The notes beneath the pieces were generated by a model. The model made no database searches. It saw only the letters and a list, made by a program, of their open reading frames with translations, and was not told the origin of the DNA. From Ectothiorhodospira lacustris (GTDB taxonomy: Bacteria; Pseudomonadota; Gammaproteobacteria; Ectothiorhodospirales; Ectothiorhodospiraceae), in NCBI RefSeq assembly GCF_022227845.1, contig NZ_JAJNQN010000002.1:124001-188000 (forward strand): 64,000 nucleotides of DNA, written 5' to 3'. Below, in pieces: positions 1 through 64,000 of the stretch. Position numbers and translations under genes: made by a program. Within the stretch, counting starts at the first letter, position 1, and the number at the start of each line of letters is the position of its first letter.

Positions 1-567
1 CTGGAAAGCCGGGTCCAGGAAGGCCTGTTCCGGGAAGACCTTTTCCATCGGCTGAACGTGATTCGCATTCATGTCCCGGCCCTGCGGGAACGGCGCCAGG
101 ACATCCCCCTGTTGCTGAATCACTTCCTGGGGACGGCAGCGGCCGAGCTGAACGTGGAGCGCAAGGTCCCGTTGCCGGAGGTGATGGAGTATCTCTCGGC
201 CCTGGACTGGCCCGGCAATGTGCGGCAACTGGAAAACCTGTGCCGCTGGCTCACGGTCATGGCCTCGGGCCGGGAGATCCACACCAACGACCTGCCGCCG
301 GAACTGCACGAGCGCTCCGGCAACAGCCACGGCGGCGGCTGGGAGGAAGAGCTGGCTCACTGGGCGGAACAGGAACTGGCGCGGGGCAATGCCTCCCTGC
401 TGGACCGGGCCACCCCGGCCTTCGAGCGCATCATGATCAAGGCCGCCCTGAAGAAGACCGGCGGGCGACGCCAGGATGCGGCAAAACTACTGGGCTGGGG
501 GCGCAACACCCTCACCCGCAAGATCAACGAACTGAACATGGATGAGGGTGAGGATCTGGGGGCCTGA
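1..567 (+). CDS. ntrC: NtrC-type sigma-54 activator, 3' part
   Basis: This is the C-terminal part of a sigma-54-dependent response regulator; the 5' end lies outside the window and the frame is open from base 1. The visible part has the end of the AAA+ domain (FREDLFHRLNVIRIHVP, then LRERRQDIPLL), the WPGNVRQLENLCRW segment typical of the sigma-54 interaction domain, and a C-terminal Fis-type helix-turn-helix (RRQDAAKLLGWGRNTLTRK). These segments match the nitrogen regulator NtrC (GlnG) more closely than other members, but the receiver domain cannot be checked. It ends 6 bases before the convergent pyrD stop. NtrC activates nitrogen-limitation genes after phosphorylation by NtrB; ntrB would be expected upstream. 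Confidence 0.88.
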   Translation: MESRVQEGLFREDLFHRLNVIRIHVPALRERRQDIPLLLNHFLGTAAAELNVERKVPLPEVMEYLSALDWPGNVRQLENLCRWLTVMASGREIHTNDLPPELHERSGNSHGGGWEEELAHWAEQELARGNASLLDRATPAFERIMIKAALKKTGGRRQDAAKLLGWGRNTLTRKINELNMDEGEDLGA

Positions 568-573
568 TGCCCC

Positions 574-1521
574 TCAGTTCAGCTGCAGGGTCCCCGTCAG
601 CTCCGACACATGGCCAAACCCGTGGCGCTTCAGGTAATCCTGAATACCCTGGTTGATCTTTTGGCACAGCAACGGATCATAGAACAGCCCCGTCCCCACC
701 CCGACCGCTGTGGCCCCCGCCAGCAGGAACTCGATGGCATCGGTGGCACAGGCCACCCCGCCCTGGCCGATGATGGGCACCCCATGGGGCTTGGCCACCT
801 GATAGACCTGATGCACCCGCAGCAGGGCCACCGGCTTGACGGCCGGACCGGACAGGCCGCCCTGGTTGTTGCCGATCACGGTGCGGCGACGCTCGGCATC
901 GATGGCCATCCCCATCAGGGTGTTGATGGCGGAAAAGGCATCGGTGCCGGCCTCGATGCAGCGCCGGGCATTGGCGGCGATGTCCGTCTGATTGGGAGAG
1001 AGCTTGGTGATCAGCGGCTTGCCGGTGGCCTTGCGACAGGCCGCCACCACCCGGGCGGACATGTCCGGATCATTGCCGAAGGCCACCCCACCCTCCTTCA
1101 CGTTGGGGCAGGAGATGTTGATCTCGATGGCATCCACCGGAGAATCATCAAAACGGCGGGTGACTTCGATGTATTCCTCGATGGTGGAGCCGGAAACATT
1201 GGCGATGAAACGGGTCTCGTCATAGTCCAGGCCGGGCAGGATCTCGTCCACCACGAAGTCCACCCCCGGATTCTGCAGGCCGATGGCATTGAGCATGCCG
1301 CCGGGGGTCTCGTAGACCCGATGAGGGGCGTTGCCCGAACGGGCCTGACCCGTGGTGCCCTTGAGACAGACGGCGCCCACATGACGATTGGAGAAACCCG
1401 CCACACGGGTATACTCCTCGCCGAACCCCACGCAGCCCGAGAGCAGCACCAGGGGAGAGGCCATGGAAAGCCCGCAAAAATCGATCGCAAGGGCCTGTTT
1501 AGGGGAAGTGTCGACTGGCAT
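574..1521 (-). CDS. pyrD: Dihydroorotate dehydrogenase, class 1B catalytic subunit
   Basis: The 315-residue protein catalyses dihydroorotate to orotate, the fourth step of pyrimidine synthesis. Class 1B features are visible: a cytosolic-type start with no membrane anchor, KGTT near residue 55, the loop motif INISCPN carrying the likely catalytic Cys, and the FMN phosphate-binding IIGQGGVA. Class 1B enzymes normally work with the FeS/FAD subunit PyrK, but no pyrK gene lies next to it here. The ATG at 1521 is chosen because the next ATG would remove conserved residues and no GTG or TTG lies between. This ATG overlaps the trmL start on the other strand (shared CATG). AGGA about 11 bases upstream may be its ribosome binding site and lies inside trmL. 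Confidence 0.93.
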
Positions 1522-1987
1522 GTTTCATATCGTCCTGTATCAACCGGAGATACCGCCCAACACGGGTAACGTCATGCGCCTGGCGGCCAATAGCGGCTGC
1601 CGGCTGCACCTGATCCACCCGCTGGGGTTCACGCTGGATGACGCACGCCTGCGGCGCGCAGGGCTGGATTATCGGGATATGGCTCCGGTGACGGAGTATG
1701 ACAGCCTGGGGGCCTTCTCGGAAGCCATACAGCCGCAGCGGCTGTTCGCCCTGTCCACCCGAGGCAGCCGGGTCTACAGCGAGATCCCGTTTCAGACGGG
1801 GGATGCCTTCCTGTTCGGCCCGGAAACCCGGGGCCTGCCGGAGGTGGTGCTGGAAACGCTCCCCGCGGAGCAACGCCTGCGCGTCCCCATGATGCCGGGG
1901 AGCCGCAGCCTCAACCTGTCCAACTCGGTGGCCGTGGTGGTGATGGAGGCCTGGCGGCAACTGGGCTACCCCGGTGCCGCCACCTGA
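1520..1987 (+). CDS. trmL: tRNA (cytidine(34)-2'-O)-methyltransferase
   Basis: TrmL (YibK) methylates the 2'-OH of the wobble nucleotide in tRNA-Leu isoacceptors, using S-adenosylmethionine. The 155-residue product is close to the E. coli length and has the SPOUT knot motifs: [17 protein letters not shown] at the start, [11 protein letters not shown] in the middle and [17 protein letters not shown] near the end. A longer open frame exists upstream, but the product starts at the ATG at 1520 by family alignment. That ATG overlaps the pyrD start codon on the opposite strand, so each gene's translation signals lie inside the other's coding sequence. In E. coli trmL follows cysE downstream of gpsA; here cysE is absent. 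Confidence 0.94.
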
Positions 1988-2014
1988 AGATGTGCAGAGC
2001 AAAACATACCCCTG

Positions 2015-2156
2015 CCTATCCCGTCATTCCCATGCCCTATCCCGTCATTCCCGCGCCCTATCCCGTCATTCCCGCACCCTATCCCGTCATTCCCGCGAAG
2101 GCGGGAATCCAGTGACGAACTGAAAACCCTGGACTCCCGCCTTCGCGGGAGTGACG
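2015..2156. repeat. 21-bp tandem repeats joined to dRS3-like inverted repeats
   Basis: Four consecutive 21-base units at 2015-2098 share the core CCTATCCCGTCATTCCC and differ only in the last 3-4 bases. The last unit runs into the hairpin CGTCATTCCCGCGAAGGCGGGAAT, and a second inverted copy (GGACTCCCGCCTTCGCGGGAGTGACG) follows at about 2131-2156, so the two hairpins face each other. Related ATTCCC...GGGAAT hairpins recur at 9.7, 11.5, 36.4 and 41.9 kb. They lie between trmL and the gpsA stop and could stop transcription from both sides; that role is inference. Confidence 0.8.
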
Positions 2157-2264
2157 ATGTTTTCCTGCGGAAACGACGCTGCTTTCCAGCGGGAGCGGCG
2201 ATGTTTTTCAGAACGACGCCTGACGTGACATGCACAAGCCCGTGTCAAAGGGGCCGTCAGACAG

Positions 2265-3266
2265 CTAGAACTCCGGCTTGGGGTCCCGGCTCAGCAGCTC
2301 TTCCACCGCAGCCATCGGCGCCAGCCCTTCATAAAGGACCCGGTACACTTGCCGACAGATGGGCATGTCCACCTTCAGGGCGGCGGCCTTGGCCACTGCC
2401 ACCCGGGCGGTGCGCACACCCTCCACCGCCTGGCCGATGGCCGCCACCGCTTCATCCATCCCCTGCCCCTGGCCCAGGGCCAGGCCGAGGCGACGATTGC
2501 GGGACTGGTTGTCGGTACAGGTGAGCACCAGATCCCCCAGACCAGACAACCCCATCAGGGTCTCGTTGCGGGCACCGGTGGCGGCCCCCAGACGCATCAG
2601 CTCCGCCAGCCCCCGGGTGATCAGTGCGGCACGGGCATTGGCCCCAAAACCCAGGCCATCGGACACCCCGGCGGCAATGGCCAGCACGTTCTTGAAGGCA
2701 CCGCCCAGCTGCACACCCACCACGTCGTCACTGGTGTATACCCGCAACGTACCACCTGCCAGCCAGGCACGGGCATCCTCGGCAAAGGCCGGATCCGGCG
2801 CAGCCAGGGTCAGTGCGGTGGGCAGGCCCCGGCCCAGCTCGGAGGCAAAGGAAGGACCGGAGGCCACCCCCCAGTGCACATCACCAGGCAGATCCTCCAG
2901 CACCAGCTCATGGAGCCAGCGGGTGGTTTCCAGATCCAGACCCTTGGTGGCCCACACCAGCCCACGCCCCGGCAGTTGCGGGGCAATGCGGCGCAGAATC
3001 TCGTGAAAACCGCTGCTGGGCACGGCCAGCAGGACCCGATCGGCCGCGGACACAAGGGCATCGAGATCATCAACGGGCGTCAAGGTCGCCGGGAACGGGG
3101 CATCCGGCAGATAGCGGACATTGCGACCGGCGGCCCGCATTTCCGCCATCCGCTCCCCGTCACGCCCCCACAGGCCGACCTTCAGACCCTTGCGGGCAAG
3201 ATGAATCGCCAGCGCCGTCCCCCAGGAACCGGCGCCCAGCACCGCCACATGACCCACGACACCCAT
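2265..3266 (-). CDS. gpsA: Glycerol-3-phosphate dehydrogenase [NAD(P)+]
   Basis: GpsA reduces dihydroxyacetone phosphate to sn-glycerol 3-phosphate for phospholipid synthesis. The 333-residue protein shows the N-terminal Rossmann motif VAVLGAGSWGTALA, the segment VWATKGL, the catalytic-region ASGPSFASELGRG and GAFKNVLAIAAG with its conserved Lys, and the C-terminal GLSGLGDLVLTCT. It begins 12 bases after secB ends and is probably co-transcribed with secB, grxC and the rhodanese gene, the same order as in E. coli (yibN-grxC-secB-gpsA). In E. coli cysE and trmL follow; here a repeat block and trmL on the other strand follow instead. Confidence 0.96.
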   Translation of the reverse strand: MGVVGHVAVLGAGSWGTALAIHLARKGLKVGLWGRDGERMAEMRAAGRNVRYLPDAPFPATLTPVDDLDALVSAADRVLLAVPSSGFHEILRRIAPQLPGRGLVWATKGLDLETTRWLHELVLEDLPGDVHWGVASGPSFASELGRGLPTALTLAAPDPAFAEDARAWLAGGTLRVYTSDDVVGVQLGGAFKNVLAIAAGVSDGLGFGANARAALITRGLAELMRLGAATGARNETLMGLSGLGDLVLTCTDNQSRNRRLGLALGQGQGMDEAVAAIGQAVEGVRTARVAVAKAAALKVDMPICRQVYRVLYEGLAPMAAVEELLSRDPKPEF

Positions 3267-3278
3267 GGAGGCCGGAGC

Positions 3279-3803
3279 TCAGTTCAGCGGGGTGGGCGCG
3301 GCATCACCACCGCCACCCTGAGCCGCCTGCTGCTCGTTACGCAGCTTCTGCGTATAGAGGGCATCGAAGTTGACCGGAGCCAGCAGCATTTGCGGGAAGC
3401 CACCGCGGGTGACCAGATCGGAGATCGCCTCGCGGGCAAAGGGGAACAGCAGATTGGGACAGTAGGCCGCCAGCAGCGGACCCATCTGGTCCTGGGGGAT
3501 GCCCCGCAGCACGAAGGCGCCGGCCTGCTTCACTTCCACCAGGTACGCCGCCTTGTCCTGGGATTTGGTGGTCACGGTCACCGTCAACTCCACTTCGAAG
3601 AGTCCGTTCTCATCCAGGGACCGGGCCTGGGAGTTCAGCTGCACCTGGGTTTCCGGCTTCCACTCGCGGGTAAAGACGGCGGGAGAATTGGGCGACTCGA
3701 AGGAGATATCCTTCACATAGATCTTCTGCAGCCCGAACTCCTGCTGCGGCTGTCCCTGGGCAACGCCGTCGGCGTTGGGTTTCGGTGCCTGATTTTCCGT
3801 CAT
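3279..3803 (-). CDS. secB: Protein-export chaperone SecB
   Basis: SecB is the cytosolic tetrameric chaperone that holds preproteins unfolded and hands them to SecA. The 174-residue product has the SecB fold signatures QKIYVKDISFESPNSP near residue 25, the LFPFAREAISDLVTRGGFP core, and LLAPVNFDALYTQ near the C-terminus. The open frame extends 39 codons further upstream, but the ATG at 3803 is preceded by GGAG at 5-base spacing and matches the family start. The N-terminus (MTENQAPKPNADG...) and the Gly-rich C-terminus are low-complexity tails, as is common for SecB. Confidence 0.96.
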   Translation of the reverse strand: MTENQAPKPNADGVAQGQPQQEFGLQKIYVKDISFESPNSPAVFTREWKPETQVQLNSQARSLDENGLFEVELTVTVTTKSQDKAAYLVEVKQAGAFVLRGIPQDQMGPLLAAYCPNLLFPFAREAISDLVTRGGFPQMLLAPVNFDALYTQKLRNEQQAAQGGGGDAAPTPLN

Positions 3804-3909
3804 GCTGACTCCGTGACTGGTTGGGTACGAGGTGATCGAGCGGACAATGATAGGGGGGGCGGCCCAGGGGCTGCAAATGACAGGATGATAACGGGCGGGA
3901 AAGCAGGTC

Positions 3910-4200
3910 TCAGCCCCCATCCAGCCCTAGCAGGGCGTCCAACTCACCCTGTCGATCCAGCGCCACCAAGTCCGTATAGCCGCCCAGATGCCGGTCCCCG
4001 GCAAACACCTGAGGTACCGTCTCCCGCCCCGAGCGCTGCTCCATCACTTCACGCTGGACCGGGTCCCGGTCTACCCGGATCTCCTCGAAGGAGACGCCTT
4101 TGCTCCTGAGCAATCGCCGGGCCAGCATGCAGAAGGCGCAGGAGTCGGTCCCGTAAATCACCACGGTGGTGCCGCCCGTGGGTGGCGATGAATCCGCCAC
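3910..4200 (-). CDS. grxC: Glutaredoxin 3-type protein
   Basis: This 96-residue thioredoxin-fold protein uses glutathione to reduce disulfides. The N-terminal strand VVIYGTDS leads into the active site CAFC at residues 21-24. Further on are the cis-Pro region TVPQVFAGDRHLGG and the C-terminal helix. The active site is CAFC where classical dithiol glutaredoxins have CPYC, so the Pro and Tyr are both changed while both Cys remain. It starts 9 bases after the rhodanese gene and precedes secB by 106 bases. Its place in the yibN-grxC-secB-gpsA order supports the assignment. Confidence 0.92.
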   Translation of the reverse strand: MADSSPPTGGTTVVIYGTDSCAFCMLARRLLRSKGVSFEEIRVDRDPVQREVMEQRSGRETVPQVFAGDRHLGGYTDLVALDRQGELDALLGLDGG

Positions 4201-4209
4201 GGGGCCGCC

Positions 4210-4638
4210 TTATTTCTTGCTCAGGGGCAGACCGGCGGACTCCCAGGCCAGGACGCCACCCTGAAGATTGACCACATTCTCGAAACCGTTCTTGACCAGG
4301 GTGTTGCAGGCCTGACCGGAACGGGCGCCGGTCTGGCAATAGACGACGACGGCCTTGTCCTTGAACTTGTTGATCTCGGTGAAACGGTCCTTGAACTTGG
4401 TCAGGGGGATGTGGCGGGCACCGGCAATCTTGCCGGTCTGGCGGGCCTCGCCCTCCTCACGCACATCCACCACCACGGTCTGATCCTGGTTCATGATCCG
4501 AACCACGTCAGCTGGCCCGAGCACCTTGTATTTCCGCGTCAGGCGAGTGTATTCGGTATAGCCGATGGCACCAATGACCGCCGCCAGCAGACCGAACAGG
4601 AGGGGGTGATTGGCAACAAACTCCAGGTATTGGTCCAT
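4210..4638 (-). CDS. yibN: Membrane-anchored rhodanese-like protein (YibN type)
   Basis: The 142-residue protein has one N-terminal membrane segment (about residues 12-27) followed by a single rhodanese domain. VVVDVREEGEARQTGKI and the active loop CQTGARS (Cys101) are present, so it can in principle form a persulfide on Cys101. Rhodaneses move sulfane sulfur between thiols; the exact substrate here is unknown. It leads the grxC-secB-gpsA run. The ArsR-type regulator just upstream carries the two Cys positions of persulfide sensors, which suggests the rhodanese may be under persulfide control (inference). Confidence 0.9.
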   Translation of the reverse strand: MDQYLEFVANHPLLFGLLAAVIGAIGYTEYTRLTRKYKVLGPADVVRIMNQDQTVVVDVREEGEARQTGKIAGARHIPLTKFKDRFTEINKFKDKAVVVYCQTGARSGQACNTLVKNGFENVVNLQGGVLAWESAGLPLSKK

Positions 4639-4735
4639 GGATCGCTCAAGACTCGTGAATCATTGGAAAGGGCGCATTCTGAAGCCATGCGCCCCCGCGG
4701 GCAAGTCAGTCAGGCCAGCCCGTGAGCAGGGGGAC

Positions 4736-5059
4736 TCACGCGGAGCGGCAAAAGACGTCCTGCATCATGCTGATCAGACGCAGGGTTCTGGCATCACTGA
4801 CCCGGTAATAGACCCGATTGGCATCCTTGCGGGAGGCCAGGATCCCCTTGTCGCGCAGGATGGCCAGGTGCTGGGATATATTGCTCTGGGAGGTCCCCAC
4901 ATGATCGACGATCTCCTGCACGCTCACCTCTCTGTCACCCAGAACGCAGAGGATCTTCAGGCGCAGCGGATGGGCCATGGCCTTGAGGGAGCGGGAGGCA
5001 CGCTCGATATCTTCTTCCTTGTTCAGGAGATCAGGGATCATATCGGATACTGTATTCAT
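4736..5059 (-). CDS. ArsR-family regulator, BigR/SqrR-like (probable persulfide sensor)
   Basis: This is a winged-helix repressor of the ArsR family; the recognition helix region is TSQSNISQHLAILRDKGIL and the wing is RKDANRVYYRV. It lacks the metal-binding ELCVCDL motif. It has exactly two Cys, one in helix 2 (LKILCVLG) and one near the C-terminus (DVFCRSA), 66 residues apart. That is the spacing known for the dithiol persulfide sensors SqrR (Cys41/Cys107) and BigR (Cys42/Cys108). The start at 5059 (107 residues, MNTVSDM) is preferred; an upstream ATG at 5095 would add 12 residues, and neither has a clear Shine-Dalgarno. An imperfect dyad at 5110-5137 is a candidate operator. The rhodanese gene downstream is 97 bases away. 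Confidence 0.85.
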   Translation of the reverse strand: MNTVSDMIPDLLNKEEDIERASRSLKAMAHPLRLKILCVLGDREVSVQEIVDHVGTSQSNISQHLAILRDKGILASRKDANRVYYRVSDARTLRLISMMQDVFCRSA

Positions 5060-5109
5060 GGGGGCTTGCGGCTCGAAGGGGGCCACCTTAGCCATGGGCC
5101 GGGGGCTGA

Positions 5110-5137
5110 TATATTAGAATTGGATGATTCGATTATG
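5110..5137. promoter_or_regulatory. Imperfect dyad, candidate ArsR operator
   Basis: Two 11-base arms, TATATTAGAAT (5110-5120) and ATTCGATTATG (5127-5137), match in 8 of 11 positions as an inverted repeat around a 6-base spacer. The site lies in the AT-rich gap between the divergent arsR-like gene and envC, where an autoregulatory ArsR operator would be expected, and overlaps a TAATAT-like -10 on the minus strand. The assignment rests on position and symmetry only. Confidence 0.45.
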
Positions 5138-5181
5138 ATCTTTATCAAAAATATTTCAACGATTTTCCGTATCCGCCGCCC

Positions 5182-6366
5182 ATGATACCCCGGCCGCGTC
5201 ATCTTGTTATGGCCCTGCTCATTCCCCTGCTGGGTCTCCCCTCTCCGATCCCGGCCGCCACGGAACGGGAAGAGGCCACACGCCGCCTGGAGCAGGTACA
5301 GCGGCAGATCCAGCAGGTTCGGGGACGCCTGGAAGCGGCTCGGGGCGAACAGGGCCGGCTGGAAGGACAACTCCGGGAGACGGAGCGCGCCATGGACCGG
5401 ACCGGCCGCGACCTGGCCGCCGGCGAGAGCGCCCTCAAGGCCACGGAAACCCGCCTGCGCGAGTTGGAGCGCCGCCGGCGTGACGAAATGGCCCGACTGG
5501 CGGAGCATCGTACCGCCCTGGCCGCCCAGCTTCGCAGCGCCTATCAGACCGGCCGGCAGGACCATCTGAAACTGCTGCTGAATCAGGAAGATCCGGCCCG
5601 TATCGGCCGCATGCTGGTCTATTACGAGCACTACAATCGGGCCCGGCACGCCCGCATCGAGGCCGCCACCCAGGCCCTGGCGGCGCTGGCCGAGACCCAC
5701 CACCAGCTGGACCTGACCCGCCTGCAGCAGACAGAGCAGCGCCGGACCCTGCTGGCGCACCGGGAACAACTGGAACAGCAGCGCCGGGAACGGGCCCAGG
5801 TGCTGGAAAAACTGCGCCGGGAAATCACCCAGGCAGGCACCTCGCTTTCCCGCCTGCAGGCGGACCAGGAGGGTCTTGAAGAACTGCTCAAGGCCCTGGA
5901 CCAAGTCCTGAGCGACATCCCCGACGACGCCCTGCCAAATCAGGCCTTCGCCGAACGCCGCGGCAAGCTGCCGTTCCCCGTCCAGGGGGAAATCATCCAC
6001 CGCTTCGGCAGCACCCGGGACAGCGGTACCGGCCGCCGCTGGCAGGGCTTGGTGATCAGCGCCCGCGAAGGAGAACCGGTACAGGCGATCCATCACGGCC
6101 GAGTCGCCTTTGCCGACTGGATGCGCGGCTTCGGCATGCTCCTGATCGTCGACCATGGCGGCGGTTACATGACCCTCTACGGCCATAACCAGGCCCTGTA
6201 CAAGTCACCGGGGGACTGGGTACAGGCCGGTGATCTGATTGCCCGGGTGGGAGACAGCGGCGGTAGCGAACGTGCGGGCCTGTATTTCGAGATTCGTCAC
6301 AAAGGCAACCCGGTGAACCCCTCCCAATGGTGCGACTCTAAGCTCCCAGTGGTAGGCTCTCGCTAA
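5182..6366 (+). CDS. envC: Murein hydrolase activator EnvC
   Basis: EnvC is a periplasmic activator of the septal amidases AmiA and AmiB during cell division. The 394-residue protein has a signal peptide (about residues 1-26, ending IPAATER), a long coiled coil rich in Gln, Arg and Glu (about 27-250), and a C-terminal LytM/M23 domain (about 270-390). The LytM catalytic site is degenerate: the first His is replaced in RRWQGLVIS, and the terminal motif reads LYFEIRH instead of HLHFEIR. This is expected for an activator rather than an endopeptidase. ctpA and yibQ follow, close to the E. coli neighbourhood (gpmM-envC-yibQ). Confidence 0.94.
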   Translation: MIPRPRHLVMALLIPLLGLPSPIPAATEREEATRRLEQVQRQIQQVRGRLEAARGEQGRLEGQLRETERAMDRTGRDLAAGESALKATETRLRELERRRRDEMARLAEHRTALAAQLRSAYQTGRQDHLKLLLNQEDPARIGRMLVYYEHYNRARHARIEAATQALAALAETHHQLDLTRLQQTEQRRTLLAHREQLEQQRRERAQVLEKLRREITQAGTSLSRLQADQEGLEELLKALDQVLSDIPDDALPNQAFAERRGKLPFPVQGEIIHRFGSTRDSGTGRRWQGLVISAREGEPVQAIHHGRVAFADWMRGFGMLLIVDHGGGYMTLYGHNQALYKSPGDWVQAGDLIARVGDSGGSERAGLYFEIRHKGNPVNPSQWCDSKLPVVGSR

Positions 6367-6463
6367 TAAGCGCACCATAGGGGCCATCCGGACACATGAT
6401 CCGCACCGATCAAGCCCTCAATCTCCCGCTCAAGACGGAGAGAATCATTTGGAGTTCAAGGCT

Positions 6464-7771
6464 ATGAGTACCCAAACCCGCGTCGGCGCCGGCCTGTTGA
6501 TGGGCCTGATTCTGGGCGTTGCGCTCAGCATCTCCTTCAGCGTCATGGCGGACCGCCAGCAGCATGAGGCCGACGCCCTGCCACTGGAGGACCTGCGCGC
6601 CTTCACCGACGTCTACATGCGCATCAAGCGCAACTATGTGGAAGAGGTCGAGGACTCCAAACTGCTGGAGAATGCCATTCGAGGCATGCTCTCCGGGCTG
6701 GACCCCCATTCCTCCTATCTGACCCCCAGCGAATTTTCGGAACTGCAGATCGGGACCAGCGGTGAGTTCGGCGGCCTGGGCCTGGAGGTGGGCATGGAGG
6801 ACGGCTTCGTCAAGATCATCTCCCCCATCGACGACACCCCTGCCAGCCGCGCCGGCATCCAGGCCGGCGACCTGATCATTCGCCTGGATGACAACCCGGT
6901 GAAGGGCATGACCCTGAACGAAGCGGTCAACAAGATGCGCGGCCCCCGCGGCAGCAAGATCACCCTCACGGTGGTCCGTGAAGGTGTGGATCGTCCCTTC
7001 GAAGTCACCCTGACCCGGGACACCATTCGTGTGCGCAGCGTGCGCAGCGAGATGCTGGAGCCGGGGTTCGGCTATCTGCGCATCACCACTTTCCAGTCCA
7101 AGACCGCCCAGAACCTGGTGGAGGAAATCCGCAAGCTGCAGCGGGACAGTGGTGGTCTCAAGGGACTGGTGCTGGATCTGCGCAACAACCCCGGTGGCGT
7201 CCTCAACGGCGCCGTGGGTGTTTCCGACGCCTTCCTCACGGAAGGCCTGATCGTCTACACCGAGGGCCGGGTCAGTGATGCCCAGTTCCGCTACACCGCC
7301 TCACCCGGCGATGTGCTCAAGGGTGCGCCGCTGGTGGTCCTGGTGAACCAGGGCTCCGCCTCCGCCTCCGAAATCGTCGCCGGTGCCCTGCAGGATCACC
7401 AGCGCGGCATCATCATGGGCACCCCCACTTTCGGCAAGGGTTCGGTGCAGACCATCCTGCCCCTGAACCAGGGCAAGGCGCTCAAGCTGACTACCGCCCG
7501 TTACTACACGCCTGCCGGGCGCTCCATCCAGGCGGAAGGCATCGAGCCGGACATCAAGCTGGAGCCGGTCACCGTGGCTCGGGCGGAAACCCCGGACGTC
7601 AGGCCCATCACCGAGTCCCAACTCAACCGTCACCTGCAGGGCCGCGAAGGGGCCACCGAGACCAGCACAACAGATGACGATGAGAAGGAACCGCTGGCCC
7701 AGCGGGACTTCCAGCTCTACGAGGCCCTCAACCTGCTCAAGGGCCTGGACATCCTCCAGGCCCGCCGGTAG
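6464..7771 (+). CDS. ctpA: S41-family carboxy-terminal processing peptidase
   Basis: This is a periplasmic serine/lysine protease of the CtpA/Prc family, 435 residues. It has an N-terminal signal or anchor (about 6-26), a PDZ domain around residues 95-175 (GLGLEVGMEDGFVKIISP, DLIIRLDD), and an S41 core with RNNPGGVLNGA. The nucleophile Ser is in GSASASEIVAGAL and the general-base Lys in FGKGSVQT. The start at 6464 has GGAG 9 bases upstream; a TTG 15 bases further upstream is in frame but less likely. In related bacteria such proteases trim cell-wall hydrolases or their activators, which fits its place after envC. The C-terminal 60 residues are acidic. Confidence 0.94.
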   Translation: MSTQTRVGAGLLMGLILGVALSISFSVMADRQQHEADALPLEDLRAFTDVYMRIKRNYVEEVEDSKLLENAIRGMLSGLDPHSSYLTPSEFSELQIGTSGEFGGLGLEVGMEDGFVKIISPIDDTPASRAGIQAGDLIIRLDDNPVKGMTLNEAVNKMRGPRGSKITLTVVREGVDRPFEVTLTRDTIRVRSVRSEMLEPGFGYLRITTFQSKTAQNLVEEIRKLQRDSGGLKGLVLDLRNNPGGVLNGAVGVSDAFLTEGLIVYTEGRVSDAQFRYTASPGDVLKGAPLVVLVNQGSASASEIVAGALQDHQRGIIMGTPTFGKGSVQTILPLNQGKALKLTTARYYTPAGRSIQAEGIEPDIKLEPVTVARAETPDVRPITESQLNRHLQGREGATETSTTDDDEKEPLAQRDFQLYEALNLLKGLDILQARR

Positions 7772-7791
7772 TAAAGGCAAGGCCGCTCCCC

Positions 7792-8610
7792 GTGCACGTC
7801 TCGGGCCTGTGTGCCCTGACATTGTGCCTGTGCCTTCTCACCGGCCCCTTAGGGGCCGGTGAGCGCCTGCCCTTCATTGCCATCATCATTGATGATCTGG
7901 GCAATGACCTGCGGGAGGCCCGGCGCACCACGACACTCCCGGGCGCCGTCACCTGCGCCGTGCTGCCCCATCTCCGCTTCTCCGAGGCCTCGGCGGAACT
8001 GGCTCATGAGAGGGGCAAGGAAGTGATGCTGCACCTGCCCATGGAGGCGGACAACGGCAGCAACCCGGGTTCGGGGGCGATCCTGAGCCACCTGGATGAA
8101 CGGGAAACCCGGTCCCGTGTGCGCCAGGCCCTGGCCTCGGTGCCCCATATACGGGGCGTGAATAACCACATGGGCAGCCGCCTCTCCCGGGAATATCATC
8201 ACTTGGCCTGGGTGATGTCGGAACTACGCGCCCATGACCCCGATCTTTACTATGTGGACAGCCGCACCCACGTGGAGACCCTGGGGCGCCATGTGGCCGA
8301 GTGGGCACGCCTGAACACCACCCAGCGGGATGTCTTTCTGGACTCCCGACCCCATGACGTGGAATTTGCCCGCATGCAGATGCAGCACTTGATCCGGCTG
8401 GCCCGGACCCAAGGACATGCCCTGGCCATCGGCCACCCCTACCCGGCCACTCTCCAGGTGCTGGAAGAAGTGCTGCCCACCCTGGCGTCCCGGGGTATAC
8501 GCCTGATAACGGTCAGTGAATATCTCAAGCAGAAGGAGGAAGTTCGCCAATGGCACGCATCCTTATCCCCCTCGCCAACGGCTGCGAGGAACTTGAAGCC
8601 GTCACCCTGA
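7792..8610 (+). CDS. yibQ: Divergent polysaccharide deacetylase family protein (YibQ)
   Basis: The 272-residue protein has a signal peptide (residues 1-22) and then the YibQ-type deacetylase-like NodB fold: FIAIIIDDLGND, a conserved EVMLHLPMEA, NNHMGSRL, YVDSRT and a late HPYPATLQVL. The paired Asp and the His residues are those expected for metal binding, though the enzymatic activity of the family is not settled. It starts with GTG 20 bases after ctpA. Its last 61 bases overlap the start of yajL in another frame, so the C-terminal residues after SEYLKQKEE may be non-essential. Confidence 0.88.
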   Translation: MHVSGLCALTLCLCLLTGPLGAGERLPFIAIIIDDLGNDLREARRTTTLPGAVTCAVLPHLRFSEASAELAHERGKEVMLHLPMEADNGSNPGSGAILSHLDERETRSRVRQALASVPHIRGVNNHMGSRLSREYHHLAWVMSELRAHDPDLYYVDSRTHVETLGRHVAEWARLNTTQRDVFLDSRPHDVEFARMQMQHLIRLARTQGHALAIGHPYPATLQVLEEVLPTLASRGIRLITVSEYLKQKEEVRQWHASLSPSPTAARNLKPSP

Positions 8611-9101
8611 TCGACCTGCTGCGCCGGGCCGACTTCGACGTGATCACCGCCGGCCTGGAACCCGGCCCCGTCACCGGCGCGCACGGCATCGTACTGATGC
8701 CGGACACGGAACTGGAACAGGCTCAGCACGAGTCATATGACCTGATGGTGCTGCCCGGCGGCCTGCCCGGCGCGGACCATCTCAATGACGATCCCCGCAT
8801 CCACGCGCTGCTGCGCAAGCTCCATGATGAAGGACGCTATGTCGGGGCCATCTGCGCCGCGCCCAAGGTGCTTGCCAAGGCCGGGCTGTTGGCGGATCGC
8901 CGGGCGACCGCCTACCCCACCGTACTGGAAGGCATGGGGCTTACCGATACCCAGCTCACCGGACAGCCGGTGGAAGTGGACGGCAACGTGGCCACATCCC
9001 GGGGTCCGGGTACCGCCATGGAATTCGCCCTTGCCCTGGTCGAACTGCTGGCCGGCACCGACAAGCGCAAACAGGTGGAAGACCCGCTCTGCCGTTGCTG
9101 A
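8550..9101 (+). CDS. yajL: DJ-1/PfpI family protein (YajL type)
   Basis: The 183-residue protein belongs to the DJ-1 superfamily and resembles YajL, which protects against oxidative and carbonyl stress; deglycase activity is claimed for the family but debated. The first strand MARILIPLANGCEELEAV carries the conserved Glu, and the nucleophile elbow YVGAICAAPKVLA carries the reactive Cys near residue 106. The C-terminal TSRGPGTAMEFALALVELL is typical of YajL. AAGGAGG lies just upstream of the ATG. It overlaps yibQ by 61 bases, so the two are almost certainly co-expressed. Confidence 0.92.
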   Translation: MARILIPLANGCEELEAVTLIDLLRRADFDVITAGLEPGPVTGAHGIVLMPDTELEQAQHESYDLMVLPGGLPGADHLNDDPRIHALLRKLHDEGRYVGAICAAPKVLAKAGLLADRRATAYPTVLEGMGLTDTQLTGQPVEVDGNVATSRGPGTAMEFALALVELLAGTDKRKQVEDPLCRC

Positions 9102-9114
9102 AGCCATTGCGGGG

Positions 9115-9138
9115 CCACCCCGGGGATTGCCGGGGTGG
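9115..9138. terminator. Perfect 9-bp hairpin after yajL
   Basis: CCACCCCGG and CCGGGGTGG form a perfect 9-base-pair stem around a 6-base loop, 13 bases after the yajL stop. There is no T-run after it, so it is at best a weak intrinsic terminator or an mRNA-stabilising hairpin. Confidence 0.35.
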
Positions 9139-9213
9139 TCACCGTCGCCGCCTTTCTTGCGCTGCGGCATGGCAAGGGGTAGTGTGGGGAAGGATCATTC
9201 TCCGGTGAACGTC

Positions 9214-9663
9214 ATGCCCCGCCCTTTCCTTGCCTTCATCCTGCTGTTCATCCCCACGCTGACCCTGGCGCAGGCGCCGGAACCACCCCCGGACCACAGA
9301 CACCTGGTGGAAATGCCCACGCTGCAAAGGGAACTGCTCAGGGAGGAAATGCAGGAACACCTGATTGCCTATCAACGTATCCTTGATCTGCTGGCTCGTG
9401 GAGAGTTGGCACAGGCGGGAGAAATGGCGGAGAACACCATGGGCATCAGCACCATGGGCAAGCATGCCGCCGCCACGCGGGGCCTGGGAGGACCGGGACG
9501 ATTCATGCCCGACGGCATGCGGCAGATGGGTTTTGCCATGCATGAATCCGCCACCGAATTCGCCAAGGTGGCCGAACAGGGGGATCTGCAGGAGGCCTTA
9601 AAGGCCCTGCATGAACTCACGGCCACCTGCGTGGCCTGTCACATGTCCTTCCGGACACGCTGA
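9214..9663 (+). CDS. Small periplasmic c-type cytochrome-like protein
   Basis: The 149-residue protein has a clear signal peptide (MPRPFLAFILLFIPTLTLAQA) and one heme-c attachment motif, CVACH, close to the C-terminus. Between them are predicted helices with several Met residues. A single CxxCH near the C-terminus of a helical protein is the layout of the four-helix-bundle cytochrome c' group, but the family cannot be fixed by eye. The ATG at 9214 is chosen for the signal peptide and GGTGA 6 bases upstream; an upstream ATG at 9169 is in frame. It is probably a separate transcription unit from yajL because of the hairpin between them. Confidence 0.78.
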   Translation: MPRPFLAFILLFIPTLTLAQAPEPPPDHRHLVEMPTLQRELLREEMQEHLIAYQRILDLLARGELAQAGEMAENTMGISTMGKHAAATRGLGGPGRFMPDGMRQMGFAMHESATEFAKVAEQGDLQEALKALHELTATCVACHMSFRTR

Positions 9664-9684
9664 GAGTTGCGGGATTGCCGGGTA

Positions 9685-9960
9685 CCCCACCGTCACTCCC
9701 GCGAAAGCGGGAGTTCAGGGGGTGTCATTGCCTGACTGGATTCCCGCTTGCGCGGGAATGACGCAGATAGAAAGCCTGGATTTCCGCCTGCGCGGGAATG
9801 ACGGCTTCAAACTTGCCGTCACTCTCAAATTTGCCGTTACTTTCAACCCCACCGTCACTCCCGCGAAAGCGGGAGCCCAGGGAGGCATTGTCCGACTGGA
9901 TTCCCGCTTGCGCGGGAATGACGCAGATAGAAAACCTGGATCCCCCATTGCACGACGGGA
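9685..9960. repeat. Cluster of dRS3-like hairpins with a duplicated ~95-bp unit
   Basis: The 328-base gap between the cytochrome gene and the next gene is filled with ACTCCCGCGAAAGCGGGAG and ATTCCCGC...GCGGGAAT hairpins. A unit of about 95 bases at 9685-9779 is repeated at 9847-9940 with few differences; both copies contain ACCGTCACTCCCGCGAAAGC and GGAATGACGCAGATAGAAA. A third partial hairpin lies between them. No coding sequence is seen. These are the same repeat family as at 2.0, 11.5, 36.4 and 41.9 kb. Confidence 0.85.
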
Positions 9961-9991
9961 GTGGCGGCGGCACGAAAGGGAATCGTAAGGC

Positions 9992-10363
9992 TTACTTGAT
10001 GACCTTACGTGACACGGACAGATACTCTTCACCCTTGGCCTTCACCAGAGCAAAGTCATTCTCCTCGGAAGCCACGTGCAGCTCCTCCAGGGTCTCGGCC
10101 AGTTCTTCCAGTTCTTCATTGATCTTTTCCAGCGCCACTTCCAGGGTATAGGTCAGCTCATGGACCTCAGCCACCTTTTCGGAGGTCAGCTCGCCGGCCA
10201 GCACGGCCTCCAGCTTGGCGTTATATTCGCTGAAATTCTTGACCGCCTGCTCCAGGGTTTCCGAGGGCGTCCCCTTGAAGTGCTCGACGCGATCGGCCAT
10301 GACACTGCCGGAAGCCAGACCCAGGCCGGCGGCCAGGGCAACGGTGAGGAGGGTCTTTTTCAT
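9992..10363 (-). CDS. Small secreted helical protein (DUF6746-like)
   Basis: The 123-residue product has a signal peptide (MKKTLLTVALAAGLGLASGSVMA) and a mature part that is almost all acidic helix (EKINEELEELAETLEELH). It resembles a family of short periplasmic proteins of unknown function annotated as DUF6746; that identification is from memory of the pattern. The ATG at 10363 has GGAG at 6-base spacing. It is 63 bases downstream of the LbtU-like gene on the same strand and may be co-transcribed. Confidence 0.75.
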   Translation of the reverse strand: MKKTLLTVALAAGLGLASGSVMADRVEHFKGTPSETLEQAVKNFSEYNAKLEAVLAGELTSEKVAEVHELTYTLEVALEKINEELEELAETLEELHVASEENDFALVKAKGEEYLSVSRKVIK

Positions 10364-10426
10364 GATTTGCTCCAAAAGCTTACAGGTTGACGTGGATTGA
10401 AAGGGTGCAGGTCGAAACCTGCGGAC

Positions 10427-11479
10427 TTAGAACTCTGCCGCCAGTTGCACCAAAAAGGCATTGGCGGAGTCGCCGGTACCACCATCGCGCTCACGGTAAT
10501 CGCGGTCATGGCTGTATTCGAAGGACAGGGATAGCTGATCCATCAGGGCGATGGACACACCGGCCAGATAGCGGTAGCGCGGCAGTTCCAGCGCATCCTC
10601 AATGAATGCCTCGCTGCTGCCCTGAGCGGCGGCGGCCAGGGTCACCGGACGCTGCAGACCATCCAGCTCATAGGCCAGCTCCACCCCCCAGACGCTGGGA
10701 CGAGCACCCTTGCCGTTAAATTCAAGCTGCCCGGCATCAAAGCGCTTCTCCGCCACCACATATTCGGCGGCCAGGGTAAAGGGGCCATGGACGGCGGTGA
10801 TATGGGCGTTGTAACCGCCCACGCGCTTGCCTTCGACCACGGTTTCCACTTCCTGCAATGCATCGGAATCGCCCAGGGTGCTGGTGTAGGCGACGCCCAG
10901 ATCCATCTCCACAGGACCGACATCGAATGCCACCCCCAGGTTCAGGCCCACGCTGCTCAGGTTGTCACGGGTGTCGCCGCTGAACAGCCAGGCCGCCCCA
11001 TAGAACTGCTCGCCCTCCCAGCCCAGCAAGGCGGCGGTCTCACGGGTTTCCGCCAATTCCAGGGCCAACGGGTCGGAGACCAGGGCGGTCTCGAACCGAC
11101 CGAACGGGACGTACCGGCGTCCCACCTCCAGGTAAGCACCCGGCAGGGCCGGCAGCCCCAGGGAGATCACAGCCTCGTCCACCTCCACTTCCGACTCTTC
11201 GCCATCATCTTCGTAGAGCAGCAGGATGCGGGCAGACAGGAGTTCATTGAACCGGGCCTCAAGCCCCAGTTCCACGGTTGCCAGATTCAGATCACTCTCG
11301 GAGCCGCCGTCATAGTCCTCGGCCCAGCCCGCCTCGATCTCCAGCAGACCGGACCAGGTCAGTTCCGGCATCTGTGCCTGGGCACTTGTCGCGGTCACGG
11401 CCAAGGCACTCCCCAGTGCCAGCGCCAGGCCGCGGGTCAGCCTGTTTTGCCCACCCCGCACGATGATTTCACCCTTCAT
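10427..11479 (-). CDS. Outer-membrane porin, LbtU-type siderophore porin family
   Basis: The 350-residue protein has a signal peptide ending TATSAQA and a mature part of alternating beta strands ending in the outer-membrane Phe signature (FLVQLAAEF). The N-terminal LTWSGLLEIEAGW, ATVELGLEARFNEL and the conserved YVPFGRFETALVSDPLALEL segment match the LbtU family, named for the legiobactin receptor of Legionella. Such proteins are thought to take up siderophores without TonB. The ATG at 11479 with GGGGGA 6 bases upstream is preferred over the upstream ATG at 11497. Confidence 0.82.
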   Translation of the reverse strand: MKGEIIVRGGQNRLTRGLALALGSALAVTATSAQAQMPELTWSGLLEIEAGWAEDYDGGSESDLNLATVELGLEARFNELLSARILLLYEDDGEESEVEVDEAVISLGLPALPGAYLEVGRRYVPFGRFETALVSDPLALELAETRETAALLGWEGEQFYGAAWLFSGDTRDNLSSVGLNLGVAFDVGPVEMDLGVAYTSTLGDSDALQEVETVVEGKRVGGYNAHITAVHGPFTLAAEYVVAEKRFDAGQLEFNGKGARPSVWGVELAYELDGLQRPVTLAAAAQGSSEAFIEDALELPRYRYLAGVSIALMDQLSLSFEYSHDRDYRERDGGTGDSANAFLVQLAAEF

Positions 11480-11526
11480 GAAATTCCCCCATTTCAAGAT
11501 AATGTCGTCACAATGAACGCCGAAGT

Positions 11527-11600
11527 CGTCATTCCCGCGCAGGCGGGAATCCAGTCACGCACTAACACCCGCTGGACTCCCGCTTTCGCGGGAGTGACGG
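11527..11600. repeat. dRS3-like facing hairpin pair
   Basis: CGTCATTCCCGCGCAGGCGG and an inverted partner ending GGGAGTGACGG flank about 25 bases. This is upstream of the LbtU-like gene on the minus strand, so it sits in that gene's leader or promoter region. The following 11601-11793 gap is AT-rich and holds no recognisable gene. Confidence 0.8.
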
Positions 11601-11793
11601 CGACGTGCCTTTGCCGGTTCGAAAACATGACCGCAATGGCAGTGACCGGAACGCAGTGTAGCAATAAAAAATACAAACTTGAACGATAATCTATCTTATT
11701 CGCATCATATTTCCTGAAATTATTTACTTATCGCGAAACAGACGAAAACCGTACCGAAAGACTTCCTGCTACACTGCCCTCCCCGACCTGACC

Positions 11794-12570
11794 ATGACGC
11801 CCATGAGAGAATTCCTGCTGATCGGCATCGGCGCCGGCGACCCGGACTATCTGACCCTGCAGGCCATCAAGGCCATCAACCGCGTGGATGTCTTCTTCGT
11901 CCTGGACAAGCGAGCGGAAACGGCGGAGCTGACCCGCTTCCGTCGGCAGATCTGCGAGCAGTTCGCCACCGACCGCCCATGGCGTTTCGTCACCCTGCAG
12001 GATCCGGTGCGGGATCAGAGCCGGGGGGGATACGCCTCGGTGGTGGAAGAGTGGCACGATGCCAGGGCAGTCTTGCTGGAGCAGGCCATCCGGAACGAAC
12101 TGGAGGAAGGGCAGTGCGGCGCCCTGCTGCTATGGGGCGACCCCGCCCTCTATGACAGCGCCATGCGGCTCATGGAGATCATTCAGGCACGGGGCAATCT
12201 GGCGCTGGACTACCGGGTCATCCCCGGCATCACCAGCGTACAGGCCCTGGCGGCGGGTCACCGCATCCCCCTCAATCGCATCGGTGAGCCAGTGCATGTC
12301 ACCACGGGCCGGCAACTTGCCAAGGGCCTCCCCAAAGACCTGGATGCGGTCCTGGTGATGCTGGACGGGGATCTGAGCTATCGGAAGGTACTGGAAGAGG
12401 ACATGGAGATATTCTGGGGGGCCTATCTGGGGACCGAGGACGAGATCCTGATCTCAGGTCCGGCGAAAACCGTCACGCCGCAGATCGAACAGGCTCGCCA
12501 GGCGGGCAGGGCCGCCAAGGGGTGGATCATGGACACCTACCTGCTACGGCGCCCCCGACGCTCGGATTAG
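11794..12570 (+). CDS. cobF: Precorrin-6A synthase (deacetylating)
   Basis: CobF is the S-adenosylmethionine-dependent methyltransferase that methylates C1 of precorrin-5 and releases acetate in the aerobic cobalamin pathway. The 258-residue protein opens with MREFLLIGIGAGDPDYLTLQA, the GxGxGD motif of the tetrapyrrole methylase fold, and continues with LLLWGDPALYDSA and VIPGITSVQALAAGHRIPLN, both typical of CobF. ATGs at 11794 and 11803 are both possible starts. It is separated from the other cobalamin gene here (cobE) by a convergent diguanylate cyclase. The rest of the cob genes are not in the window. Confidence 0.92.
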   Translation: MTPMREFLLIGIGAGDPDYLTLQAIKAINRVDVFFVLDKRAETAELTRFRRQICEQFATDRPWRFVTLQDPVRDQSRGGYASVVEEWHDARAVLLEQAIRNELEEGQCGALLLWGDPALYDSAMRLMEIIQARGNLALDYRVIPGITSVQALAAGHRIPLNRIGEPVHVTTGRQLAKGLPKDLDAVLVMLDGDLSYRKVLEEDMEIFWGAYLGTEDEILISGPAKTVTPQIEQARQAGRAAKGWIMDTYLLRRPRRSD

Positions 12571-12580
12571 GGCTGCATTT

Positions 12581-13615
12581 TCAGCCCGAGGCCACCACCA
12601 CCCGGTTACGTCCCGCATGCTTGGCCTGGTAAAGGGCCTTGTCCGCCCGAGCGAACAGGGTTTCTACCGTGTCGCCCGCCGTTGCCGGCGCCACGCCTGC
12701 GGAGATGGTGAAGCCTTCCACCACCGTATCATCCTGCCGGTTCACCAACCTGAGGCGCTCCACCATCGTCCGTGCCTGCTCGGCAAGGGCGACGGCCTCC
12801 TGTACGGTATAACCCGATAACAGGGCGACGAACTCCTCGCCGCCAAAACGCACCAGCACCGCATCGGGCGGCAGGACACGGCGCAAGGAGACGGCCACCT
12901 TGCGGATGACCACATCACCGACGGCATGGCCATAACGATCATTGATGGACTTGAAATGGTCAATATCCATCACCAGCATGGTATTACGGAGCTCATCCGA
13001 AGCCATGAGAACACGGGCCATCTCCGTTTCCATGCCCCGACGATTGAACAGGCCGGTCAAGGGATCGGTCATGGAAGCCTTCCGATGCTTTTCCAACTCA
13101 TTGCGCAGATGCCGAGCCTCCAGCTCCGCCTCTTCGAGGTTCCTTTGCAGCGCAAGATTATCGGAACTGGCCGTGACCACCGCGGCCGCCAGGCGTTTGG
13201 CGATGGCTTTCAGGCCTTCAGGGTTTTCCGTTTGATCCAGGGCCTGCAGATTGTCCGTCAGACATTCATGAAAGCCCGCCGTACTGCGTTCAGCATCTCG
13301 GAGCAGACTGATGACGCCCCCCAGCAACGCCTCCAGTTCATCCCCCATGCCGCTGAAACGGGACAGACTCTCGCCGGCCACGTAGCGTTCGAACAGATGA
13401 TGCAGGGCAAAGGAATCCAGCTTCCTGCCCGTACTGAGCTGTTCACTGACCGCCTGCACCAGCTCTTCGTTGGCGGCCTGTAGATACTCGTGAAAAATCC
13501 AGTAATGGATGGGAGAAGGATCCAGGCCATGCCCCTCAAGCAGCTTGAGAATGCGATACCCGAAGTTGGGCTGCAGATCCGGGCGCGAACCCCGGGGCGT
13601 GTTTCCTGAAGTCAT
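12581..13615 (-). CDS. Diguanylate cyclase (GGDEF)
   Basis: The 344-residue cytosolic protein has an N-terminal helical domain of about 175 residues without recognised motifs and a C-terminal GGDEF domain beginning at TDPLTGLFNRRGMETEM. The active site is the intact FGGEEF (around residue 257), so c-di-GMP synthesis is likely. The inhibitory I-site RxxD upstream is not intact (LPPD). No membrane segment is seen. It is convergent with cobF (10 bases between stops) and the start is the ATG at 13615. Confidence 0.9.
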   Translation of the reverse strand: MTSGNTPRGSRPDLQPNFGYRILKLLEGHGLDPSPIHYWIFHEYLQAANEELVQAVSEQLSTGRKLDSFALHHLFERYVAGESLSRFSGMGDELEALLGGVISLLRDAERSTAGFHECLTDNLQALDQTENPEGLKAIAKRLAAAVVTASSDNLALQRNLEEAELEARHLRNELEKHRKASMTDPLTGLFNRRGMETEMARVLMASDELRNTMLVMDIDHFKSINDRYGHAVGDVVIRKVAVSLRRVLPPDAVLVRFGGEEFVALLSGYTVQEAVALAEQARTMVERLRLVNRQDDTVVEGFTISAGVAPATAGDTVETLFARADKALYQAKHAGRNRVVVASG

Positions 13616-13721
13616 GGAGTGGGTCGATTCCTGTGCGCCGTCGGGCTACGGCATGGAGACCGTGGTCTGGTAAAGTAGCGCCTCAAGCCGTGCAGAACAA
13701 GGTCATGGCGGGGTCATCTTC

Positions 13722-14150
13722 ATGAAACATGCGTTTTTAGGGGTGGGCTGTACCCCCGGCCTTCATCCCGACGCCATGATGGTTGCGGTACACAGGGCAC
13801 TGGAAATGGCGGCACTCGCACCGGATGCCGTCGGCGGCTTGGGGACCATCGTACAACGCCGGCACGAGCCGGCCATCCTCTTCGTGGCAAAACACCATGG
13901 CTGGAACATCCAGGTGTTTTCCGCCCAAACCCTGTCCCAGGTACCCGTCCCCAATCCTTCCGAGCGGGTCAGACAGATAATGGGCACACCGGCCGTCGCC
14001 GAGGCGGCGGCCCTGCTGGCGGCCGGAACGCGGGACCCAAGCCACCTGCTGCTGGAAAAGCTGATTCACCGTGACGGAGCGCACAAGGCCGCCACCATCT
14101 CCATCGCTCGACAACGATCACATGCGAAAGCGCCGCACCAGCCCCTGTAG
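13722..14150 (+). CDS. cobE: CobE / CbiG C-terminal domain protein
   Basis: The 142-residue protein matches the stand-alone CbiG C-terminal domain (CobE) of cobalamin synthesis: the start FLGVGCTPG, then [25 protein letters not shown], and ATISIAR near the end. CobE is required in the aerobic pathway, but its exact step is not settled. The 3' end overlaps the stop region of the convergent chemoreceptor gene by 33 bases. The two cobalamin genes in the window (cobF and cobE) are both plus strand and 1.15 kb apart. Confidence 0.86.
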
Positions 14151-16046
14151 CTGGTCCGCCAGAGCGGAGAGGTCTTCCGCGGCATGGGAAGTTTCGTCCA
14201 TACAGCGCCGGGTCTGCTCGGAGACCGCATGGATCTGCTGAATGCCGCCATTGATGTCCCGGGCCGTCGCACTCTGTTCCTCGGTAGCGCCGGCAATCTG
14301 CCGGATCACGTCGCTGATATGGGTCACTGATGCGGTGATCCGGTCCAGGGATTCCCCCGCCCGGGCCGCCTCATCCACGCTCCGCACCGCCTGCTCACGA
14401 CTGACCACCATCACTTGGGCAGCATTCCTGGCGCTGTTCTGCAACCGGTCGATCATGCCCTGGATGTCGGCGGTGGATTTCTCGGTACAGCTGGCCAGGG
14501 TCCTGACCTCGGCAGCCACCACGGCAAATCCCCGCCCCTGCTCCCCCGCACGAGCAGCCTCGATGGCCGCATTCAGGGCCAGCAGGTTGGTCTGCTCTGC
14601 GACATCGCGGATCACCTCCAGTACGGTACCGATGCGCTCGGCATCCTCCCGCAGGGAGTCCATGGCCTGGGCCGAATCGTTGACGTTTTCCGCCAGGGAT
14701 TCGATGGTGGCCATGCTGCGCCCCACTTCCGTCTTGCCGGCCTGCACCTGTGCCAGGGTGTCCTGGGCCAGATGGGCCGACGACTGGGTGTTCCTTGCCA
14801 CCTCATCCACCGTGGCCACCATCTGGTTCATGGCCACCACTGCGCCGTCCACCTGCTCAGTCTGACGCCGCAGACCCTCGTCCGTATCCATATTCACCCG
14901 GGAGAGACGGGAAGCAGCGACGCTCAGGCGTCCGGAGACATCGACAATCTCCCCCACCATTTCACGGAGCCGGACCTGCATGGCACCGATACCGGCCGCC
15001 AGACTGGAGGAGTCGCCCGTCCGCCCCTGGACCGGCACGCTCAGATCTCCCCCGGCCACCCGCTGCACTGCACCGGCCACATCGGCAGGTTCACCGCCGA
15101 TGATGGCATTTACGGTGCGCACCACCAGCAGAGTCAGCGCCATGGCCACGACAATCATCAGACCGGCAATGACGACCAGTCGGGCCAGCATGGCACGCAT
15201 GTCCGCAAAGGCAGGACCTGCCTCCCGCTCCAGGACCAGCCCCCAACCCAGCAGGGGGATGTGGGTATAACTGCCGATCACCTCCGCCCCGGCCGAATTA
15301 GGGTAGCGGCCCACCCCGCTACCGCCCTCGCGAATGGCCCGGACCGCCTCGGTATCCAGGGGCGTATCGATATCGCGGATGGAGCGTGCCGGGGTCACCG
15401 GTCGACCGTCGGCACCGTCCACCAGAAAGATCTCCCCGTCCGCATCCGAAGACAGTTCCCGCACCCGCTCAAACACGCTTTGCAGCCGGACCGCGCCCCG
15501 CACCACCCCCACCACCTGGCCATCCCGGTGGATAGGGACCGCCACGGGGCTCACGTGATAACCGGTGAAGCGGGAATGCACCGGCTTGCCGATCACCTCC
15601 GTTCCGGCCACTACCTGGGTAAACCAGGAACGGTTGTCCAGACGGAAGCCGGCCACCTGTTCCGCCGGCAACGTCCGAGCCTGACCGTCGTGGGATACGC
15701 CGGCAATACCATGCCCCCGGGGATCCACCACCATGATGGTGTCGTAATAGCCGTTGGCGACCATGGCCAGCAGCAGGGGCGTAAGTCCGGCCGGATCCAT
15801 GTCCGCGGCCTCTTCCAGCCTTGCCAGATAACGCATCTCGTCCTGCCGCACCCGAAGCCAGTCCATGAAGGACTGGGTGTTCATGGCCGCGGCGGACTGG
15901 AGCTGCTGCAGCGTCCCCTGGGTATAGGCCTCCCGGTACTGCATGAAAACCATCCCGGTCACCACCAGGATGCTGGTGAGGACCAGTGTTCCCATCAGCA
16001 TGGTCAGCCCTCCGGCAAGACCGGTCCGTTCCAGCAAAACTTTCAT
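14118..16046 (-). CDS. Methyl-accepting chemotaxis protein with periplasmic Cache domain
   Basis: This 642-residue chemoreceptor has an N-terminal membrane helix (about 13-35) and a large periplasmic domain of about 240 residues. The pattern of that domain ([57 protein letters not shown]) is that of dCache_1. A second helix near residues 290-312, a HAMP domain and the cytoplasmic signalling domain follow. The hairpin tip [19 protein letters not shown] is intact. There is no C-terminal pentapeptide tether. The ligand is unknown; no chemotaxis genes are nearby. Confidence 0.94.
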
Positions 16047-16220
16047 TCAGGCACTCCTATAGACCTGGGTGTTATGCCATTTCAAATTACTAAATGAGAA
16101 TAATACTGGATATCGGTTTTAAGACGATGACTTAAAAGATCGCCATACCCTCCGCCGATCGTCCGCACCTGACCGGTCATCCGAAGCCGTCGGACCAGAG
16201 TGCTTGCCCGTCCCCGACAG

Positions 16221-16592
16221 ATGTGCCAGCATCGTTTCATGCTGCACGTCCGTGCCATCATCCTGCTGGTGATCGCGTCCCTTCTGGCGATGCCGATGCA
16301 CCATGTGCTGGCGGCCTCGCCTGCCGCCAAAGGCGATGCCTGGATGCACCAGGGTCATCATCAGGATCACGTCCCCGCTGCCGACACGGGCCATTGCGGT
16401 GAAACCGGGGACGAGCAGGCCGAAACCAGCCAGGAGCAGTGTGCCTTCTGTGCCGCCTGCGCCCTGGCAATGGCCCAGGAGCCACCCGTCGAACAGCGTG
16501 CCTGCCAGCCCGCCCCGGCCGGCATCATTCATGGCCTGCACTCCCGGATTCCCCAGCTGGAACACCGACCTCCCAAACCCCACCTCGCCTGA
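16221..16592 (+). CDS. Small secreted Cys/His-rich protein before the cus operon (DUF2946-like)
   Basis: The product is about 123 residues with a signal peptide (LHVRAIILLVIASLLAMPMHHVLA) and a mature part containing many His and the cluster CAFCAACALAMA. Short secreted proteins of this kind (DUF2946-like) are often found beside copper genes, and this one is directly upstream of cusCBA on the same strand. A metal-binding role is inferred from context and from the Cys/His content. The start is uncertain between 16200, 16221 and 16239; none has a good Shine-Dalgarno. Confidence 0.65.
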   Translation: MCQHRFMLHVRAIILLVIASLLAMPMHHVLAASPAAKGDAWMHQGHHQDHVPAADTGHCGETGDEQAETSQEQCAFCAACALAMAQEPPVEQRACQPAPAGIIHGLHSRIPQLEHRPPKPHLA

Positions 16593-16746
16593 CCCCCGGG
16601 CGGCCACGGGCCGCCGGATACCGGTCGTCCCTTCGGCCCTCGTCACGCGCAGCCGGCCCATACGGGTTCTGCCACGCGTCTGAACGTCGCCGGGTCGACC
16701 CGATGCAACGGGGTCCCGCGCGACCCCAAGGCGAGGACGTCAATTC

Positions 16747-18000
16747 ATGCCATCCCAGAACCCCGGCAGGCTGCCCGGCCTGCTGCTGCTTCTGCTGCCG
16801 GGGGCACTCCCGGCGGCCCCTCCACCCCTGCCATTGAGTCCGGCCGAGGCCGAAACCCTGGCCCTGGATCAGGACCCCCTGACCGCCCGCTACCGGGAAC
16901 AGGCGGCGGCACGGGCGGAATCCGCGGTCAGCGCCGGTGCCCTGCCGGATCCCATGCTGATCATCGAATGGATGGATCTGCCCGCAGAGCGTCTGCAACT
17001 GGAAGGCGATGACATGACCCAACTCCGGCTGGGCCTGCGCCAGACCTTCCCCCGGGGGGACAGCCGGGCGCTGCGTCGTGAACGGGAATGGCTGCGCGCC
17101 ATGACCTTCCACGCCCGGGCGGAGGCGACCATGCGGGAAACCCGCGCCCAGGTCCGCCAGGCCTATGTGGAACTGCATTACCAGCGTCGGCTCCTGAGTC
17201 TGCTGGAGGCCAGCCGGGATCAGTTGCGCGAACTGCTGGAAGTCACCGAACGGGAGTTTGCCGCCGGACGGGGCATACACCAGACGCTCCTGGAGACCGA
17301 ACTGGCGCTGGAAAACCTGGCAGACCGCCTTGACGCCAACCGGGCCGACGCCACCGGGGCACAGGCCCGCCTGGCCCGATGGATCGGCGCGGAGGCCGCT
17401 CGCCGTCCGCTTCCGGACAGTCTGCCCGAACTGCCGACCCCGAACCTGACCGACGACATTGATCAACACCCCCTGCTGCGTGCCCAGGACCTGATGGTCA
17501 CCGAGCAGCAACGGGGCGTGGCCCTGGCCAGACAGGGCTATCGACCGGAATGGTCGGTGGAACTCACCTACGGTACCTCGACCCGCTCAGGCATGAACGA
17601 CACGGACCGGCTCTCGGCCATGGTGATGCTGGATCTCCCCCTGTTCACCCGCAATCGCCAGGACCGGGATGTGGCCGCCAGCCTGCGGGAGGCGGCCGCC
17701 GCCGGGCACGACCGGGAGGCCCAACACCGCGAACTGCGGCAGTCTCTCACGACCGATCACGCCACCTGGCAGCAACTGACTGAACGGGAACGGCGCTACC
17801 GGCAGCGCCTGCTGCCCCTGGCCGAGGCGTCCATTCGAGCCGCCGAAGAAGCCTACGCTGCCGGCACCGGGGACCTGCCCGGCCTGGTGCGCGCCCGCAT
17901 CAACCACCTGGCGTTGCAGATCACCACCGCCGACGTCACCCGGGACCGGTGGATCGCCCAGGCCCGTCTGCTGTCCCTGCTGGGGGAGGACCCGTCATGA
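16747..18000 (+). CDS. cusC: CusC/CzcC-type outer-membrane efflux protein
   Basis: This 417-residue TolC-family outer-membrane factor has a signal peptide (about 1-24) and two repeats of the outer-membrane efflux pattern, with long helices (EREWLRAMTFHARAEATMRE, and AARAESAVSAGALPDPM typical of the heavy-metal subgroup). It forms the exit duct of the tripartite Cu/Ag pump with the two genes that follow. Its stop overlaps the cusB start (ATGA), so translation is coupled. The N-terminus lacks a lipobox, unlike E. coli CusC. Confidence 0.88.
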   Translation: MPSQNPGRLPGLLLLLLPGALPAAPPPLPLSPAEAETLALDQDPLTARYREQAAARAESAVSAGALPDPMLIIEWMDLPAERLQLEGDDMTQLRLGLRQTFPRGDSRALRREREWLRAMTFHARAEATMRETRAQVRQAYVELHYQRRLLSLLEASRDQLRELLEVTEREFAAGRGIHQTLLETELALENLADRLDANRADATGAQARLARWIGAEAARRPLPDSLPELPTPNLTDDIDQHPLLRAQDLMVTEQQRGVALARQGYRPEWSVELTYGTSTRSGMNDTDRLSAMVMLDLPLFTRNRQDRDVAASLREAAAAGHDREAQHRELRQSLTTDHATWQQLTERERRYRQRLLPLAEASIRAAEEAYAAGTGDLPGLVRARINHLALQITTADVTRDRWIAQARLLSLLGEDPS

Positions 18001-19457
18001 AAATCATGCCCCTGCTGCTGAGCCTGTCCCTGGGCATCACCCTGGGTGCCGGCGCCATCCTCTGGCACCATGGAGAGACCGCCTCCCGGGCCGAAGACGG
18101 TGGCGGCCGGACCGTGCTCTACTACCGCCACCCGCACAACCCTGCCATTCGTTCGGACGAACCCCGCAAGGACGAGATGGGCATGGACTTCATTCCCATC
18201 TACGCCGGAGACACGGACCCTGCAGATGAGGGCGGCGTACGCATCAGCCCTCGGGTGATGCAAAACATGGGGGTGCGCACCGCCGCCGCAGAACGGGGCG
18301 AACTGACTCGGGAGATCCGCACCGTCGGCTTCGTGACCGAGGATGAAGCCGGTCTGGCCCACGTCCACCTGCGCACCGAGGGCTGGATCGAGGATCTGCG
18401 GGTGCGCACCACCGGCGAGGCGGTGCGGGCCGGTCAGATACTGTTCCGGATCTATTCCCCCCTGCTGGTGAACGCCCAGGAAGAACTGCTGCAGATCCTG
18501 CGCCGGGGCGGCCCGGCGGAACCGGCCCGGGAACGGCTGCGGGCCCTGGGGCTGAGCCGGGACACCATCCGTGAGGTGGAATCCCGGGGACAGGCATTGA
18601 CACGGGTGCCGGTCACGGCCCCACGGGACGGCATCGTCACCGCCCTGAATGTCGCCGAAGGGATGTTCGTCACCCCGGGCACCGAGGTGATGCGGATCAG
18701 CGACCTGTCCCGGGTCTGGGTCATGCTGGACCTGTTCGAACAACAGGCCGCGGCCGTCTCCCCGGGAAGCCATGTCACTCTGCGACTACCCGCCCATCCG
18801 GACGAGGTTCTGGAAGGCCGCCTGGACTACCTTTATCCCACCCTGACCCAGCCCACCCGCACGGTGCGCGCCCGCCTGGGACTGGATAATCCGGACGGCA
18901 TCCTCAGGCCCGGCGCCTGGGTTGAGGCCCGTCTCGCGGCCATCCCCACCGGCGAGGTGGTCCATGTCCCGGTGGAGGCGGTGATCCGCACCGGCCACGA
19001 GAATCGCGTCGTGCTCGCCCTGGAAGAAGGCCGCTTTCAGGTCAGGCAAGTGGCGTTGGGGCGACGCGCCGGGGATCGGCTGGAGATCCTGGCGGGTATC
19101 GAAGCGGGGGACAAGGTGGTGGTCTCAGGCCAGTTCCTCATCGACTCGGAGGCCGCCGTGAGCGTGGCCCTGGCCCGCCTGGAGACGCCTGAAGACGGCG
19201 GCGACACCCACGACGACAGCGTCCCCGCCGAAGGCCGCATCAACCGGGTGGACCGGGAAGCGCGCCGGGTGAACCTGTACCACGAGCCCATTCCCGTCCT
19301 GGGCTGGCCCGCCATGACCATGGACTTCGAGGTGGCGGACGGGGTCAGTCTGGAAGGACTGTCCCCCGGCGATGCCGTGCATATTCGCATCCGGGAACGG
19401 GAGGAATACGTCTATGAACTGACCCACGTGGCCCCCCGTCCGGGAGATGCACCATGA
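17997..19457 (+). CDS. cusB: CusB periplasmic adaptor with N-terminal metal-binding and C-terminal CusF domains
   Basis: This is the membrane-fusion protein of the Cu/Ag efflux pump, 486 residues. After a signal peptide comes a heavy-metal-binding segment (YYRHPHNPAIRSDE ... MGMDFIPIY) that resembles the YHPMHP-type domain with the Cys replaced. The usual barrel-sandwich, lipoyl and beta-barrel adaptor domains follow. The last ~75 residues form a second metal domain: HEPIPVLGWPAMTMDF has the His-x7-Trp-x2-Met-x-Met spacing of CusF. The adaptor therefore carries its own CusF chaperone in addition to the separate cusF gene downstream. Start and stop overlap the neighbours (ATGA on both sides). 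Confidence 0.92.
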   Translation: MKIMPLLLSLSLGITLGAGAILWHHGETASRAEDGGGRTVLYYRHPHNPAIRSDEPRKDEMGMDFIPIYAGDTDPADEGGVRISPRVMQNMGVRTAAAERGELTREIRTVGFVTEDEAGLAHVHLRTEGWIEDLRVRTTGEAVRAGQILFRIYSPLLVNAQEELLQILRRGGPAEPARERLRALGLSRDTIREVESRGQALTRVPVTAPRDGIVTALNVAEGMFVTPGTEVMRISDLSRVWVMLDLFEQQAAAVSPGSHVTLRLPAHPDEVLEGRLDYLYPTLTQPTRTVRARLGLDNPDGILRPGAWVEARLAAIPTGEVVHVPVEAVIRTGHENRVVLALEEGRFQVRQVALGRRAGDRLEILAGIEAGDKVVVSGQFLIDSEAAVSVALARLETPEDGGDTHDDSVPAEGRINRVDREARRVNLYHEPIPVLGWPAMTMDFEVADGVSLEGLSPGDAVHIRIREREEYVYELTHVAPRPGDAP

Positions 19458-22400
19458 TCGACCGCATCATCCAGGCCTCCCTGGACAACCGCCTGCTGGT
19501 CCTGCTGCTGACGGCGATCTTCATCACCTGGGGCCTGTTCTCACTGCGGGACATGCCCCTGGACGCCATCCCGGATTTATCGGACGTGCAGGTGATCGTC
19601 CATACCGGCTATCCGGGCCAGGCCCCCCAGATCGTCGAGGACCAGGTGACCTACCCCCTGTCCACCGCCATGCTGGCGGTGCCCGGCGCCCGGGACGTGC
19701 GAGGGTTTTCCATGTTCGGGGATTCCTACGTCTACGTGATCTTCGAGGACGGCACCGATCCCTACTGGGCCCGGTCCCGGGTGCTGGAATACCTGAGCCA
19801 GGTCGCCCCGGATCTGCCGGACGGGGCCCGTCCGGCCCTGGGGCCGGACGCCACCGGGGTGGGCTGGGTCTACCAGTACGCCCTGGTGGATCGGAGTGGC
19901 ACCCATGACCTGGCGGACCTGCGCAGCCTGCAGGACTGGTTCCTCAAATACGAACTGCAGTCGGTGCCCGGCGTGGCCGAGGTGGCCACCCTGGGGGGCA
20001 TGGTCAAGCAGTACCAGGTGGTGCTGGACCCGAACCGGGCCCGGGCCTTCGACCTCACCCTGGAGCAGGTCCGCAGCGCCATCCAGGCGGGTAACCGGGA
20101 GGGGGGCGGCTCGGTGCTGCAGATGGCCGAGGCCGAATACATGGTGCGGACCCGGGGTTATCTCACCGGCGCGGCGGATCTGGCCCACATCCCCGTGGGC
20201 CGGACCGCCGACGGCACCCCGCTGCTGCTGGAGGACGTGGCCGAGATCCGCCTGGGTCCCGAGGCCCGGCGCGGCCTGGCGGACCTGGATGGAGAAGGTG
20301 AAGTGGTGGGGGCCCTGGTGGTGATGCGCCACGGCGAAAACGCCCTGGCCACCATCGAACGGGTGAAACAGCGCCTGGACGCCCTGCGCCCCAGCCTGCC
20401 GCCCGGTGTGGAGATCGTCGAGACCTATGACCGCTCCACCCTGATCCGGGAATCGGTACACAACCTGTCCAGCAAACTGTGGCAGGAGTTCCTGATCATC
20501 GCCGCCGTGTCTCTGGTGTTCCTGCTGCATCTGCGTTCGGCCCTGGTGGCCATCGTCAGCCTGCCCATCGGCATCCTGGCGGCCCTGATGATCATGCAAC
20601 AGCAGGGCATCAACGCCAACATCATGTCCCTGGGGGGCATCGCCGTGACCATCGGCGCCATGGTGGACGCGGCCATCGTCATGGTGGAGAACCTGCACAA
20701 GCGCCTGGAGCGGGCCCGTCCCGAGGAGGACCGCTGGGCCCTGGTGGCCGAGGCGGCCAAGGAGACCGGCCGCCCCCTGTTCTTCGCCCTGCTCATCATT
20801 ACCGTGAGTTTCCTGCCCCTGTTCGTGCTGGAAGGGCAGGAGGGCCGCATGTTCAAGCCCCTGGCCTTCACCGGCACCTATGCCATGGCGGCCGCCGCCG
20901 GGCTGGGCATCACCCTGGTGCCGGTACTGATGGGCTACTTGGTACGTGGGCGCATCCGGCCCGAGGCCGGGCACCCCTTGAGCCGGCTGCTGATCGCCCT
21001 CTATCAACCCCTGCTGCGGTTGCTGCTGCGCCACCCCTGGGCCACCGTGGCGGCGGCCCTGCTGCTGGCCCTCACCATGTTGTGGCCCGGCACCCGGTTG
21101 GGCAGCGAGTTCATGCCCGAACTGGACGAGGGTGACCTGATGTATATGCCGTCCCTGAACCCCGGGGTCTCCCTGGACAAGGTGCGGGAGTTCCTGCAGC
21201 AGACCGACCGGCTGATCGCCTCGGTGCCCGAGGTGGAGCAGGTATTCGGCAAGGCGGGCCGGGCGGATACCGCCACCGACCCGGCCCCCATCGGCATGCT
21301 GGAGACGGTGATCCGTTTCAAGCCCCGGGATCAGTGGCGGGAAGGCATGACCAAGGCGGACATCATCCGGGAACTGGACGCGGCAGTGCAGTTTCCCGGC
21401 GTGGCCAACGTCTGGGTGCCTCCCATCAAGACCCGCATCGACATGCTCTCCACCGGCATCCGCTCCCCGGTGGGGGTGAAGATCTCCGGTCCGGACCTGG
21501 CCGGGATCGAACGCCTCGGCCGGGAGATCGAGGCGGTACTCGCCCAGGTGCCCGGCACCGCCTCGGCCTTCGCCGACCGGGCCGCCACCGGCCGCTACGT
21601 GGAGGTGGAGATCCATCGGGAGCGGGCGGCGCGCCATGGGGTGAGCGTGGCCGAACTGCAGTCCCTGGTGCAGACGGCGGTGGGCGGCATGGGGGTCACC
21701 GAGACCGTGGAAGGCCGGGAACGCTACCCGGTGAACCTGCGCTATCCCCAGGACTGGCGGGACAGCCCCGAGGCCCTGGAGGCGCTGCCCGTGATCACCC
21801 CTGCCGGTGCCCACGTGCCCCTGGGCAGTCTGGCCACCATCCGCATCGTGGACGGCCCGGCCATGATCCGCACCGAAAACGCCCGTCTCAACGGCTGGGT
21901 GGTGGTGGACATCCGCGATCGGGATCTGGGTTCCTACGTGGCCGAGGCCCGCCGGCTGGTGGCCGAACAGGTGACGCTGCCCCCCGGCTATGCCATCGCC
22001 TGGTCTGGCCAGTACGAGCACATGGAACGGGCCCGGGAGCGCCTGGGTTACCTGATCCCGGTGACCCTGGTGCTGATCTTCCTGCTCCTGTACCTGTGCT
22101 TTCGCAGCGGCCCGGAGGCGCTGATGCTGATGGGGGCCCTGCCCTTCGCCGCGGTGGGGGGGATCTGGCTGGTGTACTGGCTGGGCCACGACCTGTCGGT
22201 GGCGGTGGCGGCGGGTTTCATCCTGCTGATGGGACTCGCGGCGGAGTTTGCGGTGGTGATGCTCATGTACATCCGCAATGCCGTGGCCCGGCAACGGCCC
22301 ACCGACCGGCAGGCCCTGGAGGAGGCCATCATCGCCGGGGCGGTGATGCGGGTGCGCCCCAAGGCCATGACCTCGCTGACGGTGGTGCTGGGGCTCTCCC

Positions 22401-22591
22401 CCCTGCTCCTGGACAGCGGCCCCGGCTCCGAGGCCATGCAGCGCATCGCCGCCCCGGTGATCGGCGGCATGATCACCGCCCCCCTGGTCTCCTTGCTGCT
22501 GATCCCGGTGCTGTACTGGCTGTGGCAACGCGGGCCTCTGCCCGACAACCCCGCCCCGGCAAGGGGGCGGACCCATGACGTCCATCCATGA
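19454..22591 (+). CDS. cusA: CusA/CzcA-type heavy-metal RND efflux pump
   Basis: This 1045-residue inner-membrane RND transporter belongs to the heavy-metal subgroup. It has the N-terminal helix (MIDRIIQASLDNRLLVLLLT), two large periplasmic loops, and the proton-relay helix GGIAVTIGAMVDAAIVMVEN (around residues 395-415) with its Asp. The second half repeats the topology. The DATGVGWVYQYALVD segment is typical of CusA/SilA-type pumps that expel Cu(I) and Ag(I). Together with cusB and cusC it should form the tripartite pump. It starts by ATGA overlap with cusB. Confidence 0.95.
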   Translation: MIDRIIQASLDNRLLVLLLTAIFITWGLFSLRDMPLDAIPDLSDVQVIVHTGYPGQAPQIVEDQVTYPLSTAMLAVPGARDVRGFSMFGDSYVYVIFEDGTDPYWARSRVLEYLSQVAPDLPDGARPALGPDATGVGWVYQYALVDRSGTHDLADLRSLQDWFLKYELQSVPGVAEVATLGGMVKQYQVVLDPNRARAFDLTLEQVRSAIQAGNREGGGSVLQMAEAEYMVRTRGYLTGAADLAHIPVGRTADGTPLLLEDVAEIRLGPEARRGLADLDGEGEVVGALVVMRHGENALATIERVKQRLDALRPSLPPGVEIVETYDRSTLIRESVHNLSSKLWQEFLIIAAVSLVFLLHLRSALVAIVSLPIGILAALMIMQQQGINANIMSLGGIAVTIGAMVDAAIVMVENLHKRLERARPEEDRWALVAEAAKETGRPLFFALLIITVSFLPLFVLEGQEGRMFKPLAFTGTYAMAAAAGLGITLVPVLMGYLVRGRIRPEAGHPLSRLLIALYQPLLRLLLRHPWATVAAALLLALTMLWPGTRLGSEFMPELDEGDLMYMPSLNPGVSLDKVREFLQQTDRLIASVPEVEQVFGKAGRADTATDPAPIGMLETVIRFKPRDQWREGMTKADIIRELDAAVQFPGVANVWVPPIKTRIDMLSTGIRSPVGVKISGPDLAGIERLGREIEAVLAQVPGTASAFADRAATGRYVEVEIHRERAARHGVSVAELQSLVQTAVGGMGVTETVEGRERYPVNLRYPQDWRDSPEALEALPVITPAGAHVPLGSLATIRIVDGPAMIRTENARLNGWVVVDIRDRDLGSYVAEARRLVAEQVTLPPGYAIAWSGQYEHMERARERLGYLIPVTLVLIFLLLYLCFRSGPEALMLMGALPFAAVGGIWLVYWLGHDLSVAVAAGFILLMGLAAEFAVVMLMYIRNAVARQRPTDRQALEEAIIAGAVMRVRPKAMTSLTVVLGLSPLLLDSGPGSEAMQRIAAPVIGGMITAPLVSLLLIPVLYWLWQRGPLPDNPAPARGRTHDVHP

Positions 22592-22623
22592 ACCATTGCA
22601 TGAAACCAAGAAGGAGTTCCATC

Positions 22624-22971
22624 ATGTCCCACGCACGTCCCGTATCCACCCTCATCCTGACCTGTGCCCTGGGCCTGTCGGTCCCGGTGCTGTCGGCCGC
22701 CGACAACCACCACCATCATGGCCATACCGGCCACGCCGCCCTGACCGCCCAGGCGGAAGGGGTGCTGGAGGCCATCGACCGGGACGCGGGCACGGTCACC
22801 CTGAGCCACGGCCCCATCCCGGCCCTGCGCTGGCCACCCATGACCATGGACCTGCGTCTGCGGGATACCGCGCTGGCAGACGGCGTGGCGGCCGGTGATC
22901 GCATTCGCTTCACCCTGGAGCAGGTGGGGCCGACGGACTATGAAATCATCGAGCTGAAGGCCCTGGATTAA
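22624..22971 (+). CDS. cusF: Periplasmic copper chaperone CusF
   Basis: CusF carries Cu(I) or Ag(I) in the periplasm to the CusB adaptor. The 115-residue precursor has a signal peptide (to about residue 22), a His-rich linker (NHHHHGHTGH) and the OB-fold domain with the binding pattern SHGPIPALRWPPMTMD, where His, Trp, Met and Met have the E. coli CusF spacing. AAGGAG lies 7 bases before the ATG. It ends 12 bases from the convergent nodT-type gene. It is the second CusF domain in the operon, after the one fused to CusB. Confidence 0.93.
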   Translation: MSHARPVSTLILTCALGLSVPVLSAADNHHHHGHTGHAALTAQAEGVLEAIDRDAGTVTLSHGPIPALRWPPMTMDLRLRDTALADGVAAGDRIRFTLEQVGPTDYEIIELKALD

Positions 22972-22983
22972 CGGTACCGAGGC

Positions 22984-24426
22984 TCAGGTGGCCAGGCCGG
23001 GCATGTCGGAAGGCATGTCCGGCGCCGCCTCCCGCTGCCAGCCCCCGCCCAGGGCCTTGTACAGATCCACGGCGGCCACCAGGCGGGACAGACGCAGCTG
23101 GACCGCCTGCTCCTGGGCCTGGAACAGGGTGCGCTGGGCATCCAGCACGCTGGTGAAATCCCCCGCCCCTTCCCGGTAGCGCAACTCCGCCAGCCTCAGG
23201 CTGCGCTCGGCCTCCTGAATGGTGGCCTCCTGCACCCGTTCCTGTTCCCCATGACGGGCCACATCTCCCAGGGCGTCCTCCACTTCCTTGAGGGCGGTGA
23301 GCACGGTGCGGCGGTAGCTCTCCAGCCCCTCCCGGCGCCGGGACTCGGCAGTGCCCACCTGGGTCCGCAAACGGCCGCCGTCGAACACCACCTGGGCGAG
23401 GCTGGCCCCCAGGCTCAGGCTCTGGGTGGGATCGGCGAGGGAAAACAGCGCCGTACTGGCCAGACCACCGGAACCGGTGAGGCGGATGCTGGGCAGCAAA
23501 GCCGCCCGGGCGACCTGCAGGTTGGCGTCGTTGGCCAGTAGCTGCGCCTCCTCGGCAGCGATATCCGGGCGCCGGACCAGCAGTTCCGAGGGCAGCCCCG
23601 GTCCCACCTCGGGGACCGCCAGTCCCTGGATGGACTCGGGTTCCATCTCGAAACCCTGGGGTGCCCGACCACTGAGTACCGCCAGGGCCGCCAGGGCCTG
23701 CCGTGCCTGCACCTCCAGAGGCACCAGGGCTGCCTGCTGGCTGAGCACCGCGGTGCGCTGGCGGCTCACGTCCAGGGCCGTGGCCACCCCATGGCGATGA
23801 CGGGATTCCACGATGTCCAGCAGGCGCTCGGCGGTTTCCAGGTTCCGGCGGCCGATACGCAGCCGCTCGTTCAGGGACAGCCACTGGAAATAGCCACTGG
23901 CCACCCCCGCCACCAGGCTCAGGCGCACGGCTTCCTGGTCATGGCGGGTGGCCTGTAGACCGGCCTGGGCGGCGTTCACGCCGGCACTCAGCCGACCCCA
24001 CAGGTCCACCTCGTAACCCACCCCCAGGGACAGACTGCTGGAACGGCTGGTGGCGGTATCGCCCTCATCCGCCCGCGTCTCGCGGAAGGTGCTGCCGCCG
24101 GACAGATCCACCGACGGGAACAGGGAGGCACCGGTGCTGCGCAGTTGCAGTTCCGCCTGCACCACCCGTTCCCGGGCAATGGCCAGGTCGGGACTGTATT
24201 CCAGGGCCTCCAGCATCAGGGATTCCAGCAACGGAGACTCAAAGGTCCGCCACCAGCCGGGCTGGACCTGAGCCGCCTCCGGGGCATCGCGGCCGTAAAC
24301 CTCGGGCATGTCCAGAACCGGCCCCGTCAGCGGCGCCGTGCCGGCGCATCCGCCCAGAAACAGCCCGACCACCACCATCGCGCCCGCGGCAAAACGTTTA
24401 TCGGTATTGACCGTCATGAAGTTCAC
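22984..24426 (-). CDS. RND/ABC efflux outer-membrane lipoprotein (NodT family)
   Basis: This 480-residue outer-membrane factor has a lipoprotein signal ([11 protein letters not shown], Cys near residue 27), the [18 protein letters not shown] start typical of NodT/OprM-type proteins, and the internal repeat [21 protein letters not shown]. It is the third gene of an operon with macA and macB and overlaps macB by 4 bases. It would provide the outer-membrane channel for that pump. Confidence 0.9.
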
Positions 24427-26357
24427 TCCGAGGCCAGGGCCACCACCGGGTCCAGCCGGGCGGCCTTGCGGGCGGGCAGGTAACCGAACACCAGACCGGT
24501 GGCAAAGGCACAGCCGAAGGCCAGCGCCACCGGCGTCGGACTGTACTGGATGGGCGTGCCCAGATGTCCGATCAGGGCCGCCACACCCAGCCCGATCACC
24601 ACCCCGATGGCCCCGCCCAGGGCGGAAACCGTCACCGCCTCGATCAGGAATTGCTGCTGGATGTTGCGCATGCGCGCCCCCGTGGCCATGCGGATGCCGA
24701 TCTCCCGGGTCCGCTCGGTGACGCTCACCAACATGATGTTCATCACCCCGATCCCGCCCACCAGCAGGGAGATGGCGGCAATGGAGGCCAGCAAGAGAGT
24801 GAGGGTGTTCTGGGTTTCGCTGGCGCTGTCCAACAGAGAGGCCATGTTGCGGATCTGGAAGTCTTCCACTCCATGGCGCTGCAGCAGCAGGGCATGCACC
24901 GCCGCCTGGGTCTCGTCGATGCGGGAGACATCCTCCACCGCCACGGTCACGTTACGCAAGTTGCGCTGGCCGAATACCCGCAGGCTCCCGGTATGAAAGG
25001 GCATGAACACCACATCATCCTGATCCTGGCCCATGGGCGAGGCGCCCCGTGGCGACATCACGCCGATCACCTGGAACAGGATGTTGTTCACCATCACGAA
25101 CCGGCCCAAGGGGTCCTCTCCGGGAAACAGCGCCCGGGCCACGGTATCGCCCAGCACCGCCACGGTGGCATAGCTCTGCTCATCCATCTCGTCGAAGAAG
25201 ACCCCGTGGGCCACCGGCCAGTTGCGGGCCGCGACGAAGCTGGCGGAGGTGGCCGTCACCGAGGTGGACTGATCCCTGCCGGCGTATCGCAAGGTCACGT
25301 TGCCCGTCAGTTCCGGCACCGCGGCAATGATGTTATCCAGCTCGTTGATGGCCACCACGTCCTCGTGGACCAGGGTGGTGATGCCGAAGCCGCGCATGTT
25401 CGGCGCCCAGGGGCGCACCAGCAGCAGGTTGGTGCCCATGGCGCTGATGCGGTCCACCACCACCTGCCTTGCCCCGTCGCCGATGGCCAGCATGGAAATC
25501 ACCGAGGCCACGCCGATGACGATGCCCAGCAGGGTGAGGATGGAACGGAACAGGTTGGCACTCAGGGCCCTGAAGGCGGTACGGGTGGCCTCGAACACCT
25601 CTCCCGGAAGAGATTCGTGCCCATTGTCGGCGGGCTCCGGCAGTACCTCGGCCACCCGCCGTGTGCCGGTATCGGACAGCACCCTGCCATCACGCACCTC
25701 GATCACCCGGTCCGCATAGGCGGCCACTTCCGCCTCATGGGTGATGAGGATGATGGTATGGCCCTGGGCCGACAGGTCCTTGAGCAATGCCATCACTTCC
25801 TTGCCGCTGCGACTGTCCAGGGCCCCGGTGGGTTCGTCGGCAAGGATGATGCGGCCCCCGTTCATCAGCGCCCGGGCAATGGACACCCGCTGCTGCTGAC
25901 CGCCGGACAACTGGGCGGGACGGTGCTCCAGACGCTCCCCCAGCCCCAGTCGGGTGAGCAGGGATTCGGCACGCTCATGGCGCGTCACGGGTGCCATGCC
26001 CGCATACAGGGCGGGCACCTCCACGTTCTCCCGTGCGGACAGCCCCTGGATCAGGTGGTAGCTCTGGAACACGAAGCCGAAGGCCTCCCGGCGCAGGGCC
26101 GCCAGATCATCCGGGCCCAGCCCGGAGACGTCCTCTCCCATGAAGTGGTAATGCCCCCCGGAAGGCCGGTCCAGGCAACCGATGATGTTCATGAGGGTGG
26201 ACTTGCCGGAACCGGAGGCGCCGACGATGGCCACGAATTCCCCGGCCTGGATCTCCAGGTCGATGCCATGGAGTACCGGCACCTCCAGATCCCCGTTGAC
26301 GAAGCAGCGGGTGACGCCGGAGAGCCGGATGAGCGGGTGCATGCCGGCGGTCGTCAT
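24423..26357 (-). CDS. macB: MacB-type ABC efflux ATPase/permease
   Basis: This 644-residue protein fuses an N-terminal ABC ATPase (Walker [13 protein letters not shown], signature [15 protein letters not shown], Walker [14 protein letters not shown]) with a MacB periplasmic domain and four membrane helices: one at about residue 270 and three near the C-terminus ([24 protein letters not shown]). MacB works with MacA and an outer-membrane channel to expel macrolides, peptides or lipids; the substrate here is unknown. It overlaps macA by one base (TGATG) and the next gene by four. Confidence 0.94.
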
Positions 26358-27679
26358 CAGCGCAGCCCCGGCCCCATACCGGTGGGACCCAACCCGGGGA
26401 TGCGGTCACTGCCGGCCTGACGGGTAGTCGTGGACGAGGCCGTGGGTGCGCGACCGGCCAGCACCACCGTCTCGTCCTCCTCAAGGCCGGACAGCACCTG
26501 GGCCTGCACCCGGTTGCTGACCCCGATCTCGACCACCCGTTCCTCAATGCGTCCATCGTCCTTGAGCACCTTGACCAGACCGCGACGCGCCCGGACGACG
26601 GGGGGTTCTTCGTTCCCGGACCCGGAACGGGCCTCCCGCATCTCCGGGGGGCCCTCGCGTCCTTCGGGACGCCCCGTGCGACCCGCGGCCGGACCGGTCA
26701 GGGTCAGCGCCGACATGGGCACCAGCAGGGTGTCCCGCGCCGCCGATTCGATGAAGAAGACCTGCGCCGTCATCTGGGTCATGAGGAAGTGGCGCGGATT
26801 GGGCACATTGAACAGGGCGTTGTAAAGCACCACGTTGTTGGTGACCGTCGGCGTGGGTTCGATGCGTTCCAGACTGCCGTGCCAGCGGCGATCCCCCCCG
26901 CCCAGGGTGGTGAAATAGACCGCCATGCCGGGCTGCAGGCGGGAGACATCCGCCTCCGAGACCTCGGTCTGCACGGTCATGGTGGACAGCTCCGCAATCC
27001 GCAGGATGATGGGGGCCTGCTGATTGGCATTGAGGGTCTGTCCCTGACGGGCAGTGACGGAGACCACCGTCCCGGCCATCGGCGCCAGGATCCGACTGTA
27101 CTCCAGATTGGCCTCGTCGGCCCGCAGGCTGGATTCGGTCTGCTCGATCTGGGCCTGGAGCATCTCGATCTGGGCCTGGGCCGACTTCAGACCGGCCTCG
27201 GCGGTCTGCAGGGACTCCAGAGTGGTGGCGTCCTCCGCATACAGGTTGCGCTGCCGGGTGTGGGTGATTCGGGCCAGGGCCAGCTGGGCCTCCCGGTCCT
27301 GCAACTGGGCACGCTGGTAACGAAGCTGGGCGCGGCTGGCGTCCACCCGGGCCAGATAGACCGTGGGATCGATCTCCGCCAGCAACTGCCCCTCCTCCAC
27401 CTGGCTGCCCACCTCCACATGGATGGCCATCACCTGACCGGAGATCTGCGCCCCCACATCCACATAACTCCTGGGCTGCAGGGTGCCGGTGGCGGTCACC
27501 AGGTTCTCGATGTCACCCCGGCTGACCTTGGCGGTCAGCCGGGTGGTTTCCTCATCCTTGCCACCGCCGAGCCAGCTCCAGGCGCCATAGGCCCCACCGG
27601 CCAGCAGGAGCAGAACCATCAGCAGGATGAAGGCACGGCGGCGCGGCCAACGCCGTTGGGAACGGTTGGGCGGATTCAT
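26357..27679 (-). CDS. macA: MacA-type periplasmic adaptor
   Basis: This 440-residue membrane-fusion protein has an N-terminal membrane anchor (about residues 17-35), a first lipoyl half-motif ([23 protein letters not shown]), a helical hairpin (about 105-185), the second half ([12 protein letters not shown]) and a beta-barrel part. A Pro/Arg/Glu-rich insertion near residues 325-350 is unusual. It is the first gene of macA-macB-outer-membrane-factor. The preceding PepSY/flavoprotein gene ends 60 bases upstream on the same strand. Confidence 0.92.
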
Positions 27680-27739
27680 GGGACGGTTCAGGCTCCGGAT
27701 GGCGACGGGGTCATCGACTGGGGGGGAAGCATCCCCCCT

Positions 27740-30226
27740 TCAGTACACATCACGCCGATAGCGGGCATCCGTTGACAGGGTTTCGAACCTTTCTTCGCCC
27801 AGAATCTCCCGGAGGGCCTCATCCACCGCCGGCGCCATGGTCAGGGCACTGCCGCAAACCAGCACCACCGCCCCCTCGTCCACCCAACGGATCAAGTCCT
27901 CGGCATGGTCCCGCAACTGATGCTGGACATACTCCCGCTGTTCCCCGTCCCGGGAAAAGGCCAGGGATAGCATGGGTAGTCCACCCTGGGCCTGCCAGCT
28001 TCGGATCTCGTCCTCGTAGTAGAAATCATAGGCCCGCTGGCGCTCCCCGAAGACCAGCCAGTTGGTTTGCTGCCCGGCGGTGATCCGCGCCACCAGGTGG
28101 GCACGCAAGGCGGCCAGGCCGGTCCCGTTGCCGATCAGGATCAAGGGACGGGTCTCCTGGTCGAGACGGAAATTGCGATTGGGACGAAGGCGCAGGGACA
28201 CCAACTGCCCCGGCTCCAGCGTGGCCGTGAGATAGCCCGATCCCAGGCCCAGTCGACCGTCCTCGCCACGGACCTGCCGCACCAGCAGGTTCAGACAGCC
28301 TTCGGCGGGCACGGAGGCGATGGAATACAGGCGAGTGACTTCGTGTCCCCCGGTGACGGCGGCGGGGACATGCACCGCCACCAGATCACCGGCCTGCCAG
28401 TGTGCATCCGCCCCCGGGTCCGGCCTGAAGGACAGGTGAAAAGTGGAACCGCCCACGGAACCGGGATTGAGTTCCCGCCGCTCCGTCAGGGTCCAGGAAG
28501 TCGGTGGCGACATCTCCCCATTCATGTCCATTTCCGCAGCTCCCAGGGAACGGAGCAATACCTGCCACTGGCCCAGGGCGGCGGGCTCGGTACTGTCCAC
28601 CTCCACCCGGGGGGCCACGGCGATGGCGTCGCAGGATCGCAGCCATTCATCCAGGGCGCGGCCGAAGGCGCAGAAGTGGCAGTAACCCCGGTCGCCCAGA
28701 GCCAGCAGGGCATATTCCATTGCGCTCAAATCCGGATGCTGCCGGTCCATCAGGCGGGCAAAGGGACGGGCCGGATCGGGGGACTCACCTTCCCCGTAAG
28801 TGGAGGCGATGAACAGCACGCGCCCCATATCCTTGAGGTCATTCGGGGTCAGGGTGCCCAGTGGGTGGACTGTCACGGCAAGACCGGCGGCCTGGAACGC
28901 ACCGGCCGTCTTCCAGGCCTGGGTCTCGGCGTTGCCGGTCTGGCTGGCGAAGACCACGTGGATACGCTCGCCCTCCCCGGCCCCGCTGTCACCCGCGGGT
29001 TTCAGACCGGCCTGAAGCAGGGCCGACCGGGTCACACCGGCCTTGCGACGGCGATCGATATACAGCACCAGTCCCGTGATGGCGAACAGGGGCATGATCA
29101 GACTGGCCACCATCATGGCGATGCGGCCGGGCATGCCGAAGAACGAACCGCTGTGCAGCGGCAGCATGCTGGACATGAGCTTTTCATTCAGGGGACGGTC
29201 CGCATAGCGGACATGGCTTTGCACGTCGCCGGTACCGGCCGCCAGGGTCAGGCGGTTCCAGGCCCGATCATGGGCCGGCCGGGGGTCGAAATACATGAAC
29301 GGGTACTCCCCCCCTGGCTGGGGCAGACGCAGGGTGGCGGTGGAATAGCCCAGAGGTACCGCCTGCTCGAAGGCCTGCCAGATAGCGTTCACCTGTGCAA
29401 AGCGGTCAGCCGCCGGCTCCCGGGGCGAAGACGCCTCACGGCCCATGCGGCCACGGGGAGCCTCTTCCCCGCTCCGGGCACCGCCGGCCCGGGCCTCGGC
29501 GTTACCCTCCTGGGCGGGCTGCGGCGGACCCGGGCGCACCGGCATGGGGACACCGCTGAGCTCATGCAGACCCGCCCGGTACCAGTCATAGGACCAGTAC
29601 AGCCCCGTCAGGGCTGCCAGCAGGTAGAGGGGCAGCACCCAGGTACCCACCACCCCGTGCATGCTGGAGACGAACCCGCGCCCCGAGCGGCGAAAACTGA
29701 AGGTGAACCAGCCGGCCAGGGCCTTCCAGGACCGGGGCCAGCGCAGGTAGATGCCCGACAGCACCAGGATGATCAGCATGATGGTGGCCGCCCCGGTGAT
29801 CTGCTTGCCCACGTCCCCCATCAGCAGCCAGCGATGCAGGCGCTGCAGGGTGAGGAAAAAGGCCTGTCCCTTGAGTTCGGCGCCGATCAGTTCCCCGGTG
29901 TAGGGGTTGAAATAGTGATTGACCCCGCGGCGGGCCTGCGGCCCGTCACCGGCCACGTTCACGGTGGCCGCATCCCGGGGATCGGAAGACAGGCTCAGGG
30001 CATTGATCTGCCGTTCCGGCAGGGCCTGCTGGGCCTGTCGCAGCAGGGCTTCCGGGGACAGGCGTTGTGTGTCCGGGGGCTCCACCCGCAGGACATCACT
30101 GTTGATGGCGCGGATGATCTCCCGCTCGAAGGTCAGCATTCCCCCGGTCACGCCCAGGATGATCAACACGACACCGACCGTGATGCCCATGAACCAGTGA
30201 AGCTGGAACCAGAGTTTGCGTAGCAT
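27740..30226 (-). CDS. PepSY-TM / sulfite-reductase-type flavoprotein fusion
   Basis: This 828-residue fusion begins with a PepSY-associated membrane module (helices near 10-32, 135-155, 185-205 and 345-365) and continues with a flavodoxin domain starting at IHVVFASQTGNAETQAWKTAG (about residue 395). FAD- and NAD(P)-binding domains follow, as in sulfite reductase flavoprotein (TRLYSIAS; PLILIGNGTGLAALRAHL). Such fusions are found beside TonB receptors and are thought to reduce ferric siderophores or other metal complexes at the inner membrane. The TonB receptor gene directly upstream fits this. The start at 30226 (MLRKLWFQLHWFMG) is chosen from the PepSY-TM pattern; the frame stays open 103 codons further upstream into the receptor gene. 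Confidence 0.85.
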   Translation of the reverse strand: MLRKLWFQLHWFMGITVGVVLIILGVTGGMLTFEREIIRAINSDVLRVEPPDTQRLSPEALLRQAQQALPERQINALSLSSDPRDAATVNVAGDGPQARRGVNHYFNPYTGELIGAELKGQAFFLTLQRLHRWLLMGDVGKQITGAATIMLIILVLSGIYLRWPRSWKALAGWFTFSFRRSGRGFVSSMHGVVGTWVLPLYLLAALTGLYWSYDWYRAGLHELSGVPMPVRPGPPQPAQEGNAEARAGGARSGEEAPRGRMGREASSPREPAADRFAQVNAIWQAFEQAVPLGYSTATLRLPQPGGEYPFMYFDPRPAHDRAWNRLTLAAGTGDVQSHVRYADRPLNEKLMSSMLPLHSGSFFGMPGRIAMMVASLIMPLFAITGLVLYIDRRRKAGVTRSALLQAGLKPAGDSGAGEGERIHVVFASQTGNAETQAWKTAGAFQAAGLAVTVHPLGTLTPNDLKDMGRVLFIASTYGEGESPDPARPFARLMDRQHPDLSAMEYALLALGDRGYCHFCAFGRALDEWLRSCDAIAVAPRVEVDSTEPAALGQWQVLLRSLGAAEMDMNGEMSPPTSWTLTERRELNPGSVGGSTFHLSFRPDPGADAHWQAGDLVAVHVPAAVTGGHEVTRLYSIASVPAEGCLNLLVRQVRGEDGRLGLGSGYLTATLEPGQLVSLRLRPNRNFRLDQETRPLILIGNGTGLAALRAHLVARITAGQQTNWLVFGERQRAYDFYYEDEIRSWQAQGGLPMLSLAFSRDGEQREYVQHQLRDHAEDLIRWVDEGAVVLVCGSALTMAPAVDEALREILGEERFETLSTDARYRRDVY

Positions 30227-30419
30227 GGAAGAATGTGCCTGTGCATGGAGAAGGAAAGGCGAAGAAAACACGGCCGAATACATGAGTCCCATGGGCGCCG
30301 GCCTGCGGGCGAAGATCGCCGTCGGTGCCCTCAGGCAAGGTCCTTCGCCGTCTTGGGCCGCTCCCACAGGGATGGCCCCCGGGGATTGACTCCCATCGGG
30401 GGCCGGCATCCGCTTTGGA

Positions 30420-32675
30420 TCAGAAGTCGTAGGTGGCGGACAGCCACAGACTCCGCCGGTCCAGATACACCCCGCTGGTGGCGGCAGCGGTCTGGGTGTA
30501 CCGGTAGGCGTGGTAGATCTGACCGTCGTGGACATAGGTGTCCGATTTGCCGAAGTCCTTGTCCAGCAGGTTGTAGACGGTGCCGGTCAGACGTACCCGA
30601 TCGGACATGCGATAGGTGGCGCCCAGATTGAACACGGCGTAGCTGTCCAGCTTGTTACCCAGTTGCTGATACAGGGAAAGGTTCTGACCGGAGGTGGGCA
30701 GCCCGCCGCTAAACCGCTCCCTGGATGAATAGAGCTCCCCGTCCAGGCGGGCTGACAGCCGGTCGCTGACATCCCACAGCAATCGGGTGGTCAGGGCGTG
30801 CTCCGGCGTGTTGGTCAGCAGCAGGCCCTTCTGGTCACCGGAACGGATCTCGGTGTCCGTGTAGGTATAGCCGCCACTGATCTCCCAGGCCGGTGCAAAG
30901 CGATAACGGGCGCTCAGTTCCACCCCCTGGGAGATGGCGCGATCGATGTTCACCGACTGGGAGAAATCTTCCTGCTCGGTGAAGTTGCCGATGCTCAGAC
31001 AGCCCGGTGTCCCGGCATGCGGCTGGTTGCCGTTCCCATCCACATACTGGCAGTTGAGGATCCCTTCACCGCCGGCAATCCGATCGGTGAAGCGGGTATG
31101 GAAGAGAGTGGCATCCGCGGACAGGCCGGCCCGATTGTCAAAGCTCGCGCCCAGCTCATAGTTGGTGGTCTTTTCCGGCTTGAGATGGGGAGAACCGATG
31201 GTGATGGTCCGCCCCTGGTTGGTAAAACCGGTAATGCCGTCATGGAGCTGGTTCAGGGTGGGGGTCTTGTACCCCCGGCCGACGCCGCCCTTCAGGGTCC
31301 ACTGATCATCGGTCTTCCAGACCAGGTAGGCGCGGGGGCTGAAGTGTGCGTCGAAGGCGTCATGATTTTCATAGCGGGCCCCCAGGGTGAGGGCCAGATC
31401 ATGTCTGAGCCACCACTCGTCCTCGACGAAGACCGACCAATTGCTCTGCTCGAAGGCCTCGCTGCCTGCCGCGCCGTCTTCCAGCCTGGAATCCACATAC
31501 TGTCCACCCAGGGTCAGCATGTGATCCCCGGCGGGCATCACCCACTTGCCGTCCACCACCAGGTCGCGGTTCTCCAACAGCCGGGGTTCGCCACCCACGG
31601 CCTCATAGCCATAGTCCGGCGCACTGCCCGCAGGCAGGGTGCGCCCCAAGGTCTCCGTGGTGATGCGGGTCACGCTGCCTTCCAGGGTACCGGCCTCGAA
31701 ATGACCGCGATAACCCAGCACGGCCTGGTCCCGATTGAAGCGCAGCTCATCTTCATAACCCCAGACCGTACCGGGTTGAGGGGCGCAGGTATTGCGGTTG
31801 GTGCCATCCAGGGTGCCCAGACGACAGTTTTCGTTGGAATAGGTCTGACGGGCACGTTCCAGATCCAGCCAGACCTGCTGATCGTCCACAGGCGTCAGGG
31901 TCAGACGACCGCCCAGGGAGTGGATCCGCGCCTCCGGCGGGCGGGGATCACGCCCGGCACTGTTTTCGATCAACCGGTCCGAGGCATCCCGGTCGAACAA
32001 GCGCCCACGGACCTGCAGACCCAGCCGGTCCTCCACCAGCGGTCCGGTGGTGAAGACGCTGATGCTGGAGCTGTTGCCGGCACTCCGATCTTCCTGGAAG
32101 GTGTTTTCCACCGTGACGCTGCCCCCCCACTGTCGGCTGACCGGGCGGGTGATGATGTTGATCACCCCGCCCATGGCGTCCGATCCATACAGGGTGGACA
32201 TGGGGCCACGGATTACCTCGATGCGCTCAATGGCCGACAGCGGCGGCAGGAAGCTGGTGGAGGTCTCGCCGAAGCCATTGGGGGTGACATTGCCTGAGGT
32301 GTTCTGGCGGCGACCATCGATCAGGATCAGGGTGTATTCACTGGGCAGGCCGCGGATACCGATGTTCAGTCCGCCGGTCTTGCCCACGCCCGCCCGCACA
32401 TCCACCCCCGGCACATCCGCCAGGGCCTCGGCCAGATTGGAAAAACGTTTCTGCTCCAGATCCTCCCGGGTCACCACCGAGATGCTGGCGGGGGCATCCC
32501 GCAGCGCCTGCTCAAAACCCGCGGCACTGATGACGGTGATCTCGTCCAGCTGGAGGGTTTCCGAAGCCAGGACGGAACCGGCCATACTCCCCAGGGCCAG
32601 GGCCACGGCGGTCCTGAGCATCCGGGGGCGAAGGGTCGGAAATGAAGATGCCGAGGGTCGAGCGGGTGAAACCAT
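30420..32675 (-). CDS. TonB-dependent outer-membrane receptor
   Basis: This 751-residue receptor has a signal peptide ending SVLASE, a TonB box-like DEITVISA, a plug domain with RIEVIRGPMSTLYGSDAMGGVINIITR, and a beta-barrel ending LWLSATYDF. The plug pattern (GLNIGIRGLPSEYTLILIDG) resembles FepA/BfrA/IroN-type ferric siderophore receptors, but the ligand is not clear from the sequence. The next gene downstream is the PepSY/flavoprotein reductase. A 14-of-19 Fur-box match lies about 140 bases upstream. The ATG at 32675 with GGGAG 10 bases upstream is used. Confidence 0.93.
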   Translation of the reverse strand: MVSPARPSASSFPTLRPRMLRTAVALALGSMAGSVLASETLQLDEITVISAAGFEQALRDAPASISVVTREDLEQKRFSNLAEALADVPGVDVRAGVGKTGGLNIGIRGLPSEYTLILIDGRRQNTSGNVTPNGFGETSTSFLPPLSAIERIEVIRGPMSTLYGSDAMGGVINIITRPVSRQWGGSVTVENTFQEDRSAGNSSSISVFTTGPLVEDRLGLQVRGRLFDRDASDRLIENSAGRDPRPPEARIHSLGGRLTLTPVDDQQVWLDLERARQTYSNENCRLGTLDGTNRNTCAPQPGTVWGYEDELRFNRDQAVLGYRGHFEAGTLEGSVTRITTETLGRTLPAGSAPDYGYEAVGGEPRLLENRDLVVDGKWVMPAGDHMLTLGGQYVDSRLEDGAAGSEAFEQSNWSVFVEDEWWLRHDLALTLGARYENHDAFDAHFSPRAYLVWKTDDQWTLKGGVGRGYKTPTLNQLHDGITGFTNQGRTITIGSPHLKPEKTTNYELGASFDNRAGLSADATLFHTRFTDRIAGGEGILNCQYVDGNGNQPHAGTPGCLSIGNFTEQEDFSQSVNIDRAISQGVELSARYRFAPAWEISGGYTYTDTEIRSGDQKGLLLTNTPEHALTTRLLWDVSDRLSARLDGELYSSRERFSGGLPTSGQNLSLYQQLGNKLDSYAVFNLGATYRMSDRVRLTGTVYNLLDKDFGKSDTYVHDGQIYHAYRYTQTAAATSGVYLDRRSLWLSATYDF

Positions 32676-32813
32676 GACGTGAAAACTCCCATTTCATGCG
32701 GGTTGAACTGTTCTGGCAGGCTGCATGCCCTGACCTGGAGACATCCCGCGTCAGGGACAGGACTGGCTGGCTGACAGCAACAGGAGGAAGAAATAAGGGT
32801 GCGAATGCTAATC

Positions 32814-32832
32814 GATATCAATTAATATTATC
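32814..32832. promoter_or_regulatory. Fur-box candidate
   Basis: Read on the minus strand, GATAATATTAATTGATATC matches the 19-base Fur consensus GATAATGATAATCATTATC in 14 positions. It lies between the divergent TonB receptor (start 32675) and baeR (start about 32912), in the AT-rich core of the gap, where it could control the receptor and the reductase gene. Binding is not shown. Confidence 0.6.
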
Positions 32833-32911
32833 AGCAACCGTCCCCCTTCCTGCGGCTCGGGCGGCGCACCTTCACACAATCTCCACAATTGACGAGACTC
32901 CTGCCCGCGGC

Positions 32912-33649
32912 ATGCCTGCTTTCCCTGACCCCCACCCCAACATTCCTCCCGTGACCACCGCCCATGTGCTGGTGGTGGAAGACGAACCCAAGATCGCCGG
33001 CCTGCTCTCGGATTACCTGCATCGGGACCACTACACGGTCAGCCTGCTGGACAGCGGGCAGCCGGTGATGGACAGGCTTCGTGCCGCCCCCCCCAACCTG
33101 ATCCTGCTGGACATCATGCTGCCCGACATGGACGGGATGCGCCTGTGCCGGGAGATCCGGCAGATATCCACCGTGCCCATCATCATGCTCACCGCCCGGA
33201 TCGAGGAAGCCGATCGGCTCAGGGGCTTTGAACTGGGCGCGGATGACTATGTCTGCAAGCCGTTCAGTCCCCGGGAGGTCATGGCCCGGGTCCGGGCCCT
33301 GCTGCGCCGGGCGGGACAGGAGCCGATACCATCGACGATGAGTACCGGAGACACCCGGGGACTGCATCTTGAACCCACCTGTCACCGGGCCGTATTCAAC
33401 GGCCGGGAACTCACGCTCACCCCCGTGGAATTTCGTCTGCTGCAACAGTTCCATGGCCATCCGAACACCGTCCTGAGCCGGGAAAACCTGCTCGACAGTC
33501 TCTACGATGACCATAGAGTGGTGACGGCACGCACGGTGGACAGCCACATCAAGAACCTGCGCAGGAAACTGCAGGCCGTCGCGCCGGGACACCGCCTGAT
33601 CCAGGCGGTCTATGGTGTCGGCTACCGTTTCACCTCCTTGGCACCCTGA
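32912..33649 (+). CDS. baeR: Response regulator, BaeR type
   Basis: This OmpR-class regulator of about 245 residues has a receiver domain with the phospho-acceptor Asp in LILLDIMLPDMDG, and Lys in VCKPFSPREVMARV. The C-terminal winged helix contains LTPVEFRLLQQF and ARTVDSHIKNLRRKL. REIRQISTVPIIMLTARIEEADRLRGFELGADDYVC follows E. coli BaeR closely. BaeSR responds to envelope stress and controls efflux pumps. The start is uncertain: ATG 32912 or GTG 32951. The sensor baeS follows. Confidence 0.88.
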   Translation: MPAFPDPHPNIPPVTTAHVLVVEDEPKIAGLLSDYLHRDHYTVSLLDSGQPVMDRLRAAPPNLILLDIMLPDMDGMRLCREIRQISTVPIIMLTARIEEADRLRGFELGADDYVCKPFSPREVMARVRALLRRAGQEPIPSTMSTGDTRGLHLEPTCHRAVFNGRELTLTPVEFRLLQQFHGHPNTVLSRENLLDSLYDDHRVVTARTVDSHIKNLRRKLQAVAPGHRLIQAVYGVGYRFTSLAP

Positions 33650-35060
33650 ATCATTGGCTCAACTTCACCCACCCGCCCCTGGGCTGCGCACCAAGCTGTT
33701 TCTCGCCATGGTGATCACCTTCACCATCCTGACCCTGGCCATCATGGGCACCACGCGCCTGAGCTTTCAGCACGGACTGGCGGGGTATCTGGCGCAGGTG
33801 GAGCAGGAACAGGCGCATAATTTCACCCGCACCCTGGCGGCGTATTACCGGGTCAACGGCAGTTGGGAGTCCCTGGTACAAAATCCGCGCCTGTGGGGGC
33901 GCCTGCAGCGGATGGCCGACGGCGCGCCGCCGGCCTATCCGTCCGAAGACGCGGTACTCCAGGATCTGATCCGGCGACCGGGACGTCTTGCCCTGCTGGA
34001 TGAGACGGGCCGCAGGCTGATCGGACCGCCCCTGCCGTTCCCGGACGAGGGCAAGCGTTACCCGGTGCAGGTGGACGGCACCACCGTGGGCATCCTGTAT
34101 GTGATGCCGTCCAGCCACATCACCGACGGGCTGGCCCAGCAATTCGAGCGTCAGCAGGAACGGATCCTGGGCCTCATCGGCCTGATCGCCCTGCTGGTGG
34201 CCGCCATCGCCTCCTACCTGCTGGCCAACCGCCTGCTGGGTCCGCTGCAAGCCCTGACGGGCGGCACCCGCGCCCTGACCACGGGGGACTACTCGGCACG
34301 GGTACGGCTGCGCACCCGGGATGAATTCCAGACCCTGGCCGAGGACTTCAACCAGCTGGCCCTCACCCTGGCGCGAAATGAAGCGGCCCGGCGCCGCTGG
34401 ATCGCCGACATCTCCCATGAACTGCGTACCCCCCTGTCGGTACTGAGGGGAGAAATGGAGGCGCTGGAAGACGGCATCCGCACGCTGGACCTGCAGGCCC
34501 TCCAGTCACTGCAGACAGAGGCGGCCCTGCTGGGAAAACTGGTGGATGACCTCTATCAGCTGGCCCTGTGCGATGTGGGCTGCCTGGACTGTCACCGGGA
34601 AAGCGTGGACATGATCGCCCTGCTGCGGGAGACCGCGGTCCAGCACCAGACCCGTTTCACCCAGCAACGGCTGACCATCACCCAGGCACTGCCGCCCGCC
34701 CCGGCCTTCGTCCAGGCCGACCCGACCCGCCTGAAGCAGTTACTGAACAACCTGCTGGAAAACACCCTGCGCTACACGGACCCCGGCGGCAGACTGCATG
34801 TGGAGGCCCGGCAACAGGATCGGCAGCTCATCATCACCCTGGATGACACCGCCCCCGGCGTGCCCGCGGACGCCCTGCCCCTGCTGTTCGAACACCTGTT
34901 CCGGGTGGAGCCCTCCCGCAGCCGGCGCCACGGCGGCGCAGGCCTGGGGCTGGCCCTGTGCCGACGCATCGTGGAAGGTCACGGGGGCCGGATCACCGCC
35001 GCGCCTTCCCTCCTGGGGGGACTGCGGATCAGCGTCTGCCTGCCGCTGACCAGGCCGTGA
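33612..35060 (+). CDS. baeS: Sensor histidine kinase, BaeS type
   Basis: This 482-residue sensor kinase has a first membrane helix (LRTKLFLAMVITFTILTLAIM), a periplasmic sensor of about 125 residues (RLSFQHGLAGYL start, as in BaeS), a second helix (IGLIALLVAAIASYLLA), HAMP, the dimerisation His in DISHELRTPLSVL, and an ATPase domain with NNLLENTLRYT and GGAGLGLALCRRI. The ATG at 33612 overlaps the end of baeR by 38 bases; a TTG at 33654 just after the baeR stop is an alternative. With baeR it forms an envelope-stress two-component system. Confidence 0.9.
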   Translation: MVSATVSPPWHPESLAQLHPPAPGLRTKLFLAMVITFTILTLAIMGTTRLSFQHGLAGYLAQVEQEQAHNFTRTLAAYYRVNGSWESLVQNPRLWGRLQRMADGAPPAYPSEDAVLQDLIRRPGRLALLDETGRRLIGPPLPFPDEGKRYPVQVDGTTVGILYVMPSSHITDGLAQQFERQQERILGLIGLIALLVAAIASYLLANRLLGPLQALTGGTRALTTGDYSARVRLRTRDEFQTLAEDFNQLALTLARNEAARRRWIADISHELRTPLSVLRGEMEALEDGIRTLDLQALQSLQTEAALLGKLVDDLYQLALCDVGCLDCHRESVDMIALLRETAVQHQTRFTQQRLTITQALPPAPAFVQADPTRLKQLLNNLLENTLRYTDPGGRLHVEARQQDRQLIITLDDTAPGVPADALPLLFEHLFRVEPSRSRRHGGAGLGLALCRRIVEGHGGRITAAPSLLGGLRISVCLPLTRP

Positions 35061-35081
35061 CCGGCGGGTTGTTTCCCGCGA

Positions 35082-35429
35082 TCAGTCCAGCACACCGTGC
35101 TCCGGCAACAGGCGATAGCGCCGTTTGCCGTCCGGGTATGCCGACTCCAGCAGCATGACGGTATCACCCACCGCAGGCGGACGGCCCAGTACCTGGACCC
35201 GGGTTTCCTCGCCGGTTTCCAGACGGACCCGCAGGGTCACCAGGGTGACGGACTGACCGGAGCGCAGTCCGGTGGCGGTGCCTTCGTTGACCTCCAGCAC
35301 CGTCGCGCTCACCTGTCCCGTGACCGGGGCACCCCGGGGCAGCAGCCACAGCCCGGCCACCAGGGCAAACCCCATGACCACCACCAGAAACCTCAGGCGG
35401 TTGCTCACATAACCAAACCCATCGGCCAT
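35082..35429 (-). CDS. Unknown protein with one membrane segment
   Basis: The 115-residue product has one membrane helix near the N-terminus (RFLVVVMGFALVAGLWLL) and a small beta-rich soluble part (VTGQVSATVLEVNEGTATGL, VTLVTLRVRLETGEETRVQVLG) that could be an OB or similar fold; no family was recognised. The second of two close ATGs (35429) is chosen because GGAGG then has 7-base spacing. It follows uppP by 23 bases on the same strand and may be co-transcribed with it. Confidence 0.7.
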   Translation of the reverse strand: MADGFGYVSNRLRFLVVVMGFALVAGLWLLPRGAPVTGQVSATVLEVNEGTATGLRSGQSVTLVTLRVRLETGEETRVQVLGRPPAVGDTVMLLESAYPDGKRRYRLLPEHGVLD

Positions 35430-35452
35430 GGCCATCCCTCCCCGGACAGGAC

Positions 35453-36253
35453 CTACCAGAACATGAAGATCAGGAATGCCCCCAGCAGCAGCCGGTAGAT
35501 GACGAAGGGCAAAAAGCTCATCCGAGCCAGCAGCTTGAGGAACAGGTGAATGCACAGATAGGCGCTGACCCCGGCCACCAGGGCGCCGATCAGAATCATC
35601 GACCAGGCGACGTTTTCCTCCGGGGCCTGGATGAGTCCCCAGGTCTCATAGCCGCCCGCCAGGGCGATGATGGGAATGGAAAGCAGGAAGGAGTAGCGGG
35701 CCGCCGCCTGACGATTGAACCCCATGAACAGGGCAGCGGTCATGGTGGCGCCGGAGCGGGAGACCCCGGGGATCAGGGCCAGGGCCTGGGCCAGGCCGAT
35801 CACCAGCACGTCCAGCCAGCCGATCTGGTACTCATCCCGGCGCCGCCGACCCACCCAGTCCGCCAGCCCCAGCAGCAGGGCGAAGGTGATGGTGGTGAAG
35901 ATGATCACCTCCACCGAACGCAGGCTGGTGGAGATCACGTCGTGGAAGAGGAGCCCCGCCAGGCCCGCCGGAATGGTCCCCAGACCCACGGCCCAGGCCA
36001 GCTTGGCATCCGGGGTAAAGCCCCGCCCCACCAGCGACCCGGCCCAGTGGGTGGCCATGCGACGCAGCTCGACCCGAAAATAGAGGATCACGGCGGCCAG
36101 ACTGCCCACATGGGTGGCCACGTCGAAGGTGAGCCCCTGATCCTCCCAGGCGGTGAGCTCGGGCACCAGGATCAGGTGGGCGGCGCTGGAAATGGGGAGG
36201 AATTCCGTCAGGCCCTGTACCAGGGCAAGGATCAGGGTCTGAAAGAGATCCAA
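35453..36253 (-). CDS. uppP: Undecaprenyl-diphosphatase
   Basis: UppP (BacA) removes a phosphate from undecaprenyl diphosphate in the inner membrane, so that the lipid carrier for cell-wall building blocks can be reused; overexpression gives bacitracin resistance. The 266-residue protein has about eight membrane helices and the two catalytic motifs QGLTEFLPISSAAH near the N-terminus and IPGVSRSGATMTAAL near residue 165. It ends 23 bases before the small unknown membrane protein. Confidence 0.95.
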   Translation of the reverse strand: MDLFQTLILALVQGLTEFLPISSAAHLILVPELTAWEDQGLTFDVATHVGSLAAVILYFRVELRRMATHWAGSLVGRGFTPDAKLAWAVGLGTIPAGLAGLLFHDVISTSLRSVEVIIFTTITFALLLGLADWVGRRRRDEYQIGWLDVLVIGLAQALALIPGVSRSGATMTAALFMGFNRQAAARYSFLLSIPIIALAGGYETWGLIQAPEENVAWSMILIGALVAGVSAYLCIHLFLKLLARMSFLPFVIYRLLLGAFLIFMFW

Positions 36254-36379
36254 GGGAAGGCTCCATTCGTGGGTTCCGGGGGAACATTATCCGTGCCACG
36301 CCCCGTTTGAACAGCCCTTCTCTCTGCTTGCCTTTCTTCCATGGGGCCGGTTGCGCAACGCACCTGTCGTCACACCCAT

Positions 36380-36640
36380 GAATCTCCCGCCGTCACTCCT
36401 GCAATCTCTTGCTGTCGCTCCTGCAAATCTTTGCCGTCGCTCCCGCGCAAGCGGGAGCCCATAATGCCCAAGTCCGTCCCTGGATTCCCGCTTTTGCGGG
36501 AATGACGTCATTAAAGGCCAGCATCAATGTTGGACACCCCCGGGTTCCCGCTTGCGCGGGAATGACGTCATTGAAACCAGGCATCAATGTTGGCCCCCCG
36601 GGTTCCCGCTTTCGCGGGAATGACGTCACTGAAACCAGCC
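36380..36640. repeat. dRS3-like hairpins in tandem ~60-bp units
   Basis: The 529-base gap between uppP and sbcC holds repeats of GGGTTCCCGCTT.GCGGGAATGACGTCA followed by a spacer with GCATCAATGTTGG. Two full units of about 60 bases and a partial one lie between 36480 and 36640; degenerate CTCCTGCAA copies precede them at 36385-36440. The remaining 36641-36782 contains short open frames but nothing recognisable. Confidence 0.82.
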
Positions 36641-36782
36641 ATCCAAAACGCCCAGAGCGCCATGGACATCGCCACCGCTTGCGATGGGCTCGCGGGAACG
36701 GCTACATCGCTGCACAAGCAGGTCCAGGGCTACAAGACATGAGTTCGGGCCGGCGCTTACCTGACGAAGCGCGACGGCAGGA

Positions 36783-39700
36783 TCATGGGCCGTTTCGACA
36801 CCCCGGACCGCTGATCCGGCTCGTGCCACCGGTCTGGGGGGTCACCTGGATGCGGGTGGCGATGCGCTCCTTCAGCGCGGGTACATGGGAGATCAGGCCT
36901 ATCAGCTTGCCCTCTTCCCGCAGCCCCGCCAGGGTCTGCAGGGCCGTATCCAGGGCATCGTCGTCCAGGGTGCCGAACCCCTCGTCCAGGAACAGGGAAT
37001 CCACTCGCACCTGGCGCCCCGCCATGTGGGACAGCCCTAGGGCCAGGGCCAGACTGACGATAAACCCCTCGCCGCCGGAGAGGTTCTTGGTGGAACGGAT
37101 CTCGCCCCCCTGATAGCTGTCGATCACGTTCAGCTCCAGCGGCTGGGCCTCGTCACGGATCAGCAGATAACGGTCCGTCATCTTCTGCAACTGCCGGTTG
37201 GCGTGACCGATCATCATGTCGAAGGTCAGCCCCTGGGCAAAGTTGCGGTACTTCTTGCCGTCGGCGGACCCGATGAGTTCATGCAGCTGATCCCAGCGGT
37301 CACATTCCTGCTGCTGCGCCTCGATGGCCGCCGCCTGGTCCTGATACTGCTTCCGAAGAGTGTCATTGTCCGCCAGGCGCTGACGCAGCCCGCCGATCGC
37401 CTGCTGCAGCGCCTGATGGGCGCGGACCTGATCCGCCAGCTGTTCCCGCAGCATCGCCAGGGGCTGATCGGTCAGGGCCCGCTCCCGGGCCGTCGCCAGC
37501 TGACGGCGGGTGTCCTCCGCGCGAGCGCCCAGGGCCGCCCGCTCCGCCTCCAGTGTCTGGGCCTGTCCACTCAGTGCCCGGCGCTCGGATTCCGGCAGAC
37601 CGGCGGCCTGAAAGTCGGCCTCGTCTGCAAGGCCCAGTGCCTCCAGGCGCTGTCGGAAGGCCATCTCCGCCTCCCGCAGCCGGGGCTCCCGCTCCGCCAG
37701 GGCCGCACGCAGATCCTCCAGCCGGGTGCGCAGCTGCCGGCGCTCATCGCCCGTCCGGCGAGCCTGCTCGCGAGCCGACTCCAGCGCCCCTTCCGCCGCT
37801 TCCACGGCGGCCTCCAGCTGTTGCTGTTCGGTCTCAGGAGACTGCTCGCCCAGTAACCGCTGGCGCTCGGCCCGCAGGGCCTCGGCCGACTGTTTCAGGG
37901 TGTCGGCCTGGACGGATCGCTGACGCACATCCTCTGCGCTGTCCCGGATCTGCCCGGCACGGTGGGTCATGCCGATCTCCAGGTTCTTGAGCTCTCCCTC
38001 CAGGGTCGCCAGGGCCTGCTGACGGGACTGCCATTGAGCGTGACGCTGCTCCAGTTGTTCCAGCAACGCGGGCAGGGATGCCCGCTCGACGGACCGGATG
38101 CCCAGCGGCTGCACCGAACCCAGCAGCAGATCCTGCTGCCGGGCCAGTCGCGCCCGCAGATCCGACAGTTCCCCTTCCAGACGCCGGACCGTCGCCGCTT
38201 CCCCATCCCGGTGATGACCGGCGGCCATCAAGGCCTTTTCCGCCTCGACCAGCGCCTCCCGAGCCCGTTCCAGCGCCTGTCGACGCCCCTCCAGCACCGT
38301 CTGGTCCGCCTCCACCGCCTCAATGCGCGAGGCGACGGCATTCAGTTGATCGGCATTGTCCCCGGCCAGGATCTCCAGTCGCCCGGGCCACTCGGGGTCT
38401 GCCATCGCCGGTGCCAGGGCCGCCCCATGGCGGACCAGTTCGGCGGACCGGGCCTCCAGGGCCGCAGTCTGGGTCTGCCGTTCCCTGGAAATCCGCTCCA
38501 GATCCTTCCCCACCTGAGCCCGCCGAACCTGCAGATCCGTGTCCTGTTGCCGCAGGGTCTTCAGTTCGGCCCTGACCCGGTCAAGGGCTTCCCGGGTCTC
38601 GTCCGCCGCGGGCACATTGCCTCGTGCATAGGGGTGGTCCAGGGCGCCGCACAGGGGGCAGGGTTCCCCGTCCCGTAACTGCCCACGCGCCGATTCCAGG
38701 GCCTCGATGCGCTGCAGCAGACCCTGCTGGGTCTCCAGCAATGTCGCCTTCTCCTCCAGCCCGTGGAGCCGTTCGGACAGGGTTCCGGCCTCCCCGCCCA
38801 GGCGCTCAAGGTCTGCGGACAGTCCCTGCTCCTCCACCACCAGGGCCGCCAGCCGGGTACGGGCCTGATCCCGGGCCGCCAGGGCCTCCCCGGCCTGCCG
38901 GATCCGCGTCTCCCGCGCCTGCAACGCCGCCAGATCCGAGCGCCAGTCGGCCAGGGTCCGGCCCTGCAGCCGGGTTTCCATGACCTGGTGGATCTCCTGC
39001 CACCCGGCCTGCAGATCCTGCTGCGCCAGGGTCAAGGCTTCAAACCGCTCCTGGCAGGCCTGTCGCTCCGCCTCGGCCCGTTCCTGGGCCTCCCGATGCT
39101 GCCGAAACGCGGTGATCCCGTCATCCCGCTGTCGATGCAGGGCCTCCAGGGCATTGACCTGCTCCCGGATGCCGGTCAGCCGACCCACCAGGGTTTCATC
39201 GGCGCGGGTCCGGTCCAGTTCACCACGCAATACCCCGGTCTGTTCCCGAACCGCCTGCAACCGCGCTGCCGCCCCGGTCTGTTCCGCCTGCAGCGCCTGC
39301 AGGCGCTGTTTCGAGGCGGCCAACACCTCACGAGAGTGCGTCAGGGCCGTGAGACGGTCGGCGATCTGCAGATCCAGTTCCCGTACCTTCTGCAGCACCG
39401 GCAGACGCGCCCGCAACGTCCCGCGGGCGGCATTCAGTTGTGCCAGTGTTTGCTGCTGAGCGGCTTCCGCCTGCCGGGCCGCCGCCTCGGCACCGGGCAA
39501 CGAGGCCTCACCGGCAACCTGCCGCGTCCGATCCTGTGCCTGACCCTGGCGCAACTGGATCAAGGCGGCATGATCACCCGCCAGCTCCAGAGCTTGCCGG
39601 GCCCGGTGCAGCCGCTGCCGATCCGGGGCGAAGGCCCTGATACGGTCCTCAAGATCCACTGCCTCCTGTTGGATCTGCAACTGGGCGGCCTCCAGTGTCG

Positions 39701-40457
39701 CGATCCCCTCCAGCCAGTCGACGGCCTTGCGGTGCTGTTCCACCTGTGCGTGCAAGGCCGTCTCCTGGGTCTGCCGCGCCGCCAGTTCCGCGGACAACTG
39801 CTGCTCTTCCTCCGGACTGAGCAGACGCATGCCTTCCAGTGCCGTCCGTAGATGCTCAAGGGTGCGGCGGGCCTCGCCGCGGCGCTCATGCACGGCCACG
39901 GAGATGCGACTGTAGATCTCCGTGCCGGTGATCTGCTCCAGGATCGGCGCACGCTCATCCGGCGGCGCCTGCAGGAAGGCCGCAAAACCGCCCTGGGCCA
40001 GCAGCATGGAGCGGGTGAAGCGCTCGAAATCCATGCCCGTGGCCTGTTCGATCTGTTCCGCCACCCCCCGAACCTTGGCCTCAAAGATCTCCCCGGTGTC
40101 CGCATTGGCGATCTCGTGGCGGGGGGCCTGCAACTCCCCGTCGGGCCGCCGTCTGGCCCGATGCTGACTCCAGTGGCAACGATAGCGCCCCGCCGGCGTC
40201 TCGAAGGTGACTTCGGCAAAGCAGTCACCCGTGTGCCGGGACATGACTTCGTTGCCGCTGCGGTTGACCCGGTGCAGGCGCGGTGTGCGGCCGTAAAGGG
40301 CCAGGCAGATGGCGTCCAGCAACGTGGTCTTGCCGGCGCCGGTGGGGCCGGTGATGGCAAAGATGCCGTCGGCGGTGAAGGCGGGGTGGGTCAGATCAAC
40401 CGACCATTCACCGGCCAGGGAGTTAAGATTCTTGAAGCGTATCTGCAGGATGCGCAT
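36783..40457 (-). CDS. sbcC: Exonuclease subunit SbcC
   Basis: SbcC is the SMC/Rad50-like ATPase of the SbcCD nuclease, which cleaves DNA hairpins and protein-blocked ends. The 1224-residue protein has an N-terminal Walker A (GPTGAGKTTLLDAICLALYG), two very long coiled coils, a zinc hook CPLC near residue 601 (GEPCPLCGALDHPY), the ABC signature LSGGEGFIVSLALALGLSH and Walker B (LFLDEGFGTLD) near the C-terminus. It begins 11 bases after sbcD ends and is translated with it. It is longer than E. coli SbcC (about 1050), mainly in the coils. Confidence 0.95.
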   Translation of the reverse strand: MRILQIRFKNLNSLAGEWSVDLTHPAFTADGIFAITGPTGAGKTTLLDAICLALYGRTPRLHRVNRSGNEVMSRHTGDCFAEVTFETPAGRYRCHWSQHRARRRPDGELQAPRHEIANADTGEIFEAKVRGVAEQIEQATGMDFERFTRSMLLAQGGFAAFLQAPPDERAPILEQITGTEIYSRISVAVHERRGEARRTLEHLRTALEGMRLLSPEEEQQLSAELAARQTQETALHAQVEQHRKAVDWLEGIATLEAAQLQIQQEAVDLEDRIRAFAPDRQRLHRARQALELAGDHAALIQLRQGQAQDRTRQVAGEASLPGAEAAARQAEAAQQQTLAQLNAARGTLRARLPVLQKVRELDLQIADRLTALTHSREVLAASKQRLQALQAEQTGAAARLQAVREQTGVLRGELDRTRADETLVGRLTGIREQVNALEALHRQRDDGITAFRQHREAQERAEAERQACQERFEALTLAQQDLQAGWQEIHQVMETRLQGRTLADWRSDLAALQARETRIRQAGEALAARDQARTRLAALVVEEQGLSADLERLGGEAGTLSERLHGLEEKATLLETQQGLLQRIEALESARGQLRDGEPCPLCGALDHPYARGNVPAADETREALDRVRAELKTLRQQDTDLQVRRAQVGKDLERISRERQTQTAALEARSAELVRHGAALAPAMADPEWPGRLEILAGDNADQLNAVASRIEAVEADQTVLEGRRQALERAREALVEAEKALMAAGHHRDGEAATVRRLEGELSDLRARLARQQDLLLGSVQPLGIRSVERASLPALLEQLEQRHAQWQSRQQALATLEGELKNLEIGMTHRAGQIRDSAEDVRQRSVQADTLKQSAEALRAERQRLLGEQSPETEQQQLEAAVEAAEGALESAREQARRTGDERRQLRTRLEDLRAALAEREPRLREAEMAFRQRLEALGLADEADFQAAGLPESERRALSGQAQTLEAERAALGARAEDTRRQLATARERALTDQPLAMLREQLADQVRAHQALQQAIGGLRQRLADNDTLRKQYQDQAAAIEAQQQECDRWDQLHELIGSADGKKYRNFAQGLTFDMMIGHANRQLQKMTDRYLLIRDEAQPLELNVIDSYQGGEIRSTKNLSGGEGFIVSLALALGLSHMAGRQVRVDSLFLDEGFGTLDDDALDTALQTLAGLREEGKLIGLISHVPALKERIATRIQVTPQTGGTSRISGPGCRNGP

Positions 40458-40468
40458 GGGGCAGATTC

Positions 40469-41704
40469 CTATTCCGCGAGCGGGTCGGCATCATCAAGGG
40501 CGGTCACGGTCTCCCGATAAGCCAGGCGCAGGGACGGCCGCTGCGTGTCCGGCACTTCATGCCGGGTCAGGCAGCGTTCGAAGACATCATGGACATCCAG
40601 ATCATCCAGGGTTTCCCGGTCGTGGCACTGCGCCAGCACACGGTCGATGACCCGGGCATTCTTCAGCCGCAGGACCTCCAGACGGCTGCCCGCCAGGATC
40701 TCGTCCAGCCGCGCCCGCAGATCACCGATCACCGCCTCCCCCTCGTAGATGACCTCCAGCCAGGCCCGCGAATCGGTGGCGACCAGCTCCCGCAACCGGG
40801 CCTGGATCGCCGCCCAGTCGCCACGCACCCGGGCCAGGGGCTGGAACACCGGCACCTCCGGACAACGCACTGTCAGAGTGCCGCCCGCCTCCAATTCCAC
40901 CAGGCAGACGCTCTTGCGCTGCCCGGCCTCGCCAAAGCCCATGGGCAGGGGCGAGCCGCTGTAGCGCACCCGCTCCGAGCCCTGCACCGTCTGCGCCACG
41001 TGCAAATGGCCCAGGGCCACATAGTCCAGACCATCAGGGAAGATATCGCGACCCACGTGGGCCAGGGACCCCACATACAGATCCCGCACGCCGTCGCCGT
41101 CCATCGTCCGGCCACCGGCGGTGAACAGATGGCCCGTGGCGAGCATGGGCGGATGCCCATCCAGTGCCGCCCGGCGCCGACAGGCCAGTTCGACCACGGC
41201 GCGGTAATGGTCACGGATTCCCTCGATCAGCTTGCGGTCCTTGTCCTCCAGGCTTTCCCCTGCCTCCACCCGACGGATGTCCCGGTCCCGCAGATAGGGC
41301 ACGGCACAGACCACCAACTCCGCCGCCCCCGTCTCCGGGTGATGTAGCGTCAGCACCTCGTCGGCAAGGTCGTCGGGAGCGGCGCCGATCACGTGCACAT
41401 CCAGCACCTTCAGCAGTTCGCGGGGGGCATCCAGAAAGGTGGGGGAGTCATGATTGCCGGCCACCACCACCACATGTCGACAGCAGGAACCGGCCAGCCG
41501 GCACAGAAACCGGTAATACAGGGACTGGGCCCGGTTGCTGGGGGTACTGGTGTCGAACACATCCCCGGCCACCACCAGCACATCCACCCCGGCGTCCTCG
41601 ATGAGCACGGCCAGCCAATCCAGAAAGGCCTCGAATTCGTCATAGCGCTGCCGGCCATAGAGGCGTCGGCCCAGATGCCAGTCGGAGGTGTGAAGGATTT
41701 TCAT
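40469..41704 (-). CDS. sbcD: Exonuclease subunit SbcD
   Basis: SbcD is the Mre11-like metallo-phosphoesterase of the SbcCD nuclease. The 411-residue protein shows all phosphoesterase motifs: HTSDWHLGRRL at the start, VVAGDVFD, VVVAGNHDSP, and YVALGHLHVAQ. The C-terminal capping domain follows. The frame is open 91 codons upstream, but ATG 41704 begins the family motif and has GAGGGGGG 6 bases upstream. The gene order sbcD-sbcC is the usual one. Confidence 0.96.
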   Translation of the reverse strand: MKILHTSDWHLGRRLYGRQRYDEFEAFLDWLAVLIEDAGVDVLVVAGDVFDTSTPSNRAQSLYYRFLCRLAGSCCRHVVVVAGNHDSPTFLDAPRELLKVLDVHVIGAAPDDLADEVLTLHHPETGAAELVVCAVPYLRDRDIRRVEAGESLEDKDRKLIEGIRDHYRAVVELACRRRAALDGHPPMLATGHLFTAGGRTMDGDGVRDLYVGSLAHVGRDIFPDGLDYVALGHLHVAQTVQGSERVRYSGSPLPMGFGEAGQRKSVCLVELEAGGTLTVRCPEVPVFQPLARVRGDWAAIQARLRELVATDSRAWLEVIYEGEAVIGDLRARLDEILAGSRLEVLRLKNARVIDRVLAQCHDRETLDDLDVHDVFERCLTRHEVPDTQRPSLRLAYRETVTALDDADPLAE

Positions 41705-41826
41705 CCACGCCCCCCTCGCGCTACCGGTGTCGCCCCGATGCCGGCAATGGCACGGTGGTCCGTCGGCACCATGGGGCCGACATTGTTGAAGAAATGCTCC
41801 ATCGGAAACTCCGCCACACGCCGCTC

Positions 41827-41943
41827 CATCACTCCCGACTACTTCATCACTCCCGACTACTTTTTTGTCACTCCCGCGAAAGCGGGAGCCCAGGATTTCC
41901 GGCACGCGGCCCCTGGATTCCCGCGTTCGCGGGAATGACGCGC
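41827..41943. repeat. 18-bp tandem pair and dRS3-like hairpin pair
   Basis: CATCACTCCCGACTACTT occurs twice in a row (41827-41844 and 41845-41862), followed by TCACTCCCGCGAAAGCGGGA and a facing GGATTCCCGCGTTCGCGGGA hairpin ending near 41943. They separate sbcD from the nucleoside transporter gene. Confidence 0.82.
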
Positions 41944-41973
41944 GCGGCAACAGGAGCCCATTGCCTTCCCCTC

Positions 41974-43230
41974 TCACCCCAACGGCGTCAGCAACCCCAC
42001 CACGGATCCGGTCATCAGGGTGGCCAATGTCCCGGCCACCAGGGCTCGCATCCCCAGGGCCACCACCTCGCCACGCCGCTCCGGCACCATCGCCCCCAGA
42101 CCACCGATGAGGATCCCCAAACTGCCCAGGTTGGCAAAGCCGCTCAGGGCATAGATCAGGATGAGCTCGGAACGCGGGGAAAGCACCTGCGGATCCAGCT
42201 GCGCCAGTTGCAGGAAGGCCAGCATTTCATTGAGGATGGTCTTTACCCCCAGCAATGTCCCGGCCACCCGCGCCTCCGACCAGGGAATGCCCATCAACCA
42301 TGCCAGCGGCGCCATGATCCAACCCAGCAGGCGTTCAAGACTCAGGGCCTCTCCCCCCACCGCGGGCAGCAGGCCCAACAGGCCGTTGGCCAGGGCCACG
42401 AGGGCGATCAGCACCACCAGCAAGGCCACGATCTGCAGCAACAGCTCCAGGCCGCGCAGGGTGCCCCGGGTGATGGCGTCCATGGCCCCGGCCGCCGGGT
42501 CCAGCCCCTCGCCCAGCGCCCCCTGAGTGGCCGGGCCGGTGGAGGGGACCATCACCGCCGCGATCAGCAGTGCTGCGGGCAGGCTGATCACCGAAGCGAT
42601 GATCAGATGCCCCAGGGCGTCGTCCAGCACATGGCCGATGAAGGTGGCATAGAGCACCAGCATGGTGCCTGCCAGGGTGGCCATGCCCACGGTCATCAGG
42701 GCAAACAGCTCGCTGCGGGTCATGCGCGCCAGATAGGGGCGCACCAGCAGGGGGGACTCCACCATCCCCAGAAAGACATTGGCCGCCGTCCCCACCCCCA
42801 GGGCCCCGCCGATGCCGAAACTGCGCTCCAGCACCCGGGAGGCCCCGCGAATGATCAGCGGTAACACCCGCCAGTGAAAAAGCAGGGCCGACAGGGCACT
42901 CATGACCAGGATCAGCGGCAGGGCCTGGAAGGCGAAGACAAAGGCCTGCCCTGCCCCTTCGGCCTCGAAGGGCAACTCGGCCCCACCCAGATAACCGAAG
43001 ACAAAGGCCGTGCCCGCCTGAGTGGCCTGACTCAGGGCGATGACCAGTTCGTTGGCCCAGAGAAACAGGTGACGCCCTCCCGGCACCCACAGCAGCAACG
43101 CCGCCAGACCGAATTGCAGTCCCAGGCCCGCCGCCACTGCCCGCCAGGGCATGCGCCATCGATCCTCGCTCAGCAGCCAGGCGATGCCGATGAAGACCAC
43201 CAGCCCGGCAATTCCCTGCACCATCAACAC
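41974..43230 (-). CDS. nupC: Concentrative nucleoside transporter (NupC/CNT family)
   Basis: This 418-residue inner-membrane protein has about ten hydrophobic segments and the CNT-family pattern: the N-terminal IAWLLSEDRWRMPWRAVAAGLGLQ, the gate domain GTAANVFLGMVESPLLVRPY, SELFALMTVGMATLAGTML, and the C-terminal ALSGFANLGSLGILIGGLGAMVPER. CNT proteins take up nucleosides with H+ or Na+. It may be NupX- rather than NupC-like; the sequence by eye does not decide. The start at 43230 is an ATG. Confidence 0.9.
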   Translation of the reverse strand: MLMVQGIAGLVVFIGIAWLLSEDRWRMPWRAVAAGLGLQFGLAALLLWVPGGRHLFLWANELVIALSQATQAGTAFVFGYLGGAELPFEAEGAGQAFVFAFQALPLILVMSALSALLFHWRVLPLIIRGASRVLERSFGIGGALGVGTAANVFLGMVESPLLVRPYLARMTRSELFALMTVGMATLAGTMLVLYATFIGHVLDDALGHLIIASVISLPAALLIAAVMVPSTGPATQGALGEGLDPAAGAMDAITRGTLRGLELLLQIVALLVVLIALVALANGLLGLLPAVGGEALSLERLLGWIMAPLAWLMGIPWSEARVAGTLLGVKTILNEMLAFLQLAQLDPQVLSPRSELILIYALSGFANLGSLGILIGGLGAMVPERRGEVVALGMRALVAGTLATLMTGSVVGLLTPLG

Positions 43231-43378
43231 GGGTGCACTCCCCCAGGGTCAAATGCCGGGAAGAATAACCCGCGGATGGCGAATCTGGATATCCGAAGGC
43301 GCAGCTCCCTTTTCCCGGCCCAAGCCGACCACCTGCGAACCATTAATAAAAACTATTGTAGAAATGCAAACCATTCAT

Positions 43379-43407
43379 TTGAATATATCACCCATAACCT
43401 CTATAAC
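43379..43407 (+). promoter_or_regulatory. Sigma-70-type promoter candidate for katG
   Basis: TTGAAT (43379-43384) and TATAAC (43402-43407) are separated by 17 bases, in an AT-rich stretch 163 bases before the katG ATG. No clear OxyR site was found. The rest of the gap (43408-43569) holds a strong hairpin, CGCTCCCGGC...GGCCGGGGAGCG (43446-43473), in the predicted leader. Confidence 0.5.
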
Positions 43408-43494
43408 TTAATAACGAAAGCAGGGTGAATGGATCGGCGCGAGTCGCTCCCGGCAACAATGGCCGGGGAGCGTGGCCTCGCACAGGCCGCCTGA

Positions 43495-45759
<2,265 letters not shown>

Positions 45760-45766
45760 GCACCGG

Positions 45767-45787
45767 GATGGAGGCGTCGCCTCCATC
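45767..45787. other. Perfect 21-bp palindrome after katG
   Basis: GATGGAGGCG T CGCCTCCATC is a perfect 10-base-pair inverted repeat around one base, 8 bases after the katG stop. It precedes the terminator and may protect the mRNA end. Confidence 0.6.
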
Positions 45788-45805
45788 ATTCACTCTGAAC
45801 CCTTC

Positions 45806-45838
45806 GGGCGCAGCCGTCTTCCGGCCGCGCCCTTTTTT
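45806..45838 (+). terminator. Rho-independent terminator of katG
   Basis: GGGCGCAGCCG and CGGCCGCGCCC form an 11-base stem with one mismatch around TCTTC, followed by TTTTTT at 45833-45838. It lies 47 bases after the katG stop and before dadA. Confidence 0.85.
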
Positions 45839-45948
45839 CATCCGCCGCCCCTGATCTGCTGAAAGTCCATCAAACAGAAAACTTTCCCGCACCGAATCAT
45901 TCTTACCTGGAAAGACCCATCCCCTTCCCGGCGCATGAGGTTCCACCG

Positions 45949-47205
45949 ATGAAAGTTCTGGTATTGGGCAGTGGCGTGGTCGGTGTCACCAGCGCCTGGT
46001 ATCTGGCCAGGGCGGGACACGAAGTGACGGTGATCGACCGGCTGGAGGCGCCGGCCATGGAAACCAGTCACGCCAATGCGGGCATGCTGTCGTTTGACCA
46101 CTCCACCCCCTGGGCCGCACCGGGCGTCCCCTTCAAGGCCATCCGATGGATGATGCAGGACCTCGCGCCCCTCTACATCAACCCAAGGGCCATCGACATC
46201 CGGGCACTGGGCTTTCTGGTCAGGATGCTGGGGCAGTGCACCAACTCGGCCTTCGAGGTGAACAAGGAACGCATGCTGCGGGTGGCCCGTTACAGCGCCG
46301 AATGCTTCAAGGCACTGCGGGAAGAACTGCCGCTGCACTACGATGGCCGCCAGAAGGGCACCCTGGAACTGTTCCGCACCGAAAAAGAACTGGCGGATGC
46401 GGCCATCAATGTGGCCATTCTGGAACGCTGGCATATTCCCCACGAATTGCTGGACGTGGATGCCTGCATCCGCCATGAACCGGCCCTGGCCCACGTGCGG
46501 GAAAAGATCGCCGGAGGCGTGCTGCTGCCGGGGGACGAAACCGGTGACTGCCGCAAGTTTACCCTGGCCCTGGCAAAGGCCTGTGAAACCCTGGGCGTGA
46601 CCTTCCTGATGAACACCTCGGTCGAGGCCATCGACACCGGCAACGGGAAAATCACCGGCGTCAGGACCTCCACCGGCACCCTGACCGCCGACCGCTACGT
46701 GGTGGCGCTGGGCTGTGAATCACCCAGGGTACTGAGCGGGATCGGCATCCACCTACCCGTCTATCCCCTCAAGGGCTATTCCCTCACCATGCCGATCCTG
46801 GACGAGGACCGGGCGCCCCAATCCACGGTGATGGACCAGAAGTATAAGGTGGCCGTCACCCGCTTCGACCACCGCATCCGGGTGGGAGGGATCGCGGAGA
46901 TCGCCGGCGACAACAAGGACCTGCCGCAGCGGCGGCGGGCGGCCATCGAATTCGTGGTGCGCGACCTGTTCCCCGGCGGCGGCGCGGTGGAGGCGGCGGA
47001 GTTCTGGACCGGGCTGCGCCCCATGACCCCGGACAACGTGCCCATCCTGGGCGGGACCCGCTACGACAACCTGTTCCTGAACACCGGCCACGGCACCCTG
47101 GGCTGGACCATGTCCCTGGGCTCGGCAAGATTCGTGGCCGATCTGGTCAGCGGACATTCCCCGGACATCGATCCCGCTGGCCTGGGGGTGGATCGCTACC
47201 GCTGA
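45949..47205 (+). CDS. dadA: D-amino acid dehydrogenase small subunit
   Basis: DadA is a membrane-associated FAD enzyme that oxidises D-amino acids, mainly D-alanine, and passes electrons to the respiratory chain. The 418-residue protein has the FAD motif VLVLGSGVVGVTSAWYLARAGHEV, the SHANAGMLSFDHSTPWAAPG segment, VYPLKGYSLT and the C-terminal LNTGHGTLGWTMSLGSARFVADLVSG, all typical of DadA. The last 45 bases have a diverged second copy at 54950-54994 on the other side of the restriction-modification block. Confidence 0.93.
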   Translation: MKVLVLGSGVVGVTSAWYLARAGHEVTVIDRLEAPAMETSHANAGMLSFDHSTPWAAPGVPFKAIRWMMQDLAPLYINPRAIDIRALGFLVRMLGQCTNSAFEVNKERMLRVARYSAECFKALREELPLHYDGRQKGTLELFRTEKELADAAINVAILERWHIPHELLDVDACIRHEPALAHVREKIAGGVLLPGDETGDCRKFTLALAKACETLGVTFLMNTSVEAIDTGNGKITGVRTSTGTLTADRYVVALGCESPRVLSGIGIHLPVYPLKGYSLTMPILDEDRAPQSTVMDQKYKVAVTRFDHRIRVGGIAEIAGDNKDLPQRRRAAIEFVVRDLFPGGGAVEAAEFWTGLRPMTPDNVPILGGTRYDNLFLNTGHGTLGWTMSLGSARFVADLVSGHSPDIDPAGLGVDRYR

Positions 47206-47237
47206 ACGGCAGCGTACCCCATGCCCGGAGACCTGTC

Positions 47238-49652
47238 TCAATACAGATACTGCTGAAAATCCACAAAAACTTCCCGAATATTGCCCACGGGCCCCAGCTC
47301 CCGCACGGCATCGCCGACGCTGTGGTACTTCAACTCTATCAACTGCGGCAGCTTCGCCGTGTCCAGCTCACTCACGCCCTGAGCCACATAGTGATCGAGG
47401 ACAAATCTCAGGAACTCCCGCTGTCTGTAGTCGTGGCCATGGAAGATGCGTTCCTTGTGGGCATCCACGCGCTCGGCCCGGCTCACCGGCGCCATGTTGA
47501 AGGCGATGTAGGCCAGCACATCGTAGAGATCGCTGTGCTCGGCCTCGATCAGCTTGCCCACATCGGCCAACTGCTGCCTGCCGTAGCCCTTCTCCTCCAG
47601 CCCCTCCAGGAGTTTCCTGCGGGTATCCGGCCGGCCCCACAGGCGGCGTAGTTCGTCCTCATCCTTGAACAACTCGGGCAGATCCCCGAACAGGCGCTGG
47701 ATGAACTCGGCTGCTGAAATGGGCTTGCCGTCCGGACCCCAGAAGCTCGTGGCGGTCATGTGCTGGAGGGTGCGTTCCTTGCCATCGGCCAGCCGGATCT
47801 TCACCTTGCGGCGTTTCTCGCAAAGGCAGGGCCTCTCGCCGCAGACCTGGCAAGGTTCCGGCGGTTCCTTCTCGCACACACAAGGCCGCTCGCCACAAAC
47901 AGCGCAAGTCTGAGGCGGTGGCCTGGTGCAACTGCAAGGGCTGTTTCCGCATTGCTCGCAGGGCTCGGGGGGCAACGGCTCGCCATCCCATTCCGGATCA
48001 CTGAAGTGCTCGTAGGCCTTCACGAAATCGTGGATCGTGAAATAGTCCTTGCCATCGAACAGCCGCGTCCCCCGGCCGATGATCTGCTTGAACTCGATCA
48101 TGCTGTTCACCGGCCGCATCAGCACGATGTGGCGGACATTCCTGGCATCCACACCGGTGGAGAGCTTCTGCGAGGTGGTGAGGAGGGTCGGGATGGTCTT
48201 CTCGTTGTCCTGAAACTGCTTCAGGAAGCGCTCGCCTTCCTTGCCATCGTTCGCCGTAACGCGCTCGCAATAATGGGGATCGGTGCTGGTCTTGAGCTGG
48301 TTGATCAGGTCGCGGACCGCCAGGGCATGTTCCTGAGTGGCGCAAAACACCAGCGTCTTCTCCCGCGGGTCGATCTGGTCCATGAACAGCTTCACCCGGT
48401 ACCGTTCACGTTCCGCGATCTCGATGACGCGGTTGAAGTCATCTTCCCTGTAGCGCCGCCCTGCCTCGACCTCGCCCTCGATGACCTGGTCATCGGGTGT
48501 GTAGACATAGTCATCCAGGGTCGTGGCGATCTGGCGGACCTTGAAGGGCGTCAGGAAGCCGTCGTTGATGCCCTCCTTCAGGGAGTAGATGTAGACCGGT
48601 TCGCCGAAGTAGGCGTAGGTATCGGCGTTGAGCGTGCGCTTGGGGGTGGCGGTCAGGCCGAGCTGCACGGCGGGCTGGAAGTACTCCAGGATGCCCCGCC
48701 AGTGGCTCTCATCGTTGGCGCCGCCCCGGTGGCATTCATCGATGATGATGAAATCGAAAAAATCCGATGGGTAGTCTCCGAAGTTGGGAGCAAGATTGCC
48801 CGCCGCATCACGCCCGGTCATGAAGGTCTGGAAAATCGTGAAGAAGACGTTCCCGTTCTTGGGCACCCGGCCCTTCCTACGGATGATCTCTGGATCGATA
48901 CGAACCAGGGCGTCCTCGGGAAAGGCGGAAAAATCGTTGAAGGCCTGATTGGCCAGGATGTTCCGATCCGCCAGAAACAGGATGCGCGGCTGCCGACCAG
49001 GCGTGCCCGAGGCGCGTGCCGTCAGACTCCAGCGGGCATGAAAGAGCTTCCAGGCAATCTGGAAGGCGATGGCGGTCTTGCCGGTGCCGGTGGCCAAGGT
49101 CAGAAGGATGCGATCCCGACCCGCCGCGATGGCCTCCAGCGCCTGGTTGATGGCGTTGTGCTGATAATAGCGCGCCTGCCAGAACCCACCCTTGTCCTCG
49201 AAGGGGACCGCGCCGAAGCGTTCCCGCCAGGTGTCTTGAACACCACCTTCCACGCCGAAGGTCTCCACCCACAGCGCATCGGGAGAGGGCCAGGCATCCA
49301 CCAGCCCCTCCGTGCCCGTGCCCATGTCCACCCGGTAAATGCCGTCGCCGTTGGTGGCATAGGCAAATCGGGTCTGCAAACGCTCGGCATACCGCTTGGC
49401 CTGAGCCAGCCCCTCGGTCACTGGCAGGCTGCGCTTCTTGGCCTCGATCACCGCAAGCTTCTGGCCGCGATAGATCAGCACATAGTCGGCGATGTCCTGC
49501 CTGGCCCGTTTGCCGCCGCCCTGCAGCCGACCGAGGGTGATCACCTCACGCCGCACCCGGCTGGCCTCCATCACACCCCACCCTGCCTCCTTCAGGGCCG
49601 GGTCGATGAGTTCAGCGCGGGTTTCGGCTTCGTTGAGGCCGGCTTCCTTCAC
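47238..49652 (-). CDS. hsdR: Type I restriction enzyme, R subunit (EcoEI type)
   Basis: HsdR moves DNA with an ATP-driven motor and cuts unmodified DNA in a complex with HsdM and HsdS. The 804-residue product is full length for the EcoEI-like group. It has an N-terminal nuclease region (DYVLIYRGQKLAVIEAKK), Walker A TLATGTGKTAIAFQ, the DEAD-type box FIIIDECHRGG, helicase motifs SATPKRTLNADTYAYFG-like and QIIGRGTRL, and a C-terminal EcoEI domain. A Cys-rich stretch at about 563-611 holds three CxxCGxxPCxC units. It overlaps the RhuM/Fic gene by 4 bases and closes the operon. Confidence 0.93.
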   Translation of the reverse strand: MKEAGLNEAETRAELIDPALKEAGWGVMEASRVRREVITLGRLQGGGKRARQDIADYVLIYRGQKLAVIEAKKRSLPVTEGLAQAKRYAERLQTRFAYATNGDGIYRVDMGTGTEGLVDAWPSPDALWVETFGVEGGVQDTWRERFGAVPFEDKGGFWQARYYQHNAINQALEAIAAGRDRILLTLATGTGKTAIAFQIAWKLFHARWSLTARASGTPGRQPRILFLADRNILANQAFNDFSAFPEDALVRIDPEIIRRKGRVPKNGNVFFTIFQTFMTGRDAAGNLAPNFGDYPSDFFDFIIIDECHRGGANDESHWRGILEYFQPAVQLGLTATPKRTLNADTYAYFGEPVYIYSLKEGINDGFLTPFKVRQIATTLDDYVYTPDDQVIEGEVEAGRRYREDDFNRVIEIAERERYRVKLFMDQIDPREKTLVFCATQEHALAVRDLINQLKTSTDPHYCERVTANDGKEGERFLKQFQDNEKTIPTLLTTSQKLSTGVDARNVRHIVLMRPVNSMIEFKQIIGRGTRLFDGKDYFTIHDFVKAYEHFSDPEWDGEPLPPEPCEQCGNSPCSCTRPPPQTCAVCGERPCVCEKEPPEPCQVCGERPCLCEKRRKVKIRLADGKERTLQHMTATSFWGPDGKPISAAEFIQRLFGDLPELFKDEDELRRLWGRPDTRRKLLEGLEEKGYGRQQLADVGKLIEAEHSDLYDVLAYIAFNMAPVSRAERVDAHKERIFHGHDYRQREFLRFVLDHYVAQGVSELDTAKLPQLIELKYHSVGDAVRELGPVGNIREVFVDFQQYLY

Positions 49653-50653
49653 TCTCGGGCTCCAGCCAGCATGTTCATGATCAGGCGGATCATGGTCTCC
49701 TTGTTGGCGGCATCGGACTCGGCCACCAACAGGGTCAGGGCCGCAAGGCCCACATCGTTGATCACCGGCTCACCCGCCGCATTCAACAAGCGGTCATTAC
49801 GGTGGAGGAAGTCCACGAACAGATAGGCCGCGCTGCGCTTGTTGCCATCGGAAAACGGGTGGTTCTTGATCACGAAGTACAGCAGATGTGCGGCCTTGGC
49901 CTCCACGCTGGGGTAGGCCGGCTCACCAAACACGCTCTGATCCAGGTTGCCCAGCAGCGAGTCCAGACCGTCGCCCCGATCTCGGGCGAACAGGTCGGTC
50001 GCCTCGCCGCGCGCCATGAGCTCGGATTTCAGACGATCCAGCGCGGCCCGCGCCTGCTCCAGTGTGGGCAGGCTTCCACCCGGCTGGGCACGTGGCTCGG
50101 TCAACAGGCCCTCGTCGTAGCGTTGCAGCAGCAGAAAGGTCTGGGCGTAGCGGCTGACGATATCCACCAGGCCGCGACCGCTGCCCGCGTCCAGCGCCGG
50201 GCTTTGCGCGGCCTTGCGCACCAACGCCAGGGCCGCCTCCAGTTCACGGGCATTTTCCTCGAAGCGCTGGCGGTTCAGGGTCCAGCCCTGGGTGAGGTGT
50301 TCGCGCAGGATGCGGGTGGCCCACTGGCGGAACCTGACTGCACGGCCTGAGTTGACCCGGTAGCCGACTGAAATGATCGCGTCGAGGTTGTAGTGCTTGA
50401 CGCGCCGCCGAACCTGCCGCTGGCCTTCCTGACGAAGGACCGAGGATTCCTCGGTAGTTGCCTCCTCGACCAGTTCATCGTCAGCGTAGATATTCTTGAG
50501 GTGCAGGCCGATATTGTCCGTCGAGGTATCAAAGAGGTCAGCCATTTGCCGTTGTGAGAGCCAAACCGTCTCCTGATCCGTATCCAGCCGGACCTCGACG
50601 GCCTTGTCGGCTGCGCCGTAGATGATGATCGGCGCCTGGTGTTCCTGGGTCAT
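49649..50653 (-). CDS. RhuM-Fic fusion protein inside the hsd operon
   Basis: The 334-residue protein has an N-terminal RhuM-type domain (VWLSQRQMADLFDTSTDNIGLHLKNIY; YNLDAIISVGYRVNSGRAVRFRQWA) and a C-terminal Fic/Doc domain with the active motif HPFSDGNKR at about 265-273. Intact Fic motifs normally transfer AMP or another nucleotide group to a target. No inhibitory (S/T)xxxE(G/N) helix was recognised with confidence. It overlaps hsdS and hsdR by 4 bases each, so it is translated with the restriction-modification subunits. Related proteins occur in type I systems of other bacteria; their role is not settled, and it may be a toxin or a regulator of the system. Confidence 0.9.
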   Translation of the reverse strand: MTQEHQAPIIIYGAADKAVEVRLDTDQETVWLSQRQMADLFDTSTDNIGLHLKNIYADDELVEEATTEESSVLRQEGQRQVRRRVKHYNLDAIISVGYRVNSGRAVRFRQWATRILREHLTQGWTLNRQRFEENARELEAALALVRKAAQSPALDAGSGRGLVDIVSRYAQTFLLLQRYDEGLLTEPRAQPGGSLPTLEQARAALDRLKSELMARGEATDLFARDRGDGLDSLLGNLDQSVFGEPAYPSVEAKAAHLLYFVIKNHPFSDGNKRSAAYLFVDFLHRNDRLLNAAGEPVINDVGLAALTLLVAESDAANKETMIRLIMNMLAGARE

Positions 50654-51870
50654 GTGACTAACTCCTCCTTGAGAGCATCGTTGAGGCTTACCGGGCCTGC
50701 TGTCAGCTCGCCCGAAAAGGCCTTTTGTAGCATGGATTGTTTGAGCTCGGAAAGCGCGTGAAGCTTACTGCGATATATGGACTGAACTTCTTGACATTGA
50801 ACCAAAAGCTCAGATACCTGATCAACCATTTTCCTTTGTTGCGCTAGCTTTGGCACGGACACTCCCAGATTCGAGAGCGCTGCATTACTAAGGTTTAGCA
50901 TGGTTGCCCCGGAGGATAGCCGCTCAAGCTCCAAACGATATCGAGCTGATCTTAGCATGTAAGCCAAAAAATCCGAGTCTATCGTATTTTCTGGCCTCAC
51001 AAAAAAACAGCCTGTCCCGCAAACCCAACCGCTTTGTTCTTTAGTGACAACAGCACAACGGCCAATCTCGCCTCGCCGAGCAATAACAATGTCCCCGGCC
51101 TGAAGGACATAAGATTGGAGCCTTTCTCTAGTCTCCAAACTAATCATCTTTCTTACGTCTGGCTGTATTTTCCCGTCAACCATGTTTATGGGATTCACGA
51201 GAGGAACGCCAACGGATACATAGTCCGACTTATGTAACATCGAACCAAACGGCCCAGTCGATACACATTTCGAGAATTCTTTCAAAGGCCCGTCAATCCA
51301 TCCTTCTTCGCGTCGGCTGAACACCGCATTCAAATAACTCTCAAACAACTCCCGGGCATTGGCGAGGTTCTTTTCGGTGTTGGCGACCGCGATGGCGATT
51401 CCCGCGAAGGCTTCATCGAGAATGGCGACGATGCGCTTTTGTTCGGGGAGGGAAGGAAGCGGAAGCTCAAACTCAAGCAGCTTGTTGATATTCGCTCTCG
51501 GCATTCGTGCGCCAGTGCTTGTACTATCGATCTCTTTTACTACAGGCTCCCAAGTCAACCAATAGTAAAGGAACCGGCGATCGAGACTGGATTCGACCCG
51601 TAATGGAAAAATCTCAGAGGAGCAATGGCCGTCGAACTCCGGCAAAAGAACCTTATTTAGATACGGCCGGAGACGTCCATACAATACATGACTCGCAGTG
51701 AAACTAAAAGTTGTACTCTTGACCATAGCAGGCGCCAAGCTGCCAATAAACTTGCCCGTGCCGCTTTCAATGTGCTCCAAGCCTACATACGGCAAAGTAG
51801 TCCCGCTATGTTTGGCCTTATCAACAGTGCAAACATTCTTCAGTGCCGTAGAGCTCCACCCCTCCCTCAT
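50650..51870 (-). CDS. hsdS: Type I restriction enzyme, S (specificity) subunit
   Basis: HsdS chooses the DNA sequence recognised by the enzyme. The 406-residue protein has two target-recognition domains separated by helical spacers (the first ends LPSLPEQKRIVAILDEAFAGI, and the second has VSVPKLAQQRKMVDQVSELLVQC), the classic two-fold arrangement. The coding sequence is AT-richer than its neighbours, as is common for specificity subunits that are exchanged between strains. Start and stop overlap hsdM and the RhuM/Fic gene by 4 bases. Confidence 0.93.
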   Translation of the reverse strand: MREGWSSTALKNVCTVDKAKHSGTTLPYVGLEHIESGTGKFIGSLAPAMVKSTTFSFTASHVLYGRLRPYLNKVLLPEFDGHCSSEIFPLRVESSLDRRFLYYWLTWEPVVKEIDSTSTGARMPRANINKLLEFELPLPSLPEQKRIVAILDEAFAGIAIAVANTEKNLANARELFESYLNAVFSRREEGWIDGPLKEFSKCVSTGPFGSMLHKSDYVSVGVPLVNPINMVDGKIQPDVRKMISLETRERLQSYVLQAGDIVIARRGEIGRCAVVTKEQSGWVCGTGCFFVRPENTIDSDFLAYMLRSARYRLELERLSSGATMLNLSNAALSNLGVSVPKLAQQRKMVDQVSELLVQCQEVQSIYRSKLHALSELKQSMLQKAFSGELTAGPVSLNDALKEELVT

Positions 51871-53357
51871 AACAACATCCCCCGAATCCCTTCCAGGATC
51901 TCCTCGCTCTCCCTGTCCAGCGTCTCGATCTCGTTGATGATCACCTCAGGATCACGCAAAGGCGCGGCTTCCGCCTTATTGGGATTCTTCACCGACAAAT
52001 CCACGCTGTCCGGGTCGATATCCTTCACGTCCACCGTCCAGGCATTCTCGGAATCCTCGAATCCGGCCTGCCGGGCGACGAAATCCTTGAGGTCGTTGTC
52101 ATTGAGCGGGTTGGTCTTGCCCAGGCTGCGGCCCGGGTCGAGCTGGTAGTACCAGATCCTCCGGGTTGGCGCGCCCTTCTCGAAGAACAGCACCACGGTC
52201 TTCACCCCGGCGCCCAGGAACGTGCCGCCGGGGCAGTCGAGGACGGTGTGCAGGTTGCAGCTCTGCAGCAGCTCCTTGCGCAGCGCCCGCGAGGCATTGT
52301 CGCTGTTGGACAGGAAGGTGTTCTTGATGACGATGGCGGCCCGGCCTCCCGCCTTCAGGGACTTGATGAAGTGCTGCAGGAACAGGAACGCCGTCTCCCC
52401 AGTCTTGATGGGGAAATTCTGCTGGACCTCCTTGCGCTCCTTGCCGCCGAAGGGCGGATTGGCCAGGATCACGTCGAAGCGGTCCTTCTCCTGGATGTCG
52501 CTCAGGTTCTCCGTGAGACTGTTGGTGTGGACCACGTTGGGCGCCTCGATGCCGTGCAGGATCATGTTCATGATCCCGATGACATAGGGCAGGCTCTTCT
52601 TCTCCTTGGCGTAGAAGGTGCGGGTCTGGAGGATCTCCAGGTCGCGGGTGGACAGGGGGTTGCCGTCGCGCTGGCCATCGCCTTGGCCGTCCGGGCCGTA
52701 GCGGAGATAATCATGCGCCTCGCACAAAAACCCCGCGGAACCGGCGGCGGCGTCGTAGATGCGCTCGCCGATGCGGGGCTTGACCACCTGGATCATGGCG
52801 CGAATCAGTGGGCGCGGCGTGTAATATTCACCGCCGTTGCGCCCGGCGTTGCCCATGTTGCGGATCTTGGCCTCGTACAGGTGGGAGAGCTCGTGCTTCT
52901 CCTTTTGCGACCGGAAGCTCAGCCCGTCGATCAGCTCCAGGGCATCCCGCAGGCTGTAGCCGCTGGAGAACTTGTTGCGGATCTCGCTGAAGATCTCCCC
53001 GATCTTGTATTCGATGGTGTCCGGCCCGGTGGCGCGGTCCCGAAAGCCCTGCATGTAGGGAAACAGCTCGTCGTTGACGAAGTCGATCAGGTCGGCGCCG
53101 GTCAGGGCCGTGTCATGGTCGAACTGGCCGTCAGCCGTCTTGGGCGCGGCCCAGGCCGACCAGCGGTAGGCCTCATCGATGATGAACGGGTAGGACTTGC
53201 CCACCAGCTCGGCCTCCTGGGCACGTTCAAACTCCAGGTCATCCAGGTACTTGAGGAACAACATCCATGACGTCTGCTCGGTGTAGTCCAGTTCCGTGGC
53301 ACAACCGGCCTCTTTCCATAGCACGTCATCGATGTTGCGGAAGGTTTGTTCAAACAT
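51867..53357 (-). CDS. hsdM: Type I restriction enzyme, M (methyltransferase) subunit
   Basis: HsdM methylates adenine N6 in the sequence chosen by HsdS and is required for restriction as well. The 496-residue protein has the N-terminal HsdM domain (TSWMLFLKYLDDLE), motif I AAAGSAGFLCEAHDYL, and the catalytic NPPFGGKERKE around residue 300. It starts one base after the higA reading frame ends, so the toxin-antitoxin pair and the restriction genes form one run. Confidence 0.95.
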   Translation of the reverse strand: MFEQTFRNIDDVLWKEAGCATELDYTEQTSWMLFLKYLDDLEFERAQEAELVGKSYPFIIDEAYRWSAWAAPKTADGQFDHDTALTGADLIDFVNDELFPYMQGFRDRATGPDTIEYKIGEIFSEIRNKFSSGYSLRDALELIDGLSFRSQKEKHELSHLYEAKIRNMGNAGRNGGEYYTPRPLIRAMIQVVKPRIGERIYDAAAGSAGFLCEAHDYLRYGPDGQGDGQRDGNPLSTRDLEILQTRTFYAKEKKSLPYVIGIMNMILHGIEAPNVVHTNSLTENLSDIQEKDRFDVILANPPFGGKERKEVQQNFPIKTGETAFLFLQHFIKSLKAGGRAAIVIKNTFLSNSDNASRALRKELLQSCNLHTVLDCPGGTFLGAGVKTVVLFFEKGAPTRRIWYYQLDPGRSLGKTNPLNDNDLKDFVARQAGFEDSENAWTVDVKDIDPDSVDLSVKNPNKAEAAPLRDPEVIINEIETLDRESEEILEGIRGMLL

Positions 53358-53704
53358 TCACTGTCCTGTGTTCAGGTTAGTCAAATCCGGCGCATGGCCT
53401 GATGATGTATTGCTTGAGTCGGCCACAAGCCGCTTGACCTTGAGTTCTTCACGATGCTGCTCAGCGTGCCAGAGTTCATACTGTGACTGCTGATTCAGCC
53501 AACTCTCTGCCGAAGTACCAAACGCAATGGAAAGCCGAATGGCCATCTCTGGACTAATGCCCGCCCTGCCGTTCAACACAGCACTCAGGGTTTTTCGACT
53601 GACTCCCAATGCTTCTGCAGCGGCCGTTACAGAGAGGCCCAAGGGCTCCAGGCAAAGCTCACGCAACACTTCACCAGGATGGGGGGGGGGTTGTGCATCA
53701 ACAT
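53358..53704 (-). pseudogene. higA: HigA-type antitoxin with out-of-frame poly-C start region
   Basis: HigA is the antitoxin and autorepressor of the HigBA pair. The XRE-type helix-turn-helix is clear ([23 protein letters not shown]) and is preceded in frame by [13 protein letters not shown], the usual HigA start region. However, the only ATG codons (53704 and 53698) are out of frame with this by one base, because the sequence between them contains ten C (53681-53690, minus-strand reading). With 8 or 11 C the product would read M.MHN-P(n)-HPGEVLREL..., a normal HigA. At 10 C only a GTG (53672) or TTG (53669) inside the domain is available. So the gene is either phase variable, broken or misread here. 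Confidence 0.75.
53681..53690. repeat. Homopolymer run of ten G/C in the start of higA
   Basis: Ten G on the plus strand (ten C in the higA sense) are located 7 codons after the higA ATG codons. Lengths of 8 or 11 put the ATG in frame with the antitoxin; 9 and 10 do not. Runs of this length commonly slip in replication and are also prone to sequencing error. Confidence 0.9.
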
Positions 53705-53714
53705 CCGTGATACC

Positions 53715-53993
53715 TCAGTGGTGATCTTCGTAGTTCACGATCTCGGCATCTCCATCCTCGAACCGGAAGGTCACGCGCCAGTGACCACTGACCGTTACTG
53801 ACCATATTCCGGCGCGATTCCCCGAAGGCTGGTGCAGTCGAAGGCCTGGCAGATCCATATCCTTGACATCCGATGCCGCATTCAGCCTGCCGAGAATCAG
53901 TCGAAGCCTCGCGGAATGAGCGGCCTGGATCCCAGCGGTGCTGCCGGAACTGAAAAGTTTGGCCAAGCCCTTGTGCTTGGAGCTTCGAATCAT
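53715..53993 (-). CDS. higB: HigB-type ribosome-dependent mRNA interferase
   Basis: HigB toxins (RelE superfamily) cut mRNA at the ribosome. The 92-residue product matches HigB end to end: MIRSSKHKGLAKLFSSGSTA, then HSARLRLILGRLNAASDVKDMDLPG, and the C-terminal SVTVSGHWRVTFRFEDGDA ending NYEDHH. The ATG at 53993 is chosen by family length; the frame is open further upstream into a repeat. The higA reading frame begins about 10 bases downstream of the stop, which is the usual toxin-first order of higBA. Confidence 0.93.
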   Translation of the reverse strand: MIRSSKHKGLAKLFSSGSTAGIQAAHSARLRLILGRLNAASDVKDMDLPGLRLHQPSGNRAGIWSVTVSGHWRVTFRFEDGDAEIVNYEDHH

Positions 53994-54094
53994 GTTGCGA
54001 ATGCAACCTGCCACGTACCAGGTTTCAATCACACGTGAATGAAGGCCGGCTGTTGGGCACGTCTCCAAGCCCCCAGGTAAACTCTCACTCACGC

Positions 54095-54121
54095 AACTCA
54101 AGAGTGCCTGTCCCTTACTTT
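54095..54121 (+). repeat. 27-bp direct repeat, copy 1
   Basis: Starts AACTCAAGAGTGCCTGTCCC and continues TTACTTT. It lies between yjdM and higB, about 100 bases upstream of the higB ATG. Five more copies lie between 60.0 and 63.0 kb in the same orientation. Confidence 0.88.
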
Positions 54122-54143
54122 TTCGTAGACGTTCCGACGCGGG

Positions 54144-54180
54144 GGGGATGGCAGTGCTCACCGGCACGGCCATGTCCTTC
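54144..54180. repeat. REP-like hairpin repeat, copy 1
   Basis: GGGGATGGCAGTGCTCACC continues with GGCACGGCCATGTCCTTC. It forms a near-perfect hairpin (ATGGCAGTGC with GCACGGCCAT) and is almost the same as 58547-58585, which overlaps the 3' end of fadJ. The two copies bracket the yjdM-fadIJ segment. Confidence 0.75.
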
Positions 54181-54181
54181 T

Positions 54182-54520
54182 TTATGCCTTTTTAACGAAC
54201 TCAGATTTTAGCTTCATTGGACCGATGCCATCGATTTTGCAATCAATATTATGATCACCATCTACCAACCTGATGTTTTTGACCTTGACTCCAACTTTCA
54301 CCACGAGGGACGTTCCCTTAACTTTTAGATCTTTAATCACAGTAATTGTGTCACCATCACTCAGCAAGTTTCCATTTGAATCCTTTACTACTATACCAGC
54401 GTATTGCTCCTCACCTTCTCCTGCCTTCCACTCATGGCCACATTCAGGGCAAACTAAAGCGCCTCTATCTTCATATGTAAAGCTGGATTTACAACCTGGA
54501 CAATTAGGTAAATTACTCAT
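54182..54520 (-). CDS. yjdM: PhnA-domain zinc-ribbon protein (YjdM)
   Basis: The 112-residue protein has an N-terminal zinc ribbon ([10 protein letters not shown] ... CPECGHEW) and a C-terminal PhnA domain with [26 protein letters not shown]. It matches E. coli YjdM, formerly called PhnA; the role is unknown, and the link to phosphonate use is not supported by later work. It is isolated here, between higB and a gene-poor stretch, and is on the minus strand. Confidence 0.9.
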
Positions 54521-54949
54521 CAGTCAACTCTCAAATGTCGTATCGGAAAACACTTGCCATCGATGTGCGTACGTTGATGTGCGTACGTTTTGGTTTAGCT
54601 GAGCCTACAAGGGCCTGACTCCGTGACTTGAACTACCACACCTTCTTGCCCGAACTGACGGAGTAACGCTACCAACCAATATTGCTGGTTAGAAGGAGTA
54701 GCTTTAAGTTCCCAAGGCCCTCACCGACAAGATGGCCGGTGAGCCCCAGCCCGTAGCTGGCTCATTCATCGATGAGAACCTGCGCAGCACCCGCAGTGAC
54801 CGGCTATGCTGCGCCTCATCAAGCGCAAATTCGGCGCCCGGGCCAGGATTGTACTGCCAACAGCATGTCCAGCAGGCCACTGAAGCTCGATTATCCCAGT
54901 GGATCGACAAACATCCTCACCGCTGAAAACATCGAATGTTGGGGTGAGG
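54521..54949. other. Gene-poor stretch with a 14-bp tandem pair
   Basis: No gene was recognised between yjdM and the dadA remnant. GATGTGCGTACGTT occurs twice in a row at 54562-54575 and 54576-54589, just upstream of yjdM. Short open frames at 54704-54966 resemble no family I can name and may be remnants of a mobile element. Confidence 0.5.
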
Positions 54950-54994
54950 CCAGACATCGACCCCACCGGCCTGGAGGTGGACCGCTACCGCCGG
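54950..54994 (+). pseudogene. dadA: Remnant of a dadA 3' end
   Basis: The translation PDIDPTGLEVDRYR matches the last residues of the intact DadA (PDIDPAGLGVDRYR) at 47161-47205. The DNA is similar but has several differences, so it is a diverged copy and not a recent duplication. Sequence upstream of 54950 does not match dadA, and no stop codon follows at the same place. It lies on the opposite side of the hsd/hig block from intact dadA. Confidence 0.6.
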
Positions 54995-55131
54995 GCAGGG
55001 GACCACACGTCCGGCTTGCCTATTCATTCAAACGACTGTTAGAGTTCCCCTTGATGATTATCAAACCATGATGCCGCCGGGATCGCTCCAGGGTGTCCAC
55101 GGCCGGCCGACGCCACACCAAGGGAACTCGC

Positions 55132-56445
55132 ATGAACAAGACACCCAACCCCGCACCCACCCGACCCGGCCAGCGCGTGGCGGTGGTGGCCGGGCTGCGC
55201 ACGCCGTTTGCGCGGCAGCTCACCGCCTTCCGGGACCTGTCCGCCATTGATCTGGGCATTCTGGTCACCAGCGAACTGATGGCCCGCACGGACCTGGACC
55301 CGGCGCTGGTGGAACGGGTGGTCTACGGTCAGGTGGGGATCCTCCCCCAGGCCCCCAATATTGCCCGCGAAGTGTTGCTGGGCGCGGGCCTGCCAGCAGG
55401 AACCGATGCCTACAGCGTCTCCCGCGCCTGCGCCACCAGCCTGCAGAGCACCGTGGACGTGGCCGCCGCCATCGCCCGCAACGAGATCCAAGTGGGGCTG
55501 GCCGGTGGCGCCGATTCCACCTCGGTGCTGCCGCTGCAGCTCAGCGCCCCCCTGGCCCGCGCCTTCATGCGGGCCAGCAAGGCCCGCTCCCTGCTGGACA
55601 AGCTGCGCTGCTTCAAGGACATCCGCCCCGGGCATCTGCTGCCCAACCCACCGGCGGTGGCGGACTATTCCACCGGTCTGCGCATGGGCGATATCGCCGA
55701 ACAGATGGCCCGCAATCACGACATCGGACGAGCGGAGCAGGATGCCCTGGCGGTGGCTTCCCACCACAAGGCCCACCAGGCCTGGGAGGCGGGACACCTG
55801 CAAGCCGAGGTGATGACCGGCATCGTGCCCCCCTTCCGGGAAGTGATCACCCGGGACAACACCCTGCGACCCGATACCAGCCTGGAACAAATGGCACGCC
55901 TGCCGCCGGTGTTCGACCGTCGCCACGGCACGGTCACCGCCGCCAATTCCAGCCCGCTCACCGATGGCGCCGTCAGCCTGCTGCTGATGACCGAATCCCG
56001 GGCGCGGGCACTGGGTTTCGACCCCCTGGGCTTCATTCGCGGCTGGGCCTTCACCGCCATCGACCCCTTCAACGACGGACTGATGGGTCCGTCCCATGCC
56101 ACCCCCCTGGCCCTGGACCGGGCCGGCATCCGGCTGCAAGACCTGGCACTGGTGGAGATGCACGAGGCCTTCGCCGCCCAGGTACTCGCCAATCTCAAAC
56201 AATGGCGGTGCCCGCGCTTTGCCCGGGAGGTCCTGGGACGGGACGCCCCCATCGGCGAGGTGGACCCGGATCGCTTCAACGTACTGGGCGGCTCCATCGC
56301 CTACGGCCATCCCTTCGCCGCCACGGGGGGACGCATGATCATCCAGACACTGCGCGAACTGCGCCGCCGGGGCGGCGGACTGGCGCTGACCACCGCCTGC
56401 GCCGCGGGCGGCCTGGGCGCGGCCCTGATCCTGGAGGTGGACTGA
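55132..56445 (+). CDS. fadI: Acetyl-CoA acyltransferase (thiolase), FadI type
   Basis: FadI carries out the thiolytic step of fatty-acid beta-oxidation together with FadJ. The 437-residue protein has the thiolase Cys in [12 protein letters not shown], the His in [16 protein letters not shown] and the second Cys in [35 protein letters not shown] resembles FadI more than FadA. The start at 55132 has AAGGGAACTCGC upstream. Its stop overlaps the fadJ start (TGATG), so the two are coupled. Confidence 0.93.
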
Positions 56446-58601
56446 TGAATGCCTTTCACATGCAGAAGGATGACCGGAACGTGGCCGTCATCACCGTGGA
56501 CCTGCCCGATGAGCGCATGAACGTACTCCGGGCGGAGATGGTGGACGAATGCGGCGCCCTGCTGGATACCCTGGCACGGGACAACACCCTGCGGGGCGTC
56601 ATCATCACCAGCGGCAAGCCGGACAACTTCATCGCCGGGGCCGACATCCGCATGCTGTCCGCCTGCGACAGCGCCGAGGACGCCGCCGCCCTGGCCCGCG
56701 CCGGACAGGCCCTGTTCGACCGACTGGAGGGCTTCCCGGTGCCGGTGGTGGCCGCCATCCACGGCCCCTGTCTCGGCGGCGGACTGGAACTGGCCATGGC
56801 CTGTCACGGCCGGGTGGCCACGGATCATGACGCCACCCGCCTGGGCCTGCCGGAAGTACAGCTGGGCCTGCTGCCGGGAAGCGGCGGCACCCAGCGGCTG
56901 CCGGCCCTGGTGGGCCTGCCGCAGGCCCTGGACATGATGCTCACCGGACGCCAGCTGCGCCCGCGCCAGGCCCTGCGGCAGGGGCTGGTGGATGAACTGG
57001 TGCCCCCGCCCCTGCTGATGCAGGCGGCCCGTGCCCGGGTGCAGGCCCTGGCGGACGGGAAACAGACCCGCCGCCGCAGGCCCTGGCACCAACGCCTGCT
57101 GGAAAACAACACACTGGGGCGACACCTGGTCTACCGGCAGGTCGGCAAGCGGGTACACGCCCGCACCCAGGGCAACTACCCGGCCCCGGAACGCATCATC
57201 GACGCCGTGCGCACCGGCCTGGAATCCGGTCGGCGGGCGGGGCTCGCCGCCGAGGCCAGGCATTTCGGGACCCTGGCCATGACGCCCCAGGCAGAGGCGC
57301 TGATGTCCCTGTATCTGGCCGGCAATGCCCTGAAAAAGGCCCCGGTCACCTCGCCGTCGGCCACCCCTCGTCCGGTGCGGACCGTGGGCGTGCTGGGCGC
57401 GGGCCTGATGGGGGCCGGGATTGCCCATGTCACCAGCACCCAGGCCGGCAGGAACGTACGGCTCAAGGACGTGAGCGCCGAACGGCTCAACGAGGCCATG
57501 GGCCATGTCCATCGCCAAATCCGGACCCGGCAGCGGCGCCAGGGGCTAAGCGACTTCGAGGTGGGACGCCGGCTGAACCGCATCACCCCCACCCTGGACT
57601 ACAGCGGCTTTGGTCGTCTGGACATGGTGATCGAGGCGGTGTTCGAGGATCTGGCACTCAAGCACCGCATGCTGGCGGATGTGGAGGCCCATTGTCCGGA
57701 GACAGTGATCTTTGCCACCAACACCTCGTCCATCCCCGTCGCGCAGATCGCCGCGCCGGCCCGGCGGCCGGAACGGGTCATCGGCATGCACTACTTCTCG
57801 CCGGTGGAACGCATGCCCCTGCTGGAAGTGATCGTCACCGACCGCACCGATCCGGAAGTGATCGCCACCACCGTGGCCCTGGGCCGGGACCAGGGCAAGA
57901 CGGTGATCGTGGTTCAGGACGGGGCCGGGTTCTACGTCAACCGCATCCTCGCCCCCTACCTGAACGAGGCCTGCCATCTGCTCATGGAGGGCGTGCCCAT
58001 CGACCACATCGACACCACCCTGGTACGGTTCGGCTTCCCCATGGGACCCTTCGCCCTGCTGGATCAGGTGGGGCTGGACGTGGGCGGCAAGGTGGGACCC
58101 ATCCTGCATGAAGCCTTCGGCGAACGCATGCGCCCCTCACCGGTGGGCGAGCGCCTGCTGGCCCAGGGGCGGCGGGGCCGCAAGTCCGGCAAGGGATTCT
58201 ACCGCCATGATCGCCGTGGGCGCGGCGCCCCCAAGGTGGATGCAGCGGTCTACACCGAACTGGGGGTACAGCCCGGGCAACGCCTGCCGGCCCAGGAAAT
58301 CATCGACCGCACCGTGCTGCCCATGATCAACGAGGCGGTCCGTTGCCACCAGGAAGGCATCATCCGTCACCGGCGGGATGGAGACATCGGAGCCGTCTTC
58401 GGCATCGGATTCCCCCCCTTCCTGGGCGGACCGTTCCATCAACTGGCCCGGCGGGGACCAAAAGCGGTGGCAGAGCGCCTGAACGAACTGCAGACCCGTC
58501 ACGGGGACCGCTTCGAGCCGGCACCCGGGCTGGAGAAGGTGCTGGAGGGGGATGGCAGTGCTTCACCGGCACGGCCATGCCCTTCAGTGGGATCGGTCTG
58601 A
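56445..58601 (+). CDS. fadJ: Fatty-acid oxidation complex subunit alpha, FadJ type
   Basis: FadJ is a bifunctional enoyl-CoA hydratase and 3-hydroxyacyl-CoA dehydrogenase. The 718-residue protein has the hydratase motif [20 protein letters not shown] with [15 protein letters not shown], then the NAD-binding [18 protein letters not shown] (about residue 310) and [17 protein letters not shown]. The last ~17 residues ([18 protein letters not shown]) are encoded by the REP-like repeat at 58547-58585, so the natural C-terminus was probably changed by repeat insertion. Confidence 0.93.
58547..58585. repeat. REP-like hairpin repeat, copy 2
   Basis: GGGGATGGCAGTGCTTCACC continues GGCACGGCCATGCCCTTC, matching 54144-54180. 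The arms ATGGCAGTGC and GCACGGCCAT can pair. It lies in the 3' end of fadJ and next to the truncated Rpn-like fragment. Confidence 0.78.
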
Positions 58602-58916
58602 CCTCAGCACTTTCACCTCGGCCAGGGACAGGCCCGTGGTCTGGGCGATCTGCTCGTCTGTGAGCAGATCCAGCTTGAGCAGGTTGATGGCCGCCAGACG
58701 CTGGCCTTCCTGGCGGCCTTCCTGACGCCCCTTCTGCAAGCCAATCGCTTCGCCTTTCTGTCGCTCCTTCTCCGCCCACGTCTGAAGATTTTCCGCCAGC
58801 ATCGCATTGTCCTCCACCAAACTGTTGATCTGTTCCAGCGCCTGCCCCGCCTCGGCACCCTGTTCGACATTATTTCGCAGGCGTTCCTGCTGAACCAGCC
58901 AGAATGCCACCATCAA
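58584..58916 (-). pseudogene. Truncated Rpn-family (transposase-like nuclease) C-terminus
   Basis: The residues from [20 protein letters not shown] on, with GLQKGRQEGRQEGQRLAAIN and LLTDEQIAQTTGLSLAEVKVL, are the typical tail of Rpn/PDDEXK-family transposase-like proteins. The nuclease domain is missing. The first ~20 codons overlap the 3' end of the short-chain dehydrogenase gene in another frame, so the fragment probably begins near 58890. It is a remnant of a mobile gene. Confidence 0.7.
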
Positions 58917-59667
58917 TGTTTATCTCCGTTCCTGTCAAATAGCCAGATTCATCTGAAGCCAGCATTACAGCAACACAGGCTACTTCCTCGGGCAAACCGA
59001 AACGCCTAAGTGGTGTATCTTGAACAAAGGCGGCCATATTAGCCTCACGCTCAGGCCCATTACCGAGCATCGGTTCCCACATAGGTGTCAGAATTGCGGC
59101 TGGATGAATTGAATTACAGCGCACCTTCAAATTCTGCTGCGCGCAGTACAAGGCTACACTTTTGGTATGATTCCGGACAGCCGCTTTGCTGGAGGCATAG
59201 GCAGCGGCAGTTGGAATACCGACAATGCCAGAACGCGACGATATATTGATAATGGAACCCTTGCCCGTGGCGCGCATGGCTTTAATGGCGTACTTACAAC
59301 CTAAAAACACCCCATCGAGGTTTGTCTCATGCACCTTCCGCCAAGCGTCTAAGGTGGCATGTTCTGGGTCATGCGGTACGTAGCCCTCTTCAAAACCAGT
59401 AATGCCAGCATTGTTGACGACAATATCAAGCCGACCATGTGCCCCGATTATTTTCTCTGTAAGTTTTTGCCAAGCTTCTTCATGGCGAACATCCAAAAAA
59501 GCAAAGCAAGCAGATTGGCCGAGGGATGATGCTACTTGCTGCCCATTGGTCTGATCAATGTCCGTTACATAAACAAAAGCACCTTCCGCTACAAAATGCC
59601 GAGCTATCGACTCACCAATTCCTTTGGCAGCCCCAGTCACTAAAGCAACTTTTCCTTCGAGTCTCAA
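58870..59667 (-). CDS. Short-chain dehydrogenase/reductase (cyclopentanol-dehydrogenase-like)
   Basis: This 265-residue classical SDR has the cofactor motif [15 protein letters not shown], the NNAGI motif, the catalytic Ser in [12 protein letters not shown] and the Tyr-Lys pair in [10 protein letters not shown]. The C-terminus [20 protein letters not shown] resembles cyclopentanol/2-alcohol dehydrogenases. The start codon is TTG at 59667 with GGAG upstream, and no ATG is available. The gene is AT-richer than the core genome. It lies directly after the 3' end of a group II intron remnant, whose insertion may have removed its promoter or original start. Confidence 0.8.
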
Positions 59668-59693
59668 AACTCCGCTCTCCTAATGTCGTCGCA

Positions 59694-59760
59694 GTAGGAA
59701 TGCCGGTTACCCGACGTCCCCTGCACAAGCCCCGGCGTGCGGTTTTCCCGCACCGGGCTC
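59694..59760 (-). mobile_element. Group II intron 3' end (domain V and VI), fragment A
   Basis: Read on the minus strand, 59727-59760 forms a 34-base hairpin starting GAGCCCGGTGCGG, with a GAAA loop, a two-base CG bulge and the AGC triad at its base, the size and layout of intron domain V. The next stem (59697-59722) has an unpaired A 7 bases before the sequence CCTAC, which is the layout of domain VI with the branch-point A and a 3' end at 59694. No reverse-transcriptase gene is attached. Confidence 0.7.
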
Positions 59761-59976
59761 CTCAGCCATACTCACACGCGCAGAGGGTACAATGTACCCC
59801 GTGGATATTTTCGCCAGGAAAGTTTGCCTCTTATAATCGAGACCTACATTGTCCCGAAGAGGTTGCCTTTGGCGAATACGCATGACTGTCAGCCCATTAC
59901 TCATTTGATCGGCCCTACCGTCTCGGAGTGTCGGGTCGGAGGAGGCGCGCTCACGCGCTGGCCTCCGTCCGCCGCT

Positions 59977-60010
59977 CAAACTGCACGTGCGGTTTTCCCG
60001 CATGCAGCTT
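59977..60010 (-). mobile_element. Group II intron domain V, fragment B
   Basis: Minus strand: AAGCTGCATGCGGGAAAACC followed by GCACGTGCAGTTTG is a second 34-base domain V-like hairpin with GAAA loop, CG bulge and AGC triad, about 216 bases upstream of fragment A in intron sense. The base composition of its arms differs from fragment A, so it belongs to a different intron or an older copy. The 59761-59976 stretch between the two has no gene. Confidence 0.65.
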
Positions 60011-60013
60011 TCA

Positions 60014-60033
60014 AACTCAAGAGTGCCTGTCCC
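60014..60033 (+). repeat. 27-bp direct repeat, copy 2 (partial)
   Basis: AACTCAAGAGTGCCTGTCCC, then a switch to a tandem pair CCAAAAAACTCATC. It lies 58 bases after the end of the dCTP deaminase gene and next to intron fragment B. Confidence 0.82.
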
Positions 60034-60091
60034 AAAAAACTCATCCCCAAAAAACTCATCCTAACTTTCGTTCTAGTCCTTTACTCCTTCC

Positions 60092-61957
60092 CTACTCTTC
60101 TTTTTCAAGATCATCTACCTTGGAAACCAGCCCATTCATCTCATCTTGGGTTATCAGGCCACAGACACTCAATACCTTAATACTATCTAAAACCTTCTTC
60201 CTTTTCTCTCTACGCTTAAGGCTGCCGTCATCGAAGTATTCAAGCTCATCCTTATATGGAAGAGTTTGTTCATAAAGTTGATGATAACCCTTTCCAACCG
60301 CCCCTCTAAACTGCACAAGCTCCGGTATCTTGCTACCTATAGAAATAACATGTTGCCGTGATATCCCAGGATAAGGATCGATGTATACAATTTCTTTCAC
60401 CCCTAGCTGATACGCCTTCTTCGCGCATAATTCACATGGGCTTGCTGTGGTGTAGAGCTTTCCACCTAAAATACCTTTACCTCCATATTTCGAAAGCTGA
60501 AGAAAAGCATTTTCCTCCGCATGCAAAGATCTCGTATGAACCTGATTACCTTTACTGTCCAAACTGTTCTTTAAATCTTTAAAGCAGTACGAAAGATTTC
60601 TCCCACTCAACAGTTCCTTACTAGAGGTTAGCGCTGCCCTATGCTCGGCTGCACGAGAACGAAACTCCTTGTCATTTCGTTCATAGTCACTGTAAACAAG
60701 CGGATCGAAGCTATGTAAAAGCCTATCTAAGGATCTTAAAGAGCAAGGAATTTGACCGGACGGAACATCGTTCCATCCCACGGCCTTAATTGAGTTGTCC
60801 GTGTCAGTGATCACCGCTCCAACCTGCCGAGATATACAGCCGGAGTTGGTCTTCGCTGTAAACGCGATCTGCATCACACGCTCCATGGCAGTCGGAGGAA
60901 CCAATCCCGGATGTATCATCAATGATACATACCAAACAATCTGCGACTTCAGAATGTTACTATTGTCCAGTTCATTCCTGGGGTTAAATAGATGGATATC
61001 AGACATTTCAATACAACGCTTGACGTTCTGAGCAACGAAGTCTCCGTCCAAAATGGCCGAGCTACCAGACTCTGCCTCATCTATCTTTTTGATACTGGCT
61101 TCATCAAATTTTCTAACATTTCTGAGGTAGGCGCTCCTATCTTCATCGGGTGCATTGATAGATACAAGATAGAAAGCCGAGTACCGTTCTCTAAAAAATC
61201 TCGCCTCATATGGATTGCGTATGGCATCAATAACCACGAATGCGCTATCAAAAGATTTTCTAAGAATCTTTATTATCCTGTTAATGGTTTCAGGCAGGTG
61301 AAAAATTTGCCCCGGGTCAAATTTAGCACTTTTGTATCCGACAGAAACCCGACCAAGTTTCCGTATAGAGTTTCCTGCAGCTTGATACGTCTCTACATAG
61401 AGGCCAGGGGACATCGCGTCAAGCTCAGCCTTAAATTCATTAGTAAACTTTCTGTAAGAAACCAAACTCCTCAGGATGGATCTCTTAGCCACATACCTTG
61501 GATCAAAGTCAGATTCGTGGTCTAAGACCATCTGAATAACGCGTTTGCTTCTGCCCACATTAATCTTGTTGCCATAGGCAACTGATGACAAAACACCTTC
61601 AATCTGTGCCGCATCAGAGATTCCCGTTGGATCGCACGCTGCCACAAAGCTTGCCAAATCACCTATATCCATTGCGAGTAGGTACGCGGATATGAGGTCA
61701 CTTATTTTTATTGCGAAAAATCTCTTCCAGTTATTTTTGGCATAACAACTAAGCACTTCGTACCGCCTGGAATCCAGTCCGTCATAGAACGCGTTGCACT
61801 TGTATCTTAGGTCGTCCATAGCCGGTATATCAGGCTCGGAAGACTCCATAATTGATGCAGCCGTAGTGCAACCGGAGCCAGTGCGCCCAGTAAGCCCAAT
61901 CACTATGAACTTGCTTCGCTCAAGAAACAGCTTGGACAATGGTGCTACGTCAGCCAT
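60092..61957 (-). CDS. avcD: AvcD-like antiphage dCTP deaminase
   Basis: The 621-residue protein has an N-terminal P-loop domain (IVIGLTGRTGSGCTTAA, residues about 18-34) and a C-terminal deoxycytidylate-deaminase domain with NSGCISRQVGAVI, the zinc site HAE (479-481) and PCELC (Cys508, Cys511). This two-domain layout is that of AvcD, which destroys dCTP/dCMP during phage infection and stops phage DNA synthesis. In the P-loop the usual Lys is replaced by Cys. In known systems an adjacent RNA, AvcI, keeps the enzyme inactive. ATG 61957 has AAGAGG 8 bases upstream; a GTG at 61966 is also in frame. The gene is AT-rich and bounded by two copies of the direct repeat. Confidence 0.88.
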   Translation of the reverse strand: MADVAPLSKLFLERSKFIVIGLTGRTGSGCTTAASIMESSEPDIPAMDDLRYKCNAFYDGLDSRRYEVLSCYAKNNWKRFFAIKISDLISAYLLAMDIGDLASFVAACDPTGISDAAQIEGVLSSVAYGNKINVGRSKRVIQMVLDHESDFDPRYVAKRSILRSLVSYRKFTNEFKAELDAMSPGLYVETYQAAGNSIRKLGRVSVGYKSAKFDPGQIFHLPETINRIIKILRKSFDSAFVVIDAIRNPYEARFFRERYSAFYLVSINAPDEDRSAYLRNVRKFDEASIKKIDEAESGSSAILDGDFVAQNVKRCIEMSDIHLFNPRNELDNSNILKSQIVWYVSLMIHPGLVPPTAMERVMQIAFTAKTNSGCISRQVGAVITDTDNSIKAVGWNDVPSGQIPCSLRSLDRLLHSFDPLVYSDYERNDKEFRSRAAEHRAALTSSKELLSGRNLSYCFKDLKNSLDSKGNQVHTRSLHAEENAFLQLSKYGGKGILGGKLYTTASPCELCAKKAYQLGVKEIVYIDPYPGISRQHVISIGSKIPELVQFRGAVGKGYHQLYEQTLPYKDELEYFDDGSLKRREKRKKVLDSIKVLSVCGLITQDEMNGLVSKVDDLEKEE

Positions 61958-61997
61958 TTGAAACACCTCTTACTCTTTGGACAGATGACTCAGTTTT

Positions 61998-62027
61998 TCT
62001 ATACTAATTGCGCAGCAGGGATATCAA
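61998..62027 (-). promoter_or_regulatory. Sigma-70-type promoter candidate for the deaminase gene
   Basis: Minus strand: TTGATA (62022-62027) and TATAGA (61998-62003), 18 bases apart, give a start about 35 bases before the ATG. The short leader leaves little room for an RNA antitoxin downstream of this promoter; a candidate would have to lie upstream of it. Confidence 0.5.
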
Positions 62028-62047
62028 ACGGAACGTCGTGGTAGGAA

Positions 62048-62074
62048 AACTCAAGAGTACCTGTCCCTTACTTT
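62048..62074 (+). repeat. 27-bp direct repeat, copy 3
   Basis: AACTCAAGAGTACCTGTCCC followed by TTACTTT, one difference from the consensus. It lies upstream of the dCTP deaminase promoter, so copies 2 and 3 bracket that gene. Confidence 0.85.
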
Positions 62075-62118
62075 TGCTCCATGGTTACGCCTGAAATCTT
62101 CGTATGTTCTCTTCTTAT

Positions 62119-62190
62119 GAACTGCCTAGTGCGGACCCGCATGCTAGGCGGTGTGGGGAGGGCGGGCTAAACACTCGCCCTTACCCGATT
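62119..62190 (+). mobile_element. Possible group II intron 3' hairpins, fragment C
   Basis: ACTGCCTAG (62121-62129) and CTAGGCGGT (62144-62152) pair over 9 bases around an inner stem TGCGGACCCGCA and a two-base bulge, and a second stem GGGCG...CGCCC follows, ending TTACCCGATT. The outline is that of domain V and VI on the plus strand, but the AGC triad is absent, so the assignment is weaker than for A and B. The remaining 62191-62299 holds no gene. Confidence 0.4.
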
Positions 62191-62299
62191 CGCATTTTAT
62201 TTATCTTGGAGAAGCACGGAAACGTTACTTTGAATATGACGGTGCTTCTCTCGAATCCTCTGTGGGACTTCCACATCCAGCTTGTGCATTCTTTGAACG

Positions 62300-62327
62300 A
62301 ACTCAAGAGTGCCTGTCTCTTAACTTT
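62300..62327 (+). repeat. 27-bp direct repeat, copy 4
   Basis: AACTCAAGAGTGCCTGTCTC then TTAACTTT. It lies 36 bases after the stop of the unknown 121-residue gene. Confidence 0.85.
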
Positions 62328-62362
62328 CCCTCTTTCCCTCTTTGGGCGAACACCGGTTCAGA

Positions 62363-62728
62363 TCAGGAGTGCGCATCGCTCACGGAAATCAACATAGAGA
62401 TGCCAGTTCCTTCATTCACCCATTCGTTACAACTGGCTGTCAGTTCGCCCTCACCTTTCCTATCGACGTACATACGCGCCCCGTGGACGAATGTATGGAA
62501 ATCTTTAACTTTTAGACCATCTTCACACCGTAAGTAGTGCCTGAATCCATCAGTCGGCTGCAGCGCACTAAATGAGAGCATCTTCCAATGATCGAATCCG
62601 GGTTCGACCATATTGATTTCAATATCCAGATGGGAGCAGTCCCTTTCAAATTTACTCAAATCAATGGTAGCCAATCTCGCCTCACCGCCATCGATAGTGA
62701 CATTTTTGTAGTCGAATTCTTTTATCAA
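62363..62728 (-). CDS. Unknown 121-residue protein between direct repeats
   Basis: No family was recognised. The sequence is mixed alpha/beta with polar surface (FDHWKMLSFSALQPTDGFRH, GLKVKDFHTFVHGARMYVD) and no signal peptide. The only usable start is a TTG at 62728, one base from copy 5 of the direct repeat; the original start may have been lost when the repeat arose. It is AT-rich like its neighbours and lies between copies 4 and 5 of the repeat. Confidence 0.6.
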   Translation of the reverse strand: MIKEFDYKNVTIDGGEARLATIDLSKFERDCSHLDIEINMVEPGFDHWKMLSFSALQPTDGFRHYLRCEDGLKVKDFHTFVHGARMYVDRKGEGELTASCNEWVNEGTGISMLISVSDAHS

Positions 62729-62729
62729 G

Positions 62730-62750
62730 AACTCAAGAGTGCCTGTCCCT
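62730..62750 (+). repeat. 27-bp direct repeat, copy 5
   Basis: AACTCAAGAGTGCCTGTCCC, then T. It abuts the start of the unknown 121-residue gene. Confidence 0.85.
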
Positions 62751-62999
62751 AGAACTCACTGTACCGACAACAGCGACGACGATCAGTGGCCTGATAGCCC
62801 TCCCCCCTGTTTCAATGGTTTCCTCTCTGCGGTCATGTGCCGAGGATTGTCCTTGGACACTGCTCGTCTGCCGGGGTGGAAATCGACGGGAAATCAGGAC
62901 ATAGTAGTGGTTCAGGAGCCGGAAACTGGAGGAAACCCGGGACAGGGGCAGTCGATGTAATGAGTAATCAACCGAAAAACCCACCAAAAAAATCAAGAT
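62751..62999. other. Gene-free module between direct repeats
   Basis: Open frames on both strands exist here but have no recognisable content or start signals. The stretch is bounded by copies 5 and 6 of the direct repeat like the gene-bearing modules. Confidence 0.5.
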
Positions 63000-63026
63000 A
63001 ACTCAAGAGTGCCTGTCCCTTACTTT
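63000..63026 (+). repeat. 27-bp direct repeat, copy 6
   Basis: AACTCAAGAGTGCCTGTCCC then TTACTTT, identical to copy 1 in this part. The attC-like site begins 20 bases further on. Confidence 0.88.
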
Positions 63027-63045
63027 CTTACTTTCTTGCCCTTAA

Positions 63046-63124
63046 GCCTTAACGCCCGACACATGCGCCGGTTTGGAGCCGCGAAGCGGCGGAAAAGCGG
63101 TCGCTGTGATGCCGTTTGTTAGCA
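63046..63124 (-). mobile_element. attC-like integron recombination site
   Basis: On the minus strand the stretch begins TGCTAAC, which includes the TAA stop of the gene ending at 63119, and ends GTTAAGG. Between them is an imperfect palindrome with an inner stem GCCGC...GCGGC. An outer pair close to the R'' (YAAC) and R' (GTTR) boxes, imperfect arms, a strong central hairpin and a stop codon in the first box are the layout of an integron cassette end. The match to the seven-base boxes is partial. No integrase is in the window. Confidence 0.6.
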
Positions 63125-63946
63125 ACATGGCTCGAAAAGCTCAAAGACCCTACAGTCACTAGAAATGCAGGTTTCCAGTAGCTTTTTTGCGGATGACATT
63201 TTTTCCGGTGAGAAGCACGAAATACCGTTCCTGATAAGATCTCCTTTTGTCAGCATTGCTCGTTTCAATGGAGCAGCAATACAAGCATGATCTGCGTCGA
63301 AGCAAAATATGGGAGTGTCATCATCGTAGTATCTGTCGAGTAATTTGGAGTATAGTGAACGCTCTATCGAGACTTTTGCATTCTGATATTCATCTATGAA
63401 GCCTGGCTCTAGAAAATCGCGTTGCCTATAGTGTATTTGATGTCTCAGCTCCATCAACCATACGTAAACAGGTTTACCCTCTATGGTGTTTGTGGAAAGA
63501 AGGTCGTTCTCACCCACTAAGTCATCAAATATATTAATAACCCCAACATGATCGTTTCGATATCTACTATTACTCCGCTTAAGTGGCGTTTCTCCAGCAC
63601 GAATCTCCCATAAATACTGGGACTGATTCTTTATTAGAGCAAACCCCTTCGCTGCCAGAGATGATCTCAGAAAATAAAACACTGAATAGTAAAATTTCAC
63701 AACAGACCAAGAGTGTCTACCCATTGCAACACTAGCTATACCTTCGCTTAAACTAGCAATACCTTTATAATATAAATCCTCACCATCTTTTAACAATTGA
63801 TCTTTAATGTAGTCTTCATCGCTATGGGAGACCTGATAGCTTTCCAGTTTTGGTCGATAACTATGCCAATTATCAAGATTACTACAGCCAACTGCAGTCT
63901 CAATATATACCTGAACCCGAAATCGATTAAAATTCATATTCATCAT
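63119..63946 (-). CDS. Unknown 275-residue protein, probable integron cassette gene
   Basis: No family was identified. It is helix-rich (DQLLKDGEDLYYKGIASLSE, then HSWSVVKFYYSVFYFLRSSL) and has RHQIHYRQRDF near residue 170, somewhat like the Arg/His motif of HEPN nucleases, but the spacing is one residue short. It has no signal peptide or membrane segment. ATG 63946 is chosen; other ATGs at 63943 and 63937 are possible and no Shine-Dalgarno is seen. Its TAA stop falls in the attC-like site, which suggests it is the gene of an integron cassette. AT-rich. Confidence 0.65.
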   Translation of the reverse strand: MMNMNFNRFRVQVYIETAVGCSNLDNWHSYRPKLESYQVSHSDEDYIKDQLLKDGEDLYYKGIASLSEGIASVAMGRHSWSVVKFYYSVFYFLRSSLAAKGFALIKNQSQYLWEIRAGETPLKRSNSRYRNDHVGVINIFDDLVGENDLLSTNTIEGKPVYVWLMELRHQIHYRQRDFLEPGFIDEYQNAKVSIERSLYSKLLDRYYDDDTPIFCFDADHACIAAPLKRAMLTKGDLIRNGISCFSPEKMSSAKKLLETCISSDCRVFELFEPCC

Positions 63947-64000
63947 AGCTTGGCAGGGAGTTAATTACACTAGACTCAAGGTATTCTTTAACTTTCTTTC

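Follow-up and report, generated by a model that had tools for sequence, protein, structure and literature searches.

In V. cholerae, V. parahaemolyticus, and E. coli ETEC, AvcD is described as forming a pair with an inhibitory RNA, AvcI, and for this Vibrio/ETEC type the inhibition is said to be lifted once a phage stops transcription (PMC10511110; PMC12409362). The words P-loop and Walker are absent from PMC9455884, and these words and PLK are likewise absent from PMC10511110. The locus considered here lies in a 64,000-nucleotide stretch of Ectothiorhodospira lacustris DNA, referred to below as the window. An original prediction, made from the letters of this stretch, had assigned one of its genes to an antiphage dCTP deaminase resembling AvcD of Vibrio and E. 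coli, with a P-loop that lacks its usual lysine. The analyses described below place the gene in its family, relate the two domains of its product to known folds, and weigh the ways in which the protein might be regulated.

Gene and Family Membership

The gene forms a complete open frame on the minus strand (60092..61957), in which the ATG lies at 61957, the stop codon ends at 60092, and no stop interrupts the 621 aa in between. A ribosome-binding-like stretch, AAGAGGTG, was recognized by reading the sequence 6 nt 5′ of the ATG (61964..61971, minus strand). The GC content of the gene is 0.442 versus 0.647 for window positions 1-58700, where the lowest-GC stretch of 1866 bases (in steps of 100) has a value of 0.528; the foreign, AT-rich segment that had been predicted is thereby borne out, at about 44% GC for the gene and 65% for the window. 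A search of the organism's own genome with the query protein returned one match, the protein itself.

The query scores 419 bits (E 2.2e-125) with the NCBIfam model NF041025, "anti-phage dCTP deaminase," for which the curated cut-off is 400, and the match spans profile positions 1-437 of 437. It also matches the PADLOC dCTPase model (E 1.4e-144), and the only Pfam model to exceed its cut-offs is that of the deaminase domain (PF00383, E 7.4e-16). The query exceeds the NF041025 cut-off by a narrow margin, and other long-form members (defined below) remain under 400 bits, two of them at 393 and 380 and the loci L206-L208 at 393, 385, and 377; the proteins from E. coli AW1.7 and ETEC reach 449 and 470 bits, a single model thus calling both branches of the family. 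Together with the motifs, these matches uphold the predicted assignment to the anti-phage dCTP deaminase family, with a P-loop domain and an intact HAE/PCxxC site. The sequence comparisons argue strongly that the query is a long-form member of this known family and make a strong case for its catalytic reading, and we infer that the protein would itself carry out deamination and phage defense.

Long and Short Branches

The family comprises a long form, with a median open frame of 594 residues and the motifs HAEENA...PCELC, and a short form, mostly of about 490-590 open-frame residues and with the motifs HAEM or HAEV...PCxxC. The E. coli AW1.7 protein shares 57% identity with the query over 571 columns, and the ETEC protein shares 23%. 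In the tree, the query nests with long-form proteins, in a six-member group that includes the AW1.7 protein (local support 0.984), and it does not group with the ETEC/short-form protein. By these comparisons, the query and the AW1.7 protein belong together in the long-form branch, and the Vibrio/ETEC AvcD type is not the nearest one; the predicted match to AvcD of Vibrio and E. coli holds for the family but not for the branch.

In a tree of the deaminase domain, whose root is uncertain, control sequences separate the long from the short branch, and support for the long-form node is 0.1. When a profile of six short-form proteins, led by the ETEC sequence, was aligned with the long-form profile by hhalign, a probability of 100% was obtained over query residues 221-579. 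This alignment and the shared layout favor a single origin of the two branches.

The ETEC protein used here, WP_000951932.1, is probably the ETEC AvcD of the literature. The dCTP deaminase of E. coli AW1.7 is said to be among those shown to defend in the work of Tal et al. in 2022; our literature search returned no link between the AW1.7 deaminase and tested defense. A DNA search of 5426 E. coli genomes with the query identified 42 with a match, 34 of them over at least half of the query, both AW1.7 assemblies included; in the other 8 the match spans just 18%. The ETEC gene matched 57 genomes, none of them AW1.7, in a search that a diverged short form would escape.

Sampling for Conservation Counts

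A genome scan with a long-form alignment confirmed 528 relatives, of which the best 80, that is, the nearest ones, were sampled. Of these 80, 76 entered the set of 106 long-form rows, together with the query, 7 annotated records, and 22 of 23 phage-contig loci of nearly full length; 5 of 103 loci, in which no ORF passed the filter, were left out (L101, L103, L107, L112, and L137), as were the partial deaminase matches L138-L194. Excluding L048, which lacks its N-terminus, and L052, which has no P-loop in frame, leaves 104 rows, 101 of them distinct. The mixed alignment has 41 rows, with a P-loop present in 20 short-form rows; in the short-form set, L210-L212 passed no filter and L209 is without its N-terminus. 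The alignment for structure prediction contained 72 sequences. Prophage-like copies of the long form come from IMG/VR and from E. coli chromosomes.

A P-Loop without the Walker A Lysine

The P-loop of the query, read from the sequence and its translation, is GLTGRTGSGCTT (residues 21-32; 61862..61897, minus strand). As predicted, the Lys of GxxxxGK[ST] is absent, and its place is taken by Cys30 (codon 61868-61870, minus strand). A profile of 16 long-form N-termini puts Cys30 under the Lys of solved dephospho-CoA kinases, with matches to 2grj (GVTGKIGTGKST, E 5.7e-4) and 1jjv (GLTGGIGSGKTT, E 0.04).

Among the 104 long-form rows (drawn in large part from the best 80 of 528 relatives), this column holds Cys in 100, Ser in 2, Val in 2, and Lys in none, and the same rows have Arg25 in 101 cases and Ser or Thr at position 31 in all 104. 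Lys is also missing from the column in each of the 20 short-form rows, where Leu (6), Val (4), Arg (3), Ser (2), Met (2), Phe, Ile, and Pro (1 each) occur instead; a Lys follows one place later in 7 of these rows, and Gly29 is found in only 7. The P-loop Lys is therefore missing from all 124 readable rows (104 long, including those from the best 80 of 528 relatives, and 20 short). On this evidence, the long-form branch as a rule carries Cys where Lys would stand, and this copy is no exception, so that the notion that the exchange sets this gene apart was not sustained. The P-loop of the ETEC protein reads GFAGCGMKT.

The Kinase-Like Front Domain

The AlphaFold model of the query has a mean pLDDT of 90.1 and a pTM of 0.89, with residues 473-477 under 50. 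Together with VIA-align and the P-loop profile, it delimits an NMP-kinase-like P-loop domain at residues 17-348 (60914..61909, minus strand). In VIA-align, where rows that differ by no more than 1 count as tied, this part of the model superimposes on 3lw7_B, an AMP-bound adenylate-kinase-related protein (Z 14.6, rmsd 2.2, 169 aligned). The best 15 Foldseek matches are dCMP-type deaminases, and a dephospho-CoA kinase appears at rank 49. In this confident model, the query would thus be an NMP-kinase-like domain fused to a dCMP-deaminase-like domain.

Conservation in the front domain extends beyond the P-loop. In 72 long-form rows, the residues of a GxxxR motif are kept in 69 (G195) and 72 (R199) cases, and D244 and R247 are invariant (72/72). 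R199 is also found in all 20 long and 18 of 20 short rows of the mixed alignment, in which position 247 is Arg in 20 of 20 long rows and Lys (19) or Arg (1) in the 20 short rows, and hence basic in 40 of 40. We take G195/R199 and D244/R247 to correspond to the adenylate kinase monophosphate motifs GDMLR and DGFPR; the structural alignment gave residue ranges rather than pairs, and the matching of R199 and R247 to 3lw7 is by these motifs. A profile of residues 188-332, searched against PDB sequences, retrieved weak unrelated names and no kinase, profile A2 reached 3lw7 at an E of 0.02 only, and an N-terminal profile of four sequences gave nothing below E 0.25. We infer that the conserved R199 and R247 would bind a monophosphate. 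The pattern of kept and lost residues suggests that the front domain still binds monophosphate while phosphate transfer is gone; its fold would be that of a kinase which has given up phosphate transfer and presumably now regulates the deaminase.

The Deaminase Domain

The dCMP-deaminase-like zinc domain (residues 354-571; 60245..60898, minus strand) is assigned by the PF00383 match and by VIA-align, in which residues 354-550 superimpose on 4p9e (Z 14.8, rmsd 2.2, 124 aligned) and residues 354-571 on 2w4l_E (Z 14.6, rmsd 3.9, 159 aligned). It contains the HAE zinc and proton-shuttle motif at residues 479-481 (60515..60523, minus strand), kept in 106 of 106 long-form rows, and a PCELC zinc motif at residues 507-511 (60425..60439, minus strand). 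H479, E481, and C511 are found in all 106 rows and C508 in 105 (drawn, as before, in large part from the best 80 of 528). Elsewhere, a plasmid copy from Geminocystis (L027:3980-5863) has Trp for the first zinc Cys (PWELC), and because of this replacement its deaminase may be dead or altered.

Four further cysteines, Cys315, Cys374, Cys405, and Cys458, are present in 106 of 106 long-form rows of the same sample, in large part from the best 80 of 528; the short rows have no Cys at 315, 405, or 458 and a Cys at 374 in 9 of 21. Cys374 and Cys405 align with Cys19 and Cys49 of the phage T4 dCMP deaminase (1vq2), which we take to be ligands of a second, structural zinc, and it is therefore plausible that long-form proteins have a second zinc site.

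Local Context and Spread of the Gene

In two genomes of the same genus, the left-hand block matches the window up to 58701 (G002, 98%) or 58598 (G003, 99%), and identity of about 98% resumes on the right at window-equivalent 65002 and 65241, respectively; in each relative, the two blocks belong to separate contigs. Since the flanking blocks match both relatives and the stretch between them does not, the roughly 6.3 kb in question are, by this comparison, variable relative to G002 and G003. Besides the deaminase gene, this stretch contains an SDR gene, for which nine other genomes of the genus gave no match at E<=1e-60, and a pair of group II intron D5/D6 relics. An ORF of 121 aa that belongs to no known family and a gene with a weak HEPN match are also present, as is a DGQHR/DndB-like gene immediately past the window end. 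The intron relics (domains V/VI) sit just 3′ of the deaminase gene at 60012-59930 and 59762-59688 (minus strand; 39.2 and 35.5 bits, Rfam gathering score 40). The 121-aa ORF (62363-62728, minus strand) has no match at E<=0.1 in Pfam, NCBIfam, or PADLOC and is bordered on each side by a copy of a 17-base repeat. The HEPN-like gene (L034:3620-4447, window-equivalent 63119-63946, minus strand) reaches a sub-threshold 16.7 bits with HEPN (cut-off 22) and overlaps the DGQHR/DndB-like gene (L034:4428-5474, window-equivalent 63927-64973, minus strand; TIGR03187, 118 bits, cut-off 58.85), and the pair is a possible further defense or toxin–antitoxin unit.

The 17-base repeat, TCAAGAGTGCCTGTCCC, presumably a REP-type element by its looks, occurs in six copies on the plus strand (54098, 60017, 62051, 62303, 62733, and 63003) with 0-1 mismatch, where 0.22 would be expected; all six have the same orientation, and five lie within the foreign stretch. 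A HigB/RelE-like toxin gene (53715-54173, minus strand; Pfam PF05015, 54 bits) lies in a separate low-GC dip. At the same right-hand border, G002 carries a different gene, of 461 aa (L221:338-1723, minus strand), with a borderline HNH_5 score of 26.6 bits against a cut-off of 27.5, and the insertion site may therefore be a hotspot.

The family is patchily distributed. At class level, 5 of 369 genomes have a match at E<=1e-30, 3 of them over the cut-off, and at phylum level 19 of 398 at E<=1e-40, 11 over the cut-off, the query's own genome being counted in both; the three genomes of the wider taxonomic family with a match over the family cut-off all carry the short form. Elsewhere the long form adjoins integrase genes, plasmid copies occur too, and in two E. 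coli records the gene lies beside genes read as a P2-like prophage. Upstream of such E. coli prophage loci (L032:5077-5120 and L033) is what we take to be the 3′ end of ssrA (tmRNA), an attachment site. None of 56 matching phage genome records reaches 80% coverage, and these records contain no near-full-length long-form copy. In Vibrio nereis and V. intestinalis (L036 and L059), the gene is preceded by what appears to us to be an integron-like attC, and it may therefore travel as a cassette in these two vibrios. The AW1.7 locus (L223) and that of Erwinia persicina (L042), each with a tRNA-Phe gene nearby, are 98% identical over 450 nt upstream and 99% identical in the gene, which is a sign of recent transfer between the two genera.

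Alternative Explanations

Four other readings of the locus were weighed. The Walker A residue is normally Lys, which would favor regarding Cys30 as a private mutation or a mark of gene decay in this genome, but the occurrence of the same Cys in 100 of the 104 readable long-form rows (of which 101 are distinct, from several phyla according to the records, and in large part from the best 80 of 528) and a wholly open query frame leave this reading with practically no credence. Only slightly more credible, and still very improbable, is a housekeeping dCMP deaminase: the C-terminal domain does have a clear dCMP-deaminase fold, but the model for the housekeeping enzyme ComEB gives 36 bits against a cut-off of 219.45, a kinase-like domain is fused to the deaminase, the gene lies in foreign DNA, and nothing above the family cut-off was found in nine other genomes of the genus. 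Four control deaminases (one T4-like and three from genus genomes) also fall outside the 21-member long-form group, at a node with a support of 0.1 and an uncertain root. The original prediction had named a grouping with housekeeping dCMP deaminases as the result that would speak against it; instead, ComEB is far under its cut-off and the query nests among long-form proteins. It is, further, quite improbable that the front domain has kept its kinase activity, with Arg25, or in some short forms the Lys one place later, taking over from the missing Lys. The strong conservation of Arg25 and Ser/Thr31 in the long-branch loop and the next-place Lys of some short-form rows favor a substitution of this kind, but much of the loop is lost in the short branch, as the scarcity of Gly29 indicates, and Arg25 is no obvious substitute since 2grj carries Lys both in its P-loop and at the Arg25 place. 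Arg25 standing in for Lys had been considered as the main reading and was dropped, a kinase with an intact P-loop also being basic there.

A more serious contender, though a doubtful one, is that the query is the toxin of an AvcID-type (type III) pair, held by an unstable upstream small RNA and released at phage transcription shut-off. Relatives in the AvcD family are described as AvcI-paired in PMC10511110 and PMC12409362, and some long-form relatives have common upstream sequence without explanation. When 98 upstream stretches (up to 350 nt) were compared with each other by BLAST, conserved blocks were found, and of the seven groups inspected four (B, C, D, and G) share sequence of this unexplained kind. 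AW1.7 and Erwinia are 73-74% identical to Yersinia over 223 nt adjoining the gene, L041 and L126 are 75% identical over 77 nt adjoining the gene and 78% within it, and further upstream-similar sets are L053/L054, L073/L079/L080, L045/L047, L040/L081, L072/L074, and L076/L091. Against this reading, inspection of other conserved upstream blocks pointed to integron-like sites, to an attachment site, or, in two marine species, to the frame of an integrase. The Yersinia upstream identity is below the coding identity of 89-90%, upstream similarity is below coding similarity among the eight enterobacterial members compared, relatives with 76-81% coding identity to AW1.7/Erwinia have no upstream match to them, and the other pairs among the eight have none at E 1e-3. 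In the query, the repeat lies 93 nt upstream of the ATG, and the 120 nt upstream fold no better than shuffled sequences (z 0.52). Fourteen chosen stretches, 10 long-form and 4 short-form, were folded as single strands; nine of the long-form ones gave z values of -0.6 to 2.1 and one gave -2.15. The four short-form stretches, that of ETEC included, gave 0.14 to 1.13, without a signal, and BLAST among 21 short-form upstream stretches returned one chance-like pair only. Both tests are thus blind in the short form too, so that their failure to reveal an AvcI-like RNA beside the long-form gene means little. Rfam at its gathering threshold found nothing within the window.

Small upstream frames are a separate matter. 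A small ORF or an open frame ends within 90 nt upstream in 42 of 98 long-form loci, and no common sequence was recognized by eye in these 98 loci beyond close relatives. In 5 of 21 short-form loci (L031, L195, L197, L215, and L216), upstream ORFs of 57-78 aa have a common C-terminal pattern ending in W (for example, ..ASKLDW, ..ASKIDW, and ..AQKLTW); if these are translated, the short-form antitoxin region may also encode a small protein.

Proposed Mechanism

The sequence, family, domains, fold model, conservation, and foreign context set out above are those of what is probably an anti-phage dCTP deaminase of the long form, encoded within a short segment of foreign DNA, with a zinc domain that would drain the dC pool and a front domain that would act as a non-catalytic regulator. 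During phage infection, the C-terminal zinc domain would most likely convert dCTP and/or dCMP to uracil forms; the dC pool would be drained, and phage DNA synthesis would fail. The N-terminal NMP-kinase fold, in which Cys stands in place of the Lys for phosphate transfer, retains a glycine-rich loop and basic residues at the expected monophosphate place. Having presumably lost its kinase activity, it would most likely bind a nucleotide or an inhibitor and hold the deaminase off until infection provides the trigger. A more specific version, for which we see a slim chance, is that the retired monophosphate kinase is itself the infection sensor, the ATP-handling Lys being lost and the arginine pocket kept, such that rising dNMPs from host DNA breakdown would activate the deaminase. 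If this were true, the long branch would need no RNA antitoxin, unlike AvcID.

Comparison with Known Systems

For this genome, the gene is otherwise ordinary, one more foreign defense gene at a variable site. More generally, proteins of at least two distinct branches go under a single family name, and the interest of this member lies in the role of its front domain. The closest counterpart, the long-form protein of E. coli AW1.7 (WP_045268677.1), has the same P-loop, GLTGRTGSGCTT, and the same two-domain layout, and its gene adjoins an integrase gene; it differs from the query in its length of 576 aa, about the last 45 residues of the query being missing from it, and in the insertion site and neighbors of its gene. 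The short-form protein of E. coli ETEC H10407 p58 has the family model, the zinc motifs, and Cys374 in common with the query. It is 89 residues shorter, however, its P-loop differs, counterparts of Cys315, Cys405, and Cys458 are missing from it, and a small ORF lies directly upstream of its gene. Among single-domain proteins, 3lw7 (UPF0200/adenylate-kinase-related, Sulfolobus) shares the fold of query residues 17-348 at 18% identity but has only some 180 residues and no deaminase domain. Conversely, the T4 dCMP deaminase, which serves the phage's own nucleotide supply, shares the deaminase domain and is without the kinase-like domain.
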